Assembly (NCBI GenBank): GCA_947474545.1
Contig: CANJJI010000015.1
Coordinates: forward strand, 1-49,300
DNA: 49,300 nt
Source: Beijerinckiaceae bacterium
Lineage (GTDB): Bacteria > Pseudomonadota > Alphaproteobacteria > Rhizobiales > Beijerinckiaceae
Direction of reading: 5' to 3'
Below the pieces are notes generated by a model. That model did no database searches and was not told the DNA's origin. It saw only the letters and a list, made by a program, of their open reading frames with translations. Made by a program: the position numbers and the translations under genes. Position 1 is the stretch's first letter; every line of letters begins with the position of its first letter. Of the stretch, positions 1 through 49,300 are shown piece by piece.

Positions 1-88
1 ATTCTGGAATCCTCCGCGAAGAAGAAAGAAGTGCGGCTGGCTTGAGAGCGGGCGTGAGATCAGCCGCGAATTTCATCCTGGAAAAACG

Positions 89-733
89 CTAAACCTCCCC
101 ATCTTCCGGGCTCCACCGTCCGTGTTTGAGCCAGCGCTCCAGCAGCCAGAAGTGATCGTTGCCGAAGAACTTTTCGCCATCGGCAATGACGAAGGGTACG
201 CCGAAAACGCCTTGCGCGATGGCTGCATCGACTTCCTTCACCAGGGATTGCTTCACCTCATCCGACGCCAGAGCGGCCAACACTTTGGCGCGGTCAATCC
301 CCAGCTCCGCAGCAACATCCGCGCTGACTTCGGGCGACGTGATGTCGATGCTCTCCACCCAGAGTTTTGCGTACATGCGTTTGGCAAATTCAACAGCCAG
401 TGCGCCATTAAAGGATTTGATCCAGTTGAAGCAGCGCATGGCTGCGAGCGAATTGTGCCCCTTCAATCCATGCTTGCGATAGGGCACGCCATAGAGCGCG
501 GCGAAGCGCTCCATTTCTGTGGCGAGGTAGGGCCCCTTCAGGGGATAGGTGGGCAGAGGATTCATGCCCATGACTTTCAGCACGGTGATGCCGATGAGGA
601 CCGGCCGCCAGTCGACACTGCGGCCGTGGCGCGCGGCAATCTTTTCAATCTGGGTTGAAGCGAGATAGCCAAAGGGCGAAAACAGATCGAAATAAAAGGC
701 GATGGATTTGCTTTGCGTAGCTTGGGAATTCAT
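89..733 (-). CDS. 2-hydroxychromene-2-carboxylate isomerase / DsbA-family oxidoreductase-like protein
   Basis: 214-aa ORF; N-terminal FYFDLFSPFGYLAS and C-terminal GVFGVPFVIADGEKFFGNDHFWLLERWL are typical of the HCCA isomerase/DsbA-like family. Confidence 0.85.
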   Translation of the reverse strand: MNSQATQSKSIAFYFDLFSPFGYLASTQIEKIAARHGRSVDWRPVLIGITVLKVMGMNPLPTYPLKGPYLATEMERFAALYGVPYRKHGLKGHNSLAAMRCFNWIKSFNGALAVEFAKRMYAKLWVESIDITSPEVSADVAAELGIDRAKVLAALASDEVKQSLVKEVDAAIAQGVFGVPFVIADGEKFFGNDHFWLLERWLKHGRWSPEDGEV

Positions 734-756
734 GCGCCGACTCCAGGGGGATTTGG

Positions 757-851
757 GTCATCCCGGACGCGCAAAGCGCGAGCCGGGATCGCATTTAAAA
801 TATTGCATCATCAACTGACGCTCCCGGATCGCCTTTGGCGTCCGGGATGAC
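757..851. repeat. REP/BIME-like intergenic palindromic element
   Basis: Perfect 14-bp terminal inverted repeats GTCATCCCGGACGC (757-770) and GCGTCCGGGATGAC (838-851), with inner hairpins CGCGC-AAA-GCGCG and CGCC-TTT-GGCG. Confidence 0.7.
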
Positions 852-866
852 AATGTTGGCCTTTTA

Positions 867-2456
867 TCAAAAATGCAACGGCTTGACCTGATGTACGCCG
901 GGGATAGTAGCGATTTTGTCGAGGCACGTGGGTGCAAGATCACCATCGATTGCCACAAGCGCGATGGCCGAGCCGCCTGGCGCGTCGCGGCCCAACGCGA
1001 AGGTCGCGATATTGGTGCCGGATTCGCCGAGCATGCCGGCGAATTTGCCGATGAAGCCGGGCTTGTCCTCGTTGGTCACGTAGATCATGGAAGGCGCGAA
1101 TTCCGTGTCGATCTTCATGCCTTTGATGGCGACAATGCGCGGCTTGCCGTCATGGAAGACTGTTCCGGAAACCGAACGCTCCTGACGCTCGGTCGTGATG
1201 CTGATGGTGATCAGCGATTCATAATCGCCTTCGGCCGCGCGCGTGATTTCATCGATGGCGATCCCACGTTCCTTGGCGACGATGGGCGCGGAAACGACAT
1301 TCACATCTGAAAGCATAGGCCGTAAAAAGCCTGCAATAGCTGCAGACGTCAGCGCTTTAACTTTTAATGATGACACTGCGCCTTCATAGGTGAGTGTAAT
1401 TTTCTGGACGCCGGTTTCCGTCAATTGTCCGGCAAACGAGCCGAGTTTTTCCGCCAGCGCGATGAAGGGTTTCAGGCGCGGCGCTTCTTCCGCCGTGATG
1501 GAGGGGAAGTTGATGGCGTTGGAGATGGCGCCACGGATGAGATAATCCGACATTTGTTCTGCGACCTGCAAAGCCACGTTTTCCTGCGCTTCTGTCGTCG
1601 AGGCGCCAAGGTGTGGTGTGCAGACCACATTGGGATGGCCGAATAAGGGATTGTTGACAGCGGGTTCTTCCGAGAACACGTCGAATGCGCCTGCTGCGAC
1701 ATGGCCGGAGTCGAGCGCTGTGCGCATGGCCGCTTCATCCACGAGTTCGCCGCGCGCGCAATTGATGATGCGAACGCCCTTCTTCGTCTTGGCGAGATTA
1801 GCTGCGCCCATGATGCCGCGTGTCTGCGGCGTCAGAGGCGTATGCAGCGTGATGAAATCGGCGCGGGCGAGGAGATCATCGAGTTCGACTTTTTCAACGC
1901 CGAGATCCAGCGCGCGTTCAGGGCTGAGGAAAGGATCGAACGCGATGACGCGCATCTTGAGACCTACGCCGCGCGTTGCGACGATGGAGCCGATGTTGCC
2001 GCAACCGATGATGCCGAGCGTCTTGCCGGTGATTTCAACACCCATAAAGCGGTTCTTTTCCCACTTGCCGGCCTGCGTTGAAGCGTCGGCCTGCGGGATT
2101 TCGCGCGCGATGGCGAACATCATGGCGATGGCGTGTTCGGCCGTCGTGATGGAATTGCCGAACGGCGTGTTCATCACGATGATGCCCTTGCCGGTCGCAG
2201 CGGGAATATCGACGTTGTCGACACCGATGCCCGCGCGGCCAATCACCTTGAGCCGTGTGGCTTTTTCAAGCAATTTCGCTGTGACTTTTGTTGCCGAACG
2301 GATGGCAAGGCCATCATAATTGCCGATGATCTCGGCGAGTTTGTCCTTGTCCTTGCCGAGGTTGGGCTGAAAATCGACTTCAACACCGGCGTCTTTAAAA
2401 ATCTGTACGGCAGCATTGGAGAGAGCATCGGAGATGAGTACGCGGGGCTTTGTCAT
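867..2456 (-). CDS. serA: D-3-phosphoglycerate dehydrogenase
   Basis: 529-aa ORF with a D-isomer 2-hydroxyacid dehydrogenase core (GRAGIGVDNVDI, LGIIGCGNIGS, CTPHLGASTTEAQ) and a C-terminal ACT-like region. Confidence 0.97.
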   Translation of the reverse strand: MTKPRVLISDALSNAAVQIFKDAGVEVDFQPNLGKDKDKLAEIIGNYDGLAIRSATKVTAKLLEKATRLKVIGRAGIGVDNVDIPAATGKGIIVMNTPFGNSITTAEHAIAMMFAIAREIPQADASTQAGKWEKNRFMGVEITGKTLGIIGCGNIGSIVATRGVGLKMRVIAFDPFLSPERALDLGVEKVELDDLLARADFITLHTPLTPQTRGIMGAANLAKTKKGVRIINCARGELVDEAAMRTALDSGHVAAGAFDVFSEEPAVNNPLFGHPNVVCTPHLGASTTEAQENVALQVAEQMSDYLIRGAISNAINFPSITAEEAPRLKPFIALAEKLGSFAGQLTETGVQKITLTYEGAVSSLKVKALTSAAIAGFLRPMLSDVNVVSAPIVAKERGIAIDEITRAAEGDYESLITISITTERQERSVSGTVFHDGKPRIVAIKGMKIDTEFAPSMIYVTNEDKPGFIGKFAGMLGESGTNIATFALGRDAPGGSAIALVAIDGDLAPTCLDKIATIPGVHQVKPLHF

Positions 2457-2724
2457 GATAACCTCGATTGATCCTGACTGCTTCAGGTGAATGGCGAATT
2501 CCGGCCGTCAGTGAAAGCACGAAAAGAGGAACACGAGATGTGCGGTTCCATCGCTCTCAGCAAATTTCGACCCGATGAGTGATTGGCAGCGGTTGTGCCA
2601 GAGGCGGTGCATGTTCCGCGCCCCTGGACAATAATTCGGCGTAATCCGTCACGATAAGTTTTTGTCGACCACTTCCACTGTGCCCAGTGGCAGTCACGAC
2701 AACTTCCTGGAGGGTATTTCGCCA

Positions 2725-3906
2725 TCACGCCGCTTTCGCGAGCGCAGCTTTTGTTTGTGCAAAAGCCCAGTCGAGCCATTCGGTGAGGGCTGTCACGTCA
2801 TCAGACTCAATCGTGCTGCCGCACCAGACGCGCAGGCCGGCAGGTGCATCGCGATAGCCGTCGATATCGAAGGCGATCTTCTCTTTTTCGAGCAATGCCG
2901 CGAGGTCCTTGACGAATTTCGCCTGGGCGTCTTCGGGCAGGGAGGCTATCGCGGGATCGACGACTTTCAGGCAGACGCTGGTGTTCGAGCGGATGGCTGG
3001 CGACGAGGCGAGGAAATCCACCCAATCGGTTTTGCGAACCCAATTCGCCATGACGGCGAGGTTGGAATCGGCCCGTCCTGCAAGGCCTTCCAGCCCGCCG
3101 ATGGATTTGCCCCATTGCAGCGCGTCGATATAATCCTCAACGCAGAGCATGGAGGGCGTGTTGATCGTATCGCCAACGAATATGCCTTCGATCAGCTTGC
3201 CGTTATTGGTCATGCGGAAGATTTTCGGCATTGGCCATGGCGGCGTATAGGTCTGCAACCGTTCGACAGCGCGGGGGCTGAGGATGAGCATGCCGTGCGC
3301 GGCTTCGCCGCCCAGCACCTTTTGCCAGGAGAAAGTGACGACATCGAGCTTGGAGAAATCCATGCGCTGGGCAAAGCAGGCCGACGTGGCGTCGCAGATC
3401 GTCAGGCCTTTGCGATCAGCTGGGATCCAGTCAGCATTGGGCACGCGCACGCCTGAGGTGGTGCCATTCCAGGTGAAGACGACGTCATTGTCGAAATTCA
3501 CGGTGGAGAGATCGGGGATTTCGCCGTAACCGGCTTTCAGGATGCGCGCGTCTTTCAGTTTGAGCTGTTTGGCGACATCGGTCACCCAGCCTTCGCCAAA
3601 GCTTTCCCAGGCGAGCATGTCAACGCCGCGCGCACCGAGCAGCGACCACAGCGCCATCTCCACAGCGCCGGTATCGGAGGCGGGGACGATGCCGATGCGA
3701 TAATCGGCGGGAACTTGCAGGACTTCGCGGGTGAGATCGATGGCGAGCTTCAGCTTCACCTTGCCAACCTTGGCGCGGTGAGAGCGGCCAAGCGGCGCGT
3801 CTTTCAGATTTTGAAGGGACCAGCCGGGCCTTTTGGCGCAGGGGCCGGATGAGAAGTTGGGGTTTGCCGGGCGGTTTGCGGGCGTAGAAATTGTCATAAT
3901 GGCCAT
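2725..3906 (-). CDS. serC: phosphoserine aminotransferase (the second ATG at 3897 fits the AAAGG Shine-Dalgarno better)
   Basis: 393-aa [21 protein letters not shown] start and [30 protein letters not shown]-lysine region. Confidence 0.96.
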
Positions 3907-3990
3907 CCTTTCAGATGAGCGCCTCCCGTTGGGGGGAGGTGTCCCGCTGCGGGCGATACGCGAGAACAGGTCCGCGCGTCAAGCGTTCTT
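3907..3990 (-). promoter_or_regulatory. serC-motif-like 5' leader RNA
   Basis: Minus-strand leader gcgcggacctgttctcgcgtatcgcccgcagcgggacacctccccccaacgggaggcgctcatctgaaagg, directly upstream of serC. Stems CCCG-CAG-CGGG and CCTCCC-CCCAAC-GGGAGG end next to the SD. Matches my recollection of the alphaproteobacterial serC motif (Corbino et al. 2005); not searched. Confidence 0.65.
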
Positions 3991-4032
3991 TGGGGGTTGC
4001 GGCAAATAGGCATCGTGTTGGATAGCGCAAAC

Positions 4033-4060
4033 ACAAACGGCGGGTTGCCCCGCCGTTTGT
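4033..4060 (-). terminator. strong terminator-like hairpin downstream of the Omp gene
   Basis: Perfect 12-bp stem ACAAACGGCGGG / CCCGCCGTTTGT with a 4-nt loop (GCAA on the minus strand). Weak U-tract. Confidence 0.6.
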
Positions 4061-4086
4061 CACAATTCTGATGGGACCGCGAAGGA

Positions 4087-4971
4087 TCAGTCGATCATGT
4101 AGCGAACGCCGATGCGGTACTCGCTGATCGAGTTTGCTTTTGCCGTGGAGGTGTATTTGCCAAGATTGACGTAGCGGTAGCCCATGTCGATCTTGGCATT
4201 CGGTGTGACATCATAGGCAATGCCGGCCATGAGCGCCCAGGCCATGTTGAAATTGCGGCGAGAAATCGTGGCGCGATGATCCTGCACGCCAAACTGAGTG
4301 ATAGGTTTGGCAACGACGTTACCGTTGTTGTCCAGCCATACCTCGGGAAGCGGAGACGGATTTGGCATTGTCAGTGTGGGGCCGTAGTGAAGACCATTGG
4401 CTGCCGTATACCAATCATAATTGCCGGCTGCCCGGCTATAGACTGTGCCTACGCCCGCGCCGACATAGGGCGATACGCCTGCCCAGGTTCCAAGATCCAG
4501 ATAACCGTTGAACAACAGGGTATGGCGGCCCAGCGACCCCGTCTGTTTGGAATAGCAGCTGTTTTCCTGAGCGTGAAGCGCCACCAGAACGCCGTTCACA
4601 TCGTTCACCGGATTGACACCATCGTAGCACGTGAAGTTCGCAGACTGGGTAGCGACATTCAATTGCTTGAAGTAGTTGTATGTCATATCGGCGCGGAACC
4701 AATTGTTGAATTTGTATCCGGGGCCGATGTTGAGTGACCATGAATTCTGTTGTTTCGATGATTTTGCCAATGCAAGATCAGGAAAAACGGAAGGTGTTTT
4801 CTCGCGCGCCCAAGTGATATCTCCGCGCAAATACCAGCCGGTGCCGAACTCAAGTTTCTCTTGTGAGCCAAGCGCGGGGGCTTCGGACGGGAACATGTCG
4901 GCGGCGCTTGCGCCTGCAATGATGCAGGCGCTGATCGCACAAGCAGCAGAGATGGACTTGATGACTGACAT
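4087..4971 (-). CDS. outer membrane beta-barrel protein (Omp25/Omp31-like)
   Basis: Signal peptide ending ASAAD; GWYLRGDITW near the N-terminus; terminal YRIGVRYMID. Confidence 0.85.
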   Translation of the reverse strand: MSVIKSISAACAISACIIAGASAADMFPSEAPALGSQEKLEFGTGWYLRGDITWAREKTPSVFPDLALAKSSKQQNSWSLNIGPGYKFNNWFRADMTYNYFKQLNVATQSANFTCYDGVNPVNDVNGVLVALHAQENSCYSKQTGSLGRHTLLFNGYLDLGTWAGVSPYVGAGVGTVYSRAAGNYDWYTAANGLHYGPTLTMPNPSPLPEVWLDNNGNVVAKPITQFGVQDHRATISRRNFNMAWALMAGIAYDVTPNAKIDMGYRYVNLGKYTSTAKANSISEYRIGVRYMID

Positions 4972-5148
4972 AGCGCTATTCCCTCAAACTCGTGCATGAC
5001 GCAACGAGGAAAACTGATACGGGTTCACAGTGTCAGAGTTTGCTTAATGGCCACTTAACCATAAGAAAAATTATCGCTTGACTGAAAAATAATTCAAAGA
5101 AAGTCAGCGCAAAAATTTTGGAAATGATTGTGCTGCAGGCATAAAAAA

Positions 5149-5171
5149 ACGGCGCGGTATAGCCGCGCCGT
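5149..5171 (-). terminator. intrinsic terminator of the second Omp gene
   Basis: Minus-strand CGGCGCGG-CTATA-CCGCGCCG followed by a run of seven T. Confidence 0.8.
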
Positions 5172-5194
5172 CGTGTTCTCAGTGTTATATCTGC

Positions 5195-6076
5195 TTAGTA
5201 CTTGCGAACCAGCGGTTGTTGAAAGGCGACCGGTGCAGGCGCCGAAGTAAAGCCGGAGTCGCCGAACATATAGCGCAGGCCGACGCGAACTTCGTTTGAG
5301 GAGAGCTTCACGCGATGTGTTTCAAAGCCGCAAGCAGCCGCGCCGCCGCAGTCGATACGGCCGCTGTTCATGGCGCCCTTGTCGAGGTAACGATAGCCGA
5401 TGTCGAGCTTCATGTTCGGCGCCAGATTGACCGCCATGCCAGCCATGACCGCCCACGCGAGATTTGTCTTGGAAACGGCAGGCGAGGTGCCAAAGCCGCC
5501 CTGATTGATGCCATTGTCGGTGATAGAGCCGATACGATTGTTAGCCATACCGACGCCAAGGCCGAGGTATGGGGTCACGTTGTACCATGTGCCGAGATCC
5601 ACATAACCATTGGCAAGGAATACGGCGCTTGAGATATTGCCGTGATAGAGATCGACGCAGCGATTGGCATTTCCGCAGGGCGCGACGGGAGCCGCCGGGC
5701 CCGTGTAGGATTCGACCTGCCGCCAGCGAGCGCCGCCTTGATATTCAGCTGTTGCATCAGCCCGGAACCAGCTGTTGAACTGATAGCCAACGCCCACGCC
5801 GGCCATCAAATGCGAAGACATCGATCCCTGGTCATATTGCAGTCCAGGCACTGCAAAGCCCGGATCGAAACTGGAACGGAATTTTTCCTGACGATTCTGG
5901 CCGATGCCGATATCTCCACGGATGTACCAGCCGGAAAACTCGGCGGCTGGCATTGAGTGCGGAGCCTCGACCGGCGGCGGCGGCGGCAAGATGTCTGCTG
6001 CGAATGCTGACCCCGCAGTCAGAGCAATCGTGCTCGATAATGCGAGGGCTTTTATACTGCCCTTGAAAACGCCCAT
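5195..6076 (-). CDS. outer membrane beta-barrel protein (Omp25/Omp31-like); start trimmed to MGVFKGS
   Basis: Signal peptide MGVFKGSIKALALSSTIALTAGSAFAAD, GWYIRGDIGIG, terminal SSNEVRVGLRYMFGDS. ORF track start at 6139 precedes the signal peptide. Confidence 0.85.
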   Translation of the reverse strand: MGVFKGSIKALALSSTIALTAGSAFAADILPPPPPVEAPHSMPAAEFSGWYIRGDIGIGQNRQEKFRSSFDPGFAVPGLQYDQGSMSSHLMAGVGVGYQFNSWFRADATAEYQGGARWRQVESYTGPAAPVAPCGNANRCVDLYHGNISSAVFLANGYVDLGTWYNVTPYLGLGVGMANNRIGSITDNGINQGGFGTSPAVSKTNLAWAVMAGMAVNLAPNMKLDIGYRYLDKGAMNSGRIDCGGAAACGFETHRVKLSSNEVRVGLRYMFGDSGFTSAPAPVAFQQPLVRKY

Positions 6077-6362
6077 GGCGGAATTCCCTAATTGTGCCGG
6101 GCACGACACGGCCCACGCGAATGACGACAGGGCCAACATGGGGAAAAGATGTTAAAGTCCGATTAAGCCTAAAAATTAAGGCTGATATTGTGTTAAGGGG
6201 CGGCTGGCCGGGGCTGCCAGGGCGCAGTTTATGTGATGGGAATTACTTGTAGATTTCATCAATAGTATCGGTGCGTAGGCTTCTTGAAGGCGGGCAATTG
6301 CCTCCTTCAAGCATTGCTCAACCTGCGCGTCAGCCCTTATCCGGGCGTGGAAAACTAGAATT

Positions 6363-7727
6363 TTACTCTGCGGCAGCTGAAACAGTGCGTCCATGTCCAG
6401 TAATCACATCGCAGACCATATCGACAACGCTTTCCACAAGCACGGGATCGTCGCCTTCTCCCATCACGCGGATGACAGGCTCGGTTCCCGAAGGGCGAAT
6501 CACCAGACGTCCGCCCTTCCCAAGCCGCTGCTCACCTTCGGCAATGACGCGGGCGACTGAATCCTTGCCCAACGGATCGCCGCCAGAAATGCGCACGTTT
6601 TTAAGGATCTGCGGCAGCGGCTCGAATTTCCGGCAGGCCTTGCTGACGGACTGGCCGGAGCGCTGAACCACCGCCAGAACCTGCAGCGCGGCTACCAGCC
6701 CGTCGCCCGTGGTTGTGAAATCGGACAGAATCAGATGACCGGATTGTTCGCCGCCCACATTGAAACCATGCTCACGCATATGTTCCAGCACGTAGCGGTC
6801 ACCCACGGCTGTGCGCGCGAGGCTCAGGCCTATCGATTGCAGGTAGCGCTCAAGGCCAAGATTGGACATGATGGTGGCGACGATGCCTGGCTTCGACAGG
6901 CGGCCATCCTCTTTCCAGCTTTCAGCGACTACGGCCATCAATTGGTCGCCATTCACGACATGGCCAGTCTCGTCAACGATGATGACACGATCGGCGTCGC
7001 CATCGAGGGCTATGCCGATATCGGCGCGGGTTTCGCGCACCTTGGCGATCAGCGCATCAAGCGACGTGGAGCCGACTTCGCGATTGATATTGAGGCCATC
7101 GGGATCGACGCCAATCTCGAAGACTTCCGCGCCGAGCTCCCACAACGCTTCCGGGGCGGCCTTGTAGGCGGCGCCGTGGGCGCAATCGATAACGATCCGC
7201 ATCCCTTCCAGCGAGATATTGCGGGGTAGGGTGCGCTTGGCGAACTCGATATACCGGGCGCGGCCATCGTCCAGCCGCTTGGCGCGGCCGATACTGTTCG
7301 CTCGTGCGAGGCGGGGCGTCAGATCGCTGTCAATCAGCGTCTCAATTTCCCGCTCGATATCATCGGACAGTTTGAAACCATCCGGCGCGAACAGTTTGAT
7401 GCCGTTGTCTTCATAGGAATTGTGCGATGCCGAGATCATAACGCCAAGGTCGGCGCGCATGGAGCGTGTGAGCATAGCGACTGCCGGGGTTGGCAACGGT
7501 CCAAGCAGAATTACGTCCATGCCGACGGAGGTGAAGCCGGCGACCAGTGCATTCTCGATCATGTAGCCTGAAAGCCGGGTATCCTTGCCGATGACGACAC
7601 GGTGGCGGTATTCGCCACGGATGAATTGCAGCCCCGCCGCCTGTCCCACACGGAGCGCCAGATCCGGCGTGATGACGCCGTTGGCCCTGCCACGGATGCC
7701 GTCGGTCCCGAAATATCTGCGTGTCAT
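6363..7727 (-). CDS. glmM: phosphoglucosamine mutase; start trimmed to [13 protein letters not shown]
   Basis: [17 protein letters not shown], phosphoserine loop [17 protein letters not shown], metal loop DGDADRV, C-terminal [12 protein letters not shown]. Confidence 0.97.
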
Positions 7728-7871
7728 GCCCAGCCCTTGCCGTCGTGCCGCGCCGTCACATGGAGCAGGCGGCAAACTTTTGAATCGCAGCTATTCTACA
7801 ATCAATCCTTGCGGAACGTCTTCACGAAAAATAAAGATGTTTAACACGCTGAAACCCATGTGGAGAGTGCT

Positions 7872-8219
7872 ATGAAAGTGAAAATCTATCATAATCCGGC
7901 CTGTGGCACATCCCGGACAGTCATGGGTCTGTTGCGCGAAAAAGGGATTGAGCCCGAGGTGGTGGAATATCTGAAGACGCCGCCCTCCCGGGACGAGATG
8001 AAAAAGCTGCTGAAAGATTTGGGCATGACCCCGCGCGAAATCCTGCGGCGCAAAGGCACATTGTTTGACGAGCTCAGCCTGGGGAACCCCGCCTTGACCG
8101 ATGACCAATTGCTGGACGCGCTGGGGCAGCACCCCATTCTCATGGAGCGCCCTATCGTTGTGACAGCCAAGGGCACACGCGTGTGCCGTCCGGCCGACAA
8201 GCTGCAGGAGCTGATCTAA
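7872..8219 (+). CDS. arsC: arsenate reductase (glutaredoxin-dependent, ArsC/Spx family)
   Basis: MKVKIYHNPACGTSRTVMGLLRE ... ALGQHPILMERPIVVTAKGTRVCRP. Confidence 0.92.
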   Translation: MKVKIYHNPACGTSRTVMGLLREKGIEPEVVEYLKTPPSRDEMKKLLKDLGMTPREILRRKGTLFDELSLGNPALTDDQLLDALGQHPILMERPIVVTAKGTRVCRPADKLQELI

Positions 8220-9145
8220 CGCCCGCCGAAACGTTCGGCGATCAGGATGCCGCCGGTCACAAAGATCAGCGCAAAAATGTGAAAGAGCGCGAATTCTTCG
8301 CCCAGAGTCAGGACCGACATGACAGATCCGATCACTGGCGCGAGATTCTGGAATTGTGCTGCCCGTCCGGGACCAACAAGCTCGACTGCCCGCATGAAGA
8401 AGATTTGGCCGAGCATGCTGGTGAAAACAGCCACATAAATTAACGCCAGCCATCCCTTCCATGATGGCCAGAAGGTCAGGCCGAGTGAAAATTCGACGGC
8501 GAGGAGCGGCAGCGATATCAGGAATGAACCGAGTGCGATGAAGCAGAAGAACGAATAATTGGGCATGGGCGGGCGGTAACGCAGAGCCAGAATATACACG
8601 GTGTAAAAAAGCACGGATGCGAGCATCAGCAGATCGCCCCGGTTCAAATGTATACCGCCCAGCTGCAGCAGATTGCCCTGGGTGGCCAGTAGCAAGACTC
8701 CAGTTGTCGAGACAATCAGGCCCAAAAGACGCACCGGTCCAATTCTTGTACCGAACCAAAGCCATGCGCCGACCATCACCGCCACGGGGCCAGCGCCTTG
8801 CAGGATCGAGAGATTGATGCCGGTCGTATAACGCCCGCCGATAAAGATGGCGGCATTGCTCATGGTCATCAACAGGGCCATGAAGAATATGAAGGCAGGA
8901 CGGGTCTTCGCCCTTTGCCAGTCTTCGCCGAATGACGGTGGCCTGAATGTAATGACGGCGAAGCCGACCAGCGCCCAGCGCAGGCAGACTATGGTCATGG
9001 GCGAGATTTCAGTCGATGCCACCCTGATGATTGGGGAATTGGAGCCCCACATCAACATGGTGAGCACCAGCAGCACCCAGGCTTTGTCGCCCCATTTGTT
9101 CAAAAATGCACGCAGAAAATTCCTTGCGGGCGTGAAATCGCTCAT
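8216..9145 (-). CDS. EamA/DMT-family transporter
   Basis: From MSDFTPARNFLRAF; WGSNSPIIRVA, multiple hydrophobic helices, LGEEFALFHIFALIFVTGGILIAER. Confidence 0.85.
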   Translation of the reverse strand: MSDFTPARNFLRAFLNKWGDKAWVLLVLTMLMWGSNSPIIRVASTEISPMTIVCLRWALVGFAVITFRPPSFGEDWQRAKTRPAFIFFMALLMTMSNAAIFIGGRYTTGINLSILQGAGPVAVMVGAWLWFGTRIGPVRLLGLIVSTTGVLLLATQGNLLQLGGIHLNRGDLLMLASVLFYTVYILALRYRPPMPNYSFFCFIALGSFLISLPLLAVEFSLGLTFWPSWKGWLALIYVAVFTSMLGQIFFMRAVELVGPGRAAQFQNLAPVIGSVMSVLTLGEEFALFHIFALIFVTGGILIAERFGGR

Positions 9146-10053
9146 ACCTGTCCGGCCTTCCAGCGCTCTGCCAGAACGATGCCCGAAAGCACCAGAACAA
9201 AGCCGGCGGCGTGGTACCAGGCAAAAGGTTCCCCCAGTACGGCAACAGCCATCAGGGCGCCACTGACGGGCACGAAATTGTAGAACAGGCCCGTACGCTG
9301 TGGACCGATCAATTCGACGCCGCGCATATAGAACAATTGTGCGAGCAGGGTGGGGAATATCCCGACATAGACGATGATTCCCCAGCCTTTCCACGTGGGC
9401 ACAAGGCCCTGGCCTGCAACGAACTCGCCAATCATGAAGGGTAGGGACGTCAACAGCGCTACCGCGCACATCACGGCAAAGAAGACCAAGGGCGGAACAG
9501 CGGGGCGATTGCGTAATGATACCGTATAGCCGGCGTGCATCATGGATGCTGTGATCATCATGATATCGCCGGCATTGAATTCCAGATTGCGCAGCACCGA
9601 AAGATCGCCGCGTGTTGCGACCATGAGCGCGCCTGCAATTGTCAGAACCAATGCAGCCATAATTGCAGGTCCAGCCTTCATGCGCAGAAAAATCCAGGCA
9701 AAGCCGATGGTGAAAGCGGGCACGACGGAACACAACATTGCGATGTTGACACCACTGGTGCGCGCGCCCGCGCCGAAAAACAGCACGCTATATAAAGTGT
9801 AGCCTGCACCCGCCGAGAGCAGGATGAACAGCCAGTGCCGCATCAACACTTCGCGTTGATCCTGCAGTGGCCGCCACACCAGCGGGATCATGATCACACT
9901 CGCGACAAACCAACGCATGCCGCCGAGCAACGTAGGGGAAGTTTCGCCTGGCGCTATCCGGGCTGCCACCACATTGCTGGCCCAGAACAGGACGCAAAGC
10001 GACAGAAGGAGCCATGGATTTTTCCAGGCGCGGGCGATCATTTTGCCAAGCAT
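9142..10053 (-). CDS. EamA/DMT-family transporter (start about MLGKMIARAW)
   Basis: FWASNVVAARIAPGETSPTLLGGMRW ... VLGEPFAWYHAAGFVLVLSGIVLAERW. ATGA overlap with the downstream EamA gene. Confidence 0.85.
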   Translation of the reverse strand: MLGKMIARAWKNPWLLLSLCVLFWASNVVAARIAPGETSPTLLGGMRWFVASVIMIPLVWRPLQDQREVLMRHWLFILLSAGAGYTLYSVLFFGAGARTSGVNIAMLCSVVPAFTIGFAWIFLRMKAGPAIMAALVLTIAGALMVATRGDLSVLRNLEFNAGDIMMITASMMHAGYTVSLRNRPAVPPLVFFAVMCAVALLTSLPFMIGEFVAGQGLVPTWKGWGIIVYVGIFPTLLAQLFYMRGVELIGPQRTGLFYNFVPVSGALMAVAVLGEPFAWYHAAGFVLVLSGIVLAERWKAGQV

Positions 10054-10266
10054 TACGGAAGTTTGTCCCCAAAGGCGCAATCCCGCAGGGCGGCAGGCGC
10101 GAAAGATTCATACTCTTTTGGGACAATGGACTGCCGACGGGCGGAGGTCGAGCCCTGGGTGGGCAGTTCGCAAGCATTTTGCCTGATCCTGACGCAAACC
10201 AGCCCCGATATCACCGCATTTCTGCGCGGCTATGCTCGCGCTGACATTTGCTAGCCCGGAGGAACC

Positions 10267-11973
10267 ATGAACCGCTCGTTTTCCACGTTCGCTGCCTGTT
10301 CGGGCATTTCGCTCGCCGCTCTGATATCGGCGTCGCCTGTATTGGCAGCGACGCTCGATGCCGCCTCAAAGGTTGAGGCTGTGACTGTCTATCCGGATGC
10401 GGCCCAAGTCACACGGATTGCGGAAATCGACCTTCCTGCAGGGGCGACTTCGGTTGTCTTCAAGGGGCTGCCCATGGCGCTGGACCCGGCTTCGCTGAGA
10501 GTCGAAGGGAGTGGCGGTGCGCCTGTGCAGATCGGATCTGTGGAATCCCGGGTCGCTCCCGTGCAACAACAGCCGCCGGAAAACGCGCTCAGCGAAAAAC
10601 TTCGCAAACTCAATGGCGAGCGCGAGGTGACGCAGGCGCGCCTGGCGGCCTTGCAGGCCAAGAAAACCATGATTGAACGCTTTGCACAGGCAAGTCCGGA
10701 AAAACTCGGCGACAAGGCCGCGCCGATGGATGTTGAGAAATGGGCGGGGGCTTGGGATGCGGTCGGCGAAGGTCTGGCGCGCCTGGCGGAAGAGAACCAG
10801 ACCTTGCGCCAGCGGCTTGCTGATATCGAGCAGGAAATACGCACCGTTCAGGCGTCCAATCGCACGCCCGCACAGCGGACCCAGCCAACGCGCGACGTGA
10901 CGGTCGAAATCGAGGCGCAGGGCGCAACTAGATCCCGTCTCGTTTTAATCTATCGCGTAGCAGGCGCTGGATGGCAGCCCCTTTATGATGCGCGCCTCGA
11001 AAGCAAGGGCAACGAAAAGCCTGTGATGCAGCTCGTCCGCCGGGCGCAGGTCGCGCAGCGCACGGGGGAGGACTGGACGAATATCGAATTGTCGGTTTCG
11101 ACTGTTCGCGCGCAAAGAGGCACACAAGCACCGGATGTTCTGGCGCAGCGCATCAGGATTTTTGAGCCCCGGCCGATGGCCATGCCGCGCTCAGCGACTT
11201 CGAATGAAATGGCCAAACGCGCCGATGCTCCGATGGTTTCGGGTATGGTTGCTGCGCCTGCACCTCAAGTTGTGGACGCATTGAGGGAAGAGCGAGCGCG
11301 CGAAGTTGAGGCGACCATCGAAACTGGGACCTATGAAGCGCAGTTCCGGGTGCCGGGACGGATCGACGTTCCAACAGACGGATCGCAACGTTCCCTGCGC
11401 ATCGGTTCGCAGACCATTGAGCCATCGCTGATCGTGAAGACTTCGCCCTCGCTTGACGCGACTGCTTATCTCGAAGCGAGTTTTACCAACAAGGAGGAAG
11501 CGCCCATCCTCCCGGGTGAAGTGAATATACAGCGGGATGGTATGTATGTGGGCAAGGGTGCCTTCCGGTTGATCGCGCCGGGTGAAGATGCCAAGCTTGG
11601 ATTTGGCGCGGACGAGCGGGTGAAAGTCACGCGTGTTCCGGTCAGCCGCCGTGAGAATACGCCGGGCTGGCTGGGCGCGAACAAGACCGAAAAGCAGGAT
11701 TTTCGCACGACGATCCGCAATCTCCACCCCTTCGCTGTGAAAGTGAATGTGGTCGATCGTGTTCCAATTTCTGAAGACACAAATATCGTGATCGAGGCGC
11801 TCTCAACCAATACGGCGCCCACGGAAAAACAGGTGGAGGAGCGCCGCGGCGTCATGGGCTGGTCGTTTGATCTTTCGCCCAATGCCAGCAAGGAAGTCCG
11901 GTTAGGATGGCAGATCCGCTGGCCAAAGGACAAGCAGGTACTGAGCGAAACGCTGCCTGATGGCGCGCGATAA
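10267..11973 (+). CDS. MuiA-like (mucoidy inhibitor A family, DUF4139/DUF4140) exported protein
   Basis: 568 aa; signal peptide; VTVYPDAAQVTRIAEIDLPAGATSVVFKGLP N-terminal domain; C-terminal RVPISEDTNIVIEAL and EVRLGWQIRWPKDK. Confidence 0.8.
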   Translation: MNRSFSTFAACSGISLAALISASPVLAATLDAASKVEAVTVYPDAAQVTRIAEIDLPAGATSVVFKGLPMALDPASLRVEGSGGAPVQIGSVESRVAPVQQQPPENALSEKLRKLNGEREVTQARLAALQAKKTMIERFAQASPEKLGDKAAPMDVEKWAGAWDAVGEGLARLAEENQTLRQRLADIEQEIRTVQASNRTPAQRTQPTRDVTVEIEAQGATRSRLVLIYRVAGAGWQPLYDARLESKGNEKPVMQLVRRAQVAQRTGEDWTNIELSVSTVRAQRGTQAPDVLAQRIRIFEPRPMAMPRSATSNEMAKRADAPMVSGMVAAPAPQVVDALREERAREVEATIETGTYEAQFRVPGRIDVPTDGSQRSLRIGSQTIEPSLIVKTSPSLDATAYLEASFTNKEEAPILPGEVNIQRDGMYVGKGAFRLIAPGEDAKLGFGADERVKVTRVPVSRRENTPGWLGANKTEKQDFRTTIRNLHPFAVKVNVVDRVPISEDTNIVIEALSTNTAPTEKQVEERRGVMGWSFDLSPNASKEVRLGWQIRWPKDKQVLSETLPDGAR

Positions 11974-12093
11974 GGCGTGCAGGCACTTTGCTGTGATTTT
12001 GGCGGCGCAGACCCTGTTCCGGTCAGGTTTCGGAAAGAACCTGATGGGATAATGGTCTGCGTCTTCGTTATTCAGCTTTAGGGGCCAGCCCGC

Positions 12094-12903
12094 GTGTCAA
12101 TTCCTGAATTCTTTGCGGAAGTTCCTGTCGCGGGGCCGACAGCGCCGGATCGTATCAGACCCTATGGGCTTTTTGGGTTGATCCTGTCCACGGCCGGAAT
12201 ACTTGTTCTTGGCGCGTTGATCATGGCGGTTCTTGCAGTCGTCTGGATTGCGGTAGCGGGGCTTGCTGAGGTCGAAAGCGCCATGGGCTCGCTCTCTGGC
12301 ATTGATATCAACGAATTGCGGGTTGCGCCGTATCGTACGCAGATTGTCATGTACGGCGTTACAGCGGCTTCGTTTATCGGCTTTGGACTGGCGGTGCTTG
12401 CATTTGCCCGGTTGCGGGGCGGGGCAAACTGGCGCATTCCGCTGGCATGGGAAGCGCCCTCCGGCTGGCCGACAGGAAAATGGCTCGTGCTACTTCCGGT
12501 GTTTGCGCTGGTCTATCTCCTGACAGCCGGGTTCGGTATCAAACTCATTTTTCCCGACTTTCGCACCTGGTTTTTCATTCCCCCGGGCGGCTGGGGCATG
12601 GCGTTATCCTTTGTTACGGTCGTGCTTTTGGCGCCCTGGGCAGAGGAATTATTATTTCGCGGCTGGATCTATTCGAGCCTGCGGCAGAGTTTTGGGGTCT
12701 GGGCAGGGCTTATCGTTGTGGCTCTGCTGTTTGCGCTGGCCCATTTGGACAAGACGGGCCTTTATCCCGTGCTGATCTTCATCCCGGGCCTCGTGCTGAC
12801 CTTGATCCGCGAGAAAAACGGCTCGTCCAAAGCCAGCTTTTACGCGCATGCTGCCTATAATTGTCTGGCCTGGCTGATCGTCTTTTTTGTTGGAAACCCC
12901 TGA
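12094..12903 (+). CDS. CPBP-family intramembrane metalloprotease (GTG start)
   Basis: Hydrophobic; EELLFRGWIYSSLRQSFG and later AHLD and YNCLAWL motifs of the CPBP/CAAX protease family. Confidence 0.85.
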   Translation: MSIPEFFAEVPVAGPTAPDRIRPYGLFGLILSTAGILVLGALIMAVLAVVWIAVAGLAEVESAMGSLSGIDINELRVAPYRTQIVMYGVTAASFIGFGLAVLAFARLRGGANWRIPLAWEAPSGWPTGKWLVLLPVFALVYLLTAGFGIKLIFPDFRTWFFIPPGGWGMALSFVTVVLLAPWAEELLFRGWIYSSLRQSFGVWAGLIVVALLFALAHLDKTGLYPVLIFIPGLVLTLIREKNGSSKASFYAHAAYNCLAWLIVFFVGNP

Positions 12904-12944
12904 AGAGGGCAGCGGCGGCAGCCCGGATGGGCTAGACTGCTGCC

Positions 12945-13739
12945 ATGCAGCAATATCATGACCTCATGCGACTCGTGCTCGATACCGGTACGAAGAAAAT
13001 GGACCGCACGGGAACCGGCACTTTGTCGGTCTTCGGCCATCAGATGCGCTTTGACCTGTCAAAGGGATTTCCCCTGGTGACGACAAAAAAGCTGCATCTG
13101 AAGTCGATCATCCACGAATTATTGTGGTTCATCGCTGGCGATACGAATATCGCCTATCTCAGAGACAATGGCGTTTCGATCTGGGATGAATGGGCCGACG
13201 CCAATGGCGATCTCGGTCCAGTTTATGGCAAACAATGGCGTTCGTGGCAGGGCGCGGATGGACGGACGCATGATCAGCTCAAAAGCCTGATTGCAGAAAT
13301 CCGGCGAAATCCGGATTCGCGGCGGCTGGTGCTTTCGGCCTGGAATGTGGGCGATCTCGACAAGATGGCGCTGGCGCCGTGCCACTGTCTTTTCCAATTT
13401 TATGTCGCCAATGGCCGGCTGTCGTGCCAGCTCTATCAACGCTCGGCTGATATTTTCCTCGGCGTGCCATTCAACATTGCAAGTTACGCCCTGATGACAG
13501 CGATGATCGCGCAGGGATGCGGGCTGCAGCCCGGCGATTTCGTGCACACGTTCGGTGATGCGCATCTCTATCTCAACCATCTGGAACAGGCGAAACTGCA
13601 ATTGTCGCGTGAGCTGCGCCCGCTGCCGAAACTCGCGCTGAATGCTGATGTGACATCGCTGTTCGATTTTACCTTCGAAGATATTTCAATCGTGGATTAC
13701 GACCCGCACCCGCACATCAAGGCTCCGGTGGCGGTGTGA
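12945..13739 (+). CDS. thyA: thymidylate synthase
   Basis: [44 protein letters not shown] catalytic Cys, [19 protein letters not shown]. Confidence 0.98.
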
Positions 13740-14275
13740 GTGGAAGTCTCCCCATCGTCCTCGTCGCAGCTGTGGCGAAAAACAACGTCATCGGCGGTGG
13801 CAACAAATTATTGTGGCGTCTTTCGTCTGACCTGAGGCGCTTTAAGGCGCTGACCTGGGGCAAGCCGCTGGTGATGGGGCGAAAGACTTTCGAATCTATC
13901 GGCAAACCTTTGCCCGGGCGTGAGACATTCGTCGTCACGCGGGATCACACCTTCAAACCTGTGGGCGTCCATTGCGCGCATACGCTGGCGGCGGCGCTCG
14001 ATATGGCGGAGGTTTGTGCGCGCGATCTGGGCGCGAACGAAATCATTGTCGCAGGCGGAGGCGATATCTACGCACAGACTATTGACCACGCGGATCGTCT
14101 TGAAATCACGCATGTCGACCTTCAACCACAAGGCGATTCGTTTTTTCCCCGTATTGATCCGGATAAGTGGTCCGTAGTTTCACGGGAACCGCATCCGTTT
14201 GGCCCCGGAGATGAAGCCGGGTTTGAGTTTTGTGTTTACGAACCGCGGCGAAAATGTTCCGCTGGCGTTGAATAG
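13736..14275 (+). CDS. folA: dihydrofolate reductase (GTG start, GTGA overlap with thyA)
   Basis: [56 protein letters not shown]. Confidence 0.95.
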
Positions 14276-14411
14276 TGTGGCAAAAGTGCTTATCTGCGGG
14301 AACGCCTGAAATACAATCGATACACAGGCGGCAGCTCTAGAGCTGCGCCAGAGGTCTAGCCGGTCAGCGGGAGGGAGTTTCGCTGTAATCGGTACAAAAA
14401 ATGAGGATTTC

Positions 14412-15545
14412 ATGCCCTGGAGTAACCAGAGTGGTGGCGGTGGGCCGTGGAAGCCCAGCGGGAATAATCAGGGCCCATGGGGGCAGGGACCGGGTGGAGG
14501 CGGGGGTCGCAACTCACCTCCCGATCTGGAAGAGATGCTGCGGCGGAGCCAGGACAAGCTCAAGCAAGTGCTGCCGGGCGGCGCCAATAATGCGATTGTG
14601 ATCGGTTTGATCGCTGCGGTAGCCGTTGCGTTGTGGCTACTCAGTGGTTTTTATACGGTTCAGCCGAACGAAACCGGGCTGAACATGGTGTTCGGTCGTT
14701 ACACGGCCAAGACCAGTTCGGGCTTGAATTACAATTGGCCCTATCCGATTGGCCGTGTAGTCAAGCTTCAGGTCACGAATCAGAAACCACTGGATATCGG
14801 CTTTCGCACGCGGGACAGCCGCCGTGGCAGCACGGCGCAAGTTGAGGTGCCCGAAGAGAGCTTGATGCTGACGGGCGATGAAAACATCGCCGACGTCAAA
14901 TTCCGGGTGATTTATCAGATCGATCCGGCGAAGCCGGAAGATTATGCATTCAGTGTGCGCGGACCCGATGAGACGGTGAAGGCCGTTGCGGAAAGCGTGA
15001 TGCGCGAAATCGTTGGACGCACGCAAATCCAGCGCATTCTCACCGGGGGCCGGAAAGAAATCGAACCGGCCGCGTTGTCTGCAACGCAGAAAGTGCTCGA
15101 CGAATACAAGGCGGGCGTGAAAATCCTGCAGGTGCAATTGCTGTCGGTAGATCCGCCGGAGCAGGTTATTGCGGCGTTCCGCGAAGTGACTGCTGCACAA
15201 CAGCAGGCAGATCAGGCGCGCAATCAGGCTGAGGCCTATGCGAACAAGGTCGTGCCTGAGGCGCGCGGGCAGGCCGCTCGTATTCTACAGGAAGCTGAAG
15301 GCTACAAACAGCAGACGGTGGAAGAAGCAAAGGGTTCTGCAGCCCGCTTCACGCAGATTTACGAACAATATGCCAAGGCGCCCGGCGTGACGCGCGAGCG
15401 TATGTATCTTGAAACCATGGAGCGGGTATTCGGTGGCATGAACAAGGTGATCGTTGATCAAAACCAGGGCAATGGAGTTGTGCCCTATCTACCGCTGGGT
15501 GAGCTCGCGGCTCCGGGCTCAGCAGGTTCGGGGGTACGCCGATGA
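14412..15545 (+). CDS. hflK: FtsH protease activity modulator HflK
   Basis: Gly-rich N-terminus, single TM helix, band-7/SPFH domain, directly followed by hflC. Confidence 0.95.
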   Translation: MPWSNQSGGGGPWKPSGNNQGPWGQGPGGGGGRNSPPDLEEMLRRSQDKLKQVLPGGANNAIVIGLIAAVAVALWLLSGFYTVQPNETGLNMVFGRYTAKTSSGLNYNWPYPIGRVVKLQVTNQKPLDIGFRTRDSRRGSTAQVEVPEESLMLTGDENIADVKFRVIYQIDPAKPEDYAFSVRGPDETVKAVAESVMREIVGRTQIQRILTGGRKEIEPAALSATQKVLDEYKAGVKILQVQLLSVDPPEQVIAAFREVTAAQQQADQARNQAEAYANKVVPEARGQAARILQEAEGYKQQTVEEAKGSAARFTQIYEQYAKAPGVTRERMYLETMERVFGGMNKVIVDQNQGNGVVPYLPLGELAAPGSAGSGVRR

Positions 15546-16456
15546 AAAATCCATTTTTGGGATTTGGCGCATTAATCGCCCTGATCATCCTGCTCGTGTT
15601 GGGGTCTGCCTCGGTTTACACTGTGGCGCAGACAGAACAGGCTATAGTTCTGCGGCTGGGCGAGCCGGTTGGCGATGCAATCCAGAAACCGGGTCTGCAC
15701 TTCAAAGTCCCGTTCATCGAGAATGTCGTCTATTTCGACAGGCGTATCCTCGATGTCGAGACGCCCAAGCAGGAAGTGCTGGCTGCAGATAACAACCGGA
15801 TCGAGGTCGATTCCTTCCTGCGTTATCGCATCAGCAACGCGCTTGAGTTCTATAAGGCCGTGCGGACGGAAGAAATAGCAGCCAATCAGCTTGGGTCCGT
15901 GATGAACTCGGTCGTGCGCCGCGTCCTTGGCGAAGCGACGATGATTCAGATCGTGCGTGATAATCGCGCGGCCATGGTTCAGGAGATCAGGAAATTGGTC
16001 AATGCAGAAGGTATTCGCCTTGGCGTGGAGGTCATTGATGTCCGCATTCGCCGCGCCGATCTTCCGCGTCAGATTTCTGAAGCTGTCTATGGCCGTATGA
16101 AGACCGAGCGTGAACGCGAGGCGGCTGATTTCCGCGCGCAGGGCGAGCAAAAAAAGCAGGAAATCCAGTCCAAGGCAGACCGCGATGTGACCGTGTTGCG
16201 TGCAGAGGCCATGCGCAAGGCGGAAGAATTGCGCGGCGAAGGCGATGGCGAGCGCAACAAGGTCTATGCCGAAGCGTTCAACAAGGATGCAGAATTCTTT
16301 TCGTTTTATCGCTCCATGCAGGCCTATGAGAAAGGGCTGACGGGCGGCGATACGCGGATGATCCTCAGTCCCAATTCGGATTTCTTCCGCTATTTCGGTG
16401 ATCCTGCCGGCCGGGAGGCAGGTGGCAAGGCAAAGCCCGCGCCAAAAGCGCAATGA
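15542..16456 (+). CDS. hflC: protease modulator HflC (ATGA overlap with hflK)
   Basis: SVYTVAQTEQAIVLRLGEPV, RVLGEATMIQIVRDNRAAMVQEI; SPFH domain. Confidence 0.95.
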   Translation: MKNPFLGFGALIALIILLVLGSASVYTVAQTEQAIVLRLGEPVGDAIQKPGLHFKVPFIENVVYFDRRILDVETPKQEVLAADNNRIEVDSFLRYRISNALEFYKAVRTEEIAANQLGSVMNSVVRRVLGEATMIQIVRDNRAAMVQEIRKLVNAEGIRLGVEVIDVRIRRADLPRQISEAVYGRMKTEREREAADFRAQGEQKKQEIQSKADRDVTVLRAEAMRKAEELRGEGDGERNKVYAEAFNKDAEFFSFYRSMQAYEKGLTGGDTRMILSPNSDFFRYFGDPAGREAGGKAKPAPKAQ

Positions 16457-16461
16457 TACGG

Positions 16462-16490
16462 ACACGGCAGCGTGATTGGCTCTGCCGTGT
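16462..16490 (+). terminator. terminator-like hairpin after hflC
   Basis: Perfect 9-bp stem ACACGGCAG / CTGCCGTGT followed by TTCCGCTTTAATTTT. Confidence 0.5.
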
Positions 16491-16563
16491 TTCCGCTTTA
16501 ATTTTCGCGTGAATAAGGTCGAAGCTCAGGCGCAGCGCGCCAAAAGGATCAGGAGATCGCAGC

Positions 16564-18090
16564 ATGGCCCAGGCGTTTCAAAATCGTGTTCGCACTGTCG
16601 AAGCGGGGCGGCGTCCGTCCCGGTTTGGCTGGTTTGCAGGGGCAACCGCCATTGCTGCCATTGCTGTCGCGCCTCTGCCTGCGTTGGCGCGCAGCGCACC
16701 TGAATCCTTTGCCGATCTGGCTGAGAAAGTCTCCGATGCAGTCGTCAACATAAAGGCATCGCAAACCATTACGGCTGCGCGTCCGGGTGGCGCGGCGCCA
16801 AATCTGCCCCGTGGTACGCCGTTTGACGATCTCTTTGAAGAATTCTTCCGGCGGCGCGGTGGCGAAGGACAGGAAGGCCAGGCTCCGCAACAGCCGCCAC
16901 AACGCCGCCAGAGCAATTCGCTTGGTTCAGGATTTGTGATTGATGCCGCCGGTGTCGTCATCACCAACAACCACGTCATTGCAGATGCGACCGAAGTGAC
17001 CGTTGTCTTCACCAATGGCGAAGAACTCAAGGCCGAGATCGTTGGCCGCGACACGAAAGTCGATATCGCCGTTCTTCGCGTGAAACCGAAAGCGCCGCTG
17101 CCTTCGGTGAAATTCGGGGATAGCACGAAAATTCGCGTGGGCGATTGGGTCATGGCAGTGGGCAATCCGTTCGGCCTTGGCGGAACGGTTACTGCCGGGA
17201 TTATCTCGGCCCGGAACCGCAATATCAACAGCGGCCCCTATGATGATTACATCCAGACCGATGCATCGATCAACAAGGGCAATTCCGGCGGTCCGCTATT
17301 CAACATGGATGGCGAAGTCATCGCCGTGAATACGGCGATCCTCTCGCCCACGGGCGGATCGGTCGGTATTGGTTTTGCCTCGCCTGCAGCTACTGTGACC
17401 GCGGTTATCGACCAGCTTCTGCAATATGGTGAAACACGGCGCGGCTGGCTTGGCGTACGCATTCAGCCCGTGGATGAATCGATCGCCGAGAGCCTGGGAT
17501 TGGGCAAACCGCGCGGCGCGCTGATTGCTGGAGTGGATGAAAAAGGTCCGTCCAAAGCTGCTGGAATTATCACGGGTGATGTTGTCATCAAATTCGATGG
17601 CAAGGACGTCAGAAGTTCCAACGATCTGCCGCGCATTGTTGCCACGACGCCAGTTGGCAAGGAAGTCGATGTTGTCGTGGTCCGCAAGGGCAAGGAACAG
17701 ACCGTCAAGGTGAAACTGGGACGCCTCGAAGATGGCGAGAAGCCACAGCCAGCTTCGGCAAAGCCCGACGATTCTGCCAAGAACGATGTCGTTCGCAAGG
17801 CGCTGGGTATGGAATTCTCGTCTCTGAGCGAAGAGACCCGCAAGAAATTTGCGATCGACGCCAATGTAAAGGGCGTGGTTGTGACCAGTGTGGCGTCTGG
17901 ATCGCCTGCGGCCGAGAAGGCTCTCAAGAATGGCGATGTGATCGTCGAGATCAATCAGGAGCAGATGAACCAGCCTGAAGACGTCGTCCGCAAAATGCGG
18001 ACAGTCAAGGAAAGTGGCCGAAAATCGGCGCTTTTCCTGATCTCGAACGGCAAGGGCGAAGTCCGCTTTGTGGCGCTGCCGGTGGAATAG
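16564..18090 (+). CDS. degP: Do-family serine endopeptidase (DegP/HtrA/MucD-like)
   Basis: Trypsin-like domain with GNSGGPLFNMDGEVIAVNTAI, VITNNHVI and two PDZ regions. Confidence 0.95.
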   Translation: MAQAFQNRVRTVEAGRRPSRFGWFAGATAIAAIAVAPLPALARSAPESFADLAEKVSDAVVNIKASQTITAARPGGAAPNLPRGTPFDDLFEEFFRRRGGEGQEGQAPQQPPQRRQSNSLGSGFVIDAAGVVITNNHVIADATEVTVVFTNGEELKAEIVGRDTKVDIAVLRVKPKAPLPSVKFGDSTKIRVGDWVMAVGNPFGLGGTVTAGIISARNRNINSGPYDDYIQTDASINKGNSGGPLFNMDGEVIAVNTAILSPTGGSVGIGFASPAATVTAVIDQLLQYGETRRGWLGVRIQPVDESIAESLGLGKPRGALIAGVDEKGPSKAAGIITGDVVIKFDGKDVRSSNDLPRIVATTPVGKEVDVVVVRKGKEQTVKVKLGRLEDGEKPQPASAKPDDSAKNDVVRKALGMEFSSLSEETRKKFAIDANVKGVVVTSVASGSPAAEKALKNGDVIVEINQEQMNQPEDVVRKMRTVKESGRKSALFLISNGKGEVRFVALPVE

Positions 18091-18115
18091 GGGCGCCGTT
18101 TCAAAGATCGACAAG

Positions 18116-18146
18116 AAGGCCTGCGGCTATGTTGCGGGCCTTTTTT
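18116..18146 (+). terminator. intrinsic terminator of the degP gene
   Basis: AAGGCCTGC-ggctatgtt-GCGGGCCTT (one G-U pair) followed by TTTTTT; the T-tract overlaps the serB stop on the other strand. Confidence 0.85.
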
Positions 18147-19068
18147 ATGTTTCGACGAATTCCGCGCGCTCAAATCCCTGCGCGAATAGCAGCGCGGTGA
18201 GATCGCCATGATCGACTCGCGCATGGGCTGCGGCTGCAACTGCGGGCTTGGCGTGAAACGCGACCCCTAGACCAGCTTCATCCAACATGGCCAGATCGTT
18301 AGCACCATCGCCAACCGCCATCGTCTCGTCCTGGGCGAGATTGTGTGTCGAACGTAATTCGACGAGTGTTGCGAGCTTGGCTTCACGCCCGAGAATGGGT
18401 TCGACGACCGCTCCGGCAAAGCAACCGTTTTCGATGATCAACCGGTTGGCGCGATTTTCCTGAAAGCCGATCATTTCGGCGATGCGGTTTGTGAACAATG
18501 TAAAACCGCCAGACACGAGTGCGGTGTAAGCGTCATTGGCGCGCATGGTTTTTACAAGAGCCGTTCCGCCTGGTGTCAGGGTGATGCGTTCCGCGATGAC
18601 CTTGCTGACGACGGTTTCTTGCAGACCTTTCAGCAGTGCAACACGCTCTCGCAACGCCGGTTCAAATGCGATCTCTCCGCGCATGGCTCGCTCGGTGATT
18701 TCGGCGACATGGGCTTTCTTGCCAACGAAGGCAGCGAGTTCATCGATACATTCCTGGCCGATCATGGTGGAATCCATGTCTGCGAGAAACAATTTCTTGC
18801 GGCGGTTTGCAGAGGGTTGCACAAAGACATCGATGCGCTCGCCAGCGAGCACTTCGCGCAACTTATCCGCATGGGTGCGCATGGCGGTCCACAGACCATG
18901 GCGATCAGCGAAGACGCCGTCCTCGAAAGCTATGTCGATGGCTCTGCCGGGGTCGAGCCATCGCTTGATCTGGCCAGAAGGAAGCGCACTTGCTGCGCGG
19001 GCGGCGAGCGCCTCGTCCATGGCTTTTGTGCCGGGTGCGGCTACGAGAGTTGCGATATAGTCTGACAC
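18145..19068 (-). CDS. serB: phosphoserine phosphatase (GTG start)
   Basis: [25 protein letters not shown] motif [26 protein letters not shown] motif IV. Confidence 0.96.
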
Positions 19069-20019
19069 GTGTCATCCGCCTTGCAGAACCGCCAGGGGGC
19101 GGTGGAGAATCCCTTGTTCGAAGCCATTCTCATTGCAGGCCCGACGGCGAGCGGCAAGTCCGCTCTTGCGATTGCTCTCGCGCAAAAGCTTGATGGCGTG
19201 GTGATCAATGCTGATTCCATGCAGGTCTACCGGGATTTGCGGATCATTACGGCGCGGCCAACCCCGGAAGAAGAGGTTCTGGTCCCGCATGCGATGTTCG
19301 GGCATGTTGATGCCGCCATCAATTATTCGGCGGGACAGTGGATGGCCGATGTACAGCGGGCGCTTGCCGATGCGAAGGCAAGGGGCCGAATGCCCGTGGT
19401 CGCAGGCGGTACCGGCCTCTATTTTAAGGCTCTTCTGCACGGACTGTCCGCCATGCCGGAGGTGCCCGATATTGTTCGAGCGCAGGTGCGGGCGGATGCC
19501 GAAGGGCAGGAAACACCTGAACTGCATCAACGATTGGCGGGGTGTGATCCGCTGACGGCTGCGCGTCTGAAACCGAATGATCGCCAGCGCATTCTGCGCG
19601 CGCTGGAAGTTTTTTCTGCTAGCGGCCTGTCGATTACAGTCTTTCAAGAACAAAAGGGCATACCGCTGCTAACATCGAGCCAATGCCGTTGCCTATTTCT
19701 TGCGCCTGAAAGAACCGAACTCTACAAGCGTATCGACCGGCGTTTCGATGTCATGATGGAACAGGGCGCACTGGAAGAAGTGAAGGCGCTGGGCGCACGT
19801 GGGCTCGATCCGGCGTTGCCCGCCATGCGCGCCCATGGCGTGCCGGGTCTGCTGGCCTATCTCAAGGGCGACGTGCCGCTTGAACACGCTGTTGCCAAAG
19901 GGAAGATCGACACAAGACATTATTCGAAGCGGCAGTTTACCTGGTTTCGTCACCAGCTGACAGAGTTCGATTGGGTGACGCCTGAAGCGGGGCTGGCGGC
20001 TGCGTTGAAAGACAATTGA
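19069..20019 (+). CDS. miaA: tRNA dimethylallyltransferase (GTG start as tracked; in-frame GTG/TTG alternatives lie shortly downstream)
   Basis: [63 protein letters not shown]. Confidence 0.95.
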
Positions 20020-20076
20020 CGGCAGCGCATCGCAAGGCTCTACTGGTGGCAGAAGTTCAATTCGAGGAGGCAATCC

Positions 20077-20532
20077 ATGTCGATACTTACGCGTTCAAGG
20101 GCGGGCGTCTTTAAATGCGACAGTCCAATTCCTCAACTTGGCCGGCGTGAAGCGATGGCGTTGATTGCCGGTGCGCTGGCATTCGCGCCGGCCGCTCTGG
20201 CAGCATCTGCGCGAACGAAAATTGCTGATCTCGCGAATGAGGACGGAATTGCTTCCCAGCTTGCGCACGGCTTGAGCGGAGAGATCGTTTCGCTGCGGGG
20301 CTATTTTGCGCCGGGCATGCGGGCGGGCGTTCTGTTCGATCTGTTTGAAAAGCCCGCTGTACCCTGCGGCATGTGCGGCGCGTTTCATGATTCAGGCGCC
20401 AGTATAGCCATCGTCGGCGAGGCTTACCCTGATGGTCTCAATATGCTTCGGGCCATTGATGTCAGTGGCAAGGTTGCCGTTGATGACAAGGGCAAGGCGC
20501 AATTGATTGCGCAGTCGATTGCTGCGGTCTGA
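20077..20532 (+). CDS. hypothetical exported protein (Tat-like GRREAMALIAG signal, CGMCG motif)
   Basis: 151-aa ORF between two well-supported genes; signal-peptide-like N-terminus. Confidence 0.6.
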   Translation: MSILTRSRAGVFKCDSPIPQLGRREAMALIAGALAFAPAALAASARTKIADLANEDGIASQLAHGLSGEIVSLRGYFAPGMRAGVLFDLFEKPAVPCGMCGAFHDSGASIAIVGEAYPDGLNMLRAIDVSGKVAVDDKGKAQLIAQSIAAV

Positions 20533-20555
20533 TCTCTCGACAATGGGTAGATGAC

Positions 20556-22259
20556 ATGACCGGTTTGAACGGGCGCATGCAGCGGCGTATTCGTGTTTTG
20601 GCGTTGTGTCTGGTGGCGGGAACGAGCGTTCCTGCGCTGGCGCAGACTGCCGACATTATCCTGCGGAACGGCAAGATCTACACCGTCGATAAAGACTTTT
20701 CGACAGCACAGGCGGTCGCGATCAAGGATGGACGTTTCGCTGCAGTCGGCGATGATGCGAGTGTCATGCGTCAGGCGGGCCCGCAAACGCAGGTGATCGA
20801 TCTTGGCGGGCGCGCGCTTGTGCCCGGGCTGATCGACTCGCACCTGCACCAATCCTTTGCAGCGACGAATTTGCCCGCCGTGCAATTACTTGATGCGCGC
20901 TCTATTGCCGATGTTCAGAAACTCATCGGTGAGCGGGCAAAACAAGCGCCGCCGGGAGAATGGGTTGTCGCCTCTTCAGGCTGGCATGAAAGCCTGTTGA
21001 AAGAAGGCCGCCTGCCGACGCGCTACGAGCTTGACGAAGTTGCGCCCAACAATCCTGTGTTGATACCGCGGGGCGGCCACGTAGTGACAATCAACAGCAA
21101 GGCGCTGGAGATTGCAGGCGTCAACAAGGACACGAAAAATCCGCCCGGCGGCGTGATTGTTCGTGATCCCGGCAACGGTGAGGCGACTGGCGTATTGCTC
21201 GAAGCGGCCGCTTATTTTGCGCGCCGTGTCGGACCCAAGCCGCCAGCGGCCGACCGGTTTGCCGCATTGTTGAAGCAGCAGATGAAAGTGCTCAACTCGC
21301 TCGGCATCGTCAGTGTGCTTGAGCCGGGCATAGGCGAGCCCAATATCGCACTTTACGAACAATTGCGCGCTTCGGGCGATCTCACCGTGCGTACGCATAT
21401 GCTCTATCGCGCTATGACCCCTGATGAAGTGCGCAAGGGGCTGGCGTTCAAGTCTTTCCGCAATGATGACATGCTGCGGTTTGACGGGTTCAAGTTCCCG
21501 CTCGATGGCGGCATCGAAGGCGCGCGCTTGCGTGAGCCCTACAAAATTGTGCCGGGCGAACAGCCGGACAAAGATTATCGCGGCGTTCTGTTGTTGCCGC
21601 CCGGTGGCGAGGATGAATGGGTCGAAGCCCTGAAACTCGTCGCGGATGCTGGATTGCAGGCGCAGACGCATGCTGTCGGCGATGAAACCATCGACGTGAT
21701 TGTACGGGCTTATGGCCGTGCTGCCAGCAACAAGCAAATCCGCGATTTGCGCTGGACGATCATGCACATCTTCCTGCCGACAGATTCTGCCGTCGCGAAA
21801 ATTGCGGAGATGGGAATCTTGACGACTGCGCAGGATCATCCGGTCCTGCTGGGTCACAATCAACGTCGCTGGTGGGGAGACGAGCGCGCCGCGTACGCCA
21901 TTCCCATCCGCAAATTGCTGGATGCGAAGATCATGGTTGGTGGCGGCTCGGATGGTCCGGTCGTTCCCTTCGATCCCTTTCAGTCCATGTGGTGGATGGT
22001 GACGCGCATGACTTTAAATGGTTACGCGCTTGGGCCGGAACAGGCGATCACGGCGCGCGAGGCGCTTATGCTCTACACAATCAATAACGCCATCGTTCTG
22101 GGTGTAGAGAAAGATCGTGGCTCGATAGAGCCCGGCAAGCTTGCAGATCTTGTCGTCCTGTCGCGGGATATACTGAGCGTACCGAAAGAGCAGATTCGCG
22201 ATACGAAGGCGCAGATGACTTTAGTCGGCGGCAAGATCGTCTGGCGCGAGGGCCTATAA
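20556..22259 (+). CDS. amidohydrolase family protein (YtcJ-like amidohydrolase 3)
   Basis: Signal peptide; ADIILRNGKIYTVD, ALVPGLIDSHLHQSF, GGGSDGPVVPFDPFQSMWWMVTR, GSIEPGKLADLVVLSRD. Confidence 0.85.
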   Translation: MTGLNGRMQRRIRVLALCLVAGTSVPALAQTADIILRNGKIYTVDKDFSTAQAVAIKDGRFAAVGDDASVMRQAGPQTQVIDLGGRALVPGLIDSHLHQSFAATNLPAVQLLDARSIADVQKLIGERAKQAPPGEWVVASSGWHESLLKEGRLPTRYELDEVAPNNPVLIPRGGHVVTINSKALEIAGVNKDTKNPPGGVIVRDPGNGEATGVLLEAAAYFARRVGPKPPAADRFAALLKQQMKVLNSLGIVSVLEPGIGEPNIALYEQLRASGDLTVRTHMLYRAMTPDEVRKGLAFKSFRNDDMLRFDGFKFPLDGGIEGARLREPYKIVPGEQPDKDYRGVLLLPPGGEDEWVEALKLVADAGLQAQTHAVGDETIDVIVRAYGRAASNKQIRDLRWTIMHIFLPTDSAVAKIAEMGILTTAQDHPVLLGHNQRRWWGDERAAYAIPIRKLLDAKIMVGGGSDGPVVPFDPFQSMWWMVTRMTLNGYALGPEQAITAREALMLYTINNAIVLGVEKDRGSIEPGKLADLVVLSRDILSVPKEQIRDTKAQMTLVGGKIVWREGL

Positions 22260-22316
22260 AGTGTTGCACCTTGCTCCACTTATAGCTCGCATTGTGGCGC
22301 GTGAGGCAGCGGATTA

Positions 22317-23618
22317 ATGAAGCGCAAAACCATCCGTCAGTTCCTGTTCTATTTCGTCACAACGGTTTTGATCGGGTTGGCCGCACTTTGGGCGGTTTCG
22401 CATTTTCTTGCGCCACGTCTGGCGCTTCGGGTTGCCGTCGGCGGCGATCAGGGCGAAAGCGCGAAATTCATGACTGCGCTGGCGCCTCTGGTGGGACACG
22501 AGCGCTGGCGTATGCGCTTCCGGCAAGTGAGTTTCGATAGTCCTGAACAAGCGGCTGCCGCGCTGGATGCAGGCAAGGTCGATATGATGATTGCGCGCGG
22601 CGATCTTGCGCCACGCAGCAAAGGGCAGACCCTCGTCATCATGCGGCGCGATGCCATTGTGCTGATCTTGCCGCCGGATAGCCCGATCGAGAAATTCGCG
22701 GATATTGCGAAGAAAACGATCGCTATTGCCGATGGTCCGCTCAAGCAACAGGACCAGGCATTGTTGCGACAATTGCTGGCCTATTATTCAATCCCAGATG
22801 AAAGCGTCACGCGCATAATTATGCCAGCAGCTGACATCGGTCAGGCCATGCGGCTCAAGCGCATCTCTGCAGCTTTCGCGATTGGTCCTGCGGGTTTTGG
22901 CGTGGTGCCCGATATAGTTGCGTCCATTCGCAAGGGAATGAAAAAGCCGCCGTCTATCCTTGACCTCGCTGAAGCCAGCGCGATCGCAAAGAAAATGCCC
23001 CAGCTCGAAACACTGGAGGTTTCACGCGGAGCGGTGAACGGAAATCCCGCCATTCCCGACGATACAGTGAATACGCTTTCTGTTTCAGTGCGTCTGCTTG
23101 CGTCCAGCACGATGCACGATTCGCTCGCAGGAGATATTGCGCGGATCGTGACAACGCGTAAGTCGACACTCGCGGACGCAGCGCCCGGCGCAACGCAAAT
23201 CGAAGCGCCCGATACGGAAGACAAAAATGCTGTGCTGCCAGTTCATCCGGGCGCCAGCACGTATTTTAGCGGTGACCAGCCAACGTTTTTCGACCGGTTT
23301 GAGAATTTCATTTATTATGGAGGTTTGTTTGCAAGTCTTATCGGCTCGCTCATCGCCTGGGCCATCGGCAGTTCGAGGTCGGCACGAAGTGAGCGGGAAG
23401 AAGTTTCAACATTGATCAGCAAGATGCTCGATGCCGTGCGGCACATTCCAGAGGCCAATACAGCAAGGCGCAAGGAGCTGATGCTCGAGCTGGATACACA
23501 TGCCGATTGGGCGCTTGGTGAACTGGCGGAAGGGCGGATTGACCGGGAAAAATATGCCATTGTCGAAGCTATTCTCACGCGCGCCCGCCAATTGTCAGAG
23601 CGCGCTATCAACGACTAG
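22317..23618 (+). CDS. TAXI-family (TRAP-type) solute-binding protein with C-terminal TM helix and cytosolic helical tail
   Basis: 433 aa; ALDAGKVDMMIARGDL, binding-protein fold motifs; then FIYYGGLFASLIGSLIAWAIG TM segment and a charged helical tail. Confidence 0.75.
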   Translation: MKRKTIRQFLFYFVTTVLIGLAALWAVSHFLAPRLALRVAVGGDQGESAKFMTALAPLVGHERWRMRFRQVSFDSPEQAAAALDAGKVDMMIARGDLAPRSKGQTLVIMRRDAIVLILPPDSPIEKFADIAKKTIAIADGPLKQQDQALLRQLLAYYSIPDESVTRIIMPAADIGQAMRLKRISAAFAIGPAGFGVVPDIVASIRKGMKKPPSILDLAEASAIAKKMPQLETLEVSRGAVNGNPAIPDDTVNTLSVSVRLLASSTMHDSLAGDIARIVTTRKSTLADAAPGATQIEAPDTEDKNAVLPVHPGASTYFSGDQPTFFDRFENFIYYGGLFASLIGSLIAWAIGSSRSARSEREEVSTLISKMLDAVRHIPEANTARRKELMLELDTHADWALGELAEGRIDREKYAIVEAILTRARQLSERAIND

Positions 23619-23679
23619 GCAATCGAAGCCAAGAGAACGCGGCCTTTCCGCGCGCTCCTGGGGCAGAACAGGGTATTCC

Positions 23680-24483
23680 TCAGAAGCGATAGTTCAAGCC
23701 TGCCTTGATTGTATGGAAGTCATTTTGATGGCGGCTGGTAATTGTGGCGCCTGTTGGCACGCCTCCGGGTGTGAAGACGCTGCCAGCCAGTTTCTCTGGA
23801 CCCAGATTGACGTATTGATATTCAAGTTTTGCCGACCAGTTGCGCGAGAAGGCGTATTCAACGCCGGAGCCAAGGGTCCAGCCGATGCGAGTCTTGTCTG
23901 ATCGCAACAGGGCTGTGTTTCCTACGCCATCGATTGTCGACAGGCTATTCCTGCCGCCGCCATAGGCAAGGCCGCCCGTTACATAGACGAGCGTGCGGTC
24001 GAACGCATAACCGACCCGCGGGCGTAATGTTCCATACCATTGTCCGGAACTGCGGCCGTTAACAATCGTGCCGTCGGGCAGGGTTGCGGGGCCGACGCGA
24101 TGTTTGCCCGGCGCGAGAGTCTGTATGTCCGTTTCGATGCCGGCAACAAGGTTGCCCACCTGCCAATTATATCCGGCCTGCAGGCCAAGAACTGGCGCAA
24201 CGCGATGACCGCCGCCGATGGAATTGAGACCTGTTCCCGGCGGGTTCACAAAGGCCGATGTATTTTTTCCGCCCGCGCCCGCTGCGCCAGCGTTCACACC
24301 CACATAAAATCCAGTCCAAGTGAATGGAGGAGCCTGCGTGAAGATGGGGGCAGGCGGCAAAGCGCCTGCGCGCGTGGGTATATCGGCCGCGTATGCGGTG
24401 AAGCCAGCCGTCAGGATTGTGATGTGTGTAGCTGCGGCGAGCAGGAAGCTACGCGATGCGGATGATGTGGAGATGTATCTCAT
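23680..24483 (-). CDS. outer membrane beta-barrel porin-family protein
   Basis: Signal peptide; PPFTWTGFYVGVNAGAAGAG; YAFSRNWSAKLEYQYVNLG; terminal HTIKAGLNYRF. Confidence 0.88.
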   Translation of the reverse strand: MRYISTSSASRSFLLAAATHITILTAGFTAYAADIPTRAGALPPAPIFTQAPPFTWTGFYVGVNAGAAGAGGKNTSAFVNPPGTGLNSIGGGHRVAPVLGLQAGYNWQVGNLVAGIETDIQTLAPGKHRVGPATLPDGTIVNGRSSGQWYGTLRPRVGYAFDRTLVYVTGGLAYGGGRNSLSTIDGVGNTALLRSDKTRIGWTLGSGVEYAFSRNWSAKLEYQYVNLGPEKLAGSVFTPGGVPTGATITSRHQNDFHTIKAGLNYRF

Positions 24484-24652
24484 TGCCTTGATTGACCCTT
24501 CTGCCTGTCCCCAGAGCGTCAGTTGGCCAGCGCCGTGCGGCGCAAATCGGGAGTGTTGCGGGAATTCAAGGGATTATTTCGCGGCGAAAATGCGTGAGGG
24601 GCCCGCAATTGTGGCGCTATCAGGTCTGCACTACCGGGTTTCAAGGTGCAAA

Positions 24653-24678
24653 AAAGCCCGGCGCGAAGGCCGGGCTTT
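24653..24678 (-). terminator. intrinsic terminator of the downstream-most Omp gene
   Basis: Perfect stem AAAGCCCGGC / GCCGGGCTTT, loop of 6 nt, A-run on the left equals a T-tract on the minus strand. Confidence 0.85.
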
Positions 24679-24708
24679 CGGAAAGATCATACTGGCTTGT
24701 TCGAGCGA

Positions 24709-25503
24709 TCAGTATTTGGCAACCACTGCACCGGCCGGGCCACCGAAGCGGTAATTCAGGCCGAGACGGACCTGCCAATGGGCCTGGGTTTCCGAAGTTG
24801 TCAGGAAGGCCGGAGCCCCAAATGGGGTTAGCGGGAGGCTCTTCTTGGGAATCAGGGTGTAGAGTCCTTCGACCTTAGCGCTCCAGTTATTGTTGATTGC
24901 GTATTCGATGCCGCCACCAAAGACGGGCGCCAAACGGACGTTGCTCGTTGACAGTGGTGTGCCGCCAAATGCTACCAAGCTGTATTTCACGTTCGTGGCA
25001 CTGATGCCGGCTGTTGAGTAAATGAGCGCCTGACCAAAGGCATAGCCGATGCGGGCGCGCAGCGTGCCGGACCAGTCACGTGAAGCGCTGGTTGTGACGA
25101 CAGCAGCGATGGGCGCGGGATAAAGGCCGGAGAAGGTTGACTTGCCGGACATGAGCGTCACGTCGGCTTCGACACCATAAACAAGCGCGCCGGTCTGCCA
25201 GTTGTAGCCAGCCTGCAAGCCGCCGAGGACGCCGCCAGCCTTCAGGTTGCCGCCGATATTGCGGACCGTAAGAACTCCGCCCGGATTGGTAATGTGGTGA
25301 ATGCCAACCTTGTCATCATAGGTGCGGCCATATCCGGCATGCAGACCTGCATAATACCCTTCCCAATTGTACCCGCCAGAGGCAAGTAGGGGCGGTGGCG
25401 GTGCGAGTGAAGGGCCGGGAGCGGGAATGTCAGCAGCCTGGGCGGCTAGTGAGACCAATCCAGCGCTAAATATCGTAAAAGCAAAGTGAATGCGGCTATT
25501 CAT
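24709..25503 (-). CDS. outer membrane beta-barrel porin-family protein; start trimmed to MNSRIHFAFTIF
   Basis: Signal peptide MNSRIHFAFTIFSAGLVSLAAQAAD; GYNWEGYYAGLHAGYG; YAINNNWSAKVEGLYTLI; terminal VRLGLNYRFG. The N-terminal 130 aa of the tracked ORF is non-coding-like. Confidence 0.88.
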   Translation of the reverse strand: MNSRIHFAFTIFSAGLVSLAAQAADIPAPGPSLAPPPPLLASGGYNWEGYYAGLHAGYGRTYDDKVGIHHITNPGGVLTVRNIGGNLKAGGVLGGLQAGYNWQTGALVYGVEADVTLMSGKSTFSGLYPAPIAAVVTTSASRDWSGTLRARIGYAFGQALIYSTAGISATNVKYSLVAFGGTPLSTSNVRLAPVFGGGIEYAINNNWSAKVEGLYTLIPKKSLPLTPFGAPAFLTTSETQAHWQVRLGLNYRFGGPAGAVVAKY

Positions 25504-25809
25504 CCGGTGGCTCCAAAGCTCAGCTGTCAACCACGTTGTTAGCGCAAAAAAAGTTTCAGTATGGTTAATGTAACGTGAATACGATTTGACGTGCACGCGT
25601 TTTTGAATGTGAAGCTGTCGTAGCAATGTCACGTTCCAAAAATAGTGAAAAATATGATTTCTATTCGAAAAATGTCTCAGAAGGTGCTCTGGTACTAACG
25701 GGACGCGGCACGCCCGATTGCGAACGGGGCGCGACGAATGCAAAATACCTTGACCTGATCGCAGGGCGGGATTAGACAATATCAAACGCGCGGGATGCCC
25801 GGGGCGGTA

Positions 25810-25860
25810 ATGAGGTTCGTGGTGAACGGTTCCATTCTTGTAGTAGGTTCGGCGCCTTAG
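25810..25860 (+). CDS. ilvB leader peptide MRFVVNGSILVVGSAP (in-frame upstream ATG at 25795 gives MPGAVMRFVVNGSILVVGSAP)
   Basis: Short ORF with VV and ILVV clusters; stop codon sits at the 5' arm of the following hairpin. Confidence 0.75.
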   Translation: MRFVVNGSILVVGSAP

Positions 25861-25902
25861 ACGGGACGGGGATAACCCCGGCGACCCGCCCAAGGCGCTT
25901 TC

Positions 25903-25926
25903 AAGGTCCCTCCCGGGGCCTTTTTT
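25903..25926 (+). terminator. attenuator terminator ahead of ilvB
   Basis: 8-bp stem (one G-U), TCCC loop, followed by T-tract 25921-25926. Confidence 0.8.
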
Positions 25927-25975
25927 ATTGTCTGGAACCCGACTGACAGGACGAAAGCAAACGGAGTTTAGTCAA

Positions 25976-27736
25976 ATGGCCAAGCAGATGACCGGAGCGG
26001 AAATGGTGGTGCAGGCCCTGGCCGATCAGGGCGTGGATACGGTGTTCGGTTATCCCGGCGGCGCCGTCCTTCCGATTTATGACGCCATATTTCACCAGAA
26101 TTATGTGAAGCATGTTCTGGTCCGCCACGAGCAGGGCGCCGGCCATGCGGCTGAGGGCTATGCGCGTTCGACAGGCAAGGTTGGCGTGTTGCTGGTGACA
26201 TCAGGTCCCGGCGCGACCAATGCGGTCACAGCGCTGACCGATGCCTTGATGGATTCCATTCCGCTAGTCTGCCTCACAGGGCAGGTGCCGACCCATCTGA
26301 TTGGCTCGGACGCTTTTCAGGAATGCGATACAGTCGGCATTACCCGCCATTGCACCAAGCATAATTACCTTGTGCGCTCGATAGAAGATCTGCCGCGCAT
26401 TCTGCACGAAGCCTTCCATGTGGCGCGTTCGGGTCGCCCGGGGCCTGTGGTTGTTGATTTGCCGAAGGATGTGCAATTCGCAACCGGCGACTATAATTTC
26501 GTCAAGAACATCACACACAAAACCTATCAACCCAAAATGAAGGGCGATCTCGACAAGATCAAGCAGGCGGTCGAGATGATGGCGCAGGCGAAGCGTCCGG
26601 TGTTTTACACAGGTGGCGGTGTCATCAATTCGGGCAAGCCCGCCTCAGATACATTGCGGGAACTGGCCGGCCTGACAGGGTTTCCCGTGACCTCGACCTT
26701 GATGGGTCTTGGCGCCTATCCAGCCAATGGCAAGCAATGGCTGGGAATGCTGGGGATGCACGGCACATACGAAGCCAATCTCACCATGCATGGCAGTGAT
26801 CTCATCATCTGCGTGGGCGCACGTTTTGACGATCGCATCACCGGCAGGCTCGATGCTTTTGCGCCAGATGCAAAGAAGATCCACATCGATATCGACCCAT
26901 CTTCCATCAACAAGAATGTGAAGGTCGATCTCGGCATCATCGGCGATTGCGGTCACGTGCTGGAAGACATGGTGCGCCTGTGGCGCAGCGAGGCCCGCAA
27001 ATCCGACGCAGCGGCGCTATCAGAATGGTGGAAGCAGATCGACATCTGGCGCAAGCGGAACTCGCTGGCGTTCCGTAACTCCAAGAACGTGATCAAGCCG
27101 CAACATGCTGTGCAACGGCTTTATGAGCTGACCAAGGATCGCGATACTTATATCACGACCGAGGTTGGTCAGCATCAGATGTGGGCTGCACAACATTATC
27201 ATTTCAACGAGCCGAACCGCTGGATGACATCGGGCGGCCTTGGCACGATGGGCTACGGATTACCCGCCGCCATAGGCACACAGATGGCGCATCCGCAATC
27301 CCTGGTGATTGATATCGCCGGCGAAGCTTCGATCCTGATGAACATTCAGGAGATGTCGACCGCGCATCAATACCGGTTGCCGGTGAAAATCTTCATCCTT
27401 AATAACGAATACATGGGCATGGTGCGCCAGTGGCAGGAGTTGCTGCATGGCGGGCGTTATTCGGAAAGCTATTCGGCTTCATTGCCCGATTTTGTGAAGC
27501 TTGCGGACGCCTATGGCGCCAAGGGCATTCGCTGTGACGATCCGGCCAAGCTCGATGACGCTATCATGGAGATGATCAATCATCCCGGCGCTGTGATCTT
27601 TGATTGTCTCGTAGACAAGGAAGAAAACTGCTTCCCGATGATCCCCTCGGGCAAGGCGCATAATGAAATGATCCTCGCCGATGTGGATCAGGATATCGGC
27701 GCTGTCATTGATGAAAAGGGCAAGATGCTGGTGTGA
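25976..27736 (+). CDS. ilvB: acetolactate synthase, large subunit
   Basis: MAKQMTGAEMVVQALADQGVDTVFGYPGGAVLPIYDA; TPP-enzyme signature region GGLGTMGYGLPAAIGTQMAHP ... NNEYMGMVRQWQEL. Confidence 0.97.
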   Translation: MAKQMTGAEMVVQALADQGVDTVFGYPGGAVLPIYDAIFHQNYVKHVLVRHEQGAGHAAEGYARSTGKVGVLLVTSGPGATNAVTALTDALMDSIPLVCLTGQVPTHLIGSDAFQECDTVGITRHCTKHNYLVRSIEDLPRILHEAFHVARSGRPGPVVVDLPKDVQFATGDYNFVKNITHKTYQPKMKGDLDKIKQAVEMMAQAKRPVFYTGGGVINSGKPASDTLRELAGLTGFPVTSTLMGLGAYPANGKQWLGMLGMHGTYEANLTMHGSDLIICVGARFDDRITGRLDAFAPDAKKIHIDIDPSSINKNVKVDLGIIGDCGHVLEDMVRLWRSEARKSDAAALSEWWKQIDIWRKRNSLAFRNSKNVIKPQHAVQRLYELTKDRDTYITTEVGQHQMWAAQHYHFNEPNRWMTSGGLGTMGYGLPAAIGTQMAHPQSLVIDIAGEASILMNIQEMSTAHQYRLPVKIFILNNEYMGMVRQWQELLHGGRYSESYSASLPDFVKLADAYGAKGIRCDDPAKLDDAIMEMINHPGAVIFDCLVDKEENCFPMIPSGKAHNEMILADVDQDIGAVIDEKGKMLV

Positions 27737-27815
27737 GGCGGCGCCCGCTCCAACTTATTGAATGTTATCTCGCGGGCCGGTTCCATGGCCATGCGACAAG
27801 CCAGGTGGATAGATC

Positions 27816-28364
27816 ATGACCGATATCGCTTCTCTTTCTCCCTATTCCTCCGCCACGGTGCGCTCGAATGCCGAACGCCACACATTGTCTGTGCTTGTCG
27901 ATAACGAGCCTGGCGTACTGGCGCGCGTCGTTGGCCTGTTTTCAGGCCGGGGCTACAATATCGAGAGCCTGACGGTAGCTGAAGTTGCCCATGCCGAGCA
28001 TTGGTCACGCATCACGATTGTCACCACCGGCTCGCCCGAAGCGATCGAACAGATCAGCCATCAGCTTGAACGTATTGTGCCGATTCACAAGGTGACCGAT
28101 CTCACCCTGCACGGGCGTTCTATCGAGCGCGATCTGGCGCTGATCAAGGTTGCCGGCAAGGGGGAAAACCGCATTGAGGCCCAACGGCTCGCGCAGGCGT
28201 TCAATGCCAAGATCGTCGATACGACCCTGGAAAGCTTCATATTCGAACTCTCAGGCAAGCCGGAAAAAATTGACGATTTTGTCGAACTTGTGCGGCCATT
28301 GGGTCTTGTGGAGCTGGCGCGTACGGGCATTGCTGCTTTGTCGCGCGGGCCTGTAGCGAGCTGA
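27816..28364 (+). CDS. ilvN: acetolactate synthase, small (regulatory) subunit
   Basis: ACT domain: RHTLSVLVDNEPGVLARVVGLFSGRGYNIESLTVAEV. Confidence 0.97.
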   Translation: MTDIASLSPYSSATVRSNAERHTLSVLVDNEPGVLARVVGLFSGRGYNIESLTVAEVAHAEHWSRITIVTTGSPEAIEQISHQLERIVPIHKVTDLTLHGRSIERDLALIKVAGKGENRIEAQRLAQAFNAKIVDTTLESFIFELSGKPEKIDDFVELVRPLGLVELARTGIAALSRGPVAS

Positions 28365-28432
28365 ACGAACCGTTCAATGGACAGTATGGGTGTTTTTGGA
28401 TCTACACTGGATATCCGAAACAGGATCTTCTC

Positions 28433-28696
28433 ATGCGCGTTCAGGTTTCCAAATGGGGCAATTCCACCGCCTTGCGCCTGCCATAGCCGGTCGCCCGCGA
28501 GCTTGGCCTCAAGTCCGGGGACATGGCCGATCTTGTTATTGAGGGTGGTGAGGCCAGGCTAAAGGAGTTTGTTCACGGAGGCCACCCGCTCTCCCTGCGG
28601 GGAATGGTCAACGAAATGGCGCGGCTTGGCCCGGATTTGGAACCGCCGATAGTGGATTGGGGTCCTGACGTCGGCGAAGAATTCGTGAAAGATTAA
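28433..28696 (+). pseudogene. MazE/AbrB-type antitoxin pseudogene (in-frame TAG at 28484-28486)
   Basis: Read-through translation MRVQVSKWGNSTALRLP*PVARELGLKSGDMADLVIEGGEARLKEFVHGG...VDWGPDVGEEFVKD*. The amber codon falls inside the LPxPVARELGL core. Confidence 0.85.
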
Positions 28697-28697
28697 T

Positions 28698-28992
28698 ATG
28701 CCGGAGATCGTTGGCGCTGAGCAGCAAGATTCTTCATTTCGTCAATCTCAAAGCAATCGTATGCCCGGTGACGCGAAACATGCGGCCATGGCCGACCAAA
28801 GTGCCACGTCCCGGTAATCTATCTGTTGTGGGTTGCGTAGGCGTCGATCAGATCAGGGCAGTTGACCGGAGAACACGCGGATTTCGTATCGTTGGCCGAG
28901 CTCCGGAAAGTGTGTTGGCAGAGGTGCAGTTGAGACTTGCACTCATTCTTGGCATTGACGAAGGGTTGTTCGCGCAGGATTTGGAGCTTTGA
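28698..28992 (+). pseudogene. MazF/PemK-type toxin remnant (N-terminal deletion and frameshift)
   Basis: MPEIV start in one frame, then LSSKILHFVNLKAIVCPVTRNMRPWPTKVPRPGNLSVVGCVGVDQIRAVDRRTRGFRIVGRAPESVLAEVQ in another; resembles the MazF C-terminal two-thirds. Confidence 0.8.
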
Positions 28993-30239
28993 TCGAACAG
29001 GTGAGAGACTTTCGTTCCCTCCATATCGCCATCTGCGGCTGCGGGCCTGCCGGACTTGCTGCTGCGCTTTTGTTGCATCGCGCCGGGCATCGCATCGAGA
29101 TTTTTGAGCGTTTCGATGCACCGCGGCCCGTTGGATCGGGATTGATCCTCCAGCCGACCGGACTTGGCGTATTGTCAGAACTTGGTCTTGTCGAAGCGAT
29201 TTTCGCACACGGCGCTATCATCAATCGACTTTTCGGGCGTGCAGCGCCCTCCGGCCACATTGTCCTCGACGTGCGCTATAGCGCGATGGGCGCGGGCTGG
29301 TCGGGCCTCGCCGTTCATCGTTCGGCCTTGTTCGAAGTGCTTTACCAGGCTGCGATGGACGGTGGACTGTCTGTCCAATCCTCCACTCCAATTTCAGGCA
29401 GTGAGTTGTCCGGCGGCAAGCGCGTGCTCGTGGATGGAGGGCGCCGGCATCTGGGCGCGTTTGATCTGGTTGTAGACGCCATGGGGTCGCGCTCTCCGCT
29501 CAAGCCGTCTGGCACAAAAAGTCATCAACTCAGCTACGGGGCGTTTTGGGCGAACGTTCCAATCTCCGGGGATATGGGTTTTGCATCTGATGCGCTGGAG
29601 CAAAGATATTTCCGCGCGAGCCGTATGGCGGGAGTGTTGCCGGTTGGCCGGAGGGTTGCTCACGGGCCGGAGGAGGCCGCGTTTTTCTGGAGCATTCGCC
29701 AACAGGATGTTGAAAAATGGCGCTCCCACGGGCTTTCTGCTTGGAAGGACGAAGTCCAGGAATTCTGGCCGCAATGTGCGCCGTTGCTGGATTCGATCAA
29801 CTCGCCGGATGATCTCACCCTTGCTCATTACGAGCATTTCACGCTGCCCCGGCCTTATACGAATGCATTGGTGCATATCGGCGATTGTGCGCACTCGACC
29901 AGCCCGCAACTCGGACAGGGCGCCAATATGGCGCTGCTGGATGCTTTGGCATTGTCGCGCGCGCTCGCCGTGTCAGCAGATGTAGACAGCGCGCTCGCAG
30001 GCTACGCACGCATGCGGCGCTGGCACGTGCGTCTGTTTCAAGCAGGAAGCGCCGCATTCACGCCATTCTATCAGTCAGATAGCCGGGCGCTGCCATTCAT
30101 TCGGGACTGGCTGGCGGCGCCCGTCTCGCGTATGCCGGTGGCTGATGCGATGCTGGCACGGTTGGTGTCCGGGCTGACGGTGGCGCCGCTTGCTGGCCTA
30201 GATTTCCAGCCCCACAGAGCCAGCCTGCGGGGCGTCTAG
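28989..30239 (+). CDS. FAD-dependent monooxygenase (UbiH/PHBH-like); TTG start as tracked, GTG at 29001 alternative
   Basis: HIAICGCGPAGLAAALLLHRAGHRIEIFERFD dinucleotide motif; HIGDCAHSTSPQLGQGANMALLDALAL. Confidence 0.88.
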   Translation: MIEQVRDFRSLHIAICGCGPAGLAAALLLHRAGHRIEIFERFDAPRPVGSGLILQPTGLGVLSELGLVEAIFAHGAIINRLFGRAAPSGHIVLDVRYSAMGAGWSGLAVHRSALFEVLYQAAMDGGLSVQSSTPISGSELSGGKRVLVDGGRRHLGAFDLVVDAMGSRSPLKPSGTKSHQLSYGAFWANVPISGDMGFASDALEQRYFRASRMAGVLPVGRRVAHGPEEAAFFWSIRQQDVEKWRSHGLSAWKDEVQEFWPQCAPLLDSINSPDDLTLAHYEHFTLPRPYTNALVHIGDCAHSTSPQLGQGANMALLDALALSRALAVSADVDSALAGYARMRRWHVRLFQAGSAAFTPFYQSDSRALPFIRDWLAAPVSRMPVADAMLARLVSGLTVAPLAGLDFQPHRASLRGV

Positions 30240-30257
30240 CAAGTCACGAGATTTTGT

Positions 30258-30608
30258 TTAGTTATTAATGGTCCAGCTGGAGACAGTGCAGACGTTAACG
30301 TTGCGGCGCTCTGCCTGGCGGCCGCCCTGGAATTTGGCGCGCAGATCGAACATGCAGAAACCCGTGCCATCATTGATGTTTGCTACAAAAGAGCCGCCCG
30401 GCTGAACAACGCTGCGGCCGAGCATGTCTTCTTCCCAGGAGCGTCTGCGCACATTGGAGGCCTGAAAATTGGTCATCACAAAACGGGTGTTGTTGATAAT
30501 CCGGACGCGGCGGTTGAGATTTTGAGCATCCGCAGGGGCCGTAAACTCAATACCGGGCGCAAATGCCACAGCGGCAAGAGCCAAAGCCGCAAAACATACG
30601 CTCTTCAT
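30258..30608 (-). CDS. hypothetical small secreted protein; start trimmed to MKSVCFAALAL
   Basis: Signal peptide MKSVCFAALALAAVAFAPGIEFTAPADAQ followed by a Cys-containing mature domain. Confidence 0.65.
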   Translation of the reverse strand: MKSVCFAALALAAVAFAPGIEFTAPADAQNLNRRVRIINNTRFVMTNFQASNVRRRSWEEDMLGRSVVQPGGSFVANINDGTGFCMFDLRAKFQGGRQAERRNVNVCTVSSWTINN

Positions 30609-30743
30609 GACTATCTCCTTGTCTATCTTGAGGTATCTGTCTGACAGTCGGATCATCTACATTCAGCGGCCAAGGTCAACCGGGGGGATTGAATACTTCA
30701 GCGCGGCTGGACAGGCGTTCACAATGTCAACGGTTTCCTTTGA

Positions 30744-31871
<1,128 letters not shown>

Positions 31872-31894
31872 GACGCTTCCAACAGGGGGATTTA

Positions 31895-32341
31895 ATGCAA
31901 AGCATTGGGGCGCTGCGCGACTTGGCGTTGTTCGACCGGGAGCGGATCGAACATGTCGTCACTCAACACAATGCTTTGCGGCTCGCTGGTAATTTTGACG
32001 GCATGAGCGAATATTATTCGGATCATGCCGTTCTCGATTTGCTGGGAGACCGACGTCATTTTCACTTTGCTGGCAGATACGAAGGGCGTGACGAAGTTGT
32101 CGGCGCCCTCAGGGCCATGAGCACGGAAATTCAGTTCCTGTCAGCAGATATTGAGAACCTGCTCATCGACGGCGATAATGCGATGATGCGGACAAAAGTT
32201 CATGTGCGCCACCGCGGTACTGGTGCGTCACATTCGCACGAAATATGGGACCTTTTCGGCTTTCAGCAGGGCCTGATCATATCCCAAGCCAAGTTTATCG
32301 ACATCAACGCTGTTCGCAGGATGCGCAGCGGGAGAGATTAA
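31895..32341 (+). CDS. SnoaL/NTF2-like protein
   Basis: 148 aa; HNALRLAGNFDGMSEYYSDHAVLDL ... AGRYEGRDEVVGALR pattern of NTF2-like domains. Confidence 0.7.
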   Translation: MQSIGALRDLALFDRERIEHVVTQHNALRLAGNFDGMSEYYSDHAVLDLLGDRRHFHFAGRYEGRDEVVGALRAMSTEIQFLSADIENLLIDGDNAMMRTKVHVRHRGTGASHSHEIWDLFGFQQGLIISQAKFIDINAVRRMRSGRD

Positions 32342-32732
32342 ACCTTCACCTCCCGAATATTCTGATCGTACGATCTGAAGCTGAATTATGCTGAAAAATT
32401 TGAAGATGTATTTTGCGTTTTGCTGTAATGGGCGCCACTGCGTAACTTGCCATCCTAGGTCTGGGGCACTCGATAATCTGTAACCATATGAAGTATTGAA
32501 AAATTTTAAGTACTAAAACCTGCTCGCTCATCGCTCTCGATAATGTGATCGCTACTCCTCTGTTCAGTTTTACCTTCTTCTTCGATTTCCGCTAATTTCC
32601 TTTTAAGCATCGAGCCCGCCGTGCTAATTTTTCAGGAGGTCAAGCATTTAGGTGGCGACGTGGGTGTGGGAACCAGCGAAACTTCCGCGGCAAGTCCAAG
32701 ACTTGCCGGCAAGTGCTTAGTTCTTTGATGAA

Positions 32733-33188
32733 ATGGGGACTGTTTTGGGCGATCCAGCCAATAATGAAAAAAGAGCAGAGCTGCTCGCTTTGGTAATCAA
32801 ATTGTCTGAAGCCAGAATACGCGGACAGTTTGAAATCCTTGAGTCAGTCGCAACCGAGGATGTTGTGGTGCGACTGGTCGGAAATCGCGCACTGAGCCCG
32901 TTTGCGGGCGTTTTCAGGGGTGTAAAAGCAGCTCGCGCGGCTCTCGAGAATCTATCGATAGAGTTTGAATATCGCGATATGAAGCTCGACCACCTGATGA
33001 TCGATGGAGATCAGGTTGGCATGCGCTGGACCGGTATCCTCAGGAATCGCGGTACGAGTGCTCAGGCCCAGTTTGAAGGATTTGTGCATATCATTTTCCG
33101 GGATGATCTGATTTGTGAATATGCGGCATTTATCGATACAGCGGGTATGGCCTATCTGGCAGATTGGCATCAAAAACTGGCAAGTTGA
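32733..33188 (+). CDS. SnoaL/NTF2-like protein
   Basis: 151 aa; ARIRGQFEILESVATEDVVVRLVGNRALSPFAGVFRGVKAARAAL pattern. Confidence 0.7.
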   Translation: MGTVLGDPANNEKRAELLALVIKLSEARIRGQFEILESVATEDVVVRLVGNRALSPFAGVFRGVKAARAALENLSIEFEYRDMKLDHLMIDGDQVGMRWTGILRNRGTSAQAQFEGFVHIIFRDDLICEYAAFIDTAGMAYLADWHQKLAS

Positions 33189-33344
33189 GAGCGAGCTAAT
33201 AGCCCGGCAGGGTTGTTGCACGCTTTCATTCTTGTATTTGTCGTCTGTTCGCCTCCATACGCCTTGTATCGAAACTCTCTTTCGCGGAAGCTGGCGGCCC
33301 AAGTGCAGCTACCGGTCCGGAGGATTTTGTGCGGAGAGAATTGA

Positions 33345-34172
33345 ATGACTGAGGGCAGTTCAATGCCCGCAGTCCGGCTGGCAGGCATTGAAGTCAGTTT
33401 CGGCGAGGGGACCACGAGATTCGTGGCCGTATCCGGCGTTGATCTCAGTGTTGCAGCAGGCGAATTTGTCGCAATCGTCGGGCCCACAGGCTGCGGGAAA
33501 TCGACCTTGCTCAATGTCATTGGCGGGTTGTTGAATGCATCTGCAGGTGCGGCGTTTGTCGAGGGGCAAGCGGTGCGCGGCATCAGCAAGCCTTGCGGAT
33601 ATCTATTTCAGGCCGACGCCTTGATGCCGTGGAAAACGGCGCTCGCCAATGTTGCTGTTGCGCTCGAAATTACTGGAATTGGCCGAAGCGAGGCCGAACG
33701 CCAGGCGCGCGCGTTTCTCGCACGAGTTGGGCTTGCGCGATTCGGTGATCGCTATCCGCATCAGCTGTCCGGCGGTCAAAAGAAGCGCGTCGCTCTCGCC
33801 CAAATGCTGATCCGCGATCCCCGCATTCTGCTGATGGACGAGCCCTTCGGGCCGCTGGATGCGCAGACACGTGTGCTGATGGGTGATCTCTTGCTCAAGC
33901 TCTGGCAACAGGACCGAAAGGCCGTGCTATTCGTCACTCACGACCTTGATGAAGCTATCGCACTGGCAGACCGGGTTGTCGTGATGTCGGCGGGGCCCCA
34001 ATCGCGCATCATCGCGCAGCATAGGGTTGATCTGCCACGCCCGCGCGAGGCGGCGGAAATCCGTCTCGATCCCGCGTTTCACGTGTTGCAGAAAGCCATT
34101 TGGAACGATCTGCGTGCAGAGGTCATGCGTGCTTACGGCGATGAGTTTGCTGCAATCGGAGGCAAGCCATGA
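33345..34172 (+). CDS. ABC transporter ATP-binding protein (nitrate/sulfonate/taurine SsuB/TauB-like)
   Basis: Walker A GPTGCGKST, signature LSGGQKKRVALAQML, Walker B ILLMDEPFGPLDAQTR. Confidence 0.95.
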   Translation: MTEGSSMPAVRLAGIEVSFGEGTTRFVAVSGVDLSVAAGEFVAIVGPTGCGKSTLLNVIGGLLNASAGAAFVEGQAVRGISKPCGYLFQADALMPWKTALANVAVALEITGIGRSEAERQARAFLARVGLARFGDRYPHQLSGGQKKRVALAQMLIRDPRILLMDEPFGPLDAQTRVLMGDLLLKLWQQDRKAVLFVTHDLDEAIALADRVVVMSAGPQSRIIAQHRVDLPRPREAAEIRLDPAFHVLQKAIWNDLRAEVMRAYGDEFAAIGGKP

Positions 34173-34957
34173 AGCGCTCACATCTGATCTTCTGGCAATT
34201 GCTGGTAGCCGTCGCTATCTTCGCGATCTGGCATGCCGTCGCCACCTGGCCGATCCTGGCAGACCCAAAAAAGGTGCAGTTTTTCTTTTCCACGCCTCTT
34301 GCGGTGATGGCGCGGGTTTATGAGTTCTTCGCCAGTGGCAGCATCTGGCGGCATCTCTGGATCACGCTATCGGAGACGTTGCTGGCCTTTGTCATTGGAT
34401 CACTTGGCGGGATAGCAGCGGGTTTCTGGCTGGCGCGAAATCCCAGGGTTTCGGCAGTGCTCGACCCTTACGTGAAAATGTTGAACGCGCTGCCGCGCGT
34501 TGTGCTGGCCCCGATCTTCATGCTTTGGTTCGGGCTGGGCATCTGGTCGAAAGTGGCTCTGGGCGTAACGCTGGTGTTCTTTATTGTATTCTTCGCCGTC
34601 TATCAGGGTGTGAAGGAGGTGAGCCAGACCATTCTCGCCAATGCGCGCATGTTGGGCATGAATGATCGCCAGTTATTCCGGCATGTCTATTGGCCTTCGG
34701 CGCTTTCCTGGATGTTTTCGTCGCTCCATGCCTCGGTGGGCTTTGCGCTGGTCGGCGCTGTTGTGGGGGAATATATGGGCTCGGCGGCAGGGCTTGGCTA
34801 TGTCATCCATGAGGCCGAGAGCACGTTCGATGTGACCGGCGTCTTTGCGGGCATGGTGGTGCTGTCGGCGTTTGTGATATTCATCGACTGGATGGTGACG
34901 CTCGCGGAAAACCGTTTGCTGGCCTGGCGGCCGCAGGCGGGCGAACGCGCGACGTGA
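34169..34957 (+). CDS. ABC transporter permease (SsuC/TauC-like; ATGA overlap)
   Basis: Hydrophobic; EVSQTILANARMLGMNDRQLFRHVYWPSALSWMF EAA-type loop. Confidence 0.93.
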   Translation: MKRSHLIFWQLLVAVAIFAIWHAVATWPILADPKKVQFFFSTPLAVMARVYEFFASGSIWRHLWITLSETLLAFVIGSLGGIAAGFWLARNPRVSAVLDPYVKMLNALPRVVLAPIFMLWFGLGIWSKVALGVTLVFFIVFFAVYQGVKEVSQTILANARMLGMNDRQLFRHVYWPSALSWMFSSLHASVGFALVGAVVGEYMGSAAGLGYVIHEAESTFDVTGVFAGMVVLSAFVIFIDWMVTLAENRLLAWRPQAGERAT

Positions 34958-34988
34958 TCGAGGCTATCAGGGATTCAGGGAGGCGGGA

Positions 34989-36005
34989 ATGAAGTTTGCA
35001 GCTATCGCAGGAGCAATGCTCCTGGGTCTGGGATTGGCGGCGTCGCCCGCCCTTGCGCAAAAGCCGGAGAAATCTCGCGTCACGCTGGGCGTTGGCGGCA
35101 AGGCGCTGCTTTATTATCTGCCGCTTACAATTGCCGAACAGAAGGGCTTTTTCAAAGAACAGGGCCTTGAGGTCGAGATACAGGATTTTGCCGGTGGTGC
35201 ACGGTCGCTGCAAGCCCTCGTCGGTGGCTCTGTCGATATGGTCACCGGAGCTTACGAGCATACAATCCGTATGCAGGCGCGTTCGCAGGATATTCGCGCC
35301 GTGTTGGAACTTGGGCGCTTTCCGGCGATCAGCGTGATGGTGAAAAAGGGCGTGAAATGGGACAGCCCGGCTGACTTCAAAGGCATGACCATCGGGGTGA
35401 CCGCGCCTGGCTCGTCAACAAACATGCTGGCGCAATTTGCCATGGCGCAGGCAGGGCTCGCTCCCAATGCCGCAGCTTTTGTGGGCATAGGCTCGTCGGC
35501 CTCGGCGCTGGCTGCTGTGCAAAAGGGCGAAATTCAGGCGCTATCGCATCTTGAGCCCGTGACCTCTTTTCTCGAACGTTCGGGCGAGGTTCGTGTCGTG
35601 ATCGATACGCGCACGGAGGCAGGTACGCGCGCGCTCTTCGGTGGTTCAAATCCCGCGGCTGTGCTCTATCTCCGGGCCGAGTTCATCAAGGACAATCCGA
35701 ACACCGTGCAGGCGGCCACCAATGCGCTCTACAAGGCGTTGCAATGGCTGAAAACTGCCAGCCCGGAAGATGTGGCCAATGCAGTGCCGCCAAACTATTT
35801 GCTGGGCGACCGTGAGCTTTATGTGCTGGCCGCGAAAAACTCTCTCGCCTCCTATTCGCAGACGGGCATCGTACCTAGGGAAGGCATGGAATCGACACTG
35901 GCCATGCTGCAGAAATTTGAGGCTTCCCTCAAGGATGTGAAACTTGATCTGAGCACAACCTTCGTGGATACGTTTGCGAAAAAGGCTGCAGCGCAGGTGA
36001 AATAA
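34989..36005 (+). CDS. ABC transporter substrate-binding protein (SsuA/NMT1-like)
   Basis: Signal peptide; LTIAEQKGFFKEQGLEVEIQDFAGGARSLQALVGGSVDMVTGAYEHTI. Confidence 0.92.
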   Translation: MKFAAIAGAMLLGLGLAASPALAQKPEKSRVTLGVGGKALLYYLPLTIAEQKGFFKEQGLEVEIQDFAGGARSLQALVGGSVDMVTGAYEHTIRMQARSQDIRAVLELGRFPAISVMVKKGVKWDSPADFKGMTIGVTAPGSSTNMLAQFAMAQAGLAPNAAAFVGIGSSASALAAVQKGEIQALSHLEPVTSFLERSGEVRVVIDTRTEAGTRALFGGSNPAAVLYLRAEFIKDNPNTVQAATNALYKALQWLKTASPEDVANAVPPNYLLGDRELYVLAAKNSLASYSQTGIVPREGMESTLAMLQKFEASLKDVKLDLSTTFVDTFAKKAAAQVK

Positions 36006-36024
36006 GAACGCATCGAACGCCGGC

Positions 36025-36939
36025 ATGCGTCTCAAATTCTATACTCTTGATGTCTTCACGGACAAGCGGCTGGCGGGCAATCCGCTGGCTGTTGTGCGCG
36101 GTGCTGACGGGCTGGATGCGTCGCGCATGCAAGCGATCGCGCGTGAGTTCAATCTCTCCGAAACTGTGTTTCTCCTGAACCCGCGCGATCCCGTGAACAC
36201 AGCGCGCGCGCGTATCTTCACACCTTCGGCGGAATTGCCGTTTGCCGGTCATCCAACCATTGGCGCGGCTGTCCTGATCGCCGAACTTGATGCGCCCGAA
36301 TTGCTGGGCGGACAGGAATTGCAGATTGTCATCGAGGAGCAAATCGGGCCTGTTACGTGCAGTGTACGCCGTCCGAAAGGCAAGGCGCCGCGGGCGCAGT
36401 TCGCCGTCCCGCAATTGCCCGAGTGGCTGGGCGATGGCGATGGCGATGTCACGGCCGTTGCTGAGGCGCTTGGCCTATCTGATGAGGATATCGGTTTTGA
36501 TGCCCATCGCCCGGTGATGTATTCAGCAGGCGTAGGATTTACCTTTGTGCCTGTGCGTACGCTTGAAGCGATCGGGCGGGCGCGGGCGAACCTGTCTTTA
36601 TGGGATCGGGCCATAGGCCCGCAGGGTCATGCCGCCGCATATCTTTACACGCGCGAAGTGACAGATGAAAAAAGCCATGTTCATGCGCGCATGTTTTCGC
36701 CCGGGTTGGGCATCGCCGAAGATCCTGCGACCGGATCCGCTGCGGCTGCATTTGCTGGCGTGGCCATGGAATTCGAGCAGCCTGAAGATGGCGAACACGT
36801 GTTGGTGATCGAGCAGGGCATCGAGATGGGGCGGCCCAGCCAGATTGTTCTCACGATGGATGTGCAAAACGGTGTGTTGGCGGGCGCCTCCATCGGTGGT
36901 TCAGCATTGATCGTGTCGCGCGGCGAGATCGAAGTCTGA
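36025..36939 (+). CDS. PhzF-family isomerase/epimerase
   Basis: [63 protein letters not shown]. Confidence 0.93.
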
Positions 36940-37658
36940 TGTCCGCCGCTATTTCAATTCACCATGTGGAATCACTCGACTGTATGGTCGAGCCCTTTGC
37001 GTGGCCTTTCGCGCAAGAGCAGGAGAGCGAGATTGCCGCCCATTGGGAAAAGCTTTGTGAGCGGCAACCTGCACTTTACGACGGACGTGTTCTGCTGATG
37101 CATGCTTGTGACATCGTGCCGGCCGGTGCGAAGCTGCAACTGCGGGCGCGTCATTTTGAGACCGGCTTCAAATCCTTCATCGCATGGCGCGATTTCGGAT
37201 TTCCGGATGTGTCAGTGCGCAACTGCTTTTCGATGGCGGCTCTGCGCGGCGCTGATGGCGCGTTCCTGCTGGGCGTTATGGGCGCTCATACTTCGAATGC
37301 GGGGCAGATCTATTTTCCCGCGGGTACGCCTGATCCCGGCGATATCGTGGATGGTGACCGGCTGGATTTGGCCGGCAGCGCGATGCGCGAGCTCGCTGAG
37401 GAAACCGGTATTGACGCTGGCAGCCTTGAAGTTGCCGGGGACTGGTCGATTGTAGATGCGGGGCCGCGCCTTGGCTGCATGAAGCTGATGCAATCGGCCG
37501 AGGATGCGAACAGCTTGCGTAAGCGCATAGAGACGTTCCTAGCGGGGCAGGACAGGCCGGAATTATCCGGCATTCATATCGTGCGGACACGAGCTGACCT
37601 TATTCCCGCACGTATGCCGGAGTTCATGCTGGCCTGGCTTGACGCCAACCTGCCCTGA
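36939..37658 (+). CDS. NUDIX hydrolase-like protein
   Basis: 239 aa; IYFPAGTPDPGDIVDGDRLDLAGSAMRELAEETGI with the REL-EE-G half of the NUDIX box. Confidence 0.75.
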   Translation: MSAAISIHHVESLDCMVEPFAWPFAQEQESEIAAHWEKLCERQPALYDGRVLLMHACDIVPAGAKLQLRARHFETGFKSFIAWRDFGFPDVSVRNCFSMAALRGADGAFLLGVMGAHTSNAGQIYFPAGTPDPGDIVDGDRLDLAGSAMRELAEETGIDAGSLEVAGDWSIVDAGPRLGCMKLMQSAEDANSLRKRIETFLAGQDRPELSGIHIVRTRADLIPARMPEFMLAWLDANLP

Positions 37659-38030
37659 TCAGCCGGGATAACCATGGCGCGCGCGGCTGGCGCGGACCAA
37701 TGCGCTGGCCTGACCGGCATTGCCGCTTGCGCAAGCGGCGCGGGCCTGAGCGATTTCACCTTGAATCTGATCGTAAACTGATTTCGAGACGTGACCAGTC
37801 TTCAGGTCGTTGTCCTGAATGGCGGCCCAGCGTGCGACTTCACCCTGGCAGCCACTGGCTTCCGGCAGAGTGAAGCCCTGAGGCGTCACGCCCGCAGGCG
37901 TATTGCGATAGGGATCGGCAGCTGCGGCTTGCGGTGCGGAAGTCGCGACAGCCTGGGGCTGCGTGGAATTGCAGGCGGCGAGAGCGAGCGTAAAGCCAAT
38001 TGTTACCAGGGGCAGGGTGCGCATCATCAT
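37659..38030 (-). CDS. hypothetical lipoprotein
   Basis: MRTLPLVTIGFTLALAACNSTQPQ lipobox; short Ala-rich mature part. Confidence 0.7.
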   Translation of the reverse strand: MMMRTLPLVTIGFTLALAACNSTQPQAVATSAPQAAAADPYRNTPAGVTPQGFTLPEASGCQGEVARWAAIQDNDLKTGHVSKSVYDQIQGEIAQARAACASGNAGQASALVRASRARHGYPG

Positions 38031-38126
38031 AAGACTGTCTCCGAAACTGCAGGCCAAAATGCGAAGCGATTGAGCCGTATATTAGCGGGGGCGGTTGCAA
38101 AGCTCAATCGCTTCGGTGAATGGAGC

Positions 38127-39119
38127 CTATTGCGGTTCGATGCCTAGGTCGGCTGTGGTTTTCTTCCAGAGCGCCATCTGATCGTTGAGAATTTTCACAG
38201 CGTCCTGTGGCGTACCAAGGCCCTTGTCATCGATTTCAAATCCGAGTTTGGGCACTGTCGCACGGACCTTTTCGTCCCTCACAGCAGCGTTCAGGGCCGT
38301 ATTCATTCGCGATACAATCTCGGGCGACGTGCCCGCGGGGGCCATGACCATGAACCAGCCGGAATAATCAAAGCCGGGGATCGTCGCAGAGGCCAGCGGC
38401 ACATCCGGCAAAGCTCCAACGGGCGTCGCAGCTGCGCTGGCAATCGCCCGCAACTTGCCTTCGCGCACGAGACCTTCCACGAGCGAAACCGAGAAGACGC
38501 CGGCTTCAAAGCGGCCGGCCACAAGATCCTGCGCGCCAGACACAAGATTTGGATAGGGAACGGGAACCAATTGCATGCCCGTGCCTTTGTTCAGAGCCAG
38601 TGCGGTCACGCCGGCCAGGCTGCGCGGACCGTCGACGCCTATAGAAAGCTTACCCGGCGTTTTCTTTTCCAGCGCGATCAATTCGGGCAGCGTCTTGGCC
38701 GCCACCTGTGGATTGACGACAATCAACTGGCTGCTGCGGCCTATAAATGCGACGGGCGCAAAATCCTTGATGGGATCATAGGGCAGGGCCTTCATCATGA
38801 AGGGATTGGTGACCAGCGCTGCCGACGTTGCGAAGAAAAATGTATGGCCATCAGGCGCCGCGCGGGCAGCGGCTACGGAGCCAACAACATTGCCGCCGCC
38901 GGGCTTGTTTTCCGTTATGACGCCCTGTTTGAATTCGCCACTCAGGCGCTCGGCCAGAAGACGCGAGAGAATATCCGGGCTGGTGCCTGCGGGCTGCGAA
39001 ACGATAATGGTGATCGTGCGTTGTGGCCAGCTTTGCGCAATGGCGGTTGATGCAAGCTGCGGAAGCGCGAGCATTGCTGCGGCAGCAATTGCTGTTTGAA
39101 GTTTACGTTTTCTGTGCAT
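38127..39119 (-). CDS. Bug/TctC-family tripartite tricarboxylate transporter solute-binding protein; start about MHRKRKLQ
   Basis: WPQRTITIIVSQPAGTSPDILSRLLAERLSGEFKQGVITENKPGGGNVVGSVAAARAAPDGHTFFFATS. Confidence 0.9.
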   Translation of the reverse strand: MHRKRKLQTAIAAAAMLALPQLASTAIAQSWPQRTITIIVSQPAGTSPDILSRLLAERLSGEFKQGVITENKPGGGNVVGSVAAARAAPDGHTFFFATSAALVTNPFMMKALPYDPIKDFAPVAFIGRSSQLIVVNPQVAAKTLPELIALEKKTPGKLSIGVDGPRSLAGVTALALNKGTGMQLVPVPYPNLVSGAQDLVAGRFEAGVFSVSLVEGLVREGKLRAIASAAATPVGALPDVPLASATIPGFDYSGWFMVMAPAGTSPEIVSRMNTALNAAVRDEKVRATVPKLGFEIDDKGLGTPQDAVKILNDQMALWKKTTADLGIEPQ

Positions 39120-39257
39120 GTCGCCACTCCCCCTTGTTCGATTATAAAAATAGCTGGTTTCCAGTGGATCGTGCAAGCGGCGTGAAATCAGCCTTGCTTA
39201 TTTGACATGAAAGCTGCGCTACACCTATCGTGCTAATGAAAAGCGCGGTGTATTGAT

Positions 39258-40190
39258 ATGCAATACATCACGATGATTTATCACAGGGAGACGGGGCGCT
39301 TGGTTACCATTCGCGAATATCGCATACCCACGCCGGATGCACGGCCCTATATCTGCGCCGAAGGCGCTGACGGCAATCTCTGGTTCTGCGAAAGCGGCGC
39401 TTCGAAGGTAGGTTGCTTTAACCTGACCGACCATTCATTCAACGAATTTGAATTGCCGACGCCGAACGCAATGCCAATCGGTATGATCGGCGGCGCCAAC
39501 CGTGACATGTGGTTCTGTGAAAAGGCGGCTAACAAGATCGGCCATATCACGCTGGAGGGCGTCATTCGCGAATTCGAGATTGCGACGCCGAAATCTGGAC
39601 CTGATGGAATCATGCTCGGGCCGGATGGCAATGTCTGGTTTTCGATGACGGAAACAAGCCGCATTGGACGCATCACGCCCGCTGGCGTTATCACGGAATT
39701 CGAAGCGGGCATTCCACGCGGTTGCAAGCCGTTGTCTGTCGTCGTGCGAGATGGCGCATTGTGGTTCAGTCAGGCGGCAGGCGATAGCGTTGGCCGTATC
39801 ACGGTGGATGGCGTGGTCAGCGAATATCCCATACCCACCAAGGGCTCCCAGCCGCGCGCGATGACTGTGCATCCCGATGGCAGCATCTGGTTTGTGCAGA
39901 CAAGCTCTAACAGTCTCGGGCGCGTCGATCGCGATGGGCACATTACCGAACATAAAGTGACGACACCCGAGGCCTCTTTGCGCGGCGTCTGCACAACGGC
40001 GGATGGCGACGTCTGGGCGACAGAAAATTTCGCCAACAAGATTGCGCATATGTCTGCGGATGGCCGGATGATTGGCGAATACGATATTCCGACAAAGGAC
40101 AGCGGGGCGCGCTGCATCGCCACTACGTCGGGCGGGCGCATTTTCTTCACGCAACACGACAGTGGAAGCATCGGTGAAGTTGTTCGTTGA
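39258..40190 (+). CDS. virginiamycin B lyase-like seven-repeat beta-propeller protein
   Basis: Repeated pattern EF-x-PTP-x-P-x-GPDGN-WF-x-I-G-I, about 42 aa each, about seven copies. Confidence 0.8.
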   Translation: MQYITMIYHRETGRLVTIREYRIPTPDARPYICAEGADGNLWFCESGASKVGCFNLTDHSFNEFELPTPNAMPIGMIGGANRDMWFCEKAANKIGHITLEGVIREFEIATPKSGPDGIMLGPDGNVWFSMTETSRIGRITPAGVITEFEAGIPRGCKPLSVVVRDGALWFSQAAGDSVGRITVDGVVSEYPIPTKGSQPRAMTVHPDGSIWFVQTSSNSLGRVDRDGHITEHKVTTPEASLRGVCTTADGDVWATENFANKIAHMSADGRMIGEYDIPTKDSGARCIATTSGGRIFFTQHDSGSIGEVVR

Positions 40191-40226
40191 TTTGCAACAA
40201 CGATAATCACGCATGGGAGAGCAGAC

Positions 40227-41210
40227 ATGAAGAAGCTGACAAGCGCTGCATTCGCCTTGGCTGCGTGGGCGGGATTGATCGCGCCCGCAGCGGCGCAATC
40301 CTATCCTGATCGTCCGGTCAAACTTATCGTTTCCATCGCCGCTGGCAGCGTCACTGATGTCATCATGCGCATGATGGATAAGGAACTCGCGCCCCGCCTT
40401 GGGCAATCCATGATTATCGAGAACAAGGGCGGGGCAAGCGGCATTCTCGCTGCACAGGCCTGCAAGGCCTCGCCGCCTGATGGTTATACATTGTGCGTGA
40501 TCTATCACAGCACGCTGTCGTTCAATCCGCTGCTGTTCAACAAGTTGCCCTATGACGCCGACAAGGATTTTGATCTGATTACGCGCCTGTTCTTCCTTGT
40601 TGAAGGAATTGCTGTTTCAGGAGCATCAGGCATCAAATCGGTTGAAGAACTGAAGGCGCAGGCTCTTGCCAAGCCTGCCGCGTTCAATCTGGGTACTCTG
40701 GGCAATGGGTCATTTCCCGAATTGTTTTTGAAGTGGCTCAACAACCAATGGGGCACACAGATCGCCGGTGTGCCGTTTCGTGGCGGCGGGCCGGTTGCGC
40801 AGGCGCTGGCCGCTGGCGATTTGCAAATCGCGAATATGGGCATCGGGAATTTTCTGCCGCTTGTACAGGGTGGTCAGGTGAGGATTTTGGCGGTTGGCGC
40901 ACCCAAGCGATCCACTCTGCTGCCCGATGTTCCCACGTTCGAAGAAGTCGGGCTTGGCGGTTACAAGGGCCGGGGATGGTGGGGGCTTGCTGCGCCGGCT
41001 GGAACGCCGCGCGCCGCGGTCGACAAGATGAATGCCGAGTTCACCAAATTGCTCAAAGAGCCGAAATTCATGGAGCAACTTGAAAAGCAGGCCACGCTTT
41101 CAGCACCGACGACGCCCGGAGAGTTTGTGGCTTTCGTGAAGGAGGACCGGCAGGCGGCTCAGGCTCTGATCAAGCTCGCGAACACGGCGCGCGAAGATTA
41201 TACGCCCTGA
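40227..41210 (+). CDS. Bug/TctC-family solute-binding protein
   Basis: Signal peptide; SYPDRPVKLIVSIAAGSVTDVIMRMMDKELAPRLGQSMIIENKGGASGILAAQACKASPPDGYTL. Confidence 0.9.
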   Translation: MKKLTSAAFALAAWAGLIAPAAAQSYPDRPVKLIVSIAAGSVTDVIMRMMDKELAPRLGQSMIIENKGGASGILAAQACKASPPDGYTLCVIYHSTLSFNPLLFNKLPYDADKDFDLITRLFFLVEGIAVSGASGIKSVEELKAQALAKPAAFNLGTLGNGSFPELFLKWLNNQWGTQIAGVPFRGGGPVAQALAAGDLQIANMGIGNFLPLVQGGQVRILAVGAPKRSTLLPDVPTFEEVGLGGYKGRGWWGLAAPAGTPRAAVDKMNAEFTKLLKEPKFMEQLEKQATLSAPTTPGEFVAFVKEDRQAAQALIKLANTAREDYTP

Positions 41211-41277
41211 TTGTCTGTAGGCGATGTTTGCACATGAGCCTCACTCGACCTAAGCTGAGACAACTTGTGAGGGCAGG

Positions 41278-42264
41278 TTGAATCAGGGAGGGATAAGCGT
41301 GAGGGATCCTTATCGTGTGGGCATCGTCTTGGCAGTTGCATTCGCTGCATACGGCGCTCAGGCGCAGAACTATCCGGACAGACCGTTGCGTCTTGTTGTC
41401 CCGCAACCAGCGGGTGGCGGTTACGATCTGGTTGGCCGTATCGCAGCGGATAAACTCACGCAATTGCTGGGTCAGAGCGTCATCGTCGAAAACAAGACTG
41501 GAGCAGGAACGCGCGCAGGCACCGACTTTGTCGCCAAGGCCCCTGCCGATGGTTACACGCTGCTGATTGGTGCGCCGCCTAACATTGTTTTCAATCAGGC
41601 GCTTTACAAGGATTTGCCGCACGATCCGCAGAAGGATTTCACACCCGCTGGTCTGTTTGTCGCGTTCACCTATACGCTGGTGAGCCGGAAAGATCTGCCG
41701 GTGAAAACACTGCAAGAACTGGTGTCTTTCGCGAAGGCCAATCCGGACAAGGTGACGTATGCATCAGGCGGGCTCGGTACGGGGCAGCATATTGCGATGG
41801 CGGTCCTCTCCAATCTGGCAGGGATCAAAACCGTGCATGTGCCTTATCGCGGCGCGCAACAGGCCTATCAGGATGTGATTGCGGGACGGGTGGATCTGTT
41901 CTTCGACAATGTGACTACCGCCCGGCCGCTGGTTGATGGCGGGCAGGTGAAGGCCATTGCAACTTCAGCCAACAAGCGCGTGGCGGTTCACCCGGATCTG
42001 CCGACCGTGCGCGAAACCGGCGTTGCCGACTTCGCGCTTGAAACCTGGTTCGGTGTTTTCGTTCACTCAGCAACGCCCAAGCCAATCGTCGAACGTCTGC
42101 GGGCAGAAATGCGCAAGATTGGCGCGATGCCTGACGTGATAGAGCGTTTCTCGAAAATGGGCGCCACGCCGATCAATCCGAGCATCGAAGACACCGAGAA
42201 ACTCGTGCACGACGAAATCCTGCTTTGGAAGAAATTGCTGCAGGATGCGGGTGTTGAAGGTTAA
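41278..42264 (+). CDS. Bug/TctC-family solute-binding protein
   Basis: NYPDRPLRLVVPQPAGGGYDLVGRIAADKLTQLLGQSVIVENKTGAGTRAGTDFVAKAPADGYTLLIG. Confidence 0.92.
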   Translation: MNQGGISVRDPYRVGIVLAVAFAAYGAQAQNYPDRPLRLVVPQPAGGGYDLVGRIAADKLTQLLGQSVIVENKTGAGTRAGTDFVAKAPADGYTLLIGAPPNIVFNQALYKDLPHDPQKDFTPAGLFVAFTYTLVSRKDLPVKTLQELVSFAKANPDKVTYASGGLGTGQHIAMAVLSNLAGIKTVHVPYRGAQQAYQDVIAGRVDLFFDNVTTARPLVDGGQVKAIATSANKRVAVHPDLPTVRETGVADFALETWFGVFVHSATPKPIVERLRAEMRKIGAMPDVIERFSKMGATPINPSIEDTEKLVHDEILLWKKLLQDAGVEG

Positions 42265-43253
42265 TGGGGAGGCGGGCGATGGGAACTTCGGCACGTGCAT
42301 TGATTTTCGCAACATCTCTACTGGCGTTAATGCCTGTAAACGCTTATGCGCAAAACTGGCCTGATCACGCGATCAAATTCGTTGTGCCGCAACCGCCGGG
42401 CGGCGGTTTCGATACAATGGCGCGGCTGATGGCTGACAAGCTGCAGCAACAATTGGGACAAAGTATCGTCGTCGAAAATCGCACCGGCGCCGGCACGCGC
42501 GCGGGGACCGACTATGTCGCGAAGGCTTTACCGGACGGTTATACATGGCTGTTTGGCGGGCTCTCCAACATCGCACTCAATATGGGCCTGTATAAGGATT
42601 TACCCTATGACTCCCTGGCAGATTTCAAGCCGGTAGGGCTGGCGATGATTGGCTCTTACACGCTGATCACGCGCAATGAAGCGCCGCAGAAAACATTCGC
42701 CGAAGTCATGGCTTACGCAAAAGCCAATCCCGGCAAGCTGACCTATGCGTCCGCAGGCAAAGGCTCGGGCCAGCATATCGCCATGGCGGTCAGTGAAGCT
42801 CTGGCGGGGGTGCAGATGGTGCACGTGCCCTATCGTGGCGCCCAGGCCGCCTATCAGGACGTGATGGCCGGGCGTGTGGATTTGTTCTTTGATAGCACAG
42901 CAACGGCAAAGGCGCTTGTGGAAGGCGGCACTGTGCATGCCATTGCTGTCTCTGCGCGCAAACGGCTTGCATCGCTGGACAAGGTGCCAACGCTGAACGA
43001 AACCGGCGTCATCGATTTTGCCATGGAAAGCTGGTCTGGAATTTTCCTGCCTGCAAAAACTCCAGAGCCTATCCTTGGGCGTATGCGTCAGGAGATGGCG
43101 AAGATGATGGCTGATCCAGCCATGCAGCAGCGTATTCGCGGCATAGGGCAGGAGCCACTGCAGTTGTCGCCACGGGAAACAGATGCATTCGTACGCAATG
43201 AGGTTGAACGCTGGACCAAACAATTGCGCGATGCGGGATTAACAGGCGAATGA
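42264..43253 (+). CDS. Bug/TctC-family solute-binding protein (start may be MGTSARAL at 42279)
   Basis: NWPDHAIKFVVPQPPGGGFDTMARLMADKLQQQLGQSIVVENRTGAGTRAGTDYVAKALPDGYTWLFG. Confidence 0.92.
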   Translation: MGRRAMGTSARALIFATSLLALMPVNAYAQNWPDHAIKFVVPQPPGGGFDTMARLMADKLQQQLGQSIVVENRTGAGTRAGTDYVAKALPDGYTWLFGGLSNIALNMGLYKDLPYDSLADFKPVGLAMIGSYTLITRNEAPQKTFAEVMAYAKANPGKLTYASAGKGSGQHIAMAVSEALAGVQMVHVPYRGAQAAYQDVMAGRVDLFFDSTATAKALVEGGTVHAIAVSARKRLASLDKVPTLNETGVIDFAMESWSGIFLPAKTPEPILGRMRQEMAKMMADPAMQQRIRGIGQEPLQLSPRETDAFVRNEVERWTKQLRDAGLTGE

Positions 43254-44254
43254 AGAAATACCAGCCGCGGAGAGGGTCACTTATGTTTTCAAAAGCGAAG
43301 ATCTGGCTAGGGGCGGCTATGATGGCCGTCGCGATCGCTTCCCCTGCGCTGGCACAGACGTGGCCGGACCGGCAGATCAAAATCATAGCACCTTCGGCCC
43401 CCGGCGGTGGCTTTGATCTGACTGCGCGAATGTTCGCGGACCGGCTTTCGAAGGCGCTGGGTGTGGGCGTCATCGTGGAAAACCGCACAGGCGCCGGTAC
43501 GCGCCTTGGCACGGAAATGGCGGCGCAGGCTGCGCCGGACGGATATACGCTGGTGATCGGCGCATTGCCGAACATGGTGCACAACACCGGCTTTTACAAA
43601 ACACTGCGCTTTGATCCTTTGAAGGATTTCGTCATTCTGGGCATTCCCGTGATGTTTTCCTACACGCTGGTTGTGCCGGCGGATTCGCAATTCAAGACGT
43701 TCAAGCAATTGGTTGATTACGCCCGGGCAAATCCGGAGAAGCTGAATTACGGCGGCGGCAAGGGCACGGGCCAGCAGGTTGGTACTGCCATCGTTGCTCA
43801 TATGGCCGGCCTGAAACTGACCTCGGTGCCCTATCGTGGCGCGCAGGCTGTTTATCAGGATTTGCTGTCGGGCCGCATCGATCTTTATTTCGATAATTCA
43901 TCTACGGCGCGGCCGCTTGTGGAAGGTGGACAGGTGCGTGCGCTGGTGGTCTCCGCCAAACAGCGGCTGCCGTTTCATCCCGACATCCCCACAGTGCGCG
44001 AGACCGGCGTGGCCGATTTCGATCAGGAAGGCTGGTTCGGCCTTTTCGCGCTGGCGGCGACACCCAAGCCCATTGTCGAAAGGCTCCGCGCGGAAATGCA
44101 GAAAATCACTGACAACCCCGAAGTTCGTGCATTCTGGGAGAAATCAGGTGGTGTGCCGCTTTCTATGAGCCTTGAAGCGCAGGAGAAAATGTTGCGGGAG
44201 GACCTGGTACGCTGGAAGAAAATGATCATCGACGCTGGCGAACAGCAGGAATAG
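43250..44254 (+). CDS. Bug/TctC-family solute-binding protein (ATGA overlap)
   Basis: TWPDRQIKIIAPSAPGGGFDLTARMFADRLSKALGVGVIVENRTGAGTRLGTEMAAQAAPDGYTLVIG. Confidence 0.92.
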   Translation: MKKYQPRRGSLMFSKAKIWLGAAMMAVAIASPALAQTWPDRQIKIIAPSAPGGGFDLTARMFADRLSKALGVGVIVENRTGAGTRLGTEMAAQAAPDGYTLVIGALPNMVHNTGFYKTLRFDPLKDFVILGIPVMFSYTLVVPADSQFKTFKQLVDYARANPEKLNYGGGKGTGQQVGTAIVAHMAGLKLTSVPYRGAQAVYQDLLSGRIDLYFDNSSTARPLVEGGQVRALVVSAKQRLPFHPDIPTVRETGVADFDQEGWFGLFALAATPKPIVERLRAEMQKITDNPEVRAFWEKSGGVPLSMSLEAQEKMLREDLVRWKKMIIDAGEQQE

Positions 44255-44286
44255 CGCGCGGCTTTTTTGTTTCTATGGAGCTTAAT

Positions 44287-45309
44287 ATGATGAACCGCCG
44301 CACGCTCGCTCTGTCTTGCCTTCTGGCTGTCTGTGCTGGTGCGCAGAATGCGCGGGCACAATCGGTCGAAGAGTTTTATCGCGGCAAGACGCTGCGCATC
44401 ATCGCGTCCACGGGCGCGGCTTCCACCTACACGACCTATGCGCAGCTGGTTGCGGAATTCATCGGCAATTACATTCCCGGCAAGCCCAACGCCATCGTGC
44501 AAAATATGCCCGGAGGAGGCGGTGTGCGCGCTGCCAATTATCTGACCAGCGTAGCTCCACAAGACGGTACGTATCTGGGCGTCGTTCATGAAACGCTCGC
44601 GAGCGAACAGGTGCTCAAGCCTGAAGGCATCATGTTCGATATGGCGAAGATGAAATGGATCGGCGTAATGAGCATGATCACGTCGACTCTCACGGTCACG
44701 GGCGACGCGCCAGCGACGACCGTTGAAGGCGCAAAACAGAAGGAAGTGATTGTTGCCTCCACGGGGCGGGGGTCGATCACCCATCAATTGCCGACCTTGC
44801 TCAATGCGATGTACGGCACGAAGTTCAAGATTGTCGGTGGTTATCAGGCGATGGGTGAAATGACGCTGGCGATGGAGCGCGGCGAAGTGCATGGACGGGC
44901 GGGATCGCTCGTTGGATGGACACAAACGCGCGCCAAGGAATTGGCCGATGGCAAATTCGTGCATATGGTGCAGGTCAATCTGCGCAAGGATCCAACTTTG
45001 CCGAATGTGCAATTGCTTGTCGATCTCGCCCGCAATGATCGCGAACGGCAGATGCTGGAATTCATGTCGTCGTCGGCCCTGATGGGCCGCTCGCTGCTCG
45101 CGCCTCCTGGCACGCCAGACGAGAGGGTCGCAGCCTTGCGGGCCGCGTTTCAGGCGATGGTCAATGATCCCGTCTTTCTGGACGTTGCCAAAAAGCGCCA
45201 GCACGATATCATTCCCGCGACGGGCGAAGAGGTGGCAGCGGCTGCGGCAAAAACAGTGTCTCTGCCCAAGGATTTGGCGACGGAGTTGACAAAAATCTTT
45301 GATCAGTGA
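44287..45309 (+). CDS. divergent tricarboxylate-transporter-type solute-binding protein
   Basis: Signal peptide; EEFYRGKTLRIIASTGAASTYTTYAQLVAEFIGNYIPGKPNAIVQNMPGGGGVRAANYLTSVAPQDGTYLGV. Confidence 0.85.
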   Translation: MMNRRTLALSCLLAVCAGAQNARAQSVEEFYRGKTLRIIASTGAASTYTTYAQLVAEFIGNYIPGKPNAIVQNMPGGGGVRAANYLTSVAPQDGTYLGVVHETLASEQVLKPEGIMFDMAKMKWIGVMSMITSTLTVTGDAPATTVEGAKQKEVIVASTGRGSITHQLPTLLNAMYGTKFKIVGGYQAMGEMTLAMERGEVHGRAGSLVGWTQTRAKELADGKFVHMVQVNLRKDPTLPNVQLLVDLARNDRERQMLEFMSSSALMGRSLLAPPGTPDERVAALRAAFQAMVNDPVFLDVAKKRQHDIIPATGEEVAAAAAKTVSLPKDLATELTKIFDQ

Positions 45310-45424
45310 AGGCGAAAACAAGCAGATTTCGTTTACACTTCAGCTATATCCATTTGGCAGATCAGAAAGTTTTTAAGAACTCGCTGATGACGTTGTCAGT
45401 TCAAATCATATTGTGGGAGGGATA

Positions 45425-45868
45425 ATGGATCGCTCGAAAATTGAAGATTTAATCCGCGAAGTTTACAAGACCCGCACGTCAAACGATCTTGCTGCGGTGT
45501 TAAATCTCTTCGCCCGAAACGCTGTATTTCACATGGCAGGCGCGAACGGTCCCGGGCGCATCGCGGCACGGGCAGAGGGTCAACAAAGTATCTCTGACAT
45601 CATGGCGACTTTGGTTTCCGCCTGGTCGTGGATCGAGGTTCAAATTCTGGATCTTCTTGTTGATGGCGCAAGCGCGGCGGTCCGCTATCGTGCCACGATG
45701 CGATTTCTGCCGACGCAGGCCATCGTTGTGACGGACCTGTTCGATCTGATCAAATTTGAAGACGGCAAGATCGCTGAGCTCGTGGAGTTTTGTGATACGG
45801 CGCTCGCTGCCAGCCTGATCAACGACGCCATGTCTCTGGCTGGGAAGGGTGCAGGCTCGGCTGCCTAG
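45425..45868 (+). CDS. SnoaL/NTF2-like protein
   Basis: MDRSKIEDLIREVYKTRTSNDLAAVLNLFARNAVFHMAGANG ... pattern of NTF2-like domains. Confidence 0.7.
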   Translation: MDRSKIEDLIREVYKTRTSNDLAAVLNLFARNAVFHMAGANGPGRIAARAEGQQSISDIMATLVSAWSWIEVQILDLLVDGASAAVRYRATMRFLPTQAIVVTDLFDLIKFEDGKIAELVEFCDTALAASLINDAMSLAGKGAGSAA

Positions 45869-45994
45869 TACCCGATAAATTGGTTGTAACGCGACAGAAA
45901 TCGCCGGACAGAAAACAGCCGGCTTGCAATTTCCACTTGTTTCCGGTTTATTACAAATTGCGCTGGCCATCGCCAGACTTTGAATGAGGGTCCT

Positions 45995-46111
45995 GTGGCC
46001 AAGTCCGCCACCAGAGTTGCAGCGAAGAGAGAAGCGGGCGTTGCCGTCGCGCTGATGCTCTTGCATGCCGCAGCCCTCCTTCTTGGGGCCCTGCTTCTTA
46101 TCCGCCCCTGA
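45995..46111 (+). CDS. leuA leader peptide candidate, 38 aa (GTG start) or 18 aa from ATG 46055
   Basis: MAKSATRVAAKREAGVAVALMLLHAAALLLGALLLIRP*; SD-like GAGGG 4 nt upstream of the GTG; LL, LLL and LLLI codon clusters. Confidence 0.65.
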   Translation: MAKSATRVAAKREAGVAVALMLLHAAALLLGALLLIRP

Positions 46112-46184
46112 GGGCCGGCCGGGCATTGCCCTGGCGCTCAGGGGACCGGAACAAGCCGAAGCAACCCGTCGCCCGCTGCCTTTT
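46105..46184 (+). promoter_or_regulatory. leuA leader: candidate attenuator structures
   Basis: CCCCTGAG (46105-46112)/CTCAGGGG (46137-46144) perfect 8-bp stem containing the leader stop; alternative bulged hairpin 46133-46146/46168-46180 followed by TTTT. Confidence 0.55.
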
Positions 46185-46229
46185 CCAAGTACAGGCACAT
46201 CCGGCGCATAGCGATCCAGGATCCATTTC

Positions 46230-47825
46230 ATGACAAGCGATAACAGCCAGACACAAGAACCCGTACAATCCTCGAACCGCGACCGCGTGATCATATTCGA
46301 CACGACCCTGCGGGACGGGGAGCAATCGCCCGGCGCGACGATGACCTTCGAGGAGAAGCTCGAAGTTGCCGATCTGCTCGACGCCCTGGGCGTGGATGTC
46401 ATTGAGGCCGGTTTTCCCATAGCCTCGGAAGGCGATTTTGAGGCGGTGAGCGCCATCGCCAAACGCGTCAAACGCGCGACTGTCGCGGGGCTCGCCCGCG
46501 CCGCCTTCAAGGATATTGACCGCTGTGCGGACGCGGTTCGCCATGCGGTGAACCCGCGCATCCATACGTTCATTTCCACTTCGCCCCTGCACATGAAATA
46601 CAAGCTGCAAAAGGATCCAGCCGAAGTGCTGGAGATGGTGACGGCGCAAGTGACGCGCGCGCGCAACCATGTGGGGGATGTCGAATGGTCGGCGGAAGAC
46701 GGCACACGCACCGAGATGGACTTTCTCTGCCGCACAGTGGAGGCGGCGATCAAGGCTGGCGCGACGACGATCAATATTCCCGATACGGTGGGATACACGG
46801 TGCCGGATGAATACGAGCGCATTTTCCGCACGGTGCGCGAGCGTGTACCCAACTCCGACAAAGCAATCTTCTCGGTGCATTGCCATAACGATCTGGGTCT
46901 GGCTGTTGCGAACACGCTGGCGGGACTGGCTGGCGGCGCGCGGCAGATCGAGTGCACCATCAACGGCATTGGCGAGCGGGCAGGCAATGCGGCGCTGGAA
47001 GAGGTCGTGATGGCGCTGCGTACACGCGCAGATATTCTGCCCTATTCCAACAATATCGAAACGTCGATGTTGACGCGCGCCTCCAAGCTCGTGTCAGCGG
47101 TGACTTCGTTCCCGGTGCAATACAACAAGGCGATTGTTGGCCGTAACGCCTTCGCGCACGAGAGCGGTATCCATCAGGATGGCATGCTGAAGAATGCGCA
47201 GACCTATGAAATCATGACGCCGGAATCCGTCGGCGTCTCCAAAACATCGCTCGTCATGGGCAAACATTCGGGCCGCGCTGCGTTCAAATCGAAGCTGAAG
47301 GAAATGGGTTACGAGCTCGGAGACAACGCTTTGGAAGATGCTTTCAAGCGCTTCAAGGATCTCGCCGACAAAAAGAAGATTGTTTACGACGAAGATATCG
47401 AAGCGCTGGCGGAGGATGGGATTGGCCATGCGGGCGAGCGCATCAGCGTCGAGGCGCTGACTGTTATTGCCGGCACGATGGGGCCGCAGACGGCGACCAT
47501 GACGCTCAACATCGATGGCCAGTCGCAGACCAGACAGGCGGTGGGTAACGGCCCCGTCGACGCGATCTTCAACGCCATCAAGGCGCTGGTGCCGAATGAG
47601 GCCACGCTGGAACTTTATCAAGTCCATGCGGTTACAGAAGGTACAGACGCGCAGGCAGAAGTTTCCGTCCGGCTGGCGGAAAACGGCCGCTCGGTGAACG
47701 CCAAGGGCGCCGATCCCGATACGATGGTGGCCTCGGCTCGCGCCTATGTGGCGGCTCTCAACAAGCTGATGGTCAAGCGCACGAAAGGCAAGCCCGAGCC
47801 GATGACCGCGCGTTTGAAGCCGTAA
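46230..47825 (+). CDS. leuA: 2-isopropylmalate synthase
   Basis: VIIFDTTLRDGEQSPGATMTFEEKLEVADLLDALGVDVIEAGFP; SVHCHNDLGLAVANTLAG; C-terminal regulatory domain. Confidence 0.97.
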   Translation: MTSDNSQTQEPVQSSNRDRVIIFDTTLRDGEQSPGATMTFEEKLEVADLLDALGVDVIEAGFPIASEGDFEAVSAIAKRVKRATVAGLARAAFKDIDRCADAVRHAVNPRIHTFISTSPLHMKYKLQKDPAEVLEMVTAQVTRARNHVGDVEWSAEDGTRTEMDFLCRTVEAAIKAGATTINIPDTVGYTVPDEYERIFRTVRERVPNSDKAIFSVHCHNDLGLAVANTLAGLAGGARQIECTINGIGERAGNAALEEVVMALRTRADILPYSNNIETSMLTRASKLVSAVTSFPVQYNKAIVGRNAFAHESGIHQDGMLKNAQTYEIMTPESVGVSKTSLVMGKHSGRAAFKSKLKEMGYELGDNALEDAFKRFKDLADKKKIVYDEDIEALAEDGIGHAGERISVEALTVIAGTMGPQTATMTLNIDGQSQTRQAVGNGPVDAIFNAIKALVPNEATLELYQVHAVTEGTDAQAEVSVRLAENGRSVNAKGADPDTMVASARAYVAALNKLMVKRTKGKPEPMTARLKP

Positions 47826-47857
47826 TTTTCAGGGATTTTCTTATTTGAGACAAACGT

Positions 47858-47883
47858 CCGCAGCCCGTTCTTTCGGGCTGCGG
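47858..47883 (+). terminator. hairpin downstream of leuA
   Basis: Perfect 10-bp stem CCGCAGCCCG / CGGGCTGCGG, loop TTCTTT; weak T-tract. Confidence 0.6.
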
Positions 47884-47984
47884 CGCTTTGGATATGTCTG
47901 GACAATACGACAAATCGGATTGACTTATACTTCAATTCTTATCTAACTGTGTATTGGAGAGATATAGTATTTATAGGGCGATTT

Positions 47985-48425
47985 ATGAAAGTCATATTGA
48001 TTGTCATTACGGCTGCTTTTGCTGGCGGGCTTGGCGGCTGCGCTACCGTTACACGGGGCACAACAAGCCAGATTCAGATCGACTCGGAACCCAATGGTGC
48101 GCTGGCTCGTACAACCCTGAACCACAATTGCACCACGCCGTGCATGATCCAGGTGTCCCGAAAGGACGAATTCGCGATTACCTTTTCCAAGCCCGGGTAT
48201 ATCGACGAACGGATTGATGTGAAAACCCAGATCGCGGGATCTGGTGCCGCAGGTTTTGCAGGCAATATCATTCTGGGCGGTGTCGTCGGCATGGGGGTGG
48301 ATGCTGCCACAGGCGCAACCTATGAACACACACCCAACCCCGTTCGGGCGGTATTGCAACCGGAACGGCCGGTTCAGCAGACGCCACCGGCCATCCGCAA
48401 TCGCAGAGGAAAACCGGTTTCCTGA
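47985..48425 (+). CDS. putative lipoprotein with PEGA-like segment; start trimmed to MKVILIVITAAF
   Basis: Lipobox GGLGGCAT; IQIDSEPNGALARTTLNHNCTTPCMIQVSRKDEFAITFSKPGYIDERI. Confidence 0.75.
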   Translation: MKVILIVITAAFAGGLGGCATVTRGTTSQIQIDSEPNGALARTTLNHNCTTPCMIQVSRKDEFAITFSKPGYIDERIDVKTQIAGSGAAGFAGNIILGGVVGMGVDAATGATYEHTPNPVRAVLQPERPVQQTPPAIRNRRGKPVS

Positions 48426-48575
48426 GCCAACCCACGCGATATGATTCTGGGGGCTAAAAGGTTCTGGACACGCCGTCCTGCCTTTGCTACACCCCGCCTT
48501 GTTCGCGCCGGACATCCCCGATGACCGGCGCTGCGCTTTTGGTGGGTCTTCTCTGAAACAACCCGGCAAACGGAT

Positions 48576-48651
<76 letters not shown>

Positions 48652-48840
48652 TATAAAGATAATAAAATCAGAGCACTATATATTTTTCTGTGAAGAGGCA
48701 GTACGGGCCTCGATTTCTGCGGACCCATAGCGGACCCGCTGGGCAAGTTTTTTTAGCTTGATCGCGCGTCAGGTTTATTCACTGTGAAGCTCAGCTGCCC
48801 GCCACTCATTCCACACTCCCGTCCGTCGGATCAACCGAAA

Positions 48841-49279
48841 TCATTTCACCTTGTGTACGCGAAATATATTCGCATCGCGCGCACTACTCTCCTCAGGCTC
48901 CCCCAGCGCCTTCTTTAGGACCTGCTCCAGTGTAGCGAGTTCATCCTCATCGAGGTGCGACAGATCCGGCATCTGTGCCGCTTGCTGCTGGATAGGCCCC
49001 CCGTCCGGGCCAGAGACCTCGTGCCTTTGCGCGTCGTGCCAGCCTGAGGCTGCTCGTGAGCGGTTCTTGAGGCCCAGACCGACGATGGCGGCATTGCCTG
49101 CCTCGCCGTTGTCTAGGGCTATTGCTCGACGTTCCCAGAAACAGCAGGGACCGAGCCCTGCCGTCCTCCACGGACTGCCGAAACTCGTCGTGCTGGTTCT
49201 GCCACGTGAACGCAGTGCGCGGGCCGACGCCGCAGGACGCCGCCGCTGCCTCCAGACTGAGGCCGCCCGCGCGGTTTAA
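48841..49279 (-). pseudogene. phage HTH / terminase-small-subunit-like remnant, frameshifted near 49136-49143
   Basis: Frame 1: GLSLEAAAASCGVGPRTAFTWQNQHDEFRQSVEDGRARSLLF. Frame 2 continues: WERRAIALDNGEAGNAAIVGLGLKNRSRAASGWHDAQRHEVSGPDGGPIQQQ...RVHKVK*. Confidence 0.55.
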
Positions 49280-49300
49280 AGCCTACAAAATCCGATTTAC

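Follow-up and report, generated by a model that had tools for sequence, protein, structure and literature searches.

How is the ilvBN operon of this Beijerinckiaceae bacterium controlled, and does the short region in front of it act as a switch? In the window (the whole stretch of 49,300 nucleotides that was analysed), a mini-ORF, a stem and an intrinsic terminator all sit 50 bp upstream of ilvB-ilvN, and ilvC lies further downstream, from position 30852. An earlier note, made from the letters of the window, had read this region as a transcription attenuator with a Val/Leu/Ile leader peptide, and direct reading of the window showed its letters and coordinates to be correct throughout. In-frame ATG codons lie at 25795 and 25810, the TAG stop occupies 25858-25860, GCGCCTT (25852-25858) and AAGGCGC (25892-25898) are complementary arms, GGGAC (25863-25867) is complementary to GTCCC (25906-25910), and the terminator at 25903-25926 consists of AAGGTCCC-TCCC-GGGGCCTT followed by a T-run. 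The features of the locus are as follows.

25750-25755 (+): -35 hexamer TTGACC of the predicted promoter; conserved site in 77/81 loci
25773-25778 (+): -10 hexamer TAGACA of the predicted promoter, after a 17-nt spacer; TAAACA in relative L002
25812-25815 (+): candidate ribosome binding site GAGG for GTG 25822, from the sequence; L002/L003 have AAGG/GAGG there
25821-25937 (+): match to the whole model of RF02502 Atu_C8, 42.6 bits, below the gathering score of 50
25822-25860 (+): probable leader peptide ORF, MNGSILVVGSAP-stop, with GTG start; L002 and L003 have ATG at the corresponding position, Ile/Leu/Val-rich peptide in 81 loci
25834-25845 (+): putative regulatory codons ATT CTT GTA GTA (Ile Leu Val Val), from leader codon bias
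25852-25858 (+): stem P1, 5' arm, pairing with 25892-25898; covariation
25863-25865 (+): inner stem P1b, 5' arm GGG, covarying with 25885-25887; part of the strand that the earlier note took for an antiterminator
25867-25880 (+): apical hairpin P2, CGGGG-AUAA-CCCCG, predicted by folding
25885-25887 (+): inner stem P1b, 3' arm; covariation
25892-25898 (+): stem P1, 3' arm; covariation
25903-25926 (+): intrinsic terminator, 8-bp stem 25903-25922 and T-run 25921-25926; terminator scan, arms prefer their own partner
25976-27736 (+): ilvB, acetolactate synthase large subunit, controlled gene; NCBIfam NF006581 above cut-off
27816-28364 (+): ilvN, acetolactate synthase small subunit, controlled gene; NCBIfam NF008864 above cut-off

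The folding energy of the window's single sequence is not unusual (z -0.33), so that proof must rest on comparison; the number of terminators found in the window is at chance level (1 against 1.1 expected). We gathered ilvB loci from 41 related genomes and 80 named contigs, reorienting those on the minus strand, and examined 110 upstream regions, which include a few same-genome duplicates and the window's own. In 81 of them, a short ORF carries three to four Ile/Leu/Val codons within four codons and ends shortly before an intrinsic terminator. These leaders span the Hyphomicrobiales, the Rhodobacterales and one member of the Caulobacteraceae; examples are MFGRKIVVGAAPRTGQG in a relative with 92% ilvB identity, VARKLIVVSSAPQQGRG in Rhizobiales bacterium 62-17, MRKLILVVRAPSTERD in Microvirga, MKNLNVLIVVGRRMGRMV in Agrobacterium and MRTLVVIVGNTRMGR in Ruegeria. 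A homologous leader was present in the same-genus ilvB loci examined. The ILVV cluster of the window, at 25834-25845 in a short ORF before ilvB, is the arrangement expected of an alphaproteobacterial ilv attenuator.

In most of the remaining regions (Parvibaculum, Hyphomicrobium and others), the leader is absent or the terminator changed, and two contigs among the regions without a leader are too short. At L048, L050, L059 (Parvibaculum) and L062 (Hyphomicrobium), ilvB has a TTGACC-type promoter, and neither leader peptide nor terminator was found; at the Parvibaculum and Hyphomicrobium loci without a leader, control may have been lost or be of a different kind. Locus L094 retains the leader peptide MKTALILVGWRVGKAV just before ilvB, with the stem and the 5' arm of the terminator missing; this gap reflects either a deletion or an assembly collapse.

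Codon choice within the leaders is strongly skewed. GTA accounts for 50% of leader Val codons, versus 1.7% of those in ilvB at the same loci (odds ratio 58), and CTT makes up 52% of the Leu codons versus 6.5%; the sequences are related and a p-value is not to be taken literally, and the bias is far outside background. Such a bias would fit selection for codons that stall the ribosome sensitively, and its strength predicts the valyl-tRNA for GTA as a main signal. The choice of GTA could also partly reflect avoidance of pairing within the leader instead of tRNA sensing.

The comparison also bears on where the leader peptide begins and ends. The earlier note had placed the start at ATG 25810, with ATG 25795 as an option. 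L002, the closest relative (98% ilvB identity), has no ATG at 25810. At the position of the window's GTG 25822, both it and the next closest, L003, carry an ATG; AAGG or GAGG lies six to seven nucleotides 5' of that ATG in both, and in the window GAGG (25812-25815) lies six nucleotides before the in-frame GTG. On this evidence from L002 and L003, we rejected both upstream ATG codons as starts and consider that translation probably begins at GTG 25822, which would give the peptide MNGSILVVGSAP. The stop, on which the ribosome argument of the earlier note was built, is atypical of the family. In most relatives, 24-30 nt separate it from the last branched-chain codon, which places it within or close to the apical hairpin loop; in the window and L002 the distance is 12 nt, and the window's leader stops about 15 nt sooner than most. 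L009/L011 and Bosea also have the 12-nt distance, separately from the window and L002. Readthrough of the window's TAG would give TGRG-stop, ending much as the relatives' peptides do.

In 77 of the 81 loci, the leader ORF is preceded, at a similar distance, by a promoter-like site of the form TTGAC-N16..18-TAnnnT, against 5.2 expected from shuffles. Upstream of the window's leader ORF the conserved site, recognised by its sequence alone, reads TTGACC-17-TAGACA and predicts a transcription start at about 25785. In most of the Rhizobiaceae-type loci (L071-L107), about 8 nt separate the end of the -10 box from the leader ATG, so the leader RNA is probably leaderless and their leader peptides are probably translated from it as such; in the window, this distance is about 37 nt and includes a ribosome binding site. 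Translation from a leaderless RNA is known for trpL of S. meliloti. At the other end of the element, ATTGCC directly after the T-run is conserved across the Hyphomicrobiales, and the window reads ATTGTC at 25927-25932. No pairing partner was found for this motif; pairing with the codon region, an outer helix suggested by the Rfam model, was rejected (z 0.05).

The stem between the peptide and the terminator is conserved by compensatory change. P1 and P1b are paired in 91% of cells, versus 38-52% in slid controls, with 22 double-change cells versus 10 in shuffles (0/500). Cognate pairing is much stronger than swapped pairing both for the P1/P2 halves (z -20) and for the terminator arms (z -10.6), while P2 and the inner sequence vary freely among relatives. 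P1 starts 6 nt past the last Val codon and overlaps the end of the leader ORF, and the conserved terminator lies between that ORF and the first gene.

The element also matches a described RNA family. The window aligns with the whole RF02502 Atu_C8 model at 42.6 bits (E 2e-7 locally, about 4e-7 (4.2e-7) for the genome), the sole match of that family in its genome; with a gathering cut-off of 50, it is homologous by position and alignment and a non-member by Rfam's own cut-off. Relatives exceed this cut-off at their ilvB leader. RF02502 matches occur in 62 of 121 genomes of the order and in none of 14 controls, and nearly all of the matching genomes hold a single copy. An exception is G047, an assembly of about 1890 contigs with two matches (G047:C1559 and G047:C1049), reflecting either a duplication or a mixed assembly. 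All 30 matches that were fetched, the window's included, lie directly before an acetolactate synthase gene; this linkage identifies RF02502 as the conserved ilvB/ilvI attenuator leader. A literature search for 'Atu_C8' returned nothing relevant. Judged by sequence comparison, the element is far beyond chance, given the RF02502 match, the homologous leaders in the same genus and the covarying stem.

Elsewhere in the window, Rfam RF00517, the serC leader, matches at 3898-3949 on the minus strand (66.6 bits) and overlaps the start of a serC-like gene at 2725-3906 on the same strand. Four outer-membrane beta-barrel-like proteins are encoded at 4087-4971, 5195-6139, 23680-24483 and 24709-25503, all on the minus strand; judged by eye, they are apparently a paralogous set.

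Our results indicate that the region very probably controls the ilvBN operon by ribosome-mediated transcription attenuation. The comparison supports the peptide, its codon bias, the P1/P1b stem, the terminator, the promoter and the gene linkage; from these we infer that ribosomes stall and in which direction the operon responds, and also, because no conserved antiterminator was found, how stalling blocks the terminator. Transcription would begin near 25785, and a ribosome would initiate at GTG 25822 and translate the leader peptide. With sufficient charged Ile, Leu and Val tRNA, the ribosome would reach the stop, the terminator at 25903-25926 would form and RNA polymerase would leave, with release of a roughly 140-nt leader RNA. 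If branched-chain tRNAs are uncharged, above all the Val-tRNA for the rare GTA, the ribosome would stall at 25834-25845 and its front edge would open the base of P1, so that termination would fall and ilvBN would be transcribed.

The earlier note had proposed a more specific switch, in which a stalled ribosome frees GGGAC (25863-25867) to pair with GTCCC (25906-25910), breaking the terminator, and a ribosome at the stop masks GGGAC. This masking logic fits the positions, and the complementarity is present in the window and in its closest relatives, L002 and L003. Across 29 loci, however, the helix is complete only in these three (L001-L003), and in most the central A faces C or G. The percentage paired is no better than in shuffles (229/500), and the excess of two-sided changes is weak (five cells versus 2.6 in shuffles, 13/500). 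The GGG strand instead covaries with 25885-25887 inside the stem, and its cognate pairing with the terminator is not clearly stronger than swapped pairing. Within the genus, pairing between this strand and the terminator is slightly stronger than in shuffles (z -2.2). Strand A of the Rhizobiaceae-type set favours its own terminator arm (z -3.8), yet its pairing is poorer than that of shuffled strands (z +4.5); this preference was therefore not counted as support.

We therefore rejected GGGAC/GTCCC as a conserved antiterminator, given the three complete helices in 29 loci and a paired fraction at shuffle level. Antiterminators formed from the 3' half of P1, or by pairing with the 3' arm of the terminator, showed no cognate preference, and duplex pairing tests and truncated-transcript folds across relatives revealed no other conserved antiterminator and no consistent stall-specific one. 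When equilibrium folding was masked by the ribosome footprint, the terminator of relatives stayed formed in nearly every ribosome state; in the window, contrary to the model, a ribosome at the stop weakened it most, and it stayed at 0.96 in the stalled state. The Val/Leu/Ile attenuator of the earlier note thus stands, strongly supported by peptide, codons, stem, terminator, promoter and position; its specific antiterminator is not supported. We consider that exact switch unlikely; a short, non-covarying helix between a G-run and a C-run is possible in this genus. The absence of a conserved antiterminator is a gap in the textbook picture of attenuation. A broader proposal, that alphaproteobacterial ilv attenuators switch without a classical exclusive antiterminator (by kinetics, or by P1 opening beside the terminator) and that the released Atu_C8 RNA is also a trans-acting sRNA, strikes us as rather improbable.

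Rfam files RF02502 as 'Gene; sRNA' and 'Rhizobiales sRNA', and by that filing the element would be a stand-alone trans-acting sRNA, its terminator merely ending the RNA and ilvB having a promoter of its own. A leader RNA freed by termination would indeed resemble an sRNA, and the trp attenuator RNA rnTrpL of S. meliloti is an sRNA with a dual function (PMC10117765). But the constant adjacency of RF02502 to acetolactate synthase genes and the conservation of an Ile/Leu/Val leader ORF with rare GTA codons speak against this, as does the short distance from the window's terminator to ilvB, about 50 nt, in which no promoter-like site was found. We regard a stand-alone sRNA as very unlikely; besides attenuating, the RNA may also act in trans. 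Because RF02502 is the ilvB/ilvI attenuator leader, sRNA annotations in the Rhizobiales need revising. That P1, P1b and P2 form a compact, conserved structured element might suggest a ligand-binding riboswitch or a protein-bound leader, but there is no Rfam riboswitch match, P2 and the inner sequence are free to vary and the conserved ORF has Val/Leu/Ile codons with synonyms biased to rare ones, which makes ribosome-independent control scarcely credible.

Attenuators of this kind are already known. PMC4117421 (citing Tarleton 1994) describes ribosome-dependent attenuation of C. crescentus ilvBN by a leader in which Ile and Val codons stand in tandem; as described there, it resembles the window in its leader, operon, terminator and bacterial class. 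Our Caulobacteraceae relative L088 has the same layout as the window, whereas its sequence and peptide differ. For S. meliloti, an 'ilvIH cis regulatory' element is listed in PMC2573895 (citing Vitreschak 2004); it and RF02502 occupy the same place before ilvB/ilvI as the window's leader. Relatives of the S. meliloti group, with leaders such as MKNLNVLIVVGRRMGRMV, match RF02502 at 99-121 bits, against 42.6 bits over the whole model for the window, which differs from this type in its early stop and its score below the gathering cut-off. The S. meliloti trpL/rnTrpL system is likewise an alphaproteobacterial leader-peptide attenuator yielding a small RNA, but it uses Trp codons before trpE, and rnTrpL has been shown to act in trans. 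In C. glutamicum, the ilvBNC attenuator encodes the peptide MTIIRLVVVTARRLP with the control codons Leu CUU and Val GUA and has a terminator before ilvB (PMC11857589). These features are shared with the window; C. glutamicum, however, is an actinobacterium with a tested antiterminator overlapping the terminator (PMC11857589), and none such was found in the window. What is new is this member of the known kind, with its early leader stop; it supplies a leader gene and a regulatory element for the branched-chain operon in an alphaproteobacterium that has received little study.
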